DNA from: Armatimonadota bacterium
Lineage (GTDB): Bacteria > Armatimonadota > Hebobacteria > GCA-020354555 > CP070648
Direction of reading: 5' to 3'
DNA length: 46,463 nt
Assembly (NCBI GenBank): GCA_020354555.1
Contig: CP070648.1
Location: forward strand, 4,775,113-4,821,575
Shown here: positions 1-46,463 of the stretch, piece after piece
Layout of the letters: every line of letters begins with the position of its first letter
Numbering within the stretch: position 1 is the first letter of the stretch
The notes under the pieces: generated by a model
Told to the model about the DNA's origin: nothing
Seen by the model: the letters and a program-made list of their open reading frames with translations, nothing else
The model's database searches: none
Made by a program: the position numbers and the translations under genes

Positions 1-1
1 C

Positions 2-1138
2 CACGGAACCGATAACGTGCTCGCCCTCGCCAATCTGGCGATGCTCACCGGCAATCTCGGCAAGCCCGGGGCCGGCGTCAACCCGCTGCGAGGGCAGAAT
101 AACGTCCAAGGCGCCTGCGACATGGGCGCGCTGCCGAACGTCTTCTCGGGCTACCAGCGCGTCAACGACGACGACGCGCGGCGCAAGTTCGAGCAGGCCT
201 GGGCGAAGCCGCTTCCGTCCGAGCTCGGCCTGACGGTCGTCGAAATGATGAACGCCGCCGATTCGGGGCGGATTCGCGGCATGTACATCATGGGCGAGAA
301 CCCGGTGTTGAGCGACCCGGATGTGTGCCATGTGCGCGAGGCGCTGGCGAAGCTAGACCTCCTAGTCGTGCAGGACATTTTCCTGTCCGAGACCTGCGAG
401 TTCGCTGATGTGGTGCTGCCCGGCGCCGCGTTCGCGGAGAAGGGCGGCACGTTCACGAATACGGAGCGGCGCGTGCAGGTCCTGCGCCGGGTGCTGCCAG
501 CGCCTGGCGACGCGCGGGAGGATTGGCGGATTCTGCTCGATGTGGCGAAGGCTGCGGGCGAGGATTTCGCGCTCGCGGACGAATCCGCCGTGTTCGACGA
601 GATGGCGGCGCTGACGCCGTCGTACGCCGGCATCAGCCACGCGCGACTCCGCGAGACGTCGCTGCACTGGCCCTGTCCTACCCCGGATCATCCGGGCACC
701 CCTATCCTTCACACCGAGCGCTTCACGCGCGGCAAAGGGCTGTTCCACGCCGTCAGCTACCGCCCGCCCGCCGAGGAGCCCGATGCCGAGTATCCGCTGA
801 TCCTCACGACGGGCCGTATCCTATACCATTTCCACACCGGCACGGTCTCGCGCCGTTCGGCGAGCCTCGACGCCCTGGTGCCGGAGGGCTACGTCGAGCT
901 GAGTCCAGACACGGCCGCGCAGTTAGGGGTTGCCGACAAGGACCGCGTGCGGGTGTCGTCGCGGCGCGGATCCATCGAGATCCGGGCCCGGCTCACCGAG
1001 CGGGTCGCCAACGATGTCGTCTTCATCCCGTTCCATTTCGCCGAGAGCGCGGCGAACGTGCTCACCAACGCGGCCCTCGACCCCCAGGCGAAGATACCGG
1101 AGTTCAAGGTCTGCGCCGTGCGCGTGGAGCGGGCGTAG
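2..1138 (+). CDS. fdhA: Formate dehydrogenase alpha subunit (molybdopterin oxidoreductase), 3' part only
   Basis: The reading frame is open from the left edge and ends at TAG 1136-1138, giving the last 378 or so residues of a molybdopterin-dependent oxidoreductase. The first visible residues (HGTDNVLALANLAMLTGN) and the following GKPGAGVNPLRGQNNVQG stretch are typical of formate dehydrogenase catalytic subunits. The last ~120 residues, from YPLILTTGR through the SRRGSIEIRARLT segment, are the beta-barrel that binds the molybdopterin dinucleotide. The family oxidises formate to CO2, or runs in reverse. The N-terminal Fe-S domain and the Cys/Sec active site lie outside the window, so the oxidation partner and selenium use cannot be judged. 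No partner subunit follows; the next gene is unrelated. Confidence 0.9.
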   Translation, partial: HGTDNVLALANLAMLTGNLGKPGAGVNPLRGQNNVQGACDMGALPNVFSGYQRVNDDDARRKFEQAWAKPLPSELGLTVVEMMNAADSGRIRGMYIMGENPVLSDPDVCHVREALAKLDLLVVQDIFLSETCEFADVVLPGAAFAEKGGTFTNTERRVQVLRRVLPAPGDAREDWRILLDVAKAAGEDFALADESAVFDEMAALTPSYAGISHARLRETSLHWPCPTPDHPGTPILHTERFTRGKGLFHAVSYRPPAEEPDAEYPLILTTGRILYHFHTGTVSRRSASLDALVPEGYVELSPDTAAQLGVADKDRVRVSSRRGSIEIRARLTERVANDVVFIPFHFAESAANVLTNAALDPQAKIPEFKVCAVRVERA

Positions 1139-1320
1139 GGCCTCGCCTTCTCTCCTGCCCAATCCCGACGAGTCGCCGTGCTGCGACACAGGGTCTCTTG
1201 CCAGCCCCGGCATCAGCACCGCCGCGGCCTGCCCGAAGTGACCGCCTGAGAGAGCGAAGGCGATGGTTTGGCTCACGGCGAATCCTCACCGCGTTCCACC
1301 CCAGGAGGAGTCAGCATGCC
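1139..1320. other. Intergenic spacer without a recognised element
   Basis: This gap between the formate dehydrogenase gene and the ceramidase-like gene contains only the AGGAGGAG ribosome binding site at 1303-1310. I found no convincing promoter, terminator or riboswitch in it. Confidence 0.5.
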
Positions 1321-2610
1321 ATGAGCACACAAGCTGCGTTTGCCGAAGTTGACATCACGCCGCCCCTCGGGACGAAGAAGATCGGGTGGCTGAAGGAAAT
1401 CGTCGGCGATTCGGTGCTCGACCCGCTGTTCGCCCGAGCCGCGGTGATCCAATCGGGCGCGGCCGGCATTGCCTTCATCCAGTTGGACACCCTCAGCATT
1501 CGGTGGACGACGACCAATGAGATTCGGCGGCGGATAGAGCAGCGATGCGGGTTCCCGGGCGCGAGTGTCATGGCCGCGGCGACGCACAACCACGCCGGCC
1601 CAGCCGTCGCGACGACGGGCGAGGTGCCTCGCGACGACGCGTATATCGAGATGATGGTGTCCAGGATCGTTGACATGTTCTGCGCGGCGCTCGATAATCT
1701 GCAGCCCGCCGAGATCGGCATCGCCAGCGCGTTCGAGTGGAACGTGGCGCACAATCGGCGCGTCGTGATGCGCGATGGCACCGTTCAGACGCACGGCCGG
1801 TTCCCCGACCCGAACGCACTCTACATCGAGGGGCCGATTGACCCCGAGGTGGCGGTGCTCGCCGCGCGCAGCTCCAACGGCGAGATGCTGGGCGCCATTG
1901 TCAACTTCGCGTGCCACCCCACCCACCACGGCCCCGAGCCGGGCTTCTCCGCCGGCTTCCCCGGCGTGCTGGCGCGGGAGATGAAGTCTCGCGGGTGCCC
2001 GGTCACGCTGTTCCTCAACGGGGCGAGCGGGAACATCCACACCGCCGATCCCACGCGGAACGGGGCCGACGTGGAAATGGAAGCCGCCGGTCTCGCATTG
2101 GCCGACGACGTATCGCAAGCAATGACCGACATGTCTTTCAGGGCCGCCGTCCGCGTTGGCTGCGCGGCGCGCACGGTCGAGCTTCCGTTTCGCAAGGCCA
2201 CGGAGGACGAGGTGCGCGGCACGATCCGGGGCGCGCAGCGGTTCGTGGATCCGACGATCTACGACCGTACGATGCCGCGGGTCCTCGAGAGGATACGCGA
2301 GTGCGGGGTGCAGCTTGCCGAGGTGCAGGCGCTGTTCGTGGACGACTACGCCTTCGTCAGCATGCCCGCGGAGTACTTCGTGCAGTTGGGTCTGCGCATC
2401 AAAGAAGAGTCACACCCGCGCCACGCGCTCGTCGTGAGCTGCGCGAATGGAATGGTCGGGTATGTTCCTCATCGCGAAGCGTTCCTGCGTGGAGGCTACG
2501 AGACGACGTTCACCAACAGCAGCAGGCTGGCGCCGGAGGCGGGCGACCTGCTGGCCGATTGCGCGATCGAGATCATCCGCGCCGGGTGCGACGGCGCGGT
2601 GGAGGTGTAG
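1321..2610 (+). CDS. Neutral/alkaline ceramidase-like hydrolase, stand-alone
   Basis: A 429-residue protein of the neutral/alkaline non-lysosomal ceramidase superfamily, whose known members hydrolyse N-acyl bonds of sphingolipids with a zinc-dependent active site. It opens with the family signature DITPP (residues 11-15). It has a THNHAGP motif at about residue 88, where the family has SHTHSGP, a NFACHPTHHG motif at residue 195, and an NGASGNIHTAD segment in place of the NGAQGDxSPN active-site loop. There is no signal peptide. The start is ATG 1321: AGGAGGAG lies 10 nt upstream, and the ATG at 1316 stops immediately. The family contains many bacterial members of unknown substrate, so ceramide should not be assumed. 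A related domain occurs in the fusion protein at 10241. Confidence 0.75.
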   Translation: MSTQAAFAEVDITPPLGTKKIGWLKEIVGDSVLDPLFARAAVIQSGAAGIAFIQLDTLSIRWTTTNEIRRRIEQRCGFPGASVMAAATHNHAGPAVATTGEVPRDDAYIEMMVSRIVDMFCAALDNLQPAEIGIASAFEWNVAHNRRVVMRDGTVQTHGRFPDPNALYIEGPIDPEVAVLAARSSNGEMLGAIVNFACHPTHHGPEPGFSAGFPGVLAREMKSRGCPVTLFLNGASGNIHTADPTRNGADVEMEAAGLALADDVSQAMTDMSFRAAVRVGCAARTVELPFRKATEDEVRGTIRGAQRFVDPTIYDRTMPRVLERIRECGVQLAEVQALFVDDYAFVSMPAEYFVQLGLRIKEESHPRHALVVSCANGMVGYVPHREAFLRGGYETTFTNSSRLAPEAGDLLADCAIEIIRAGCDGAVEV

Positions 2611-2701
2611 TCGCTTGTTCCGCGCCCCGCGAGGTCGTTGGCTGATCGCGGTCGCGCTGGCCGCAGCGGCTGCGAGCGCAGATCCTGCCCGGGAGGGAAC
2701 C

Positions 2702-5527
2702 ATGCAAATCGTGAAGCCGACGCGGCCGCAGGAGGTCTTCCGCGGCCACGGCGGCGTCATCCTCACCGACGATTCGCAGTTCGAGATCATCGCCCGCGAC
2801 CCCGCCGCCCCGCTGTTCGAGGGCGAGGGGCGCGCGAATTACCTCTATCCGCCGGACGCCTCGCTCATCAGTCTGATGGATCAGGCCGCGAAGCGCGGCG
2901 CGGGCCGCTTCATGGTATCCTACGATTTCTTCTTCGGGGGCCAGGCGCGGCGGCTGCACCTCGACTCGCCGGAGACGCTCGCCGCGTTCGAGGTCATCGC
3001 GAGATTAGCGCGAGAGCGCGGCATGACCCTCGAGGGCAGCGTCATCAACCCGCTCGACCTCGGCCGCGGGTACGCCGCCAAGCATGACCACGCCGGCGAG
3101 ATGTGCCTGTTCCAGGAAGGCCGCATTGCCGCGGACGGCCGCTACAGGATGACGCTGCGCGCGCAGGCGCAGTGGTGCAACAACAAAGGCCCGATCTCCC
3201 TCCAGGTGAAGGCGGTGAAGGTATTCGCATTTGCCGAGCGACGCGTACCCGGCACGTCGTACTTCGCCGTGGATCCGCGCGATATCGTTGACATCAGCGA
3301 CACGGTGGAGCGGGCCGAGCCGGCGGGCGAGGTCACCGGCCCAGCGGCTGGGTGGCGCGAGCAGCCGTACCGAGTCGAAGGCCGGTGGCCGCAAGCGGGC
3401 AAAGACACGCGGTGCCTCGTCGTCCTGGTGCACGCGTTGCCGGAACTCGATTACTTCAACCCCGACGCGCTCGAGTATGCCAAAGGCGTGATTAACGAGT
3501 ACCATCGCCGCGGGATAGACTTCGCCGCGTTCTATGGCGATGAAATGCACAGCCAGTTCGACTGGGACCTGCGGCGCGTCGGGCGCGAGGAATTGCAGGT
3601 GCGCTACGTCACCCCGAGCATGTGCCGGGCATTCGCGCGCGCTTACGGCCGCGAGTTCGCAGACCTCTATAAGTATTTGGTCTACTTCTGCCAAGGCCAC
3701 GGGTGCCTGGACGGAGAGCAGGCGATTGACGGCACGCAGCACGTCATGGGGGCGGACCGGGAGAGCATCTACCGCACGTGGATGTTCCGTCGCAACTACT
3801 TCGATATGTTGTCCGCCGCGGTCGTCGGCCTGTCGCTCGAGGCGAAGCGGTATGCGGAGAGATTATATGGACGTCCGGTGGAGGTGACGGCGCATCCGAC
3901 CTGGCAGGAGGCCCCGACGTGCGATGATTTCGGCGCGGGCTGCGGCGGCGATCGCGCGCATTCCTACGACTACACCGACGCGTTCCGCGGCAGCGCGTCG
4001 GTGCGCGAGGCGATCAGCGCCTGTTACGACTACTGGCGCTGGAACCGCGTGTACACCGGCTGCGGCACGGATCACCCGGAGGGCGGGTGGGCCGACCGCA
4101 ACTACTTCGGGCGGGCATTCGCCTGCGGTCTGGGGACGATCAATGATGCGGGATGGACCTACTGCGCCTCCTGGGGCGCGCCGGCGGAAATCATCGCTCG
4201 CATGAACCAGGTCACCGCCGCCTACGGCTGCCGCCACAGTAACCCGCTGCATAACGTCGTCCAAGGCGAGGTGCACCGCGACACGGACGTGCTGCTGCTC
4301 TACCCGCTCGACTTGCTCTACGTCGATCAGCGCTTCGGCTCGTGGATGGTGCAGTACGGCTACTGCAACTATGCGACCGAGGAGGAGTTGTGCCGCTGGG
4401 GACGGGTGACCGCCGACGGCCGGCTCTCGCTTCGCGGGCGCCGGTACCGCGTGGTGGGGGCGCTGTTCGAGCCGTTCGTGCGGCCGAAAACGCTCGACCT
4501 GATGGCGGCCATGCTGGCGCGCGGCGGGTCAGTGTTGTGGATGGCCACGCCGCCGGAGCGATACGAGGAGGGCACGGGATCGCCGCTCGCCCGATGGCAG
4601 AGGATGTTCGGCGTCACGTACGAGCGGCCGCCCGCGGGAGGCGCCGCAGCGGGCGGCAAGAACGTGCGATTCGCCGGGGCGATGTCGAACGCCGCGCCCA
4701 TGGAGGTGCCCTCTGATCTGCTGCCCGACTGGATCTATCCGGTCAAGCCGGATAACGCCGACGCCGTGGCGAGAATCGGCACGCGGGTGGTGGGGGCGAT
4801 CCGATGCCACCGCGGCGGGGGACGGGCGATGTTCCTCGGCTTCCGCGCGAGAGACGACCAGTCGGCCTCGACGGGCAAGGACATCCGCGTTCTATTCGAC
4901 GCACTGTCGGCGGCCGGCGCCTATACCGGCGATGACCATCCCGAGCGGATGTCGCGCACCGGCGACGTGCTCGCCAACAAGTTCCCGAATGGCGTAGTGA
5001 CGGTGACGAATCACTTCCGCTCGCTGCCCGAGCAGTGGCCGGGAGGGTTCAAGCGCGACCCGGAGCGGGATGCTCCCATCGTGGCGCGACTGAACCTGCC
5101 GCCGAATGAGGTGCGACTGGACGGGGTAAGGCTGGACGGGCACACTGTGACGTACCGCGGCACGGAAATGGTGAGCTACCGCGTCGCGAGCGGCAAGTTG
5201 ACGGCGTTCTGCGGCCGCGACACGACGGGCATCAAAATAGACGGCACGGAATACCGGTTTGCCGAGCAACCGCTGACGATCGCCTGGGCGGAGGTCGCGC
5301 GCCGCGAGCGAGCCTCTGCCGTGCGGACGGCGCACCGGTTGTGGGTGTCGGGGCCGTGCGAGGTCACGTTACCGGTGGACGCGCGGGGATGGCAGAGCCC
5401 GCGGGGCGCGGTGGCCAGCGGGGCTGACGCCGCGGGAGCCATCGCGGTGCGCGCCGCGGGAGACGCGTTGGTCGTATCCGTGGCGCCCGGTCAGGAAGGC
5501 CGATGGTTGTACGTGGGGGATTGGTGA
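2702..5527 (+). CDS. Large glycosidase-like protein of unknown specificity
   Basis: A 941-residue protein I cannot place in a named family. Around residues 260-300 it has barrel-like sequence (FAAFYGDEMHSQFDWDL), then a Trp/Tyr/Cys-rich region to about residue 500 (GCGGDRAH, WNRVYTGCGTDHPEGG). A segment near 530-620 (VLLLYPLDLLYVDQRFGSW, then GGSVLWMATPP) resembles the class-I glutamine-amidotransferase-like domain of GH42-type and rhamnosidase-like enzymes. The C-terminus looks beta-rich. ATG 2702 has GGAGG five bases upstream. An in-frame TTG at 2615, preceded by GGAGGTG, would add a signal-peptide-like leader (WLIAVALAAAAASADPA), so the true start may be 2615 and the protein exported. It lies between a hydrolase and a secreted protein on the same strand, probably one operon. 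Function is inferred only. Confidence 0.6.
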   Translation: MQIVKPTRPQEVFRGHGGVILTDDSQFEIIARDPAAPLFEGEGRANYLYPPDASLISLMDQAAKRGAGRFMVSYDFFFGGQARRLHLDSPETLAAFEVIARLARERGMTLEGSVINPLDLGRGYAAKHDHAGEMCLFQEGRIAADGRYRMTLRAQAQWCNNKGPISLQVKAVKVFAFAERRVPGTSYFAVDPRDIVDISDTVERAEPAGEVTGPAAGWREQPYRVEGRWPQAGKDTRCLVVLVHALPELDYFNPDALEYAKGVINEYHRRGIDFAAFYGDEMHSQFDWDLRRVGREELQVRYVTPSMCRAFARAYGREFADLYKYLVYFCQGHGCLDGEQAIDGTQHVMGADRESIYRTWMFRRNYFDMLSAAVVGLSLEAKRYAERLYGRPVEVTAHPTWQEAPTCDDFGAGCGGDRAHSYDYTDAFRGSASVREAISACYDYWRWNRVYTGCGTDHPEGGWADRNYFGRAFACGLGTINDAGWTYCASWGAPAEIIARMNQVTAAYGCRHSNPLHNVVQGEVHRDTDVLLLYPLDLLYVDQRFGSWMVQYGYCNYATEEELCRWGRVTADGRLSLRGRRYRVVGALFEPFVRPKTLDLMAAMLARGGSVLWMATPPERYEEGTGSPLARWQRMFGVTYERPPAGGAAAGGKNVRFAGAMSNAAPMEVPSDLLPDWIYPVKPDNADAVARIGTRVVGAIRCHRGGGRAMFLGFRARDDQSASTGKDIRVLFDALSAAGAYTGDDHPERMSRTGDVLANKFPNGVVTVTNHFRSLPEQWPGGFKRDPERDAPIVARLNLPPNEVRLDGVRLDGHTVTYRGTEMVSYRVASGKLTAFCGRDTTGIKIDGTEYRFAEQPLTIAWAEVARRERASAVRTAHRLWVSGPCEVTLPVDARGWQSPRGAVASGADAAGAIAVRAAGDALVVSVAPGQEGRWLYVGDW

Positions 5528-5562
5528 GAAGCGCCGCCGGGCTCGCAGGGAGGAGACATGTC

Positions 5563-6969
5563 GTGCAAAGTGCTAGGTTCGCAAGGTGGTGTGCCATCGT
5601 GACGTGGTGCATGGCGATATCCGCCGGGGGCGGCGCGCAGGCACCGCAGCCGCTGGCGCCGGTGGTTGAGGTGGAAGAGGACGTGTACCAGTATGAGCCG
5701 GCGGACAACGGCGCCGGGCCGTTGTGGTGCAAAGGCTCCACCTGCATCGTGCGCATCGGCGATCACGTGCTGGCCAGCGGCCTGGAGACCATTCCTGATC
5801 TGAAGCCGCTCAACAACTGCCGATGGCTTCTGTTCAAGCGAACGGACGACGGCTGGGCACTGCAGCGGCGCGATGAGAAAGGCCGCACGCGCGAGCCGTG
5901 CCCGCTGGCCGGTTTCTCCGCCGACCGCATATTCCTCTCCGTGAATCCGACGCTCACCGAGCCGAACGTGTACGGCGGCCCGGCGCGACCTCAGATCCTG
6001 GAGTTCGCCGCCGCTGATCCCAAAGCTGACTATAAGACGCTCCTGCCCGAATGGGAGGACGAGCCCCGATTCACCGAGCATTCATATCGCGGCCTCGCCG
6101 CGGACGGGCCGAGCGGCGAGTTGTTGCTGCTCAACATCCTTGGGCACGAGGCACAGCACTGGAGTTTCCGCGACAAAGACGGGCGCTGGTCGGCACGAGG
6201 CAAGCTCGTGTTCCCGATGGGGATGGACTATGAGGAGCCGGAGCCGATTCGACTGTGTTATCCGGTGATCGCGCTCCGGAATCGCACGGCGTACGTGCTC
6301 GGCATCAGCGACATCATCGAGCCGGTCAAGGAGTGGCGCGCGTACAAGCGCGAGCTGACCGGGCGCGAGTGGGACTACGACTTCCGGCGCCTGTTTTTCA
6401 CGTGGACCCCCGACATCGTCACCACGCCGTTCGCGGAGTGGGTCGAGATCGCCAGCCGCGAGAAGACGGCGGGGCATATCAACAACCTCGACATCTGGAT
6501 CACCCCGGATGGCGCCGCGCACATGCTGTGGAGCGAGACATCGCTTGATTCCCGGCTGCGGGAAAAGTACTTCCCTGGGGAGCGCTTGACCTATGCGTTG
6601 GAGCGCTGCGTGGTGCGTGACGGGAAAGTAGTTGCCCGCGACACGCTGGCGAAGGGAGGAGAAGGCGAGTCGAGCGAGATACCCGGAGTCGCTCGTTTCC
6701 ACGCGACCCCCGATGGCCGACTGTTTGTGTTCTATTACTGCGGGGGGAGCGACGCGCAGGGCAATCCGCTGTCGGAGAACCGGTTGATGGAGATACTGCC
6801 GGGCGAAACGCACGGCGAGCCGGTGAAGGTCAGGCTGGAATGTCCCCTCACCGGCTTCTTCACCGCGACTGAGCGCGGCGGCTCGGCGCCATCCGACACG
6901 CTCGATGTCCTCGGCGAGTGCCCCGCTAAGGCGCGGACGCTGCGCTACGCGCGCATTCGCATCCGGTGA
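5563..6969 (+). CDS. Secreted protein of unknown function, beta-rich
   Basis: A 468-residue protein starting at GTG 5563, chosen because GGGAGGAG lies eight bases upstream and the start produces a signal peptide (WCAIVTWCMAISAGGGAQA). The ATG at 5558 is in another frame and stops quickly. The mature part is rich in short beta-strand-like segments with W, G and D turns, for example DIWITPDGAAHMLWSE and FHATPDGRLFVFYYCGG. This suggests a beta-propeller of the BNR or sialidase-like type, though I see no canonical Asp-box series. The reading frame begins 36 bases after the stop of the 941-residue protein, so the two are likely co-transcribed and may act on the same extracellular substrate. I do not recognise a catalytic motif. 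Confidence 0.6.
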   Translation: MQSARFARWCAIVTWCMAISAGGGAQAPQPLAPVVEVEEDVYQYEPADNGAGPLWCKGSTCIVRIGDHVLASGLETIPDLKPLNNCRWLLFKRTDDGWALQRRDEKGRTREPCPLAGFSADRIFLSVNPTLTEPNVYGGPARPQILEFAAADPKADYKTLLPEWEDEPRFTEHSYRGLAADGPSGELLLLNILGHEAQHWSFRDKDGRWSARGKLVFPMGMDYEEPEPIRLCYPVIALRNRTAYVLGISDIIEPVKEWRAYKRELTGREWDYDFRRLFFTWTPDIVTTPFAEWVEIASREKTAGHINNLDIWITPDGAAHMLWSETSLDSRLREKYFPGERLTYALERCVVRDGKVVARDTLAKGGEGESSEIPGVARFHATPDGRLFVFYYCGGSDAQGNPLSENRLMEILPGETHGEPVKVRLECPLTGFFTATERGGSAPSDTLDVLGECPAKARTLRYARIRIR

Positions 6970-7045
6970 CGTCGGGGCGCTGTCGCAGGCGCAGGCTCGT
7001 GCGGCAGCACCGTGTCCGCGAGTCAAGGCTCACCGGCGATTCGCT

Positions 7046-8176
7046 CTACGCCCAATCCGGCGGCGCGTCCAGGTCCGCGAATACGCAGCGCTGCGCCGCC
7101 GCGCGCGCAATGAGTTCCCCGACCACACCGACCTCGGGCCATTTGACCTTCTTGACCTGATTGCGCGCAGCCTCGTAGATCGCCTGGATGGTGTACGTGA
7201 CCTTGACACCTTCCGCAAGGGGGACGAACGGCGTCCCGCCGTGCATGATCGCCCGGTACAGGTTGTCGTGTTTGCTCGGGACGTCGGCGGGGATCTTCAT
7301 CGCCCGCTTGGTGCCGTCGTGCAGGTCAATGTGGCTCGCGCCGAGAGTCGCGGCGCCTTTGGTGCCGAAGACCCTGATCCAGCTTGTTCCCTTGGCGCCC
7401 TCATTGCATGTCGTCGCGTAGAAGTAGAGCTTGGTTCCGGATGGCCCTTCGAGATCCACCACGGCGCAGGCCAAATCCTCCATCTCCAGTGTGCGCACGG
7501 GATGCGCGCGGTAGAGGCCGGCGCGGGCGCACTTGGCCACTGATATCGCCGGTCGCGGCGCCGTGTTTGCCAGCATCAGCGCGGCCGACATGGCGTGGCT
7601 CGCCTGGTTGTAGATCACACCGTCGCGGCACCACTTGCCCTCCACACGCTTGCGCCCGACCCAATGGGCGCGGCGGTAGTAGTCATCCTCGCGGTACCAG
7701 TTGACCACCGCAGCCACTTCGCGAATCTCGCCGAGGTCGCCGCGCGCGATGTGGTTCTTCAGCCCGATCAGCCCTGCGCCGGCGGGCGGGCTGAAACCGA
7801 CGGTGACGACCTTGCCGGCTTAGTGCTGCGCCTTCAGCATGCGGTCGGCGTCGGCGTTGGAAGCCGTGGTCGGTTTCTCGACGAACACGTGCATGCCGCG
7901 CTTGAGCGCCGCGATGGTCATCGGCGCGTGCCAGTGGTGTGGCGTGCAGATGAATGCGACATCGCCCTCGACGGTGCGAAATGCGTCGCGATAGTCCTCG
8001 AAGAAGGGCACCCCCGCTGCCGCGGCAGCCTTGCGGCTGTTGCGCACATCGGGCCGTCGCGGATACGCATCGCACACGGCGGCGACGTCGAAGCGCGGGT
8101 TCTCCATCAGCGCTTTGAGGTGTCCTCGACCGATGCCACCGATACCTATCTGAATCGTCCTCAGCACTTTCGGCAC
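7046..8176 (-). pseudogene. Gfo/Idh/MocA family oxidoreductase interrupted by one in-frame TAA
   Basis: Read on the minus strand from GTG 8176 (AGGAGG seven bases upstream), this is a 376-codon Gfo/Idh/MocA dehydrogenase, a family that oxidises or reduces sugars and inositols with NAD(P). The N-terminal part has the dinucleotide fold (IQIGIGGIGRGH), a TPHHWHAP segment and the EKP signature. The C-terminal part continues with GDLGEIREVAAVVNW and the NQASHAM region. Codon 119 is TAA (7820-7822), and the frame on both sides is the same with no frameshift. All other family landmarks look intact, so the lesion is a recent nonsense mutation, an assembly error or, far less likely, recoding. It converges with the gene ending at 6969. 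Confidence 0.8.
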
Positions 8177-8409
8177 GGCACTACCTCCTGGCTTGAATGA
8201 TGCCATTTCCGGGCGACCAAGCCGACCGGCCGGTTGCCGCCGCGGTGCCCCGTCACGCGCATTACTTTCCGCTCGCATCGGTGAATCCCTTTCGCTGAGG
8301 CGGCAGTAGTCAGCGAGTCGGCGACATTCGCGGTCAACGCGGGCGCGCATAGCCCGCCGACACCGGCAGGCGCTGCGGCGGAGGCGGGCGAACTTATGCC
8401 TGCGAAGCC

Positions 8410-9336
8410 ATGCGCAAGAAGCTCTCTTTCTGGGCGGCGGTCAGCCGCGCCCCGTTCTTCACGGGTTCCGCGCTGCCGGTCGGGCTCGGCGCCGCCGCTG
8501 TATGGTACCAGAGCGGCGAGTTCCGCCTCGGCCTGTTCGTGCTGACGCTCGTCGGCGCGGTGCTCGTCCACGCCGGCGCCAACATCGCAAACGATTACTA
8601 CGACCACCTCTCCGGCGCCGACGACATCAACCCGGACTTCCACACGCCCCTGTTCGGCGGCAGCCGCTTGATCCAGGACGGGCTGATGACGCCGCGCGCG
8701 ACGCTGATGGCGGCACTTGCATGTCTCAGCATTGCCGCCGTTATCGGCATCGTTCTCACCTGGCTGCGAGGTTGGCCGATACTTGCGCTTGGGCTCGTCG
8801 GTGTCCTCTCGGGCTTCTTCTACACCGCGCCGCCGCTCAAGCTAAGCTATCGCGGGTGGGGTGAATTGGCGGTGGCGCTCGATTTCGGCGTGCTCATGGT
8901 CGCGGGGACGCAGTACGTGCAAGTCCGCGCTGTAACGGCCGTAGGGCTTGCGGCTTCGGTGCCCGTGGCGCTGCTGATACTGCTCGTACTCTACGTCAAC
9001 CAATTCCCCGATGCGCCCGCGGACGGACAGGCAGGCAAGCGGCACCTCGTGGTGAGATGGGGGACGCGGCGGGCGCGCCTTGGCGTGCCGGTCCTGTACG
9101 CCGCAACCTACGCCAGCATCTTGGCCGCGATCGCGGCCGGTCTGGCACCCGGCTGGTGCTTGGTGGCGCTGCTGACGGCGCCGCTGGGGGCGGGCGCGTC
9201 GGCCGTCGTATGGCAGTACCACTCTCAACCCAAGCGCCTGGTACCCGCCAGCGCCATGACCATCGCCGCGCATGCGCTGACGAGCGTGCTGCTCATCATC
9301 GGGTACGTCGCCGGCCGGGCGTCCGCCGGCGTGTGA
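8410..9336 (+). CDS. menA: UbiA-type prenyltransferase, probable 1,4-dihydroxy-2-naphthoate prenyltransferase
   Basis: A 308-residue polytopic membrane protein of the UbiA superfamily. The first Asp-rich motif is NDYYDHLSGAD at residues 61-71, and the second is DAPADGQAGKRHLVVR near residue 200, the spacing and wording seen in MenA-type enzymes. MenA joins a polyprenyl chain to dihydroxynaphthoate in the inner membrane during menaquinone synthesis, which would fit the formate dehydrogenase upstream. About eight hydrophobic segments are visible. The start has no strong ribosome binding site. No other menaquinone genes are near, so another UbiA-family acceptor cannot be excluded. Confidence 0.75.
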   Translation: MRKKLSFWAAVSRAPFFTGSALPVGLGAAAVWYQSGEFRLGLFVLTLVGAVLVHAGANIANDYYDHLSGADDINPDFHTPLFGGSRLIQDGLMTPRATLMAALACLSIAAVIGIVLTWLRGWPILALGLVGVLSGFFYTAPPLKLSYRGWGELAVALDFGVLMVAGTQYVQVRAVTAVGLAASVPVALLILLVLYVNQFPDAPADGQAGKRHLVVRWGTRRARLGVPVLYAATYASILAAIAAGLAPGWCLVALLTAPLGAGASAVVWQYHSQPKRLVPASAMTIAAHALTSVLLIIGYVAGRASAGV

Positions 9337-9374
9337 CCGCCGGCGCAGGGACACCTCACCCACAGGAGCGTTCA

Positions 9375-10124
9375 ATGAGCAAGCAGGATCTTCGTTCGCA
9401 GCCATTTCGCACCATGGTCGCGTTGGGCGAAAGCCACGTCGCGGGGGCATGCGCCACCGATGAGAGCCGCCGCTGGGTCAACGTCGTCGCGGAACTCATC
9501 AGCAGGTGTCAGGGCGAGCCGGTCACGCTGCACAACAAGGGAATCGGCGCGAACGCCATCTCCCCGCGCAGCCCCGGCTACGCGAGTTCCGCCAAGCCGA
9601 GCGCCCTCGAACGCTACACCGCTGACGTCATCGCGCTGCAACCGGACCTGTTCATCCTCGCGTACGGGCTCAACGACATGCGGGCCGGCATGCCCCCGGA
9701 GGACTTCCGCGAGGACATGGCGCAGATCATCCGCGACGTCAGAGATGCCTGCAGCCCGGTGACCGTGCTGACGACCGTTTACCACATGAGCGCCTACGAC
9801 TGGTATCCGCCGTATGACGTCGGGAGCGTGGCCGCGACGGAGGTCTTCAATCTCGTCATCCGTCAACTCGCCGAGGAACACGAATGCATCCTCGCCGATA
9901 TCTGGGACGCCGAGGGGCAGGCCGACTGGGCGATACACCCGGACACGGTTCACGCGAACGATCTGGGGCATCTGCTGATCGCGAACCGAGTGTTCGAGGC
10001 GATTGCCACGAATTGCAGCGGCGTCGCGGCGCGCGTCACCGCCGAGCTTGCCGAAGATCGCGCGGAAGTCCTGCGCACCATTGACCAGCGCCGCAGGCCG
10101 CAGGACTACGGCTCAAAGGACTGA
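9375..10124 (+). CDS. SGNH/GDSL-family hydrolase
   Basis: A 249-residue cytoplasmic-looking SGNH hydrolase. Block I reads GES (Ser20, the nucleophile) where most members have GDS. Block III has YGLND with the oxyanion Asn. Block V is DTVH (Asp190, His193) followed by ANDLGH. These enzymes cleave esters of lipids, acetylated sugars or small molecules. ATG 9375 is preceded by AGGAG with a seven-base gap. It begins 38 bases after the prenyltransferase gene and may share its transcript. No signal peptide is present, so an intracellular substrate is likely. Confidence 0.8.
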   Translation: MSKQDLRSQPFRTMVALGESHVAGACATDESRRWVNVVAELISRCQGEPVTLHNKGIGANAISPRSPGYASSAKPSALERYTADVIALQPDLFILAYGLNDMRAGMPPEDFREDMAQIIRDVRDACSPVTVLTTVYHMSAYDWYPPYDVGSVAATEVFNLVIRQLAEEHECILADIWDAEGQADWAIHPDTVHANDLGHLLIANRVFEAIATNCSGVAARVTAELAEDRAEVLRTIDQRRRPQDYGSKD

Positions 10125-10126
10125 GC

Positions 10127-10171
10127 CTCCGCCGCTCCTCCCCTATCGGCCGCGCTGCGTCGGCGGCGGAG
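10127..10171 (+). terminator. GC-rich inverted repeat after the SGNH hydrolase
   Basis: CTCCGCCGC (10127-10135) pairs perfectly with GCGGCGGAG (10163-10171) around a 27-base loop. It directly follows the hydrolase stop and has no T-tract. It may be a weak terminator or only a structured spacer. Confidence 0.3.
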
Positions 10172-10240
10172 ACGCGCGGATTCGCAGGTGCGCGGCCGCG
10201 GCGGGGCGAAGTCGGTTCCGGGATAACGCTTTCCAGGCTT

Positions 10241-12805
10241 ATGACCATGGGCAAGTTCATGCGGGTGCTGTTCTGGGTCGTGCTGCTGGTGCTGGTGCTG
10301 ACGGCAATCGCCGCCGGCGCGTTCTGGATCTGGTTCTTCTCGCCGCGGACCGAGACGACACTGGCTGCTCGGTACGGGCCGTTCCGCGAAGCGTGGCGGG
10401 CGGGCCGCCTCGAACAGGTCGCAGCCGGGCCGCTCACGGCGGGCGCGGCGTCGGTGGACATCACCCCGCCGATCGGCACGCCGTTGGGCGGATACGGTGC
10501 GCGCCGGGGCCGGCCGTCGACGGGCGTGCACGACGCAATCTATGCCAAAGCGCTCGTGCTCGACAACGGCAGCGAGCGGATCGGGATCGTCACGTGCGAC
10601 CTGATCGGGGTCAGCAAGGACGTCAAGCGCCAGGTGCTCAAGCGTGCCGCGCGGGCGACCGGCCTCGACGACGACCACCTCCTGATCTGCGCCAGCCATA
10701 CGCATTCGGGACCCGGCGCGCTCGCGCCCGAGTTCGTATGGCAGCTGGCGATGGGGCGGTACGATGCAGGCCTGCGCAGGCAAATCGTCAACAAGATCGC
10801 CGGTGCGCTCATCTCTGCGAACGGCAACCGCCGCCCCGCGCGCATCGGCTGGGCGGCAGGAACCGCGCCGGAGTTTGCCTCCAATCGCCGCGGCGAGGAC
10901 GCCGAGCGCGTCACCGACCCCCAACTCGTCGTGGTGCGCGTGGATGGTCAGGATGACAAGCCCATCGCGGCGCTCGTCAATTTCGCCGCACACGGGACGT
11001 GCCTCGACGACGACAACATGCTGGTCTCGGGCGACTGGCCCGGGTATCTCCAGCGCCGCCTGGAGGCCGAGATCGGCGACGGCGTGACCGCAATGTTCGC
11101 CAACGGCGCACAGGGCGACCAGTCGCCGCGCTCGCCGAACGGGCTGGACGGCTATCGCGGCGCCGAGGACGTCGGCTTCGGGCTCGCCGACCGCTGCATC
11201 GAGATGTGGACGAAGATTCGTACCCAGGACGAGGCCGAACTCGCCGTCGCCTCGTTCCCCGTCCGGCTGCCGGAGGGCCTCGGGTCGGTGTTGCTGACGC
11301 CTGCGACGCGGATTACGGCGATGAATCTCGCCGGGCTCGGCATCATGGCGGTGCCGGGAGAGATGTCGGCACCGCTCGGCATGAGGCTCAAGGAGCAGGC
11401 ACGACGACTGGGCTTCGCGGAGCCCTGCATATTCGGCCTGGCCAACGACCACATCGGTTACATCCTCACGGAAGACCAGTACCGACGCGGCGGGTACGAG
11501 CGCACGGTATCGGGCTACGGCCCCGGGCTGGGGCAGTTTATCGAGAAGGCTTTCGCCGGCGCCGTCATGGAGCTTGCGGTTCGCGCCAGCGACATCACGC
11601 CGGTCGTCGAAGACAAACTCGGCAGGCGCATCTGCGGGCCGGCGCGAGCATATCATAAGCACGGCCAGTGGATCCTGGAGTTGACCGGCAATCCGTATGA
11701 AATCGGCTACCGCCACGGCGCGCTAGTCAAGCCGGAGTTCAAGGAGACGCTGGCGGCCATGCGCAAGTCCGCGGGACGCGAGCTGCCGGTGCCCGGCGGC
11801 ATGCGCAGCCTGCTGTTTGCCGCAAGGCGGTCGGAGTACATGCTGGAGCGGCACCTGCCGCCGGAGTACGTACTCGAAATCCACGGCCTGGCGGACGGCC
11901 TCGGGCTCGACTACGACACGACGCTGTTCCTGCAGGTCATGCTCGCGATCGTCGAGCAGCCGACGATGAAGAAGATGCTCGGGGTGGGAGCGAGTTGCTC
12001 GAACATGGTGGCCATCGGCTCGGCGACGCGGCGCGCGGGAGATCTGATTCACGGGCGCAACCTCGACTGGGGCATGGGCGAAGTGCTGCCGCAAGTCGCG
12101 ACCGTGGCGTTCTACAAGCCGGCCGCCGGGCACGACTTCGTGGCAGTCAACTGGGCGGGCATGGTCGGCTGCCTGACTGCGATGAACGCGGCGGGCCTGT
12201 GCATCGGCGAGGAGAGCGTATCTTCGCCGCTCGACACGTCGGTTGACGGCAAGCCCTTGTTCCTGCTCATTCGCGAGGCGATTCAGTATTGCGATTCGCT
12301 CGACCAAGCGGTGGATTTCGTCGCCGAGACGCCCGGCACGTGCGGCTATCACGTGACGATTTGCGACGGGAACCTGCGCGACGCGCGCACCGTTGAAGTG
12401 ACCGCGCATCACCATGCCGTGCGCGTGCCGCGGGATGATGTGCTGTTCGGATGCGTCGGCGAGCGTCGGCCGGAGATGTTCGAGGGGGGCGCCCTGCCGC
12501 ATCCCGATATCGCGCGCGCTGATTCGAGCAGTGATTCGCGGTACGCGCGTCTGCGGGAGCTGGCGGCGGAGTATCACGGCCGGATTGACGTGCCGCGGAT
12601 GGCGGAGTTCCTGCGGGATGACATAGATCCACGCAGCGGCAAGCCGGGATCATCGGGGCATTCGGTGTGCAACTCGTCAACGCTGCACAGCGTGGTCATG
12701 CGGCCCGGGCGGCGGGATCTGTGGGTCGCGCAGGGGGAGATGCCGGCACCGACCGGCGAGTACGTCCACTACGAGCTGCGCCAGGTGCTGGCGCGGATGA
12801 AGTAG
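10241..12805 (+). CDS. Membrane-anchored fusion: ceramidase-like domain plus C45/Ntn-hydrolase acyltransferase-like domain
   Basis: An 854-residue protein with one N-terminal transmembrane anchor (residues ~8-32, VLFWVVLLVLVLTAIAAGAFW), so the rest probably faces the periplasm. Residues ~65-455 form a neutral/alkaline ceramidase-like domain with DITPPIG (from Asp73), SHTHSGP (152-158), NFAAHGT and NGAQGDQSP (from Asn288). Residues ~480-850 match the C45 peptidase / acyl-CoA:6-aminopenicillanate acyltransferase family. They have GASCSNMV with candidate nucleophile Cys586, HGRNLDW at 604-610 and the later GLCIGEESV region. Both folds cut amide bonds of N-acyl compounds, so one polypeptide appears to carry two unrelated amidohydrolase folds. 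In C45 enzymes the nucleophile is normally exposed by self-cleavage before the Cys. Whether that separates the halves here is open. Confidence 0.85.
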   Translation: MTMGKFMRVLFWVVLLVLVLTAIAAGAFWIWFFSPRTETTLAARYGPFREAWRAGRLEQVAAGPLTAGAASVDITPPIGTPLGGYGARRGRPSTGVHDAIYAKALVLDNGSERIGIVTCDLIGVSKDVKRQVLKRAARATGLDDDHLLICASHTHSGPGALAPEFVWQLAMGRYDAGLRRQIVNKIAGALISANGNRRPARIGWAAGTAPEFASNRRGEDAERVTDPQLVVVRVDGQDDKPIAALVNFAAHGTCLDDDNMLVSGDWPGYLQRRLEAEIGDGVTAMFANGAQGDQSPRSPNGLDGYRGAEDVGFGLADRCIEMWTKIRTQDEAELAVASFPVRLPEGLGSVLLTPATRITAMNLAGLGIMAVPGEMSAPLGMRLKEQARRLGFAEPCIFGLANDHIGYILTEDQYRRGGYERTVSGYGPGLGQFIEKAFAGAVMELAVRASDITPVVEDKLGRRICGPARAYHKHGQWILELTGNPYEIGYRHGALVKPEFKETLAAMRKSAGRELPVPGGMRSLLFAARRSEYMLERHLPPEYVLEIHGLADGLGLDYDTTLFLQVMLAIVEQPTMKKMLGVGASCSNMVAIGSATRRAGDLIHGRNLDWGMGEVLPQVATVAFYKPAAGHDFVAVNWAGMVGCLTAMNAAGLCIGEESVSSPLDTSVDGKPLFLLIREAIQYCDSLDQAVDFVAETPGTCGYHVTICDGNLRDARTVEVTAHHHAVRVPRDDVLFGCVGERRPEMFEGGALPHPDIARADSSSDSRYARLRELAAEYHGRIDVPRMAEFLRDDIDPRSGKPGSSGHSVCNSSTLHSVVMRPGRRDLWVAQGEMPAPTGEYVHYELRQVLARMK

Positions 12806-12807
12806 CG

Positions 12808-13182
12808 CTACATCACGGCGGGAGGCGGCGGTGAGGCGCCTTCGGGTGCCGGGGCCGCCGTCTGTGCCCTGCGGCGCGCCACAACACCGCACGTCGTTGT
12901 GCCGAGCGCCAGCCCGACAACGGCGAACGCAATCGCAACCCCTGACACTCCTGGATCAACCATGCCATCGGCGAACACCACGACCGCGGCATAAGGCACG
13001 CCGATGACGAATCCCGGGAACGCTCGCGTCGCGTACAATCCGCACACGAGTCCGCCGAGGATGAACGGCAGCACGTGCCAAGCGGTCGGTGGGAAGATAT
13101 GCGCCTTCAGCGGCCAGACCAGGAGGAGATGTCCTACGCCCTGCACGATGAGGCCGAGCACGATGCCTTTGATGATTCGCAT
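12808..13182 (-). CDS. Small four-helix membrane protein, unknown
   Basis: A 124-residue protein with about four hydrophobic segments (GIVLGLIVQGVGHLLLVW, VLPFILGGLVCGLYA, FVIGVPYAAVVVFA, GVAIAFAVVGLALG). A proline- and alanine-rich cytoplasmic tail ends PPPPAVM. The start ATG 13182 is preceded by GGAGA. It converges with the ceramidase fusion gene, with only two bases between the stops, and no terminator is visible there. I recognise no family and assign no function. Confidence 0.65.
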   Translation of the reverse strand: MRIIKGIVLGLIVQGVGHLLLVWPLKAHIFPPTAWHVLPFILGGLVCGLYATRAFPGFVIGVPYAAVVVFADGMVDPGVSGVAIAFAVVGLALGTTTCGVVARRRAQTAAPAPEGASPPPPAVM

Positions 13183-13321
13183 AGCTGTTCTCCAAAGCTA
13201 AGCGGTTCTGCGCACAGAGCCCGCCTCCTGCTTATCCGATGAGTGCCGCAACTGCGTTTACAGGAACGCTTGCCGCGGCAGTCGAAGACTTCCGCCATCG
13301 CCAAGACGGAGGAGTGAGTAT

Positions 13322-13879
13322 ATGCCAAAGATTCAACGCGACGCCGCGACTGAGCTGTACCCGGTGCCAGCAGCCGTCATCAGCTGCGCGGACGCGCAGG
13401 GAGACGCCAACCTCATCACCCTCGCGTGGGTCGGCGTGGTCTGCTCTGACCCGCCTATGCTCAGCATCGCCGTGCGCCCCGGGCGGTACTCGCACCCCAT
13501 GATTAAAGAGACTCGCGAGTTCGTCGTCAATCTGCCGCGCGCGAGCCAAGCGAAAGCGGTGGACGTGTGCGGCACGGTGTCCGGGCGCTCCGGGGACAAG
13601 TTCACGGCCGCCGGCGTGACCGCCGAGCCCGCCGCCTATGTCAAGGCTCCGTTGATCAAGGAGTTCCCCGTCAACATCGAGTGCCGCGTGCGGGAGGTCC
13701 TCAGCCTCGGGACGCACGACGTCTTCCTCGGCGAGATTCTGTGCGTCCACGCGGATGAGGAGGTGCTCGACGAGGGCGGTAACCTGGCGGCGGAGAAGCT
13801 CGACCCGCTGGCATTTGTCAACGGCGAATACTACGCCCTGGGCAAGCTGGTGGGGTCCCACGGCTTCTCGGCGAAGTAG
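13322..13879 (+). CDS. Flavin reductase family protein (FMN-binding split barrel)
   Basis: A 185-residue protein of the flavin reductase-like, FMN-binding split-barrel family. It shows the characteristic order PVPAAVISCADAQGDANLIT, then AWVGVVCSDPPMLSIAVRP, then the TREFVVNLP segment. Members reduce or bind FMN and often supply reduced flavin to monooxygenases or act as flavoredoxins. The length is normal for a stand-alone domain. ATG 13322 is preceded by GGAGGAG at about eight bases. It is divergent from the small membrane protein. No monooxygenase partner is nearby, so the electron acceptor is unknown. Confidence 0.85.
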   Translation: MPKIQRDAATELYPVPAAVISCADAQGDANLITLAWVGVVCSDPPMLSIAVRPGRYSHPMIKETREFVVNLPRASQAKAVDVCGTVSGRSGDKFTAAGVTAEPAAYVKAPLIKEFPVNIECRVREVLSLGTHDVFLGEILCVHADEEVLDEGGNLAAEKLDPLAFVNGEYYALGKLVGSHGFSAK

Positions 13880-13940
13880 GGCGCGGGATGCGCCTTGGCC
13901 CGTCGCGATGCCCGCGTCGTCCGTTTCGGCGCGAGCTTGT

Positions 13941-13976
13941 GCGAACTTTTCGGGCGCCGCCGGCTCTAATCCTATA
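13941..13976 (+). promoter_or_regulatory. Candidate promoter of the sigma/anti-sigma operon
   Basis: A GAACTTTT block at 13943-13950, then a GC-rich stretch and TCTAATCCTATAG (13965-13977), sits about 25 bases before the sigma factor start. ECF operons are often autoregulated from a promoter with a GAAC-type -35 element. The match here is suggestive only. Confidence 0.3.
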
Positions 13977-13998
13977 GCCCGATTCCGCGGAGCGGCCG

Positions 13999-14577
13999 AT
14001 GCCGGATGTGAGCCAAGCAAGCCCACTGTACGTTGGCGAGGCCGAGCTGATAGCAGCCTGCCAAAGCGGCGACGAGGCAGCCTGGAACGAGCTGTTTCGC
14101 CGCTACCGCAGGCTCGTGTTCACGCACGGCCTGCTGGTGGCCGGCGACGCAGAGGGAGCGGCAGACTTCGTCGCGGAGATCTTCGCCCGGTTGCTGGCGG
14201 CTCTCCCCCGTTTTCGCGGTGACGCCGCGTTCATCACCTACCTCCGCAGCATGCTCGCGCGTGAAGGCCGGCGCTGGCGGCGCCGCGAGCAGGCGTCTCA
14301 TTTGCTCGAAGACCCCGCCGACGAGTGCAGCGCCAATCCGGCGACCGAACTTGTGCGGGCGGAACGACTGGCCCGTGTTCGACGCGTCATCGCCTCACTC
14401 CCACCTAGACTGCGCGAGGTCATCGTGCTCCGGCATGTCCACGACCTCAGCTACCAGGAGATAGCTCGGGCCGTGCGCTGTCCCATCGGTACCGTGCGGT
14501 CGCGGCTGAGCAAGGCGCGGGAAATGCTGCGGGTGCGACTCGTCGCCATGGGCATCAGCGAAAGAGACGAACCATGA
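13999..14577 (+). CDS. ECF-type RNA polymerase sigma factor
   Basis: A 192-residue sigma-70 family protein of the extracytoplasmic-function class. Region 2 spans about residues 20-85 (NELFRRYRRLVFTHGLL, then the EIFARLLAALPRF segment). Region 4 covers about 120-185, with LPPRLREVIVLRHVHDLSYQEIA split by the usual turn and GTVRSRLSKAREMLR as the recognition helix. It redirects RNA polymerase to a small regulon. ATG 13999 has GGAG six bases upstream. The stop overlaps the anti-sigma start in an ATGA, so the pair is translationally coupled. Confidence 0.92.
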   Translation: MPDVSQASPLYVGEAELIAACQSGDEAAWNELFRRYRRLVFTHGLLVAGDAEGAADFVAEIFARLLAALPRFRGDAAFITYLRSMLAREGRRWRRREQASHLLEDPADECSANPATELVRAERLARVRRVIASLPPRLREVIVLRHVHDLSYQEIARAVRCPIGTVRSRLSKAREMLRVRLVAMGISERDEP

Positions 14578-15035
14578 AGACATTCAACTGCAGGCGCGCG
14601 CGCCCGTGCCTGTCGGCGTATCTGGATGGCGAGCTGACGCCGGAACGAGCGCGGACGCTGGAGGCCCATCTGCGGGCGTGCGCCGACTGCGCGGCGCATC
14701 TCGATGTGCTCGCGGCCCACGCTGCGCTCGTGGACGCGGCTGCCGACGGCGGTGCTGCTGTGCCTGACGGCCTGTGGGCCCGTGCGCGCGAACGAGCGGC
14801 GACGAGGCGCACCCGAGCGTCGGTAGGCTGGCGCGAAACCGCGGCAATTGCAGCTGCGACGATGGCCTTAATTCTGTTGATGTGGCTGGCGGAGCCGCGA
14901 GACCGGCGAGACATCACACCTGTGGTACGTCCGCCGGGCGCAGAGGAGATGGAAATACTTGACCTCGTGGCCAGGCTTGACCTCGACGAAGCTGCAGATG
15001 GTTCAGAACGGTTCGGATTCCGGAGGACGCCATGA
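14574..15035 (+). CDS. Anti-sigma factor with zinc-finger (zf-HC2) domain and one membrane helix
   Basis: A 153-residue protein. The N-terminal ~45 residues form the anti-sigma zinc finger, with the HLRACADC (HxxxCxxC) signature after the AYLDGELT motif. One transmembrane segment follows at about residues 90-110 (IAAATMALILLMWLA), leaving a short outer domain. It should bind and silence the ECF factor encoded immediately upstream and release it on an envelope signal. It overlaps the sigma gene by 4 bp and its own stop overlaps the next start by 4 bp (15032-15035), so all three genes are made together. Confidence 0.9.
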   Translation: MKTFNCRRARPCLSAYLDGELTPERARTLEAHLRACADCAAHLDVLAAHAALVDAAADGGAAVPDGLWARARERAATRRTRASVGWRETAAIAAATMALILLMWLAEPRDRRDITPVVRPPGAEEMEILDLVARLDLDEAADGSERFGFRRTP

Positions 15036-17785
15036 CCGAAGACGAGATGCCCGGCAGTGCGCGGGACGGCGACCCCGGCGTTCTCGGATATATCGCGAAG
15101 TGGGCCCTGATAAGCCTGGTGTTCGGCGTAGTGCTCGGCGCGCTCAAGGGCGCCGGGCTTCTCGCGAGTTCGTGGTCACTGCGCCTCGAAGCGCTGGCCT
15201 GGGTGCAGTGGCTCAAGGGGCAGCTCGGCCCCATCTCCGGCGGGCTGTGGCTCGTCGCCTTCCTCTACGGCGTGTGCATCGCGCGCCTGGCAGGCTACGC
15301 ATGGCGAGAAGCACTGTGGCGCGTGACGGCCGTCGCCTTCGCACTTCTCGCCTTTGCGGGGGTCGCGCTGCTGAGCGCGTCGTGCGCGCGCGAGCACGGC
15401 TTCATACCGCCGCCGGAGGTCGGACGCTTGTGGAGGTGGATGCCGGCGGTCGCAGCAACGGCGATCGCGTACGGGCTGCATGCTCGCTCGTGGAAGGGAG
15501 CAGCGCTGGCCCTGCTGGTGAGTGCCGGCGTACTGTGTGCCGTGTTCGGCGCGTGGATTATCGGGTGCGAGGGCCGCATCGCGTATTCCGTAGCCGCGGT
15601 AGGAGCGGTCGCTCTCGCCTGCGCGGCATACTGCTGGTCTGGACGCGATGGGATCATAGCGGGTGTGACCGGCGGCATCGTCGTCGGCGCGGCATGGGTA
15701 GCGGGGCTGCTGGCGGCCCAAATGTACTCCGGTCAATCCGAGTACAGCACGTACGCTATCCCGTTGTTTCACGGCGTCGGCCTCGTCTGCTTGGCGGGCG
15801 TGATCGCCGGCGTGGCGAGGCGGTCGGCGGCATCGGCGGCGCTGGCGACCGCGGGCACGGCGGTCGCCTGGGCGATGATCAACAGCCTCGGTCAGATATC
15901 CACCTGGCTTCGCAGCGCATCAGACGGCTTGCGGAGCTACGCCGCTTCAACATCACTCCCAGCGCCGCCGCTTCCGGGATACCTTGCACTGACGTTGCAG
16001 GGGCCGGCGAGAGGACACGCAGCATGGCATGATGCGTTCGGGGGAGCGGCGCTGGGCATTGCGGGAGGCCTTGCGTGGTGGGCGACTGCGCGAGAGCGTT
16101 CGGTTCGCAATCTGGCGGTTACCGTCGGCGCCGCAGCGGTTTGCGGTGCCCTGATCGCAGCTCTGCTCCGTTCGGCTGCGGACGTAAGTGCGTTCTACGT
16201 CTTCAGTCGCGGCGGCACGCCGGAGATTGGGGAAGCGATCGTGTTCGGCGGGCTTGCGGCGGGATGCGTGCTCATCACGAGTGTTGCGTTCGGGTTGCTC
16301 ATCCGGATCGCCCACAGTGGTGAAGCGGCGCCAGCCCGCCAGGTGCGGCGGGCTGCAGTCGCGGTGATCGGGCTCATTGCAGCGTGTCTCGCGACCAGCT
16401 ACAGTTACGTCAGTTGGGCCAACGGCCCGAATCACGACCGTTTGTTGGAGATTCTACGCGATCACCGTGAAGAGCGTCGGGCTTACGAGACGGGCGGCGA
16501 GCACCGTATCCAGTCGGGGCCTGCGCCGCTTGTTACTCTCGATTTCTCGCACGCCGGCGATTACCGGGTGCCGCATCGGCTGGACTATCCTCGGGGCGAC
16601 GTGCTGCTCTCCACGTTGAGCTGGTACCGGCGCGCGGGCTGCGGCGCCGCCGATAGGCCGCGTCTTCTCCACTATATCTACCGCGAGCAGACCAAGCAGT
16701 GGCGTCTCGCGCCGGCGCTGAAGACGGCGCAGGCTGCCTGGCGGGACTACGGGGTGAATGCGTCCTGGGCGCGAGCAGGGATGATCCGTATGCTGATGGC
16801 GCTCCGGCGTTGGGATGAGGCGGCGCGCGAGCTGGAGGGCATCATCGAGCAGGGATATGTGGCTGAGGTGCGGAGACGGGACAAGTTCGGACGTTTGATG
16901 ACACAAACAGTCACCCTGTACGAAATGGGCTACGGCGGCCCGGAGCAGATGCTGGCCACGTGCTACGAGATGATGGGGCAGTGGGAGCAGTGCTTGGCGA
17001 TGGCCGGCAAGGCGCTTGAGAAGGTCAAACATCCGCCGGCAGGCATGTACACTTACACGGGGAACGCCGCGGCGGCGCTTGAATCTCAGATAGGCCGCGC
17101 GCGGCGGGCGCGCCGCGACGGCGTTGGGAAATGGTCTGGCGTGGTCGTCGGAAGCTTGCGTGTCGGGTCCGCGCGGGTACGCGCCGAAGCCATCCTGTTG
17201 TCTCACGAGAACACGGGCTGGACGCGATGGCTCGAGCCATGGGCGCCGGCTGCATCTCTGGCGGGATTCGCTGGTACAAGCAAGGGCGTGTTCCGGTTCG
17301 ATGGCCTGCCGCCAGGCACGTACCATCTCGTCGTCCGGTTCGTCTATAGGCCGTACATGGAGGGGTGCGTAGTGCTCGACGGACCGAAAGAGATTAGGGT
17401 TGATGAGAACACCGTCCACCTCGATCCCATCGAATTCGTGCCTGCGCTGAGACACAAGTCGCCCGCCGCGGGCGCGACGATAAGAGCCACGAACCCTGTG
17501 CTGTCCTGGTATCCGCACCCCAGAGCGGCCTATTACACCGTGCACATCAGCGGCGGCTGCGAGAAGTGGGTGTGGGAGAGCGGATCCATCACCAACAGCT
17601 CCGTTCGCGTGGATGCCGAGGGCTTCGACCGGGGCGCAGGAGGTACGGAGAGGTGGCGGGGGGGCCTTATTCCTGGAGCATGGTACGGTTGGCTGGTCGT
17701 GGCACATGACGAGCGCGGCCGTGCGATATCGAACAGCCAGGACTACCGGCTCAGTGGGATCCCATGGTTCAAGGTCGCCAAGTGA
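15032..17785 (+). CDS. 917-residue polytopic membrane protein with TPR-like and beta-sandwich C-terminus
   Basis: The N-terminal half (about residues 20-465) contains roughly a dozen hydrophobic segments separated by short loops. It is followed by a soluble region. Residues ~530-690 are helical and TPR-like (APALKTAQAAWRDYG, RRWDEAARELEGIIEQG, WEQCLAMAGKALEKV). Residues ~700-800 resemble a carboxypeptidase-regulatory or prealbumin-like beta-sandwich (GVFRFDGLPPGTYHLVVRF). The last ~110 residues resemble an Fn3-like module (TNPVLSWYPHPRAAYYTVHI). Start ATG 15032 has GGAGG five bases upstream and overlaps the anti-sigma stop. Its fixed place as third gene of the sigma operon suggests a sensor or target tied to the sigma switch. 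I know no named family with this architecture. Confidence 0.75.
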   Translation: MTEDEMPGSARDGDPGVLGYIAKWALISLVFGVVLGALKGAGLLASSWSLRLEALAWVQWLKGQLGPISGGLWLVAFLYGVCIARLAGYAWREALWRVTAVAFALLAFAGVALLSASCAREHGFIPPPEVGRLWRWMPAVAATAIAYGLHARSWKGAALALLVSAGVLCAVFGAWIIGCEGRIAYSVAAVGAVALACAAYCWSGRDGIIAGVTGGIVVGAAWVAGLLAAQMYSGQSEYSTYAIPLFHGVGLVCLAGVIAGVARRSAASAALATAGTAVAWAMINSLGQISTWLRSASDGLRSYAASTSLPAPPLPGYLALTLQGPARGHAAWHDAFGGAALGIAGGLAWWATARERSVRNLAVTVGAAAVCGALIAALLRSAADVSAFYVFSRGGTPEIGEAIVFGGLAAGCVLITSVAFGLLIRIAHSGEAAPARQVRRAAVAVIGLIAACLATSYSYVSWANGPNHDRLLEILRDHREERRAYETGGEHRIQSGPAPLVTLDFSHAGDYRVPHRLDYPRGDVLLSTLSWYRRAGCGAADRPRLLHYIYREQTKQWRLAPALKTAQAAWRDYGVNASWARAGMIRMLMALRRWDEAARELEGIIEQGYVAEVRRRDKFGRLMTQTVTLYEMGYGGPEQMLATCYEMMGQWEQCLAMAGKALEKVKHPPAGMYTYTGNAAAALESQIGRARRARRDGVGKWSGVVVGSLRVGSARVRAEAILLSHENTGWTRWLEPWAPAASLAGFAGTSKGVFRFDGLPPGTYHLVVRFVYRPYMEGCVVLDGPKEIRVDENTVHLDPIEFVPALRHKSPAAGATIRATNPVLSWYPHPRAAYYTVHISGGCEKWVWESGSITNSSVRVDAEGFDRGAGGTERWRGGLIPGAWYGWLVVAHDERGRAISNSQDYRLSGIPWFKVAK

Positions 17786-17789
17786 GGGA

Positions 17790-18272
17790 CTAGAACACAC
17801 CGGGGATGAGGCGGGCGGTGCGGCGGGCGTACTCCTGGTATTCATCGCCGTAGTGACGGGCGAGCAGTTCCTCCTCGACCTGGATGCGGTGACCGACCGC
17901 AGGCCACACACCGAGTCCCATGACTACGGCCGCCCACATGCTCTGGAACGCTATCGGTATGCCGAGGCAGACCAGGAGCATGCCGAGGTACGAGGGATGC
18001 CGCATGAAGCGGTACACCCCGCCGGTGATCAGGGGCTGCCCGTCCTTAACCTCCGCACGCAGCGACCACCATTTACCAAGCGCCCGCCCGGCGGCCATGC
18101 GCAGGATTAGCCCGACGAGCATGAGCAGCAAGCCGATGCCGGCGAGAAGCGGGCGTGGCGGCGCAAAGCCCCGAGCCGGCAGCGCGAGCAGCGCCACGAT
18201 CACCTCGCCGTAGTACGCCAGGCGCAGGGCGATGAGTGATCCGCGATCTGTGCCAGTCGTCTTTTCAGCCAT
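17790..18272 (-). CDS. Isoprenylcysteine carboxyl methyltransferase-like membrane methyltransferase
   Basis: A 160-residue integral membrane methyltransferase of the ICMT / phospholipid N-methyltransferase type. It shows three or four hydrophobic helices and the conserved C-terminal block GGVYRFMRHPSYLGM, then EEELLARHYGDEYQEYARR ending in IPGVF. Such proteins transfer a methyl group from S-adenosylmethionine to lipids or other membrane substrates; the bacterial substrates are mostly unknown. It converges with the 917-residue protein gene, with four bases between the stops, and lies 43 bases after the ImmA-like gene on the same strand. Confidence 0.8.
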   Translation of the reverse strand: MAEKTTGTDRGSLIALRLAYYGEVIVALLALPARGFAPPRPLLAGIGLLLMLVGLILRMAAGRALGKWWSLRAEVKDGQPLITGGVYRFMRHPSYLGMLLVCLGIPIAFQSMWAAVVMGLGVWPAVGHRIQVEEELLARHYGDEYQEYARRTARLIPGVF

Positions 18273-18315
18273 GGTCTATCGCCAGTGCTCCGAAGGCGCT
18301 TGACCGCAGCAGGTG

Positions 18316-18909
18316 CTATTTGGCGCTCCCGGTCGCCTTTCCCTGCTGTGGGAGATGGACCGCGCGCGAGCGCGGGCGCAGAATCTCGAGTTCATAGAGG
18401 CGCTTGCGCATTGCCGTAAGGCTGACGCCAAACCTCTGCGCCAACACCTCGACGAGCGCGTCGGGGTTCGTGCTGAAGCGACCGGCTTCGGCCATCATCA
18501 CATCCGCCGGCATCAGTATGCACGTCGCGAATCGGTTGGCGAGTCGCTCCACGCCGACCTGGGAGAGTTCCGTCGGGAAGCCCCGCTGCGCCGCCAACAG
18601 GCAGAACACCTCGCGCCAGGCGGCGAAAGCTTGCGCCTCGCGCTGCTCGTGCTCGGACACGGTGATCGCGTAGCCGTCGCCCCGGCGCACCCGCTTTCCT
18701 CGCGCGGGCGGCTCCACCATCCCGCGTTCGACGGTGATCCCGATGCGCGGCAGCAGCGAGCGGGGGTCGCGCGGCGGCGCGCCTGCTCTCAGCAGCTCCG
18801 CGAAGCGCTGGGCGAACGTCTCGACGTTCGTGCGGCGCACGTAGGCGAAGCGGCGCAGGAAACGATCCAATCGGCGATCCGTTTCAGAGCGAGGCGACGT
18901 TCTGTCCAT
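18316..18909 (-). CDS. ImmA/IrrE-like protein lacking the HExxH zinc motif
   Basis: A 197-residue protein. Its second half has the layout of the ImmA/IrrE (DUF955) family: the VERLANRFATCILMPADVM segment, then FGVSLTAMRKRLYELEIL. In active members an HExxH helix about 35 residues earlier binds zinc. Here that position reads AAWREVFCLLA, with no histidine pair, so the protein should not be a classical metalloprotease, although the downstream Glu is kept. The family cleaves or senses DNA-bound repressors in stress and mobile-element control. ATG 18909 has GGAG six bases upstream. A palindrome sits in its putative promoter. The family call is moderate. Confidence 0.55.
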   Translation of the reverse strand: MDRTSPRSETDRRLDRFLRRFAYVRRTNVETFAQRFAELLRAGAPPRDPRSLLPRIGITVERGMVEPPARGKRVRRGDGYAITVSEHEQREAQAFAAWREVFCLLAAQRGFPTELSQVGVERLANRFATCILMPADVMMAEAGRFSTNPDALVEVLAQRFGVSLTAMRKRLYELEILRPRSRAVHLPQQGKATGSAK

Positions 18910-18948
18910 TCCGGTCTCCGCTCTGCGGCAGGTAGCCGTCGCGCTGAT

Positions 18949-18978
18949 AGCGTATCACACCCAGCGCAGCGCTGTAAA
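18949..18978 (-). promoter_or_regulatory. Candidate promoter with internal palindrome, upstream of the ImmA-like gene
   Basis: On the minus strand TTTACA (18973-18978) and TACGCT (18949-18954), preceded by an extended TGA, are 18 bases apart. The perfect 13-base palindrome CAGCGCAGCGCTG at 18962-18974 fills the spacer and touches the -35 element, a position where a repressor would block transcription. The -10 match is poor. Confidence 0.35.
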
Positions 18979-19039
18979 CACATTGGCGCGGTGCAGGCAG
19001 CCTGCCGCCCGCCCGCCCGCTCTGCTTGGAGGTTGTCCT

Positions 19040-19756
19040 ATGCCAGAGATTACCGCGGAGGAGACCGAGCGTTTCCTGGATTATGTGAGCGTGTGGCTCG
19101 GCGGACTGCCGGCGCTGAAATGGGCCGAGGTGGAGCGCGAGGCCGGCGGCCCCGACAACATCGCGGTGCTGGCCGTGGATGTGACTAACGGCTTCTGCAA
19201 GCACGGGAACCTGGCGAGCAAACGAGTCGGCGCCATCGTCGAGCCAATCGTGCGCCTGTTTCGCGCAGCCCACGAGCGCGGCGTGCGCACGTTCATCCTG
19301 CCGCAGGACTGCCACCCGCCGGACTCCCCTGAGTTCGACGCCTACGGCCCGCACGCCGTGTGCGGCACGGACGAGGCGGAAACAGTCCGGGAGTTGAGAG
19401 ATCTGCCGTTTTCGAACATCTTCCGGATCATGCCTAAGCGCGCCATCAACGTCGCGATTGACACCGATCTCGAGCCGTGGCTTGAGAAAGCAGGCACGCC
19501 GGAGGCGGCCATCGTGACCGGCGACTGCACCGACCTCTGCGTCTACCAGTTGGCCACCTACCTCAAGTTCCGGTCGGACGCACGCGGCGAGAGGGCGCTC
19601 GTCGTGGTACCGCAGGACTGTGTGGACACGTACGATGTGACGGTCGAAGCGGCCGAGGCAGCAGGCATCATCCCCCACCCCGGCGAGCTGATGCACCGGC
19701 TGTTCCTCTACCACATGATGCTCAACGGCATCCGGGTGGTGCAGCGGATCGAGTAG
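19040..19756 (+). CDS. Isochorismatase/nicotinamidase-like cysteine hydrolase
   Basis: A 238-residue cysteine hydrolase of the isochorismatase superfamily. Asp47 (AVDVTNGF), Lys133 (KRAIN) and Cys167 (CTDLCV) fit the Asp-Lys-Cys triad of nicotinamidase-type enzymes, and the cis-peptide region GDCTDLC is recognisable. FILPQDCHPPDSPEF around residues 90-105 corresponds to the metal and substrate loop in nicotinamidases. The likely reaction is hydrolysis of an amide such as nicotinamide, but related N-carbamoyl hydrolases cannot be excluded. ATG 19040 was chosen over an upstream in-frame ATG at 18983 because GGAGG lies seven bases before it. Confidence 0.8.
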   Translation: MPEITAEETERFLDYVSVWLGGLPALKWAEVEREAGGPDNIAVLAVDVTNGFCKHGNLASKRVGAIVEPIVRLFRAAHERGVRTFILPQDCHPPDSPEFDAYGPHAVCGTDEAETVRELRDLPFSNIFRIMPKRAINVAIDTDLEPWLEKAGTPEAAIVTGDCTDLCVYQLATYLKFRSDARGERALVVVPQDCVDTYDVTVEAAEAAGIIPHPGELMHRLFLYHMMLNGIRVVQRIE

Positions 19757-19809
19757 GACCGGCTTGGCGGGCGCGCGTCACGAGACATCGGCGCGCTGCG
19801 TCGGTGCGA

Positions 19810-21228
19810 TCAGGCCGCTGCCTTTGCCGCAGGCGGACCCAACGCAGCCGCGACGGCGGTGCCGAGAAAGAGCCCGAACAGAAGGCCGACGACGAGATTG
19901 ACGACCAGCTTGGGGCGATCGTGGCGCTCCGGCGGCACCGCCTTGTCCAGCACCTCGAACACGGGCTGCTCTTGGAGTTCCCTGAGCCGCGCCGCCTCGA
20001 GCTGCGTGCCGATGGTGATGTACACCTGCTCCTGCGCACGCACCTCGCGCTGCAGCCTCGAGTAGTGGAGCAGTCGCTCCGGCAGCTCGCCGGAGCGGCC
20101 CTCGACTTGGTTGACCAACTCCTGCAGGCCCTGCACCCGTGCTTCCTGGCCAATCACCGCCGTCTCCAACGAGACGAGCTGCTCGAGCGCCGACGCATAC
20201 ACCGGGCTGCGCGTGCGCGTTTCGGCGGTGAGGGTCTTGCGCGCCTCGGAGGCGAGGCGGCTGCGCGTCTCCTCGATCCGGCTCTGCAGCCGCTTGACTT
20301 CGGGGTGCTCATCGCTGAGGTCGTGGCGAGCGGCGGCGAGCTGCACCTCGAGGCTGACCAACTCCGCGCGAATCGCAGCGGTCTCGGGGTTGTCCGAGAG
20401 CGTCTCGCTCGTCATCTCCCACGGCACGGCATAGACGGACCCCGACTCTGATCCTTGCGGATTCTCGGCGGCGAGACGACTGAGCTGCGTGACCAATTCA
20501 GCGCGCCGCCGCTGCGCCGACTCGAGTTCGACCTCAGCGGTCGCCTGCTCGATGCGGATGTCCGCGAGCTTCTCCAGTATCGGCGCCACTTCATCGGGCG
20601 CGAGCAGCGCTTCGCCGCGCTTCTGGTAGTCCTCCAACTCGGCCTCGAAAGTCCTGAGGTCTGTCTCGGCCTGGGCCACGCGCCGCTCGAGAAACTCGCG
20701 CTCGCCGCGTGCGCGCGAGACCGTGCCCTCGCGGTAGACGCGCTCGACAATCCGCGCGTAGGCATTGGCGAGGTCGGCGGAGAGACGCGGGTCGGTCGTG
20801 TCGACGCGAATCAGCAGCAGCCCCTCGGGAGTAATCGCCGTCCACGTGGAGTCGCGCAGTTGATCCGTGGCGTCCTGGAAGGTTTCGGTCTCAAAACGCT
20901 CCTGCAAGCCGTACTCGCGACAGATCTCCGCGCGCGCGGAGTAGCTGTCGGCGATTGCCTTGCACAGCGACGCCGCCGCCGACGACGGGCCCAACCTGGC
21001 GAGAGCCGCCGACACGCCCGCCGCTTGCCCCAGCGATCCGAGGGCTGCGGTCAGTCCCGTATCGCGCGACTCGGGGAAGAAGACGCTGGTCTGAGCGCGG
21101 TAGATCTTGGGCAGCGCGATGGTCACCGCGCCGGCCGTGACGACGCAGACAACGGTGACCAGTGCCACCAGCACCTTGCGGCGCCAGACCACCCGGATCA
21201 GTTGCGTCAGTGAGAACTCGTCTGCCAT
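19810..21228 (-). CDS. Wzz/GumC-type polysaccharide co-polymerase (chain-length determinant)
   Basis: A 472-residue inner-membrane protein of the polysaccharide co-polymerase family. It has a first transmembrane helix at about residues 19-42 (VLVALVTVVCVVTAGAVTIAL) and the Wzz-type stretch IYRAQTSVFFP. A long coiled-coil of Glu/Arg/Ala-rich helices runs from about 165 to 400, and the C-terminal Pro-rich VLDKAVPPERHDRPK precedes a second helix (~440-462). There is no attached tyrosine-kinase domain. It controls polymer length and export together with an outer-membrane Wza-like channel. ATG 21228 follows the wza-like stop by one base (TGATATG), so its ribosome binding site (AGGA) lies inside that gene and translation is coupled. 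Confidence 0.88.
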   Translation of the reverse strand: MADEFSLTQLIRVVWRRKVLVALVTVVCVVTAGAVTIALPKIYRAQTSVFFPESRDTGLTAALGSLGQAAGVSAALARLGPSSAAASLCKAIADSYSARAEICREYGLQERFETETFQDATDQLRDSTWTAITPEGLLLIRVDTTDPRLSADLANAYARIVERVYREGTVSRARGEREFLERRVAQAETDLRTFEAELEDYQKRGEALLAPDEVAPILEKLADIRIEQATAEVELESAQRRRAELVTQLSRLAAENPQGSESGSVYAVPWEMTSETLSDNPETAAIRAELVSLEVQLAAARHDLSDEHPEVKRLQSRIEETRSRLASEARKTLTAETRTRSPVYASALEQLVSLETAVIGQEARVQGLQELVNQVEGRSGELPERLLHYSRLQREVRAQEQVYITIGTQLEAARLRELQEQPVFEVLDKAVPPERHDRPKLVVNLVVGLLFGLFLGTAVAAALGPPAAKAAA

Positions 21229-21229
21229 A

Positions 21230-22381
21230 TCAGAATATCCTGATGGCGGCCACAATGCCGGTCAGGACCTGGCCCAGGGAACCCCAGTCCTGCACGGTGG
21301 CGATGCGCCGTCCGGGAACGAAGATGACATCGCCTTGTGCGACGAGCGGCGGGGCGCCTTTGGCTCGTCCCGTCATGAACTTGGCGAGGTCCACAGGTAT
21401 CGTGCGCGGCTCGGCGTTGCCGCGGCGGACGATGACCACTCGATCGAGCACCGCGCGATTGGTCGCGCCCCCAGCGAGGCCGATGTAATCTATGACCGTC
21501 CGGTTCTCCTCGAACGGCTTCGCGCCGGGCTGTGCTACTTCTCCGGCCAGGTAGACATCCGTGAGCCGACTCACCAGGCGCACGGTATCCCCGAAGATGA
21601 GCGGCGGGTCCGCATCCCCGCCCGGATCCGCCAGAGCCGCCCGAGGGTTCACCTCGATGGTCTGGGGCTCACCGTCAGGCGTCGGGCGCTCGATAACCGC
21701 GCGCTCGGGATCAGCCGCCGCCGTCAGGCCGCCGGCCATAACGAGGACATGGCTGAGTCGGTCCCCATGGAGCAGTTCGTACACGGCAGGCGCTTGGGCG
21801 GGCCCGATCACGGTGACCCACCGCTCGCGCGTCGCGACATATACCACGTCCTGCGGGTGCAGGACGACGTCCTGGTCGCTGCGGCCGAGACTGAGTATCG
21901 CGTACAGGTCAATCGGGCCGATTTCTTGCCCGCCACGCACAAGGGAGACCCGCCGCGACGATGCCTGCGGCAGCAGGCCGCCAGCCTGCGTCACCGCCTG
22001 GGACAGCAAGGGGCGCTCATCCGGCAAACGCTGCTCCCCCGGCTCCGCCACCTGCCCCAGTACGGAGACCACGATCTCCTTGCGCTCGGTCACGAGCACG
22101 ACCACTTGCACCTGGCCGACATAGTATCGCTCCAACTCGCGCGCGATCTCGGCCTCCAGCTCGACGGGGGTCTTTCCCTCCGCGGCGAAGGCGCCCGTGG
22201 GGGGAACGTAGATGCGCCCGTCCACAGACACGACGCTGTCGAGCGACAACTGCGTCTGCTCGGTGCGCACTTCGATGGTAACGCTGTCGCCGGGACCGAG
22301 GGTGTACGCGAGGGCCAGGGTCGGCGTCAATGCGATGAGCAGTCCGAGCGCAACTCGTAGATGGAATCTGACGCAACTCAC
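21230..22381 (-). CDS. Wza-like polysaccharide export protein with SLBB domains
   Basis: A 383-residue secreted protein. GTG 22381 is preceded by GGGGAGG and gives a signal peptide (VALGLLIALTPTLALA). No lipobox cysteine is visible, unlike E. coli Wza. The polysaccharide-export domain begins YTLGPGDSVTIEV. At least two or three SLBB repeats follow (VLGQVAEPGEQ, VIGPAQAPAVYEL, LAGEVAQPGAKPF), and the C-terminus ends with a possible amphipathic helix (VLTGIVAAIRIF). The family forms the outer-membrane channel for capsule or exopolysaccharide. It is the first gene of a two-gene operon with the chain-length determinant; no glycosyltransferases are adjacent. Confidence 0.88.
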   Translation of the reverse strand: MSCVRFHLRVALGLLIALTPTLALAYTLGPGDSVTIEVRTEQTQLSLDSVVSVDGRIYVPPTGAFAAEGKTPVELEAEIARELERYYVGQVQVVVLVTERKEIVVSVLGQVAEPGEQRLPDERPLLSQAVTQAGGLLPQASSRRVSLVRGGQEIGPIDLYAILSLGRSDQDVVLHPQDVVYVATRERWVTVIGPAQAPAVYELLHGDRLSHVLVMAGGLTAAADPERAVIERPTPDGEPQTIEVNPRAALADPGGDADPPLIFGDTVRLVSRLTDVYLAGEVAQPGAKPFEENRTVIDYIGLAGGATNRAVLDRVVIVRRGNAEPRTIPVDLAKFMTGRAKGAPPLVAQGDVIFVPGRRIATVQDWGSLGQVLTGIVAAIRIF

Positions 22382-22407
22382 GTGCTTTCGCCTCCCCGAT
22401 GCTTGAG

Positions 22408-22437
22408 AGTATAGGGAAACGCGCTGCTCCGTGTCAA
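22408..22437 (-). promoter_or_regulatory. Near-consensus sigma-70 promoter for the wza/wzz pair
   Basis: On the minus strand a perfect TTGACA (22432-22437) and TATACT (22408-22413) are 18 bases apart. Transcription would start near 22401, leaving a leader of about 20 bases that contains GGGGAGG before GTG 22381. This is the strongest housekeeping promoter I see in the window. Confidence 0.75.
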
Positions 22438-22581
22438 GGGAGCGGCGGATCCGGGCCGTCGTACCGATTTCGCCGCAGCGCCGCACAGTCACGGCGAGGA
22501 AAGGCGCCAGTACGGGGCGAAGAGACGAGGGCGCGCGGCAGGCACCGTGCGGGGTGAAGCCGGAGCGAGGGAGGAGTCGAG

Positions 22582-22923
22582 ATGCGGATCGTTGACGCGA
22601 TGGATGTCGAAGCCAAGCCGGTAGCTATGGAGGGGGCGAAGGGCGTCGCGATGCGCGTGCTCATCGGGCCTGAGATGGGCGCGCCGAGTTTCGTGATGCG
22701 CATGTTCGAGGTCGAGCCCGGCGGTAATACCCCGCTGCACCAACATGCCTGGGAGCACGAGGTGTTCGTTCTCGCGGGGCAGGGGGAAGTGGCTTCCCCG
22801 GACGAGCGCAGACCGCTGCGGGCCGGAACCGCGGCGTTCGTCCCCGGCGGCGAAACGCATCAGTTCGTCAACCCCGGGAGTGACGTGCTGCGCTTCCTGT
22901 GCCTGATACCGGCCGAAGGCTAG
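22582..22923 (+). CDS. Small single-domain cupin
   Basis: A 113-residue cupin. Motif 1 is GGNTPLHQHAWEHEVFVLAGQG (split by a turn), with His/His/Glu metal ligands in HQHAWEHE. Motif 2 is PGGETHQFVNPG with the fourth ligand His. Single cupins of this size are small-molecule binding, isomerase or dioxygenase proteins. The start ATG 22582 follows GGGAGGAG. It is the first of three plus-strand genes (cupin, MttB-like, YhcH-like) and is divergent from the wza promoter. Confidence 0.8.
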   Translation: MRIVDAMDVEAKPVAMEGAKGVAMRVLIGPEMGAPSFVMRMFEVEPGGNTPLHQHAWEHEVFVLAGQGEVASPDERRPLRAGTAAFVPGGETHQFVNPGSDVLRFLCLIPAEG

Positions 22924-22927
22924 CCTG

Positions 22928-22954
22928 CCGGCGCGTATCCGGCGGGCGCCGGAT
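22928..22954 (+). terminator. Overlapping hairpins after the cupin gene
   Basis: CCGGCGC (22928-22934) pairs with GCGCCGG (22946-22952). Alternatively ATCCGG (22937-22942) pairs with CCGGAT (22949-22954). The two stems exclude each other. There is no T-tract, so this may attenuate rather than end transcription before the MttB-like gene. Confidence 0.3.
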
Positions 22955-23037
22955 CCCGGAGCGGCAGCGCCGCTCAATGCCCTGTGCGGAACCGAGGCGC
23001 AAGGAACGCCCCGATCGCAATGAATCGGAGCCCAAAG

Positions 23038-24474
23038 ATGAACCGCTGTCTCGATATTCTCACCGACGACCAGCTTGACCAGCTTGCCGATGCCGCGTTG
23101 ACCGTGCTCGAGCGTGCGGGCGTGATGTTCCAGTCCGACGCGATTCTGGATGCGCTCCAGTCCGCGGGGGCGGAGGTGGATAGACACGCGCAGCGGGCGC
23201 GTTTCCCGCGCCAGGTGATCGAAACCGTCGTCGCGCATCAGAAGCAGCGCGCGCCGACAACGGCGTTCTGGGAGCCCGCGTCGCCCGACGGCGCACTCCC
23301 CGGCATCGCGCTCCAGATCGCGCAGTTCTACTACGACCACGAGGGAGGCGAACGACGGCCGGGCAATCGCGATGACCTGGTGCGGATGGTGCAGTTCGGC
23401 GACGCGCTGGATGAGCGCGAGTCGGTGTCGCACGTCCTTATCATGCGCGAGCAACCGCCGCCGGTAGAGCCGCTGGAGGCGGCGCTGGTGCTGCTCGAAC
23501 ACACGGCGCGCCCGGGTCATGTGTACCCGCACTTCGCGTCTCAGTTTCCGTACCTCGAAGAAATCGGCGAGATCTGCGCTGGCGACTCCAACCGGTTCCT
23601 GACCGGCGGCGTCTTCATGGTATCGCCGCTGCGGATGGACCGCCGTTCTGCGGATTACATGGTGGACATGTCGCGCCGCAAACTGGCGCGCGGCGTCGGC
23701 ACGCAGCCGGTCAGCGGCGTCTCCGCGCCGGTCACACGAGCAGGCGTGATCGTCGTCGCCGCTGCGGACATACTCGCGGGCTGGGCGGCGGCGCTCGCGC
23801 TCGACCCGGACCTGCCGGTGTCGGGCGGCATCTGCTCGGGGTCGGTGGACATGGCGACGGGCAATGTCAGCTTCTGCTCGCCCGAGGCGATGGTGCAGGA
23901 CATCGGGTGCGTCGAGTTATTCCGCCGCCGCTTCGGCGGGCGCGTCGGTGTCGCCGGCGGCGCGGATTACACTAATGCGAAGTCCCCGGGCTACCAGGCG
24001 GGCTTCGAGAAGGCGTTCGAGGCGCTGACTATCGCGGCGCATACCGGCTCGCATCCGCACTTGGGCGCCGGCTTGCTCGATTCGGGCAAGACGTTTTCGC
24101 CGCTGCAACTGCTCATTGACCGCGAGCTGCAGAGCTGTCTGTGGCGATTCGCGGCCGGCGCGCCGGTGGACGAGGAGAGCATCGCACTCGACACGATTCT
24201 CGACATCGGCTCCGGCATCGAGTCGTCGTATCTGGAAGCGGAGCATACGCTGCGGCATTATCGCCAGAACCTGTGGTTTCCGGCGCTGTTGGATCGCGGC
24301 GTGTGGCGAAGCGAACGCGAGGAGGAACACCCGGATCGGCGGCTGCTCGAGCGCGCGCAGAAGCAGTTCGACGAAGTAATAGCGCGCTATCGCCCGCCCG
24401 ACGTGGATCGAGACATGCTGGCGAAGGTGAAGCAAGTCGTCGACCGCGCGCGACGCGAGCTGCTGGAGAGTTGA
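23038..24474 (+). CDS. MttB-family (trimethylamine methyltransferase-like) protein without pyrrolysine
   Basis: A 478-residue member of the MttB superfamily, which moves a methyl group from quaternary or tertiary amines to a corrinoid protein. The family N-terminus LTDDQLDQLADAALTVLERAGV is present in two halves. The region that holds pyrrolysine in methanogen MttB reads QAGFEKAF here, with Phe323 at the candidate position, so it belongs to the non-Pyl branch (glycine-betaine or carnitine-type enzymes). No in-frame TAG occurs. ATG 23038 is chosen because GGAG lies seven bases upstream; in-frame GTG 22984 and ATG 23020 are alternatives. No corrinoid protein or reactivase gene is adjacent, so the substrate and methyl acceptor are unknown. 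Confidence 0.82.
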   Translation: MNRCLDILTDDQLDQLADAALTVLERAGVMFQSDAILDALQSAGAEVDRHAQRARFPRQVIETVVAHQKQRAPTTAFWEPASPDGALPGIALQIAQFYYDHEGGERRPGNRDDLVRMVQFGDALDERESVSHVLIMREQPPPVEPLEAALVLLEHTARPGHVYPHFASQFPYLEEIGEICAGDSNRFLTGGVFMVSPLRMDRRSADYMVDMSRRKLARGVGTQPVSGVSAPVTRAGVIVVAAADILAGWAAALALDPDLPVSGGICSGSVDMATGNVSFCSPEAMVQDIGCVELFRRRFGGRVGVAGGADYTNAKSPGYQAGFEKAFEALTIAAHTGSHPHLGAGLLDSGKTFSPLQLLIDRELQSCLWRFAAGAPVDEESIALDTILDIGSGIESSYLEAEHTLRHYRQNLWFPALLDRGVWRSEREEEHPDRRLLERAQKQFDEVIARYRPPDVDRDMLAKVKQVVDRARRELLES

Positions 24475-24536
24475 GTCCGGGCGCGAAAGCGACGCGAGGC
24501 GAGAGGCGCTGTGGCGCGTCATGGGAGGGCAGGCCG

Positions 24537-24989
24537 ATGATTGTTGATGAGCTGAAGAACTGGCGGCGATACGCGCAGCTGGCCGAGCTGAGGCCGGCGT
24601 TCGAGTGGCTGGAGCAGCATGCGGGCGAGGACCTACCGGAGGGCCGCATCGAGATCGACGGCGCTCGTCTTTTTGCACTGCCGCAGAGCTACGCGCCCAA
24701 GCCGGTCGAGGGCAGTCTGTTCGAGGCCCACCGGCGGTATGCTGATGTGCAGTACATCGCCGCCGGCACGGAAATGATCGGCTACGCGCCGACCGAAACG
24801 CTGACGGTTGAGACGCCCCACGACGCGGGGAAAGACATCGCGTTCTACGCGCGGCCTAGCCGGTACACACCGGTCGCGTTGACTGCCGGCATGTTTGCCG
24901 TTTTCTACCCCGAAGATGCGCACATGCCGTGCTGCCGGCTCGATTCCGATGCGATCGTGCGCAAGCTAGTGATCAAGATCGCGCTGTAG
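24537..24989 (+). CDS. YhcH/YjgK/YiaL family protein
   Basis: A 150-residue protein of the YhcH/YjgK/YiaL (DUF386, EbgC-like) family. It has the signature FEAHRRYADVQYIAAGTE, then YTPVALTAGMFAVFYPEDAHMPC, where the EAHRRYxDVQ and FPxDxHMPC blocks line a metal-binding pocket. Family members are linked to sugar or sialic acid catabolism (YhcH) or associate with beta-galactosidase (EbgC). ATG 24537 has GGGAGG eight bases upstream. It is the last gene of the plus-strand cluster, 62 bases after the MttB-like gene, which suggests the cluster serves catabolism of a small sugar- or amine-like compound. Confidence 0.85.
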   Translation: MIVDELKNWRRYAQLAELRPAFEWLEQHAGEDLPEGRIEIDGARLFALPQSYAPKPVEGSLFEAHRRYADVQYIAAGTEMIGYAPTETLTVETPHDAGKDIAFYARPSRYTPVALTAGMFAVFYPEDAHMPCCRLDSDAIVRKLVIKIAL

Positions 24990-25021
24990 GCGGGGCGTCG
25001 CGGCCGGCCGTCTTGCGCCAA

Positions 25022-25057
25022 CGGACGCGGGCCAATGCCGCGCCGTACGGGCGTCCG
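25022..25057. terminator. Inverted repeat between convergent genes
   Basis: CGGACGC (25022-25028) pairs with GCGTCCG (25051-25057), and an inner stem CGCGG/CCGCG (25026-25030, 25038-25042) overlaps it. It lies between the convergent YhcH-like and cupin genes, a natural place for a bidirectional terminator, but it has no T-tract. Confidence 0.3.
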
Positions 25058-25058
25058 G

Positions 25059-25397
25059 TCAGTCCACCGCTTCTTTATCCTCCGGCAGGTAGGGGCACTT
25101 GATGAAGATGATGCGGGTGTCCTGGTCGCTATCGTTGATGATGTCGTGGGCCTCGCCCGGGTCGAGGCGGAAGACATCGCCGGGTGTGACGCGGTGCTGG
25201 GCCCCGTCCACGACCATGATCGGCGCGCCCGATTCGAAGTAAAACGTCTCTTCGACCTCGCGGTGGCGATGGGCGCCGAGCGTCTGCCCGGGATGGAAGA
25301 CGATGACGCCCCACTCGTGTTTCGGCCCGCGGATGAAGTACTTCGGGCCGCTGTCGCCGAAGCGGAACTCACACTCGAACTCGTTGACGCGCTGCAT
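25059..25397 (-). CDS. Small cupin protein, last gene of a sigma-factor operon
   Basis: A 112-residue cupin. Motif 1 is GQTLGAHRHREVEETFYFESG, in two parts, with ligands in HRHREVEE. Motif 2 is PGDVFRLDPGEAHDIIN. No catalytic assignment is possible from the fold alone. It starts 19 bases after the anti-sigma gene on the same strand and has its own GGAGG before ATG 25397. It is therefore probably co-transcribed with the sigma and anti-sigma genes and could be a ligand-binding or output component. Confidence 0.8.
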   Translation of the reverse strand: MQRVNEFECEFRFGDSGPKYFIRGPKHEWGVIVFHPGQTLGAHRHREVEETFYFESGAPIMVVDGAQHRVTPGDVFRLDPGEAHDIINDSDQDTRIIFIKCPYLPEDKEAVD

Positions 25398-25416
25398 CCC
25401 AATCCTCCCTGGCGTA

Positions 25417-25857
25417 TCAGTATTGGGTTCCGTAGAGGAGCGAGGCCAGTATCGCGATTCCGCCGCAGAGCACGATGACGGCGGCGCTTCCGAGATTGAC
25501 GGTGAACTGCAGCAATGTGACCGATACCCCAGCAGCGGCGTGGCCGACAGCGCCCGCGGCGAGCAGGGCGAGGGCGAACCCGGCGTATGTGATGCCGTCG
25601 AGCCATCGGGGCACCGGCAGCAAGCCCGCGCGGCCGGCTTTCGCTATCGCCCGACTGAGGATCGCCGCACGCAGTTCGGCCGGCGGCTCGGCCAGCGGCT
25701 CCGCCGACAAGCCATGGTCGAGAGCGCGCAAGGACTCGAACTCGAGCCGGCATGCGTCACAACCGCTCACGTGCCGCTCGATCCCCCGCGCCTCCCGTTC
25801 GGTCAGCGCGCCGTCCGCGAACGCCTGCAGACGGCTCTGAACGCGGCTACATCTCAT
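25417..25857 (-). CDS. Anti-sigma factor with zinc finger and three membrane helices
   Basis: A 146-residue protein with an N-terminal anti-sigma zinc finger (RLQAFADGALT, then HVSGCDAC as HxxxCxxC). It is followed by two or three hydrophobic segments (ITYAGFALALLAAGAVGHAAAG, then AAVIVLCGGIAILASLLYG). It overlaps the sigma gene by 11 bases (25847-25857), so translation is coupled. It should hold the adjacent ECF factor at the membrane. It has no periplasmic domain of note, so sensing may use its membrane part or another protein. Confidence 0.85.
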   Translation of the reverse strand: MRCSRVQSRLQAFADGALTEREARGIERHVSGCDACRLEFESLRALDHGLSAEPLAEPPAELRAAILSRAIAKAGRAGLLPVPRWLDGITYAGFALALLAAGAVGHAAAGVSVTLLQFTVNLGSAAVIVLCGGIAILASLLYGTQY

Positions 25858-26464
25858 CCTCGGGATTCCCTTCCCTCAAGACCAACGGTCCGAGCAGATC
25901 CCGCAGCATCCTGCGGGCGCGGTACAGCCGTGTCTTGAGCGTGAGCACCGGCACTCCCGTCAGCCTTGCAGCTTCCTTGTATGATCGACCCTCGATGTAG
26001 AATGCGACGACGGCCAGCCGGTACTTCGGCGGCAGTTGAGCAATCGCGTCGCGAACCGAGATCGCGACGTCGGCGCCGGAGTGGCTCTCGCTCCGCCCGT
26101 ACGCCGGCATCCTATCGACCTCACTCGGCAGTCCTGCGCGCTCGGGGCGTGAGCGCAGCCGCATCAGGCATAGGTTGGCCGCGATGCGCGACAGCCACGA
26201 GCGAAACGCTGCGTCATCCTTGAGGCGCGGCAGGGCCTCGAATGCCTTGAGAAACGCCTCCTGGGTCACGTCCTCGGCGTCCTCGCGCTGGCGCAGCATC
26301 CGATAGGCCAGGTTATACACGACCGTCTGGTGGCGCCGGACCAGTTCGTCGAGAGCCGACGGGTCGCCCCGGCGCGCCAGCGCCAGCAGCCTCGAATCGG
26401 CCGCCTCCGGCGTAAGCCCGCCGGACGACAGTCGCGCGAGCAGACACGCTGCAGCGGCGCTCAT
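25847..26464 (-). CDS. ECF-type RNA polymerase sigma factor
   Basis: A 205-residue sigma-70 family factor of the RpoE-like ECF class. Region 2 is YNLAYRMLRQREDAEDVTQEAF. Region 4 is LPPKYRLAVVAFYIEGRSYKEAA, then LTLKTRLYRARRMLRDLL. I prefer ATG 26464 because it overlaps the stop of the upstream membrane protein in an ATGA. ATG 26512 is possible and would add 16 residues. Its regulon is unknown; the operon itself is the likeliest target. Confidence 0.9.
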   Translation of the reverse strand: MSAAAACLLARLSSGGLTPEAADSRLLALARRGDPSALDELVRRHQTVVYNLAYRMLRQREDAEDVTQEAFLKAFEALPRLKDDAAFRSWLSRIAANLCLMRLRSRPERAGLPSEVDRMPAYGRSESHSGADVAISVRDAIAQLPPKYRLAVVAFYIEGRSYKEAARLTGVPVLTLKTRLYRARRMLRDLLGPLVLREGNPEDEM

Positions 26465-26850
26465 GAAGTGCTCTCGGTGTCCGAGCATTCGGCAGTACCG
26501 CTCCGCCTGCATCCCCAGATGATATGAGCGACCAGCACGACGAGCCCCACAGCCGCGGCAGCGCCTCCGAGGCTCGCCAGCACGCCTCCGCCGGCCTCAT
26601 CGGTGTCCATCACCACCAAGCCTGCCGCGAGCACACCTGCTCCCAGCAGCAGCACGATCGCACCGGCGATTATACCGCCGCGAATCCGCCAGCGTTCACG
26701 GTCGGCTATCAAGGCCTGCCACTCGCCGCCCCGCTCGTGCAGCAGGATCAGCTCTTTGTGATGCAGGTAGCGATTCCACGCCAGCCAGGCGAACAGGGCG
26801 ACCAGGAGCACTACCCCGGAACCATCGAAATCGTACGACACCATAGCCAT
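26461..26850 (-). CDS. Small membrane protein, first gene of the sigma operon
   Basis: A 129-residue protein with an N-terminal membrane helix (GVVLLVALFAWLAW), then a short charged cytoplasmic stretch (HHKELILLHERGGEW). Two more helices follow (GGIIAGAIVLLLGAGVLAAGLVV and AAAAVGLVVLVAHIIWG), and the tail is Cys/Ser-rich. The HKELILLHERG motif is reminiscent of the DUF6249-type membrane proteins found beside ECF sigma genes, a weak match from memory. ATG 26850 has GGAGG five bases upstream; ATG 26862 is also in frame. Its stop overlaps the sigma start by 4 bp. Confidence 0.65.
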   Translation of the reverse strand: MAMVSYDFDGSGVVLLVALFAWLAWNRYLHHKELILLHERGGEWQALIADRERWRIRGGIIAGAIVLLLGAGVLAAGLVVMDTDEAGGGVLASLGGAAAAVGLVVLVAHIIWGCRRSGTAECSDTESTS

Positions 26851-27053
26851 GATGGCCTCCATAGCGCGTTACTTCCGATAGTACAGATGCAATGCGGTCG
26901 CGATATGGCTTCACACGGACATGACAATTCGCCGTGCCGCAGGGATGCTACTGCCGCGACAGAGGCCTATTTCGGCACCGCCTAGGTTGCGGCAGGCATC
27001 ACCTCGGACAACGCCGAATCCCATGGCCAATCCCGCACGGAGGTCATGCCATC

Positions 27054-30000
27054 GTGACAAGATCCACGTCTCGCCCACAGCATCCGCGAGCCGCCGCGAT
27101 TCTCAAGGGCGCGTGCACAGCTTTGATGCTCGTGGCCGTGCTGCTCGCAGGGATGCCTCTTGCGGCTCGCGCCGCAGCGGATTCGCTCGCTGCCGGCTTC
27201 GAGCGCCCGCCCGATTCGGCCAAACCCCACACGTGGTGGCACTGGCTGAACGGCAACTCGAGCGAGGCGGGCATCACCGCCGACCTCGAAGCCATGCGGA
27301 GCGCGGGCATCGGCGGGGTGCAGATCTTCAACGTAGACTGCGGCATCCCCGACGGCCCGGTGCCCGTGATGAGCCAGGAATGGCGCGAGCATACGCGGCA
27401 CGCCATCGCTGAGGCCGCGCGACTCGGTCTCGAAGTCTGCGTCCATAACTGCGCGGGATGGTCGAGCAGCGGCGGGCCGTGGGTCAGCCCCGAACACGCC
27501 ATGCAAATGCTGACCTGGTCGGAGCAGACGGTAACCGGCCCCGCGCTCTTCGATGCCGTGCTCGAACAGCCCCCAACGCGCCGGGACTACTACCGCGACA
27601 TCGCCGTCTTCGCCATCCCGACGCCGAAGGACTCGGCCGCTGCCGCGTATCGCATTGCCGGCATCGGCCCGAAAGCATCATTCGCCAGGCCGCCCATGCG
27701 AGATCCCGAACTGACGCCCGGTGCCCCCGCCGGCATTCCGGCATCTGGTGTTGTTGACATTACGAGCCACATGGACACCTCGGGCAAGCTGACTTGGGAT
27801 GTGCCCGATGGCCAATGGACGGTCCTCCGCATGGGCCATACATGCACCGGAGCCCAGAACGCGCCGGCGCCGGCCTCGGGACGCGGGCTGGAGGTGGACA
27901 AGCTCAGCCGCGAGGCCATGGACGCCTTCTGGCCGGGCTTCATGGGCGCGGTCATCGCCGAGGCCGGACCGCTGACTGGCACGACGCTCAACAACGCGCT
28001 CATAGACAGCTACGAGACCGGCTACCAGAACTGGACGCCTCGGTTCCGCGAGGAGTTTGTGCGTCTCCGCGGCTACGACCCGATGCCTTACCTGCCTGCG
28101 ATTACAGGCCGGGTCGTCGAGAGCCTCGAGCAAAGCGAACGCTTCCTCTGGGACTTCCGCCGCACGGTGGCCGATCTGTGGGCGGCCAACTACTACGGCT
28201 ACTTCGCGGAATTGTGCCGCAAGCACGACATGCTGTTCTCGGTCGAGCCCTACGGCAACGGCGGATTCGACAACCTGCAGTGCGGCGGGCTGGCCGACGT
28301 GCCCATGGGCGAATTCTGGGTGCCCAACGCCGGCGCCGGCGAGACGCTGAAGATCGCGGCATCGGCAGCGCACACGAACGCGCGCAAGTTCGTGGGCGCA
28401 GAGTCGTTTACCGCCGACGAGCGCCGTGGGCGCTGGCTGGTCGAGCCTTACGGTATCAAAGCGCTGGGCGACTACGTTTTCACCCAGGGCATCAACCGCT
28501 ACATCTTCCACCGGTACGCTCACCAGCCGTGGATGGATCTCTACCCCGGCATGACGATGGGCCCATGGGGCACGCATCTTGAGCGGACGATCACGTGGTG
28601 GGACCAGGCGTCCGCGTGGTTCCGCTACATCGCCCGCTGCCAGTACCTACTCCAGTCGGGCAAGTTCGTGGCCGATGCCTGCTACTTCACCGGCGAGGCG
28701 GGTCCCAACAACCTGGACGGCCGTCCGTGGCTGAATCCGCAATTGCCAGCCGGCTACGACTACGACGGATGTGACGCGACAGTGGTGATGAACCGGATGG
28801 CGGTCAGGAATGGGCGCATCGTGCTTCCCGACGGCATGAGCTACGGCGTGCTCGTCCTCCCCGACAGCCGGTTCATGACGCCCGCGCTGGCACGCAAGAT
28901 ACGCGACCTCGTGCGGGCGGGGGCGACGGTCATCGGGCCGAAGCCGGAGCAGTCGCCGAGCCTTCAGGGCTACCCGCAGTGCGATGCCGAGGTGGCGGCC
29001 ATCGGCGAAGAGGTCTGGGGCAACTGCGACGGTCGAACCGTGAAGCAGCGCGCGTACGGCAAGGGCCGCGTGCTTTGGGGCGTGACAATGCGCGAGGTCT
29101 TCATGTTGCTGAAGACGCCGTGGGACTTTGACTATCGGGCGGCAGGCGGCGCGAAGCTCGCCTATATTCACCGGCGAATCGGCGATGCTGAGGTCTACTT
29201 CGTCTCGAATCAGCAATACCGGAACGTGGCGGTAGATTGCCGGTTCCGGGTGCACGGTAAGCTGCCGGAGCTATGGCACCCAGACACCGGTGCGATCGAG
29301 CTTGCGCCGCTGTGGCGCGCAACCGGGAGTCGCACGGTCGTCTCGCTTCGCATGGAGCCCGCTGCGTCGGTCTTCGTCGTCTTCCGCAAGCCCGCGAAGG
29401 GTGATCACCTGACTCACGTCGCGCGCTCCGGGCCCGCTGGTCCGAAGCCGCAGGCGGAGCGCATCGAGGTGACGCTCGCGCGCTACGAGGCCCAGGACGG
29501 AAGCCGCTGGGGCGACGTCACTGCGCGCGTCGCCGCAATGGTGGCCGCAGGCCAGACTGAGATACCGGCGACGAACGAGGTCTTCGGCGACCCCGTGCCA
29601 ATGGCGGTGAAGCGGCTGCGAGTCGAGTATCTGCTCAACGGGAAGCCGATGCAGGCAATGGCGGATGAGGGCAGCTCGGTGCTGCTGAGTTCGCAGGCGC
29701 GGCTGGCTGCGCAGTCCCAGTGGTTCCTACGCCTCAAGACATCGGGCACGGCGATCCTCACGCCGTGGCGCGCAGGGATCTACGAGCTTCGCACCGCATG
29801 GGGCGCGATGCAAACGATACCGGTAGGCGTCGGTGCTGACGAGTTGCAGGTGACCGGGCCGTGGACCGTCCGCTTCACACCCGGATGGGGCGCTCCGCCG
29901 GAGGCGACGTTCCCCGAACTTGCGTCGTGGACCGACAACGCGGAAGAGGGCATCCGGTACTACTCCGGCTCGGCGACCTACATCAAGGATATCACTGTTC

Positions 30001-30413
30001 CGGCGTCCGCTCTGGGACGAGGCCGCGACGTGGTACTCGATCTCGGATCGGTCAAGAACTTCGCCGAGGTCACCCTGAACGGGCGTTACCTCGGCGCACT
30101 CTGGAAAGCGCCGTTCCGCGTCAATGTCACCGGGATGCTAAAGGCTGGCGAGAATACGCTGGAGATCAAGGTCACCAACCTGTGGCCCAACCGCCTCATC
30201 GGTGATGAACAGTTGCCGCCGGAGGTCGAGTGGGAGGGTAACAGACTGAAGGCATGGCCGGACTGGCTCTGGTCCGGCAAGCCGCGCCCTAGGACGGAGC
30301 GCTATACGTTCACGACATGGCGCTTCTGGTGGAAGGACAGCGAACTCGTCGAGTCGGGACTGTTGGGGCCGGTGGTCATCCGTTCGGCGAAGACGGTGAC
30401 TGTGGAGTTGTGA
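27054..30413 (+). CDS. GH106-like secreted alpha-L-rhamnosidase
   Basis: A 1119-residue protein with a signal peptide (ALMLVAVLLAGMPLAARA). It begins with the GH106 hallmark TWWHWLNGNSSEAGITADLEAM, broken into strand and helix, then GIGGVQIFNVDCG. The GH106 catalytic barrel covers about residues 60-560 and includes SVEPYGNGGFDN and FVGAESFTADERRG. An amidotransferase-like region follows (YGVLVLPDSRFMTPALARKI). The last ~200 residues are galactose-binding, GH2-like beta-sandwiches (VKNFAEVTLNGRYLGALWKAPF). The expected reaction is removal of L-rhamnose from plant or bacterial glycans outside the cell. GTG 27054 is preceded by GGAGG with a ten-base gap. Confidence 0.87.
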   Translation: MTRSTSRPQHPRAAAILKGACTALMLVAVLLAGMPLAARAAADSLAAGFERPPDSAKPHTWWHWLNGNSSEAGITADLEAMRSAGIGGVQIFNVDCGIPDGPVPVMSQEWREHTRHAIAEAARLGLEVCVHNCAGWSSSGGPWVSPEHAMQMLTWSEQTVTGPALFDAVLEQPPTRRDYYRDIAVFAIPTPKDSAAAAYRIAGIGPKASFARPPMRDPELTPGAPAGIPASGVVDITSHMDTSGKLTWDVPDGQWTVLRMGHTCTGAQNAPAPASGRGLEVDKLSREAMDAFWPGFMGAVIAEAGPLTGTTLNNALIDSYETGYQNWTPRFREEFVRLRGYDPMPYLPAITGRVVESLEQSERFLWDFRRTVADLWAANYYGYFAELCRKHDMLFSVEPYGNGGFDNLQCGGLADVPMGEFWVPNAGAGETLKIAASAAHTNARKFVGAESFTADERRGRWLVEPYGIKALGDYVFTQGINRYIFHRYAHQPWMDLYPGMTMGPWGTHLERTITWWDQASAWFRYIARCQYLLQSGKFVADACYFTGEAGPNNLDGRPWLNPQLPAGYDYDGCDATVVMNRMAVRNGRIVLPDGMSYGVLVLPDSRFMTPALARKIRDLVRAGATVIGPKPEQSPSLQGYPQCDAEVAAIGEEVWGNCDGRTVKQRAYGKGRVLWGVTMREVFMLLKTPWDFDYRAAGGAKLAYIHRRIGDAEVYFVSNQQYRNVAVDCRFRVHGKLPELWHPDTGAIELAPLWRATGSRTVVSLRMEPAASVFVVFRKPAKGDHLTHVARSGPAGPKPQAERIEVTLARYEAQDGSRWGDVTARVAAMVAAGQTEIPATNEVFGDPVPMAVKRLRVEYLLNGKPMQAMADEGSSVLLSSQARLAAQSQWFLRLKTSGTAILTPWRAGIYELRTAWGAMQTIPVGVGADELQVTGPWTVRFTPGWGAPPEATFPELASWTDNAEEGIRYYSGSATYIKDITVPASALGRGRDVVLDLGSVKNFAEVTLNGRYLGALWKAPFRVNVTGMLKAGENTLEIKVTNLWPNRLIGDEQLPPEVEWEGNRLKAWPDWLWSGKPRPRTERYTFTTWRFWWKDSELVESGLLGPVVIRSAKTVTVEL

Positions 30414-30499
30414 CGCATCACGAAGGCGGGGCGCGGCCCGGTCACGCACATTTGGAGGACCGCCGTTGTGGGTCGCGCAGTGTTGTCTGTCCGCCCGGT

Positions 30500-30538
30500 G
30501 GCTGCCGCGGCCCATAGGGCTGAGGGGCCGCGGCAGCC
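30500..30538. repeat. Perfect 14-bp inverted repeat between convergent genes
   Basis: GGCTGCCGCGGCCC (30500-30513) and GGGCCGCGGCAGCC (30525-30538) pair without mismatch around an 11-base loop. It lies between the convergent GH106-like and DUF2156 genes. It can act as a bidirectional terminator or be a dispersed palindrome. There is no T-tract. Confidence 0.55.
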
Positions 30539-30607
30539 CGGTTGAGCGCTTGAGTGGTGGAATGGAAGAATTGAAGTGTGTGTCCCCCGAATTCCCCCCT
30601 GCACGTG

Positions 30608-31531
30608 CTACCTCTTTAGCCGCACGATGTGTTTCTCCACCATGTGGTGCGGGTGATAGGACTCCTTCGCTTTCCTGAGTCCCTGTATGCCGAGGTCCTG
30701 CTGTCGGTTCACAAACGCGTACCCCTGCCATTGATGCTCGAGGAATTGCTGGTTCACGACCTGGTAGAGGCCGTGAAACTGCGCGTTGGCCTTTTCCAGG
30801 TGAATCGTTACCGTATCGTCGTTGAGGGGTTCGCCGACGGTAAAGGCCTGGACCTTGCCCTCGACCAGGATGCAACCGCCAACGGCGGAGAGCGTATCCA
30901 GGTTGCGCAGCGCCTCTTTAACGGCGCGTGATTCTGCGCGCAGGGTCGCCGACAGATCGCAGTGCCTCTCGTCGCACCACATATCCTGCAGTTCCTCGCA
31001 CGCAGGCACGAGATCCGGCGTCAGCGGCCGGTATTCGAAGTCATGCTTGGCCTGGAACTGCGCGATGTGATTGCGCTTGCCGTGGTACTTGTCGCCGCTG
31101 AGTTCAATAAGGTCGCGGACAGAATACACGTAGTCCCAGTTGTCCCGATCCGGTTCGATGGCGAAGCGCTCGGCGTCAAGGCCCATCGTCTTGAGTTGGG
31201 CGGCTGAGACGCGGCAGAGCTTCGCGTCGTGCCCGTTCTGCGCCATGTGCTCGAGCGCGCGCGCGACCCCCTGCGGGCTTCCCGACGACAGCGGAAGCGG
31301 CGGCAGAAGGAACGAATCCTCGGGATCGCTGCGCCAGGCGAAGATACACAGCGTGTCGTCAACGCCGCTGAGACGCAACTCGTAGGCGTGCCGCCATATG
31401 AACAGGTTCGTGAAGGTCAACTCGGATGTGTCCGGCCGGTCGCGGGCGAGCAGCCCTTCGATGAGCGCGCGATCGTCGAGAGTCAGTTCGCGCATGTCCG
31501 GAAGCTGAGGTATGCCGTCGAGCGCGGTCAT
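30608..31531 (-). CDS. DUF2156 / phosphatidylglycerol lysyltransferase C-terminal-like protein
   Basis: A 307-residue soluble protein with two GNAT-like halves, as in the DUF2156 family that also forms the catalytic part of MprF-type lysyltransferases. Landmarks are TNLFIWRHAYELRL, NWDYVYSVRDLIELSGDKYHGKRNHIA (in two parts), GLYQVVNQQFLEH and the end block NRQQDLGIQGLRKAKESYHP. It lacks the membrane part of MprF, so it is an aminoacyl- or acyltransferase-like enzyme of unknown acceptor. ATG 31531 follows the CxxC protein stop by seven bases, making it the last gene of the peroxiredoxin cluster. Confidence 0.82.
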   Translation of the reverse strand: MTALDGIPQLPDMRELTLDDRALIEGLLARDRPDTSELTFTNLFIWRHAYELRLSGVDDTLCIFAWRSDPEDSFLLPPLPLSSGSPQGVARALEHMAQNGHDAKLCRVSAAQLKTMGLDAERFAIEPDRDNWDYVYSVRDLIELSGDKYHGKRNHIAQFQAKHDFEYRPLTPDLVPACEELQDMWCDERHCDLSATLRAESRAVKEALRNLDTLSAVGGCILVEGKVQAFTVGEPLNDDTVTIHLEKANAQFHGLYQVVNQQFLEHQWQGYAFVNRQQDLGIQGLRKAKESYHPHHMVEKHIVRLKR

Positions 31532-31538
31532 CGCGTTG

Positions 31539-32108
31539 TCAGCCCGTCTCCTGCCGATTCCCGGCGGCGTCTCGGACAGCCTTCGACAGTCCTTCGAAGT
31601 CCTGCGGCCCGTCATAGCGCTCGCCGTTGATGAAGAATGTGGGGGTCGTGTTGAGGCCGCTGCGCACGCCTTCGCGCTTTTGCTCGCGGATCTTGCGCGC
31701 CAGGTCGTCATCGTCGAGGTCAGCCTGGAATCGCTCGACATCAAGCCCCAGTTCCCCGGCATGCCGCAGGAGGTGATCGCGGCCGAGCTGCGGCGGGTCA
31801 CGAAACAGCCGCTCGTGCATCTCCCAGAATTTGCCCTGTCGCCCCGCGGCTTCCGCCGCCATCGCCGCGTCCATCGCGTGTTCATGTCTGCTGACGAGCG
31901 GAACGTGCCGCACGGCGAACCGGATGCGCGAGCCTTCCGCTTCGAACAGCCGCTCCACCACTGAGTGCGCCGCCCGACACAGGGGGCACTCGTAGTCCGT
32001 GTACTCGACGAGCGTCACCGGCGCATTTTCCGCCCCACGCGTCCAGTCGTCTTCGGAGACCGGAACGCGCAGGCGATCAGGCCTGTCCGGCGCGTCGAAG
32101 CCGCTCAC
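31539..32108 (-). CDS. Cytoplasmic DsbA-like thioredoxin-fold protein
   Basis: A 189-residue thioredoxin-fold protein of the DsbA/thioredoxin_4 type. It has CPLC (Cys41-Cys44) after VTLVEYTDYE and the cis-proline region NTTPTFFINGERYDG near residue 160. No signal peptide is present, so it probably acts inside the cell as a reductant or oxidant. GTG 32108 overlaps the peroxiredoxin stop by 4 bp (GTGA), making it a probable electron partner of that peroxidase. Confidence 0.85.
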   Translation of the reverse strand: MSGFDAPDRPDRLRVPVSEDDWTRGAENAPVTLVEYTDYECPLCRAAHSVVERLFEAEGSRIRFAVRHVPLVSRHEHAMDAAMAAEAAGRQGKFWEMHERLFRDPPQLGRDHLLRHAGELGLDVERFQADLDDDDLARKIREQKREGVRSGLNTTPTFFINGERYDGPQDFEGLSKAVRDAAGNRQETG

Positions 32109-32581
32109 GCCCCGCCTTCCCCCATTCCTTCGAGCGCATCGAGTATCCGCCCCACCCCTGGGTTCTCCCCGATTGGCGAGACGTAGGAGTAGCGGATCGT
32201 GCCGTCGCGGTCGATGACAAACAGCGCGCGCTCGGTGACGCCGTCATCGCGCATCACGCCGTACTTCTCGGCGACCGCGCCTTTCGGGTGGAAGTCGGAG
32301 AGCAGCGGAAAGGTGATGCCCCGGTTCTCGGCAAACGCCGCATTCGACCAGAAGTTGTCCACCGAGATGCCGACGACCTTGGCGTTGAGGCGCTCAAGCT
32401 CGTCCAGCGATTCCTGGAACAGCGTCAGCTCGTCGCCACACACCCCGCTCCACGCGGCCGGGTAGAAGGCAAGGACAATGTGCTTGCCGTCCTTGAGCAG
32501 ACCCGACAGGCTCACTGCGCTGCGCTGGGCGTCAGTCAGTTTGAAATCGGGGGCTTTGCTGTCCACTCGGAGTGCCGGCAT
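32105..32581 (-). CDS. Peroxiredoxin, AhpE-like one-cysteine type
   Basis: A 158-residue peroxiredoxin. The active site PAAWSGVC holds the peroxidatic Cys48, and it is the only cysteine in the protein, as in 1-Cys AhpE/Bcp-like enzymes. The GISVDNFWSNAAFAE and FPLLSDFHPKGAVAEKYGV segments confirm the family. With no resolving Cys, it needs an external thiol; the coupled CxxC protein downstream is the natural candidate. ATG 32581 has GGAGG eleven bases upstream. REP-like palindromes fill the gap before the E1-beta gene. Confidence 0.88.
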   Translation of the reverse strand: MPALRVDSKAPDFKLTDAQRSAVSLSGLLKDGKHIVLAFYPAAWSGVCGDELTLFQESLDELERLNAKVVGISVDNFWSNAAFAENRGITFPLLSDFHPKGAVAEKYGVMRDDGVTERALFVIDRDGTIRYSYVSPIGENPGVGRILDALEGMGEGGA

Positions 32582-32620
32582 TTTGTGCGCTACCTCCCTT
32601 GTTCTTCGCTTCCCGCGTTT

Positions 32621-32643
32621 CGCAGGCGAGATGCCTGCGCTAC
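32621..32643 (-). repeat. REP-like unit: GTAG plus perfect hairpin
   Basis: On the minus strand the unit reads GTAG followed at once by CGCAGGC, a five-base loop and GCCTGCG, a perfect seven-pair stem. REP elements mobilised by RAYT (TnpA-REP) proteins carry such a GTAG-type tetranucleotide beside an imperfect palindrome. Confidence 0.5.
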
Positions 32644-32673
32644 CGCATCGGCAGCCGAGGACGGTCGCCCTAC
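32644..32673 (-). repeat. REP-like unit, GTAGGGCGACCG family
   Basis: The minus strand reads GTAG, then GGCGACCG, loop TCCT and CGGCTGCC. The stem has one A/C mismatch at the same place as in the unit at 40189. It directly follows the unit at 32621 in tandem, between the E1-beta and peroxiredoxin genes. Confidence 0.55.
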
Positions 32674-32700
32674 CATCGTTCCCGACGGAGAACGGCCGCG

Positions 32701-33717
32701 CTATTGTCTCACGCAGGCTCGGACGGCCTCGACGACATCGTACCGGTCCGCCATGACGTGATTCTCCAGCGGTTCGGCGAAGGGTATCGGGGCAAAGCGC
32801 GAGCCGACGCGCACCGGCGCCTGCTTGAGATGCTCCCACGCGCGCTCAGTCAGTTGCGCGACGACCTCGGCCCCGAGCCCGCAATACGTCACGGCTTCGT
32901 GGGCGACCACGAGGCGGCCGGTCTTGCGCACGGAGTCGATCACCGGCTCGAGATCCACGGGCAGCAGCGTGCGCAGGTCTATCACCTCGACTTCTATGCC
33001 GTCGTCTGCCACCTCCTCCGCAGCCGCAACGCATTCGCCGGCCATGGCCGACCACGAAACGAGCGTCACGTCCTTGCCCTCGCGCACTACCTTCGCGACC
33101 CCGATCGGTTCGAGCGTCTCTTCCGCCGGCATCGCCCCCGTCGTCTGGTACAGGGCCTTGTGCTCGATGACCACGACCGGGTTCGGGTCGCGAATCGCGG
33201 ACTTCAGCAGACCGCGCGCATCCCCGCAGTTGCCAGGCGTGACCACCTTCAGCCCCGGGATGTGAGTGACCCACGTCTCGAGCGATTGCGAGTGCTGTGC
33301 CGCGTAGCCGTGGCCGCCGGCGGAGGTCCGGATCACCATCGGTATCTCCAACTGCCCGCCGCTCATGTAGCGGAGTTTCGCGGCGTTGTTGGCGATCGCG
33401 TCGAGGGCGATGGACAGGAAGTCGCAGTACATGATCTCAGCCACCGGCCGCAGCCCGCCGATGGCGGCGCCGACGGCCATGCCGGCGATAGCGGCCTCGG
33501 AGATCGGCGTGTCGCGCACGCGCTCCTCGCCGAACTCGCGCTGCAGGCCGCGGGTCGCGCCGTACACGCCCCCGTACACGCCGATGTCCTCACCCATGAG
33601 GAAAACACGGTCGTCGCGCAGCATCTCCTCGCGCAGCGCAGTGCGCACCGCCAGCGCATAGGCAACTTCCCGCACGCCGGGTCCCGCCTTCTTCGACGCC
33701 TCAGGCTTCCGTGACAT
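32701..33717 (-). CDS. 2-oxoacid dehydrogenase E1 beta subunit (pyruvate/acetoin/branched-chain type)
   Basis: A 338-residue E1-beta subunit. It carries the transketolase-like pyrimidine domain (MGEDIGVYGGVYGATRGL, then DTPISEAAIAGMAVGAA), the GHGYAAQHSQSLE segment and the C-terminal domain with VEVIDLRTLLPVD. With E1-alpha it decarboxylates a 2-oxoacid using thiamine diphosphate. ATG 33717 overlaps the E1-alpha end by 17 bases and has GGAGG six bases before it inside that gene. The substrate class (pyruvate, acetoin or branched-chain) cannot be fixed from sequence alone. Confidence 0.9.
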   Translation of the reverse strand: MSRKPEASKKAGPGVREVAYALAVRTALREEMLRDDRVFLMGEDIGVYGGVYGATRGLQREFGEERVRDTPISEAAIAGMAVGAAIGGLRPVAEIMYCDFLSIALDAIANNAAKLRYMSGGQLEIPMVIRTSAGGHGYAAQHSQSLETWVTHIPGLKVVTPGNCGDARGLLKSAIRDPNPVVVIEHKALYQTTGAMPAEETLEPIGVAKVVREGKDVTLVSWSAMAGECVAAAEEVADDGIEVEVIDLRTLLPVDLEPVIDSVRKTGRLVVAHEAVTYCGLGAEVVAQLTERAWEHLKQAPVRVGSRFAPIPFAEPLENHVMADRYDVVEAVRACVRQ

Positions 33718-34681
33718 AGACGTCCTCCATCGCCCATTCCGTCGGCGGCGGCTGGATCTGCTTCGCGGCCTCGGCCGCGTCGTCAATCTCCCGCTTCACG
33801 CGCTCGCGCAGCTCGACCAGCGCATCCATCGGCACAGTGTGATCGTCGCCGAGTTCGCGCTCCAGGAGATGGATCGGGTCGTGCTCGCGGAATTCGTCGC
33901 GCGCCTCCTCCGGCGGGCGGTAGCGCAGCGTGTCCTTGGTGTAATGGCCGACGAAGCGATAGGTATTGGCGACGAGCAGCACTGGCACCTGATGGCTGCG
34001 GCATACTTCCACTGCCCGTCGCGCGGCGTCGTACACCTCCCATACGCGCATGCCGTCAACACTCTCGTGCCAGATGCCGTAGGCGGCGGCGCGGTCGGCG
34101 AGGTCGGTGACTGCGCTGGCGCGCTCGACCGACACCGAGATCGCATAGCGGTTGTTCTCGCAGATCATGAACAGGGGCAGCTTCCACACGCTGGCGAGGT
34201 TGGCCGTCTCGTGGAACGCGCCCGTATTCATCGCGCCGTCGCCGAAGAACACCGCAGTCACGCGCCCGTTGTCCAGATACTTCGAGGCTAACGCGAGACC
34301 AGCGCCGATCGGTATGTTAGCGCCGACGACGGGATTCGCGCCGACGAAGTTGGTCTCCATGTCGCAGAGGTGCATCGAGCCGCCCTTGCCCCGACAGACA
34401 CCGTCGCGGCGGCCCATGATCTCGGCGAACACGCGCATCGGGTCGGAACCGCGTATCAGGCAGTGGCCGTGGCCGCGGTGCGTGCTCAGGACGTAGTCCT
34501 GCGCCTCCAACGCGCGGATCACGCCCACGCCGGTCGCCTCTTGCCCGATGTAGAGGTGGGTCAGCCCACGGATGAGCCCGGCCGGGAAGATCTCCTGGTC
34601 GAGCTTCTCCTCGAAGAACCGTACGCGGAGCATGTCCTCGAGCATGCTCACCAACTGTTCGGTCGGCGGCTTTGTCGGCAC
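33701..34681 (-). CDS. 2-oxoacid dehydrogenase E1 alpha subunit
   Basis: A 326-residue E1-alpha subunit. The thiamine diphosphate and metal motif is GDGAMNTGAFHETANLA followed by CENNRYAISV, and the RGHGHCLIRGSDP loop is typical. GTG 34681 is one base after the E2 stop and has GGAGGAG a few bases upstream, so E2, E1-alpha and E1-beta are translationally linked. The best match is to the pyruvate and acetoin dehydrogenase E1-alpha group. Confidence 0.9.
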   Translation of the reverse strand: MPTKPPTEQLVSMLEDMLRVRFFEEKLDQEIFPAGLIRGLTHLYIGQEATGVGVIRALEAQDYVLSTHRGHGHCLIRGSDPMRVFAEIMGRRDGVCRGKGGSMHLCDMETNFVGANPVVGANIPIGAGLALASKYLDNGRVTAVFFGDGAMNTGAFHETANLASVWKLPLFMICENNRYAISVSVERASAVTDLADRAAAYGIWHESVDGMRVWEVYDAARRAVEVCRSHQVPVLLVANTYRFVGHYTKDTLRYRPPEEARDEFREHDPIHLLERELGDDHTVPMDALVELRERVKREIDDAAEAAKQIQPPPTEWAMEDVYVTEA

Positions 34682-34682
34682 G

Positions 34683-35387
34683 CTACTCCTCCTCGCCGGA
34701 CCAGGACTGGATCCGTTCCATGAGCACCGACAGAAACTCGGCGCCCACCGCGCCGTCCACGACTCGATGGTCAACCGTGAGCGCCAGCCACACGGTCGGC
34801 CGCACGACGACCGTGTCATCGGACACGACGGGGCGCTTTGCGATAGGTCCGATCGCCAGAATCCCCGTCTGCGGCGGGCTGATGATGGCGTCGAACGCGT
34901 CGATCTTCTTGGGGCCGACGTTGGAGATGGTGAAGCCGGCCCACTGTTGGAAGCTCGCGCGCAGCCTGCCCTTGCGCGCAAGCTCCGTCAGCTCCAGCGC
35001 CTCCTCGTTGATCTGGCGCAGCGGTTTCTTGTTCGCGTCGAACACCGTCGGCAGCAACACGCCCTGGTCGGTTTGCACGGCGAAGCCGAGGTGCACCGGC
35101 TTGAACACCTTCAGGCCTTCGTCCTCGCACCATGCGTTGAGAACCGGGAACTCCGGCATGACCCTGGCGACGATGTAGATGAACAGGTCGTTGTACGTCG
35201 GCACGAATCCGTCGCCGCTCTGCTTTCTGCGCTCGCGGTCGTCGAGGAGCGAGCCGACGTCCGCCTGGACGAACAGATCGAAGTGCGGGATTTCCCGCCG
35301 GCTTCGGCTGACGCGCTCGCCGATCGCCAAGCGCGTGCGGCTGTGCGGTATCAGGTCAAACTCCGGGGGTTGTTTTGGGACTTCCAT
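34683..35387 (-). CDS. 2-oxoacid dehydrogenase E2 catalytic core without lipoyl domain
   Basis: A 234-residue dihydrolipoamide acyltransferase catalytic domain. The HxxxDG catalytic motif is intact (VDHRVVDG near residue 207), and the WAGFTISNVG region and FAVQTDQGVLLPTV are typical. Normal E2 proteins exceed 400 residues because lipoyl and E1/E3-binding domains precede the core. Here the protein starts almost at the core (ATG 35387, GAGAGG upstream), and the in-frame sequence further upstream is not lipoyl-like. The swinging arm must come from another protein or the enzyme works differently. It is the first gene of the E2-E1 operon. Confidence 0.85.
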   Translation of the reverse strand: MEVPKQPPEFDLIPHSRTRLAIGERVSRSRREIPHFDLFVQADVGSLLDDRERRKQSGDGFVPTYNDLFIYIVARVMPEFPVLNAWCEDEGLKVFKPVHLGFAVQTDQGVLLPTVFDANKKPLRQINEEALELTELARKGRLRASFQQWAGFTISNVGPKKIDAFDAIISPPQTGILAIGPIAKRPVVSDDTVVVRPTVWLALTVDHRVVDGAVGAEFLSVLMERIQSWSGEEE

Positions 35388-35690
35388 TGCCTCTCTGCAC
35401 CCTCCGTTCCGATGAGTCACGGAGCCCATGCCGTAACGTATCCCCGACGGCAGACGCGCAGCCGGACTCCGCCATATGTTTCTTCGCGTCCCGGCCGACT
35501 CCGGGGCGCAGATCGCCGACGGCGGCCGCGTCATGCCGATGACGCGCATCAGAGCGGCCGCCCGACAGACGTGCTCAGCGCGGCGCGAATCGCGTCCCGC
35601 GCGTGCTACTTGCCCTAGTCTGGATTATACATACTAGGCCTGAGGTGCGTGCATCCTGACCATCACTCGTGCGCGCATGAGTAATGCGCG
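35388..35690. other. Gap upstream of the E2 gene
   Basis: About 300 bases without a gene, between the superoxide dismutase and E2 genes, both on the minus strand. It contains the TATAAT with flanking inverted repeat at 35614-35638 and the hairpin at 35671-35691. The remaining ~220 bases show nothing I can assign. Confidence 0.6.
35614..35638 (-). promoter_or_regulatory. Candidate promoter -10 inside an inverted repeat
   Basis: The minus strand has TATAAT at 35624-35629. Flanking it, CCTAGT (35614-35619) and ACTAGG (35633-35638) form a perfect 6-bp inverted repeat. This looks like an operator overlapping the -10 of the E2-E1 operon. No good -35 is visible, which would suit an activated promoter. 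The leader would be about 230 bases. Confidence 0.4.
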
Positions 35691-35691
35691 C
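35671..35691 (-). terminator. Hairpin at the end of the superoxide dismutase gene
   Basis: GCGCGCAT (35671-35678) and ATGCGCGC (35684-35691) form a perfect eight-pair stem with a five-base loop that touches the last base of the stop codon. There is no T-tract, so termination would be intrinsic only in part. Confidence 0.4.
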
Positions 35692-36398
35692 TAGGCGGCG
35701 GCGAGGCGCTTGGCGACGTCATCCCAGTTGACCAGGCTGTCCATGAACGCCTTCGTCCACTCAGGGCGCCGGTTCTGGTACTTCAGATAGTACGCGTGCT
35801 CCCAGACGTCGAGGACGAGGATGGGCACGACGCCCCACTGGGTCAGGTTCTCGTGCTTCTCCGCCTGCAGCACAATCAGCGCGTCGTCGGCCTTGCGATA
35901 CGCCAGAACGCCCCAACCCGAGCCGGCGACCGCATTTGTCGCCGCAAGGAAGAGCCCCTTGAACGCTTCGAAGCTGCCAAACTGCTTCGCGATCGCGGCC
36001 GCGAGTTCCCCCGCCGGCTCGCCGCCGCCGTTCGGCTTCATGTTGGTCCAGAAGATGGAGTGCAACATGTGCCCGGAGCCGTGGAAAGCCAACTCGCCGC
36101 ACACCGCTTTCGCGGCCGCGAAGTCGCCCGATTTCAGCATTGCCGCGACTTTCTCTTCCGCGGCGTTCAAGCCCTTCACGTATCCGGCGTGATGGATATC
36201 GTGATGCAGTCGAACCGTCTGCTCGTCGTAGTACGGCTCCAGCGCGTCGTACGCGTAAGGCAACTCCGGAAGTTCGTGATGGTGTGGCATACTCTCGTTT
36301 CCTCCTTGCTCAGTTGATGCGGATATCAAGCGACATTCCATTAGTCCCACAGCGGCGCCGAAGCCGACTGCTCTCAGGAATTCCCGCCGACTGACCAC
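35691..36398 (-). CDS. Fe/Mn superoxide dismutase with a possible Tat signal
   Basis: The catalytic part (199 residues from ATG 36290) is a complete Fe/Mn superoxide dismutase. It has HHDIHHAGYVKGLN, FHGSGHMLHSIFWTNM, GSGWGVLAYR and the signature LDVWEHAYYLKYQNRR. GSGH in the first half and LTQWG in the second suggest the Mn or cambialistic type. The frame continues upstream to GTG 36398, preceded by GGGAG. This gives 36 more residues with a Tat-like motif SRREFLR and hydrophobic AVGFGAAVGLM. Both starts have good ribosome binding sites (AAGGAGG ten bases before 36290), so an exported and a cytoplasmic form are possible. It lies 70 bases after the 2-hydroxyacid dehydrogenase gene. Confidence 0.88.
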   Translation of the reverse strand: MVSRREFLRAVGFGAAVGLMECRLISASTEQGGNESMPHHHELPELPYAYDALEPYYDEQTVRLHHDIHHAGYVKGLNAAEEKVAAMLKSGDFAAAKAVCGELAFHGSGHMLHSIFWTNMKPNGGGEPAGELAAAIAKQFGSFEAFKGLFLAATNAVAGSGWGVLAYRKADDALIVLQAEKHENLTQWGVVPILVLDVWEHAYYLKYQNRRPEWTKAFMDSLVNWDDVAKRLAAA

Positions 36399-36468
36399 TG
36401 TCTTCTCCCGGCGCGCGGTCTCGCCCCAGCGGATTCTTCGCGCTGCTCGCTCGTCATCCCTCGTTCGA

Positions 36469-37464
36469 TCAACGCCCATTGCGGTCTTCGACCACTTCGC
36501 GGTTGACGATGTTCGGCGGCGCCTCGCCACGCATCGCCGCGAACACGTTCTCCGCGGCAAGCATGATCATGCGCGTGCGCGTCTCGACCGTCGCGCTGCC
36601 GATGTGAGGCGCGAGAACGACGTTGTCCAGTTCCGCCAAGCCATCGGTGAGCTGCGGCTCGTTCTCGAAGACATCCAGCGCGGCGCCGGCGATGCGCTTC
36701 TCACGAAGTGCCTGCACCAGCGCCGCCTCGTCCACGACTGCTCCGCGCGCGGTGTTGACGAGGTAAGCCGTAGGCTTCATCATGCCCAGGCGTTCGGCCC
36801 CGATGAAGTGGCGCGTGTCGGGCGTCAGCGGAACATGCAGGGAAACGAAGTCCGCCTCGCGCAGCGCCGTTTCCAGATCCACGCGGCGCGCGCCGAGTTC
36901 GCGCTCAAGGGCATCATTCGGCCGTTCGTCCACATAGACTACGCGCATGTTGAAGCCCTTCGAGCGCATCGCGAACGCGCTGCCGACGCGCCCCGTGCCG
37001 ATCACGGCCAGCGTCTTCCCGACAAGGTCCGACCCGAGCAGCAGCCCCGGCTCCCATCCGCGGAACTTGCCCGCGCGCACTAACCTGTCGGCCTCCACGA
37101 CGCGGCGCACAACCGCCATGAGCAGCGCCCAGGCGAGGTCCGCCGTCGCGTCGGTCAAGACGTCCGGGGTGTTGGTGACGATGATGCCGCGCGCGGTGGC
37201 CGCCCTAACGTCAATGTTGTCGAAGCCGACGGCGCAGTTGGCGATCACCCGCAGCTCACCGCCGCCCTCGATGATCTCCGCGTCAATCCGGTCGGTGAGA
37301 AACGTGAGCACGGCGTCGCGGTCGCGCAGATTCCGTATCAACTCATCGCGCGTGAGACCACGGTCTTCGGCGTTCACCTCGATGTTGAGGCATGCCTGAC
37401 AAAGGCGCTGGCGGGCGGCCTCGGGTATCGGTCGTGTGACAAAGATGCGGCAGGACTCCGCCAC
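36469..37464 (-). CDS. D-isomer 2-hydroxyacid dehydrogenase (glyoxylate/hydroxypyruvate reductase type)
   Basis: A 331-residue D-2-hydroxyacid dehydrogenase. The NAD-binding motif is GKTLAVIGTGRVGSAFA. The catalytic residues are Arg in NCAVGFDNIDVRAA or the NTARGAVVDE block, Glu in the ALDVFENEP block and His in LAPHIGSAT, in normal order. The TNTPDVLTDATADLAWALL segment matches GhrB-type glyoxylate/hydroxypyruvate reductases. GTG 37464 is chosen because AGGAGG lies six bases upstream and the family N-terminus (RIFVTRPIPE) begins there. An upstream ATG (MPEATW) would add 40 or so unrelated residues. Confidence 0.88.
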   Translation of the reverse strand: MAESCRIFVTRPIPEAARQRLCQACLNIEVNAEDRGLTRDELIRNLRDRDAVLTFLTDRIDAEIIEGGGELRVIANCAVGFDNIDVRAATARGIIVTNTPDVLTDATADLAWALLMAVVRRVVEADRLVRAGKFRGWEPGLLLGSDLVGKTLAVIGTGRVGSAFAMRSKGFNMRVVYVDERPNDALERELGARRVDLETALREADFVSLHVPLTPDTRHFIGAERLGMMKPTAYLVNTARGAVVDEAALVQALREKRIAGAALDVFENEPQLTDGLAELDNVVLAPHIGSATVETRTRMIMLAAENVFAAMRGEAPPNIVNREVVEDRNGR

Positions 37465-37811
37465 GAGCGCCTCCTGGGAAGGCTGCCATCCGCTCGGTAT
37501 CTCGCCGACAGCGGCTGTTGCGCCGAAGGTTACCAGGAAGCTCGCGGAGTGTGTGGACAACCATGTCGCTTCCGGCATACATTGCTTCCCTCCCGCCCAA
37601 CGAATTGGGGGCACTTGTGGGCACGACCTTACAAGCTGCGTTGTTTCAATCGTGCAAATTGCTGACCCTTGGCCGCCAGCCATTCATCTGTCACTGAAGG
37701 CCATCGAAGCCGCGTGCCAGCGCCGCCCCGCTGCGACGTCAAGCAGGAGAGCCGAGGCGCCGGGGTTAATCAAGAGGCGCTGCGTTATTTTCAGCGGGAG
37801 GGACAGCCGCG
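37465..37811. other. Divergent intergenic region with a direct repeat
   Basis: Nearly 350 bases separate the divergent dehydrogenase and flavoprotein genes. GGGCAC occurs twice, 10 bp apart (37609-37614, 37619-37624), one helical turn. On the minus strand a GGGAGGG site is followed by ATG at 37583, starting an overlapping ORF that I do not trust. A weak minus-strand TTGCAC-17-TTGTAA pair is present. I assign no firm promoter. Confidence 0.4.
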
Positions 37812-38765
37812 TTGAACGATAGCGAGCAGCAGACTTATGACCTCGTCATCATCGGCGCCGGGCCCGCAGGCGGAACCGCCGCCATCTATGCCGCCCGAGC
37901 GCGGCTGGGGACGCTCGTCATTGACAAGGCCAAGGTCGGTGGGTCGCTGGCGGTTGCGCCGTGGATCGCGAACTTCCCGGGTTGCACCAAGCCCATGCCC
38001 GGCGTCAAGCTCGCCGGCATCATCAAGCAGCAGGCGATTGATCTCGGCGCGGAATACCTTCAGGCCCCTGTGCTGGGGGTTGACTTCAACGCCGATCCCA
38101 AGCAGGTCTTCACCACCGAGGGCGTGCGCGCCGCCAAGACGGTCATCGTCGCGACCGGCGCGATGGGCCGCGGTTCGCGCGTGCCGGGCGAGGACGAATT
38201 CCTCGGGCGCGGGGTGAGCTACTGCGCGACTTGCGATGCGGCGTTCTACGACGGCCAGATCGTGGCGGTGGTCGGCAAAACCGAAGAGGCGGTGGACGAC
38301 GCCCTGCTGCTCGCGAAGTTCGCGCAGCGCGTGTACCTGGTGGCGCCGTCGGCAAATCTGTCAGTCGGCGAGGAGGGCCAGCGCGCTGTCGAGGCCGATG
38401 CGCGGATTGAGCTGCTCCAAGAGCGGAAACTGACCGAGGTCCGCGGCGAGGAGCAGGTCAAGGAGATCGTGCTCGCCGCGGCCGACGGCTCGACGCAGAC
38501 GCTGGAGGTCGGCGGGGTGTTCATCTACCTCGCGGGCAACAAGCCGGTAGTTGACTTCCTGCATGAGGCCCTGGAGCTGACCGGTGATGGCTGCATCCGC
38601 GCTGATTCCACGATGGCGACGAGCATCCCCGGGGTGTTCGCCGCGGGCGACGTGCGGTGCACGGATTTCCGGCAGGCGATCACCGCGGCGGGCGACGGCG
38701 CGATTGCCGCGATGTCGGCGGATCGGTACGTCAACCGCCGCGAGAGCTTTCGGCCATCGCGGTGA
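37812..38765 (+). CDS. Thioredoxin-reductase-like flavoprotein lacking canonical NADPH motifs
   Basis: A 317-residue two-domain flavoprotein of the thioredoxin reductase family. FAD binding is shown by VIIGAGPAGGTAAIYAARA and the C-terminal GVFAAGDVRCTDFRQAITAAGDGAIAA, seen in two parts. The redox centre is CATC (Cys138, Cys141). The second nucleotide site, normally GGGDSA followed by an HRRDxFRA loop, reads GKTEEA (155-160) and APSANLSVGEEG, so NADPH binding as in TrxB is unlikely. This pattern recalls ferredoxin-dependent (FFTR) or DTR-type reductases. The TTG start is supported by GGGAGGG about eight bases upstream. It faces the redox cluster divergently. Confidence 0.85.
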   Translation: MNDSEQQTYDLVIIGAGPAGGTAAIYAARARLGTLVIDKAKVGGSLAVAPWIANFPGCTKPMPGVKLAGIIKQQAIDLGAEYLQAPVLGVDFNADPKQVFTTEGVRAAKTVIVATGAMGRGSRVPGEDEFLGRGVSYCATCDAAFYDGQIVAVVGKTEEAVDDALLLAKFAQRVYLVAPSANLSVGEEGQRAVEADARIELLQERKLTEVRGEEQVKEIVLAAADGSTQTLEVGGVFIYLAGNKPVVDFLHEALELTGDGCIRADSTMATSIPGVFAAGDVRCTDFRQAITAAGDGAIAAMSADRYVNRRESFRPSR

Positions 38766-38922
38766 AGGACGATGGCGGCGAGCGGGAATCGCGCCCGGGG
38801 GGGGTGGATCAGGGCGCGCGGCAGACGTCGTTGGGCCTCACCTGTTCTCTCACGGGACTGCAAGCAATTCCAACGCGGCGATCCCGAATCTTTGCGGCAT
38901 GCGAGACGATTGGAGGCATGAG

Positions 38923-40095
38923 ATGAGTCGGTGTACGTGCAGAGCTGGGTTGGCTGTAGTCGTTCTCGTGCTCGCGGCGCTCGGTCCGGCGCGCGCGGCG
39001 GAGGACTCCAGCGAGCCGCTGCGAATCAAGATCGGCCCGTATCAGCAGCACGTCACCCGGGACAGCATCACCATCATGTGGGAGACGAACAGGCCTGCGT
39101 CGTCCGTCGTCGAGTACGGCACCGCGGCGCCGCCGACGCTGCGGTGCGAGAGCGCCGGCGAGGCGAAGATGCACGAGGTCACAATCACCGGCTTGCTTGC
39201 CGAGCTGGTGTTCTTCTATCGCGTGATATCCGAGGCCGGCGGCGAGCGCGTCGAGAGCGAGGTGTATCCCTTCAAGACGGCCGCTGTTGAGGGCACGCCA
39301 TTCGCCTTCGCGGTGGTCGGCGACAATCGCTCGAACCCCGAGAACTGGGGGCGGATCGCGGATCTCTGCTATGCCGAGCGCCCCAACTTCGTGATCAACG
39401 TCGGCGACCTGTGCGCGGACGGCAACGTGTACGAGGAGTGGATCGAGCAGTGGCTCGCGCCGGCCGCGACGCTGATGGCGCGCGTGCCGATGTACGCGTC
39501 AATCGGCAATCACGAGCGCAATGCGGATTGGTACTACTACTACGTCTCGTATCCGCAGCCCGAGAACTACTACTCCTTCGACTACGGCAACGCGCACTTC
39601 GTCGCGGTGGACACGAACCAGGATGTCTCGCCCGACAGCCCGCAGTACAGGTGGCTGGAGAAGGATCTGCGCCGCGCCGACGAGCGATGGAAGTTCGTGT
39701 TCCACCATCATCCCCTGTACAGCTCCGATCTCAACGACTATGGCGACACGACCAAGGAGCAGTCCACGCTCGGGCACCTGAACCTGCGGCATCTCGCGCG
39801 GCTGTACGAGAACTACGGGGTTGACGTCGTGTTCGTCGGCCACATCCACAGCTACGAGCGCACGTGGCCGATGCGCGGGGGGAAGGTGAACCACAACGGC
39901 GGAGTGATCTACCTGCAGGCGGGCGGCGGCGGGGCTCCGCTGGAGGACTTCGCGCCCGAGCGCAGCTACTTCACCGCCAAGGTCGCGAGCAATCACCATT
40001 ACTGCATCGTCGCGATTTCCGGCAACACACTGCGCATGATGGCGTACGATATTGACGGGCGGATGTTCGATTACCTCGACGTGAACAAGCGGTAG
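38923..40095 (+). CDS. Secreted purple-acid-phosphatase-like metallophosphoesterase
   Basis: A 390-residue protein with a signal peptide (AGLAVVVLVLAALGPARA). An Fn3-like purple acid phosphatase N-domain follows (TRDSITIMWETNRPASSVVEYG, split by a turn), then a calcineurin-like phosphoesterase domain. The metal motifs are VVGDNR, VINVGDLCADG, IGNHERN, FHHHPLYSS and GHIHSYER, all in order. It should release phosphate from organic phosphates outside the cytoplasm with two metal ions. The start ATG 38923 has GGAGG six bases upstream. It follows the flavoprotein by 157 bases without an obvious promoter. Confidence 0.9.
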   Translation: MSRCTCRAGLAVVVLVLAALGPARAAEDSSEPLRIKIGPYQQHVTRDSITIMWETNRPASSVVEYGTAAPPTLRCESAGEAKMHEVTITGLLAELVFFYRVISEAGGERVESEVYPFKTAAVEGTPFAFAVVGDNRSNPENWGRIADLCYAERPNFVINVGDLCADGNVYEEWIEQWLAPAATLMARVPMYASIGNHERNADWYYYYVSYPQPENYYSFDYGNAHFVAVDTNQDVSPDSPQYRWLEKDLRRADERWKFVFHHHPLYSSDLNDYGDTTKEQSTLGHLNLRHLARLYENYGVDVVFVGHIHSYERTWPMRGGKVNHNGGVIYLQAGGGGAPLEDFAPERSYFTAKVASNHHYCIVAISGNTLRMMAYDIDGRMFDYLDVNKR

Positions 40096-40188
40096 GCAGG
40101 CCCCGGATTCAGCCGCCGATTGACGCGGATGAACGCGGATCTGGTGGGATGGAAGGGGCACGCGCGGCTGCGCCACGCGTCTGGATGT

Positions 40189-40214
40189 GTAGGGCGACCG
40201 TACCTACGGCCGCC
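40189..40214 (+). repeat. REP-like unit, GTAGGGCGACCG family
   Basis: GTAG is followed by GGCG, A, CCGTA, loop CC, TACGG, C, CGCC: a nine-pair stem with one A/C mismatch. It shares the 13-base block GTAGGGCGACCGT with the unit at 32644-32673, but its loop-proximal pairs differ while pairing is kept. Confidence 0.6.
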
Positions 40215-40227
40215 GATACCCCAGAAT

Positions 40228-40253
40228 GGCGGGCATAGGAATGTCTGCCCTAC
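40228..40253 (-). repeat. REP-like unit facing the previous one
   Basis: The minus strand starts GTAGGGCAGAC and continues to TATGCCC; GGGCA pairs with TGCCC, and inner pairs are decayed. Together with the unit at 40189 it makes an inverted pair with GTAG ends outward, like a bipartite BIME. Confidence 0.45.
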
Positions 40254-40371
40254 AATGGGCGCGATTTGGGGACGCCGCGCCCAAAGGTGCGGCCTCTCCG
40301 GCATCCCCGCGATCCCGCGAGGTCGCTCGCGGCGGGCGTGCGCGGCGATTACGAGCCACCCTCACCTCGGT

Positions 40372-40386
40372 CCCGCCCGAGGCGGG
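40372..40386. terminator. Short GC hairpin near the end of the DUF4091 gene
   Basis: CCCGCC (40372-40377), loop CGA, GGCGGG (40381-40386) forms a compact stem 38 bases beyond the minus-strand gene end. It is a possible bidirectional terminator without a T-tract. Confidence 0.3.
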
Positions 40387-40423
40387 TGCACCTCTGCCTT
40401 GTACGGATAGCAGTCAGCGCGCG

Positions 40424-43400
40424 TCAGCCCTGCTTCGCCGCGATGGCCCGGCGCAGTCCAACGAGCGCATCCGCGACCCGCCGCCGCTCGCGCTTCAGGA
40501 CCTCCCAGCTCAGCTCGGGCAGGTCTTCGTCCCAGCCGGCACTGACGGCGTTGACCGCTTCGGCGCGCGTGGTTCGGGCGCGCTCGCACAGCGCGGCATC
40601 AACGCCCGCTGTTTCCGCCTCCGCGACGGCGTCGTCGAGCAGGAGCACCGCCGTCACGTCCTGCACGCCGTCGTGCGCGGAACGCCAGCGCCGCGCGTCC
40701 ACGACTTGCGTCCGGTCGATGTGCACCGTCCCGTAGTCGGGCTCGTTCTTCTCGCCGACACCCCAGAGATCGGAGTAGTAATAGACCCAGAACCCCGACC
40801 CGCGGGCGCCGTTGCGCAGCGCCACCCACGGCTGCCTGCGGTAGAAGCCCAGCGGGCTGAGGACGCGTATGTTCCCGGGCGCGTCGTACATCCAGACGTG
40901 GCGGTTGCGCGCGGACATGACCGCGTGGAAGTCAGCGCGATTCGACAGGCCGCTCGACGGCGCCCATACGTCAACCCACGGATCAAGCTCGCGAATCCAT
41001 TCCAAGGTATATGCCGCGCCCGCCGGGTCGGCATACACAGGCGCGTTGGGGTCGGCTTCGCGCAGTATCTTCGCCTCCGCGATGAGCTGCTCGATGCCGC
41101 TGTGGCCTGAGTTGCCCGGCTCATCCACGGGATAGAACGCGAAGTCGCGGTAGGTGATGCCGATCGACGCGAGGTGTGCGACGAATTCCTGCATCCACGC
41201 CTTGAACGCCTTCTTCCACTCCGGCGCTTCTCGCGTCATGCCCTGCGGGGCGCTGAGAGGCAGTGAGGTGAAGAACAGGAACGGGTCGCCCGGTTTCGCC
41301 ACGGCCACAAGGGCATCGAGCTGCGACCAGTCCACCTCCCCTATCAACTCGCCCTGCTCGTCACATTGGCGCGCCGGGGCGTTTGCGTACATCACGTTCG
41401 ACCCGTGCGAGATGAGATTCCGAATCACGCGGTCGCGCAGCGGCTGGGGGAATCCCATCGGCCACGCCCAGTTGCACATCTTCCAGGGGTATGGGTACGG
41501 AAGCTCGACGGGGAGCACATCGAGGCGCAGGGTGACGTCGACGGCCTCGGCCGACATGGTCAGGGATTGCAGACGCACAGGGATGCTCCACTCGCCCGGC
41601 GCGAGGCCTTTCGTATCCACGACCAGCCAGACCTGTGCGAACCTGCTGGGCGCAAGCTGCACCGTGCGGCCGGGGTTCATTTCCGGCAGCATGTCCGGCA
41701 CCTCGCCGCCGAAGCGGGTCGGCATCCACACGACCTCGAGGACACTCAGATGCTCCTGCCACGGCGCCTTCGCTTCGCCCGGGCCGACAAGGTCTTGCGG
41801 CTCGATGCGGACGCTGTACGTGTCCGGGCTGAGGCTCAGCAGGTTAAGACAGAAGTCCTCGCGCTGGTTGCCGTACGCCCAACCGGCGAAGGTCGCTTCG
41901 GCGGAAGTGGCCTGCGGGAGATCATCACGGGGATCCGCGTCGTCCCACGGGTTGGCATCGTGCCAGGCGATGAAGCGCAGGTCAGGCGCGTTCTCGGCTG
42001 CTCCGCGCGCGAACTCAGCGAACGCCTTCTCACGGCCAATCTGGCTGCGCAGAGCCGCCGCTTCTGCGACGACGGCTTCCGGGAACTCGGCATCGGTGGA
42101 TACCTGCGCGACGCGGGCCTGGAGGGTCGCGAGCATCGCGCGCAGTTGGGCGCGGCGCCGCTCCAACCCAGCAGAGATGTGCGGGACGGATGACGCAAGT
42201 GTTGCTGGCGGCTCGAGGTCCGCAATCGCTTCCTCGACCATGCGTCGCTCGGCCGCAAGCGACTCGTAGGTCAGCGCGCGCGTTTCCTCAAACAGAACGC
42301 GCCGCGCCGCGGTGTCCAGGAGTCGAGCTGTGATCTGGTAGCGGCCGCGGTGACGGAATGGAATCAGCACCTCCACCGACTGCTCGTCCCGCGTCGTGCG
42401 GAAAGCCTGCGTGACCAGGACGCCGCGCGGATTCGTGACCGCGATTTCCACGTATCCCTGCCTGGGAGTCGAAGCTTCCCAGGTTGCCGTCACCGGCGTG
42501 TCGCCGAGAACCGGTTCGAACGTCGCGGGCAGCAGTCGGCCTTCACGTGCGGCGGCCGCCTTTGCTGCGGCGGCGACGGCGGCGCGCGCGGTGAGACGAT
42601 TGCCGTTCAGCGCGGAGTTCCCACGGTAGCACGGCCACAACACCTCGCCCGCCTTCGCGGGACTGCCGAAGTGGTAGGCGAAGACCGTGTTGCGCGAGCA
42701 GCTCACCACGTCGAGCGCGCCGTCGCGGTCGAGGTCGGCAACCATCGGCGCGACGTTCGCCTCGCCCTCCTGCGGATACGCCCCGAGCACGTTGCCCGCG
42801 GTGTCGAGGACGTAGAGGGAGTTCCCCTCGACACCGGACTGCCGAACGCCGACCACGATTTCCAGCTCGCCGTTTCCGTCAACGTCCGCGACCGCGGAAC
42901 TCCAGAAGATACCGTGGCCACCCATCGTGGTCACCCACAGCGGCTCGCCGGTGTGCGAGAACGCCCGCAGCTCGTTGTACTTCGTGCCGACGAGGATCTC
43001 ATCGAAGCCATCTCTATTGATGTCGGCGACGGTCAGCGCGCAGAACCCCTTGGCGGGAACGTGCGCGGCCCACAGCAGCCTGCCGATCGCGCCGTCCAGG
43101 CAGTGGACCATGCTGTCCGCATCGGTCTTGAGCATGAAGACCTCGGGCTTGCCGTCGCGCTCAACGTCCGCCACCACCGCGTGACATCGGCCGAAGTTGT
43201 GCGGATCCGCGAACTCCCAGAACAGCCGGCCGTCGTTGGTGAGCGCCACGATGCGCTCGGCATCTATGCCGGAGACGAATTCGTTCTTGCCATCGCCATT
43301 GAGGTCGGCAGCCGCGGGAGACGAGATCGGCCCTTCCTCTGCGATCCTGTAGCGCCAGCGGATGCGGCCATTCGGGTCGAGGCACGTGAGCCACCCGTCC

Positions 43401-43864
43401 GGGTTGTTGAGGAGGACGTCGCAGCCGCCGCCCGGGCGCTCCGACAGCACAACGCACGCGTAGTTCACAAAGGCGTAACGCACATCGCACGACCAGTTTA
43501 GATGCCCGTCGCCGGTGAGGCACACGATATACCCGCGCACCGTGCCCGCGACGATATCCACCGAGCCGTCGCCGTCCACATCGCCGCACGCGGGCACCGC
43601 GCCGATGCCATCACCGAGGTCGTATTCGAATATGACCTCGCCCTTCGCGTCGAGCCGTACGACCTTGTTATCGCCAGTGGTGATGACGACGCTGTCGGGC
43701 GCGTCCGCGGAGGGATACGGGACCGGCGATGAACCAACGCCGCCGGCGATCTTAGCGCTCCAGACGATGGCTCGCTCGAGGTCGGCGCCCGCGCAGGCGG
43801 CAGAGAGCGCGAGCGCGAGGCCGACTGCCAGGATTCCGCGGGTCAGCCATTTCACATCCGACAT
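40424..43864 (-). CDS. Secreted FG-GAP beta-propeller plus DUF4091 glycosidase-like protein
   Basis: An 1146-residue protein with a signal peptide (ILAVGLALALSAACAGA). Residues ~30-410 form a beta-propeller of FG-GAP/VCBS-type blades with repeated DVDGDG- and DLNGDGKNE-like calcium loops (GDVDGDGSVDIV, ADLNGDGKNEFV, VADVDGNGELEI). A linker with a helical segment (~540-630) follows. The last ~400 residues match the DUF4091 glycoside-hydrolase-like barrel, with DFAFYPVDEPG holding the acidic pair, then DVWAPSSG and GSGFWVYYYSD. ATG 43864 has AGGAGA upstream; the TTG one codon earlier is possible. The propeller may bind polysaccharide and present it to the barrel. Confidence 0.85.
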   Translation of the reverse strand: MSDVKWLTRGILAVGLALALSAACAGADLERAIVWSAKIAGGVGSSPVPYPSADAPDSVVITTGDNKVVRLDAKGEVIFEYDLGDGIGAVPACGDVDGDGSVDIVAGTVRGYIVCLTGDGHLNWSCDVRYAFVNYACVVLSERPGGGCDVLLNNPDGWLTCLDPNGRIRWRYRIAEEGPISSPAAADLNGDGKNEFVSGIDAERIVALTNDGRLFWEFADPHNFGRCHAVVADVERDGKPEVFMLKTDADSMVHCLDGAIGRLLWAAHVPAKGFCALTVADINRDGFDEILVGTKYNELRAFSHTGEPLWVTTMGGHGIFWSSAVADVDGNGELEIVVGVRQSGVEGNSLYVLDTAGNVLGAYPQEGEANVAPMVADLDRDGALDVVSCSRNTVFAYHFGSPAKAGEVLWPCYRGNSALNGNRLTARAAVAAAAKAAAAREGRLLPATFEPVLGDTPVTATWEASTPRQGYVEIAVTNPRGVLVTQAFRTTRDEQSVEVLIPFRHRGRYQITARLLDTAARRVLFEETRALTYESLAAERRMVEEAIADLEPPATLASSVPHISAGLERRRAQLRAMLATLQARVAQVSTDAEFPEAVVAEAAALRSQIGREKAFAEFARGAAENAPDLRFIAWHDANPWDDADPRDDLPQATSAEATFAGWAYGNQREDFCLNLLSLSPDTYSVRIEPQDLVGPGEAKAPWQEHLSVLEVVWMPTRFGGEVPDMLPEMNPGRTVQLAPSRFAQVWLVVDTKGLAPGEWSIPVRLQSLTMSAEAVDVTLRLDVLPVELPYPYPWKMCNWAWPMGFPQPLRDRVIRNLISHGSNVMYANAPARQCDEQGELIGEVDWSQLDALVAVAKPGDPFLFFTSLPLSAPQGMTREAPEWKKAFKAWMQEFVAHLASIGITYRDFAFYPVDEPGNSGHSGIEQLIAEAKILREADPNAPVYADPAGAAYTLEWIRELDPWVDVWAPSSGLSNRADFHAVMSARNRHVWMYDAPGNIRVLSPLGFYRRQPWVALRNGARGSGFWVYYYSDLWGVGEKNEPDYGTVHIDRTQVVDARRWRSAHDGVQDVTAVLLLDDAVAEAETAGVDAALCERARTTRAEAVNAVSAGWDEDLPELSWEVLKRERRRVADALVGLRRAIAAKQG

Positions 43865-44206
43865 CAAGACACGTCTCCTATTCCTGGGCTCTTCCGCCCG
43901 AGATGCTCTCGGCGGGCGAATCCATCATGGGGAAGTTCGGCAAGCGAAGGGGCGTGTTCCTGCTCAGCCAGGATTCGAGTTCGGCGGGCGCACCCGAGCG
44001 CTCATGGCTCGCGTGACGGCTCACCCGCGGTTCTGTCGGGCCGCCTTTCGCAGGCGGAGGCAGTTGTGCCGCTGCGTCGGAACTGAGCCCGTATCTTGCC
44101 GTTTGGTCAGACAAGTGTTGATGAGACTCCAAGGATGCACAGGGCACATTCAGAATATGAGGCGGAGAGCCGCACAACTGCTGGCGGCGCTGAAAGGACG
44201 CAGCAC
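43865..44206. other. Divergent intergenic region
   Basis: About 340 bases between the divergent DUF4091 and aldo/keto reductase genes. It contains a hairpin CCGCCT/AGGCGG (44041-44046, 44052-44057) with a TTCGC loop and the ribosome binding site AAGGA at about 44194. No convincing promoter is visible in either direction, and the short ORFs here look spurious. Confidence 0.5.
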
Positions 44207-45070
44207 ATGTGTCAGGGCTCGCCCATCAACGGCATACCGACGCGCATTCTGGGTGGAACCGGCGTCCAGTTGGCCGTGCTTGGCGTCGGCGGGTACCACA
44301 TCGGCGCGGTCAAGGACGCCGAGCTGGGCATACGTATCATTCGGACGGCGATTGACGAGGGCGTCAACTTCCTGGACAACGCCTGGTGCTACAACGAAGG
44401 CGAAAGCGAGCGCCGCATGGGTCAGGCCATGCGCGACGGCTATCGCGACCGGGTCTTCCTGATGACGAAGAACCACGGCCGCGATGCCGCGACCTTCAAG
44501 CGCCAGTTGGATGAGAGCCTGGAGCGACTGCAAACCGACCGCATTGACCTGCTCCAATTCCACGAGATCATCCACGAGGGGGAGCCGCAGCGCATCTTTT
44601 CCGAGGGCGCGATCGAGGCGGCGGTTGAAGCGCGGGACGCGGGGAAGATACGCTTTATCGGTTTCACCGGACATCGCTGGCCCGAGCTGTTCCGCGAGAT
44701 GTTGAACGAGGACTTCGCGTGGGACACGGTGCAGCTTCCGACCAACCTGCTCGACTTCTACTTCCGCAGCTTCACGCGCGAGATCGTGCCGCTCCTCCGG
44801 GCGCGTGGGATCGGCGTCATCGGCATGAAGAGCCTGTCCGGCGGGCGCATCTTTCGGGCGGATGTCAGCGCAAAGGACGCGATCAGCTACGCGTTGACGC
44901 TGCCCATTCACACGCTGGTGAGCGGGATGGATTCGCTGGAGGTGCTCGCGGAGAACCTGGAGATCGTCCGCGCGTGGGCGCCGATGTCGGCGAAAGAGGC
45001 AAGCGCCCTGCTCGAGCGCGTCGCGCCCCACGCGCTCGACGGGCAGCTCGAATATCACAAGACGCGGTGA
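44207..45070 (+). CDS. Aldo/keto reductase
   Basis: A 287-residue aldo/keto reductase with the full tetrad: Asp57 and Tyr62 (FLDNAWCYNEGESE), Lys88 (MTKNHG) and His119 (LLQFHEI). The NADPH-binding end is shortened: GIGVIGMKSLSGGRIF, then THTLVSGMDSLEVLAENL in outline. No Fe-S cysteine cluster is added at the C-terminus, unlike many short AKRs of this group. It reduces a carbonyl compound, identity unknown. ATG 44207 follows AAGGA at eight bases; upstream in-frame ATGs lack a ribosome binding site. Confidence 0.88.
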   Translation: MCQGSPINGIPTRILGGTGVQLAVLGVGGYHIGAVKDAELGIRIIRTAIDEGVNFLDNAWCYNEGESERRMGQAMRDGYRDRVFLMTKNHGRDAATFKRQLDESLERLQTDRIDLLQFHEIIHEGEPQRIFSEGAIEAAVEARDAGKIRFIGFTGHRWPELFREMLNEDFAWDTVQLPTNLLDFYFRSFTREIVPLLRARGIGVIGMKSLSGGRIFRADVSAKDAISYALTLPIHTLVSGMDSLEVLAENLEIVRAWAPMSAKEASALLERVAPHALDGQLEYHKTR

Positions 45071-45203
45071 GCCCGTAACCGGACGACCGCGGCCGCGCTG
45101 CAACCCCGCTAGTGCCGATCGCTGGCTTGCGCAATTGAGCCGGCCGAGGTGGATGGTTGCCGCCCACGGCCACCGCAACTCAGCGGCATTTCCTACGCAA
45201 GCC

Positions 45204-45965
45204 CTAGAAGCTGTAGTGATAGGCGATCGTCGCGGTCACGTCCGGCGCATCGCCCGCAAGCGCCGTGCTCGCCCCCCACGCGAGCACCGACCAGGGGGTG
45301 AGTTGGCTGCGCACACCCACCTCGACCACGATCGAGTCGTCGCCGTCCCGCTCATCCGATTGCTCCCAGAACGCATCGAGGATCAACAGTTCGTCGAAGC
45401 TCAGCGGCCGGTCGTAGCCGATCCCGGCGAACCAGACCTGACACCGATCGCCTGGCTCAGGGGAACCGACGTCGGTGTAGGCGATATTGACGTGGACGCG
45501 CTCCGCCCACGTCCCGATGGTGCGGGTCATGATCGCCTTCGCGGAAACGTCCGTGCCCTCGGAATCCGTGCCAGTCGCAAATCGGCTCTCAAGGACGAGT
45601 GACAACGCTGGCGTGCGCATCGTTTCCGTATTGAAGTTGTACAGGGCGTGAAGTCGCACATCGCCATTGCCAGCGCGGTCGCCGCTACCGAAGAGAAACG
45701 GTGCCGCCAGGGAGACCTGGAGGTTCCTCGCGGCGCCATAGTCGAAGCCGATCTCGAGTTCGCCAAGGTCGCCTTCGTCTTCGTTGAGGTAGCGCACGGC
45801 GGCCTGCACCTCGCGCGCGCGGTAGGGATGCGGATATGCGTCCTCGACGCGCGTCGGCAGGCCCTCTTCCAGGTCCTGATGGTCGGCGGCGAAGCAGGGC
45901 AAAGGAGCGACAGACGCCAGTCCCGCCGCAATGGCCAATGCCAAGCTGATGACGGAAGTCTTCAT
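45204..45965 (-). CDS. Outer-membrane beta-barrel-like protein
   Basis: A 253-residue protein with a signal peptide (LALAIAAGLASVAPLPCFA), followed by alternating hydrophobic and polar strands of about ten residues (REVQAAVRYLN, LGELEIGFDYG, LQVSLAAPFLFG, DVRLHALYNF, PALSLVLESRFATG, HVNIAYTDVG). The C-terminus ends in aromatic YHYSF, typical of outer-membrane barrels, and the whole resembles MetA-pathway-type transporter barrels. It supports a two-membrane cell envelope. ATG 45965 is preceded by GGGAG at about nine bases. It lies 23 bases after the partial gene at the right edge, probably the same operon. Confidence 0.7.
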   Translation of the reverse strand: MKTSVISLALAIAAGLASVAPLPCFAADHQDLEEGLPTRVEDAYPHPYRAREVQAAVRYLNEDEGDLGELEIGFDYGAARNLQVSLAAPFLFGSGDRAGNGDVRLHALYNFNTETMRTPALSLVLESRFATGTDSEGTDVSAKAIMTRTIGTWAERVHVNIAYTDVGSPEPGDRCQVWFAGIGYDRPLSFDELLILDAFWEQSDERDGDDSIVVEVGVRSQLTPWSVLAWGASTALAGDAPDVTATIAYHYSF

Positions 45966-45988
45966 CCAATCGCGCTCCCTTCCCTGAA

Positions 45989-46463
45989 TCAATAGCGTAT
46001 GCCCCGGATCTTCACTTCGCCGCGCTCGTACCTGGCCATGAGATCCGAGATTCGATCCTCGGGCATCTGCATGGCCGCGTGAGCGGGCGGGTGGTGTTCC
46101 AGCTGCGCGGGCATCGTCATGCCCATAATGCGTCCCATCTCGCCCGCATCCCTCGTCCATATCTGCAGGTCGTAGGTGGTGGGGTCGTAGTCGGGATATG
46201 GTATCGGAAAGTCCGCCGCGAGCGACATGTCGCCGGGTCGTGCGAGCATTAGATCGAGAACCCGATAGAGTTCGCGGCGCTTCTGCTGCATGGTTAATTC
46301 GGGGTAAGCCAGGATGTCGTAGATGATGCCGTGCAGCATGTGCAGGTTGTCGAAGATGTTGGCGGCTGCGGGCGCGAGTTTTGAGAAACGCGGCATCGCT
46401 TCGCGCGAGAGCACCATGCGGTTGGGCGGATGCCGGAGCACTGTTTCGGTGAACAGCCGGTCG
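45989..46463 (-). CDS. Unknown protein, 5' end beyond the window
   Basis: The frame is open to the right edge and ends at TGA 45989-45991, giving the last 157 residues. They are soluble and helical, with NIFDNLHMLHGIIYDILAYPE and ELTMQQKRRELYRVLDLML in sequence, then a proline-rich stretch and HHPPAHAAMQMPEDRI. The Met/His-rich tail could bind metal, but I recognise no family. It is upstream of the outer-membrane barrel gene and probably co-transcribed with it. Confidence 0.6.
   Translation of the reverse strand, partial: DRLFTETVLRHPPNRMVLSREAMPRFSKLAPAAANIFDNLHMLHGIIYDILAYPELTMQQKRRELYRVLDLMLARPGDMSLAADFPIPYPDYDPTTYDLQIWTRDAGEMGRIMGMTMPAQLEHHPPAHAAMQMPEDRISDLMARYERGEVKIRGIRY

Follow-up and report, generated by a model that had tools for sequence, protein, structure and literature searches.

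A single gene in the window analysed here (the whole stretch of Armatimonadota DNA, 46,463 nucleotides) encodes, in one chain, a membrane anchor followed by a zinc domain of the neutral-ceramidase type and a C45 domain of the Ntn-hydrolase class. The same two domains are joined in at least three phyla of bacteria, which makes the fusion a real protein family and not a local accident. With moderate confidence, we propose an amidohydrolase with two active sites that works outside the cytoplasm on N-acylated lipids, whose fatty acids would be passed on to beta-oxidation. Each half belongs to a known family. The fused family is apparently undescribed, and no description of it, of its spread, of its operon or of the joint loss of its two sites was found in the open-licence literature searched.

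The gene is read in a single unbroken frame from an ATG at 10241 to a stop codon at 12803-12805. These boundaries agree with those of the first-pass annotation of this DNA, and all the features named there, namely the transmembrane anchor and the motifs DITPPIG, SHTHSGP, NGAQGD, GASC586SNMV and GRNLDW, are found in the translation (Table 1). Domain searches of both halves, as that annotation had recommended, return matches far beyond chance: Ceramidase_alk (PF04734) at residues 67-297, with 111.6 bits against a curated Pfam cut-off of 32.1; AAT at residues 602-830 (Pfam, E 5.5e-12); and C45_proenzyme (NF040521) at residues 482-825, which passes its curated NCBIfam cut-off with an E value of 7.8e-52. 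Residues 9-27 form the sole strongly hydrophobic stretch of the protein (mean Kyte-Doolittle hydropathy 2.76), and the anchor is expected to adopt an N-in/C-out orientation. Around the junction (codons 406-540), GC3 takes values of 0.82, 0.78 and 0.93, and the codon-position GC is continuous, hence no sign of a frameshift or an assembly join. The linker between the two domains, whose length varies from about 25 to 45 residues among the fusions, is modelled with a pLDDT of 39-57, with low confidence at about residues 451-460.

Table 1 Features of the fusion gene and its upstream neighbour, in window coordinates
Feature	Position	Strand	Basis
GDSL/SGNH hydrolase (lipase/esterase), upstream neighbour, 116 bp before the fusion	9057..10124	+	PF13472 E 5.4e-22
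Fusion gene, 854 aa: anchor, neutral-ceramidase-type domain, C45 domain	10241..12805	+	ORF, domain searches
N-terminal membrane anchor, residues 3-33 (modelled as a single long helix), with its hydrophobic core at 9-27	10247..10339	+	Hydropathy, model
Neutral-ceramidase-type zinc amidase domain (predicted), residues 61-447	10421..11581	+	PF04734 E 5.1e-32; Foldseek 2zws E 1.8e-30
SHTHSGP, residues 152-158: H153 at presumed zinc-ligand position, H155 at human His196 position	10694..10714	+	Alignment to 2zws/4wgk; conserved in fusions
NGAQGDQS, residues 288-295; S295 at human Ser354 position	11102..11125	+	Alignment to 2zws/4wgk
PGE, residues 372-374: E374 at the presumed zinc-ligand position Glu540 of human neutral ceramidase	11354..11362	+	Alignment, fusion conservation
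Linker between the domains, residues 448-476, modelled with low confidence, without leftover signal peptide	11582..11668	+	Fusion alignment, model
C45 domain (Ntn hydrolase, IAT/NAAA-like), residues 477-854	11669..12802	+	NF040521 176.6 bits against 85; Foldseek 2x1c E 9.5e-19
Cys586, predicted N-terminal nucleophile	11996..11998	+	Kept in 27/27 stand-alone C45 domains and 39/41 fusions
GRNLDW, residues 605-610: R606 and D609 at presumed NAAA Arg142 and Asp145 positions	12053..12070	+	Alignment to 6dxy_B

The family status of the fusion rests on its recurrence. A contig scan with the single window sequence gave no match, its patterns being too specific; a chimeric alignment of both halves, used as the query of genome contigs, recovered the Hydrogenedentota fusions. 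The 68 Hydrogenedentota genomes include at least 51 with a single-frame fusion, defined by a match spanning both halves (a lower bound among the matches listed), and both domains share one frame at seven loci among the 392 Planctomycetota genomes sampled. Outside Armatimonadota, the architecture is shared by at least 58 independent genomes from two phyla, and the window's copy is the sole fusion among 291 Armatimonadota genomes. The survey of genomes suggested at the outset thus finds the fusion in Hydrogenedentota and Planctomycetota, and the concern that the halves might always occur separately, with a frameshift joining them here, is answered by homologues of the same length that are themselves fused in a single frame. 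Score-limited searches of samples of 241 Bdellovibrionota and 338 Verrucomicrobiota genomes returned no single-frame fusion; in two Bdellovibrionota genomes, the halves are adjacent overlapping genes in opposite orders (C45 then ceramidase in L146, ceramidase then C45 in L299). No plasmid record covering the fusion was found.

The protein has 35 matches in the window's own genome (4.88 Mb, one contig), of which about 20 are of N type and about 14 of C45 type, only one of them being fused; both families are expanded there. The loci L038 (4557-8456, +) and L039 of this genome comprise a 1300-aa frame in which a PKD domain accompanies two C45 domains in tandem, as well as a run of three C45 genes. 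A second, divergent ceramidase-like gene is located in the window itself at 409-2610 (+), after the end of a formate-dehydrogenase-like gene; its domain, at about 1330-2187, scores 31.7 bits, just below the Pfam cut-off.

In a tree of C45 domains, the 26 fused ones (one from the window, seven from Planctomycetota and 18 from Hydrogenedentota) are split from 29 stand-alone domains by a supported branch (96/91), the nearest to the window's domain being those of the Planctomycetota loci L250 and L254. In the N-domain tree, the position of the window's copy is ambiguous, since it may group with the fusions as well as with the Armatimonadota stand-alone domains; the case for a single origin is therefore carried mostly by the C45 half. 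Two independent fusions were considered, a quick C45 tree having paired the window's domain with a paralogue from its own genome; one origin fitted too (p 0.456), and the fused domains fell on a single supported branch once Planctomycetota were added. The simplest reading of these trees would be that the fusion arose once, long ago, and was later transferred or lost, with a possible exchange of the N domain in the window's lineage.

The N-terminal half shares with neutral ceramidase (PaCD, 2zws; human ASAH2, 4wgk; PF04734) its fold and its zinc and catalytic positions, H153, H155, R216, H251, E374, Y407 and Y419, among which we take H153, H251, E374 and Y407 to be the zinc ligands by reference to published neutral-ceramidase structures. 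On the strength of these positions, the N half is predicted to bind zinc. In a phmmer alignment to human neutral ceramidase, where the chain numbering is offset by 98 and both Glu540 and Tyr579 fit, the positions of His196, Arg257, Tyr579 and Tyr591, which are critical residues of the human enzyme (PMC6952831), are occupied by H155, R216 (assigned via the Pseudomonas enzyme), Y407 and Y419. The position of Ser354, the residue that holds Arg257 in the human enzyme (PMC6952831), corresponds to Ser274 of PaCD and is a serine in the window's protein (S295), with T, R, K, E or A in most fusions; given this variability, the substrate need not be ceramide. The fusion, like neutral ceramidase, is secreted or N-terminally anchored, but it differs in its N half of about 390 residues, which is devoid of the classical C-terminal immunoglobulin-like part, in this non-conserved serine position, in the second amidase attached to it, and in its score against the neutral-ceramidase equivalog NF041649 (NCBIfam), which reaches 69.1 bits against a cut-off of 1200, with positions 19-255 of the 636 in the profile matched.

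An AlphaFold2 model built on an alignment of 33 fusions (pLDDT 81.7, pTM 0.72) was compared with known structures by Foldseek. The N half matches neutral ceramidase 2zws, and the C half best matches isopenicillin-N acyltransferase 2x1c (target TM 0.74-0.78), followed by the MEROPS C89 enzymes NAAA (6dxw, E 4e-14) and acid ceramidase (5u81, E 9e-13), so that the model supports an Ntn-hydrolase fold for this half. These fold matches, together with the conserved residues of both chemistries, bear out the initial view that the halves have unrelated folds and both act on N-acyl amide bonds. With the C45 autoproteolytic acyltransferases/hydrolases (NF040521; 2x1c), the C half has in common the Cys586 position, the GRNLDW motif and a score above the family cut-off, and it contains the C45 motif set, with C586 at the start of the beta part, R606, N607 and D609. 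It departs from that family in being placed at the C terminus of a zinc amidase, outside the cytoplasm, with no sign of acyl-CoA use. In a phmmer alignment to 6dxy_B, C586 coincides with Cys126 of NAAA, and R606 and D609 with residues that we take to be Arg142 and Asp145. The likeness to NAAA and acid ceramidase, which are eukaryotic, lysosomal and unfused, is at the level of the fold, the best sequence match (E 0.011, to 6dxy_B) falling short of a family-level match. From the position of this cysteine, the chain is predicted to undergo autocleavage between residues 585 and 586.

The residues of both sites are kept together. In the first 31 distinct fusions, H153, H155, R216, H251, E374, Y407, C586, R606 and D609 are invariant, and Y419 is present in at least 30. 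When the Planctomycetota are added, C586 is kept in 39 of 41 fusions, and the same 39 keep the zinc ligands where sequenced (L250, whose N terminus is cut short, being counted without H153 and H155); R606 is replaced by H or S in several Planctomycetota fusions. With its retention in every stand-alone C45 domain aligned, this speaks against the suspicion that Cys586 might be lost in close relatives. Both fusions without the C45 cysteine are also without several zinc-site residues: L237 shows the changes H155M, R216A, H251R, E374A, Y407F, Y419P and C586G, and L238 shows H153G, H155R, H251R, Y407T and C586G. Such a joint loss is expected if the two sites serve one function; the two copies may, however, go back to no more than one or two events. 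Both (L237:5281-7692:- and L238:5577-8510:-) are possible pseudo-enzymes, and L237 keeps an intact partner gene.

The first-pass annotation had proposed a two-step or dual-specificity amidase tethered in the periplasm. The anchor, both folds and both sets of residues are indeed present; the tether, however, appears to be a feature of the window's copy, the fusions read from Hydrogenedentota and Planctomycetota having N termini that resemble ordinary cleavable signal peptides.

In Hydrogenedentota, a gene for a protein of about 530 residues, with one N-terminal transmembrane helix and no Pfam match, is found directly downstream of the fusion, usually overlapping it, at 27 of 28 loci (for example L097:6030-7598:+), the remaining locus being at a contig edge. 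Below an E value of 0.001, the only PDB matches of its model (pLDDT 88.9) are to TP0453 (E 3.7e-4, target TM 0.43), an outer-membrane-associated lipoprotein, which gives a weak hint that the partner may bind lipids or membranes. An enoyl-CoA hydratase gene is located directly upstream of the fusion at 10 of the 28 loci. In the window's genome, no homologue of the partner is found (best E 0.05), and the enoyl-CoA hydratase is not adjacent to the fusion gene. The GDSL hydrolase encoded just before the window's fusion is a possible operon partner; a Planctomycetota triple fusion (L269:3102-7046:-) carries an alpha/beta-hydrolase domain (about 1148-1293) in addition to the ceramidase-type and C45 domains, and acyl-ester hydrolases are thus found repeatedly in the company of the fusion.

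Extracytoplasmic acyl chemistry links two amidases, nearby ester hydrolases, a fatty-acid oxidation enzyme and a possible lipid-binding protein; on this ground we favour a two-site amidohydrolase acting on N-acylated lipids. In the mechanism that we propose, the N half, whose metal-site residues are complete, would hydrolyse amides with the help of zinc, in the manner of neutral ceramidase. The C half would cut its own chain before Cys586, and this cysteine would then serve in the cleavage of N-acyl amides. A single pool of N-acylated lipids, located in the periplasm or on the outer side of the inner membrane, is probably the target of both halves; the two sites may remove two acyl groups of one lipid or process successive products, and the released fatty acids would enter beta-oxidation. 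That the substrate is a lipid, that the two sites cooperate and that the products are used in this way are inferences. Candidate substrates would be aminolipids such as ornithine lipids, as well as sphingolipid-like and N-acyl phospholipids; ornithine lipids contain amide- and ester-linked chains and occur in planctomycetes (PMC12493201). More tentatively, and with clearly less confidence than in the mechanism itself, the family could be seen as trans-phylum dual-fold lipid amidases, in which unrelated machines act in sequence on one two-acyl bacterial lipid, Hydrogenedentota adding a dedicated membrane-anchored lipid-handling partner.

The breadth of substrates known for C45 relatives, and the many different substrates suggested by the numerous stand-alone N-domain and C45 matches in the window's genome, would also fit an amidase whose N-acyl substrates are not lipids (N-acyl amino acids, peptides, signalling molecules or scavenged natural products), with separate specificities of the two halves joined only for co-secretion. 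We consider this unlikely, given that the joint site loss, the adjacency of the split genes and the company of an enoyl-CoA hydratase and esterases favour one acyl-lipid pathway. Somewhat harder to sustain is an acyl-transfer (remodelling) enzyme, in which the zinc half would remove an N-acyl chain and the C45 half would move the acyl group onto another amine, as isopenicillin-N acyltransferase does. That enzyme is the best fold match of the C half, and lipid acyl-transfer chemistry fits a further Planctomycetota architecture (L259-L264, six genomes; about 850-870 aa, for example L259:2072-4687:-) composed of a PlsC/LPLAT-type acyltransferase (PF01553), a transmembrane segment and a C45 domain (PF03417), as seen by Pfam in the two proteins searched (L259 and L263). 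These proteins also place a C45 domain behind a lipid-acyl enzyme in a single chain, but with a PlsC-type acyltransferase instead of a ceramidase-type amidase. However, isopenicillin-N acyltransferase uses cytosolic acyl-CoA, which is unexpected outside the inner membrane, and having an enoyl-CoA hydratase as neighbour suggests that fatty acids are broken down. That the halves act independently, the fusion being meaningless beyond shared expression, is very improbable: the linker is variable and both domains can occur alone, but the fusion is conserved over three phyla with one supported C45 branch, is kept in most Hydrogenedentota, and its sites are lost together. That two genes were joined artificially, by annotation or assembly, a view for which the single copy in the window's phylum might speak, is ruled out by the continuous coding signal in a one-contig genome and by the homologues of the same architecture in two other phyla.

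The two-site amidohydrolase that we favour brings together relatives of enzymes of medical interest, neutral ceramidase on one side and acid ceramidase and NAAA on the other, in which the same chemistry evolved on unrelated folds. As a natural fusion kept by selection, it ties two chemistries together genetically and leads us to predict a common substrate, which, if found, would inform on the breakdown or remodelling of N-acylated lipids in little-studied diderm phyla and give a function to an operon with an orphan partner. The fusion also aids the annotation of the many stand-alone ceramidase-like and C45 genes in these genomes.

Other genes of the window are worth recording. Downstream of the fusion, a flavin reductase is encoded at 13322-13879, and just beyond it, at 13999-17785 (+), are overlapping genes for an ECF sigma factor, a zinc-finger anti-sigma factor and a 917-aa protein with weak TPR and CarboxypepD_reg matches. 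Further along, at 22984-24989 (+), an MTTB-family trimethylamine methyltransferase gene adjoins a DUF386 (YhcH/YjgK/YiaL) gene, and an alpha-L-rhamnosidase (GH106) is encoded close to this pair at 26934-30413.
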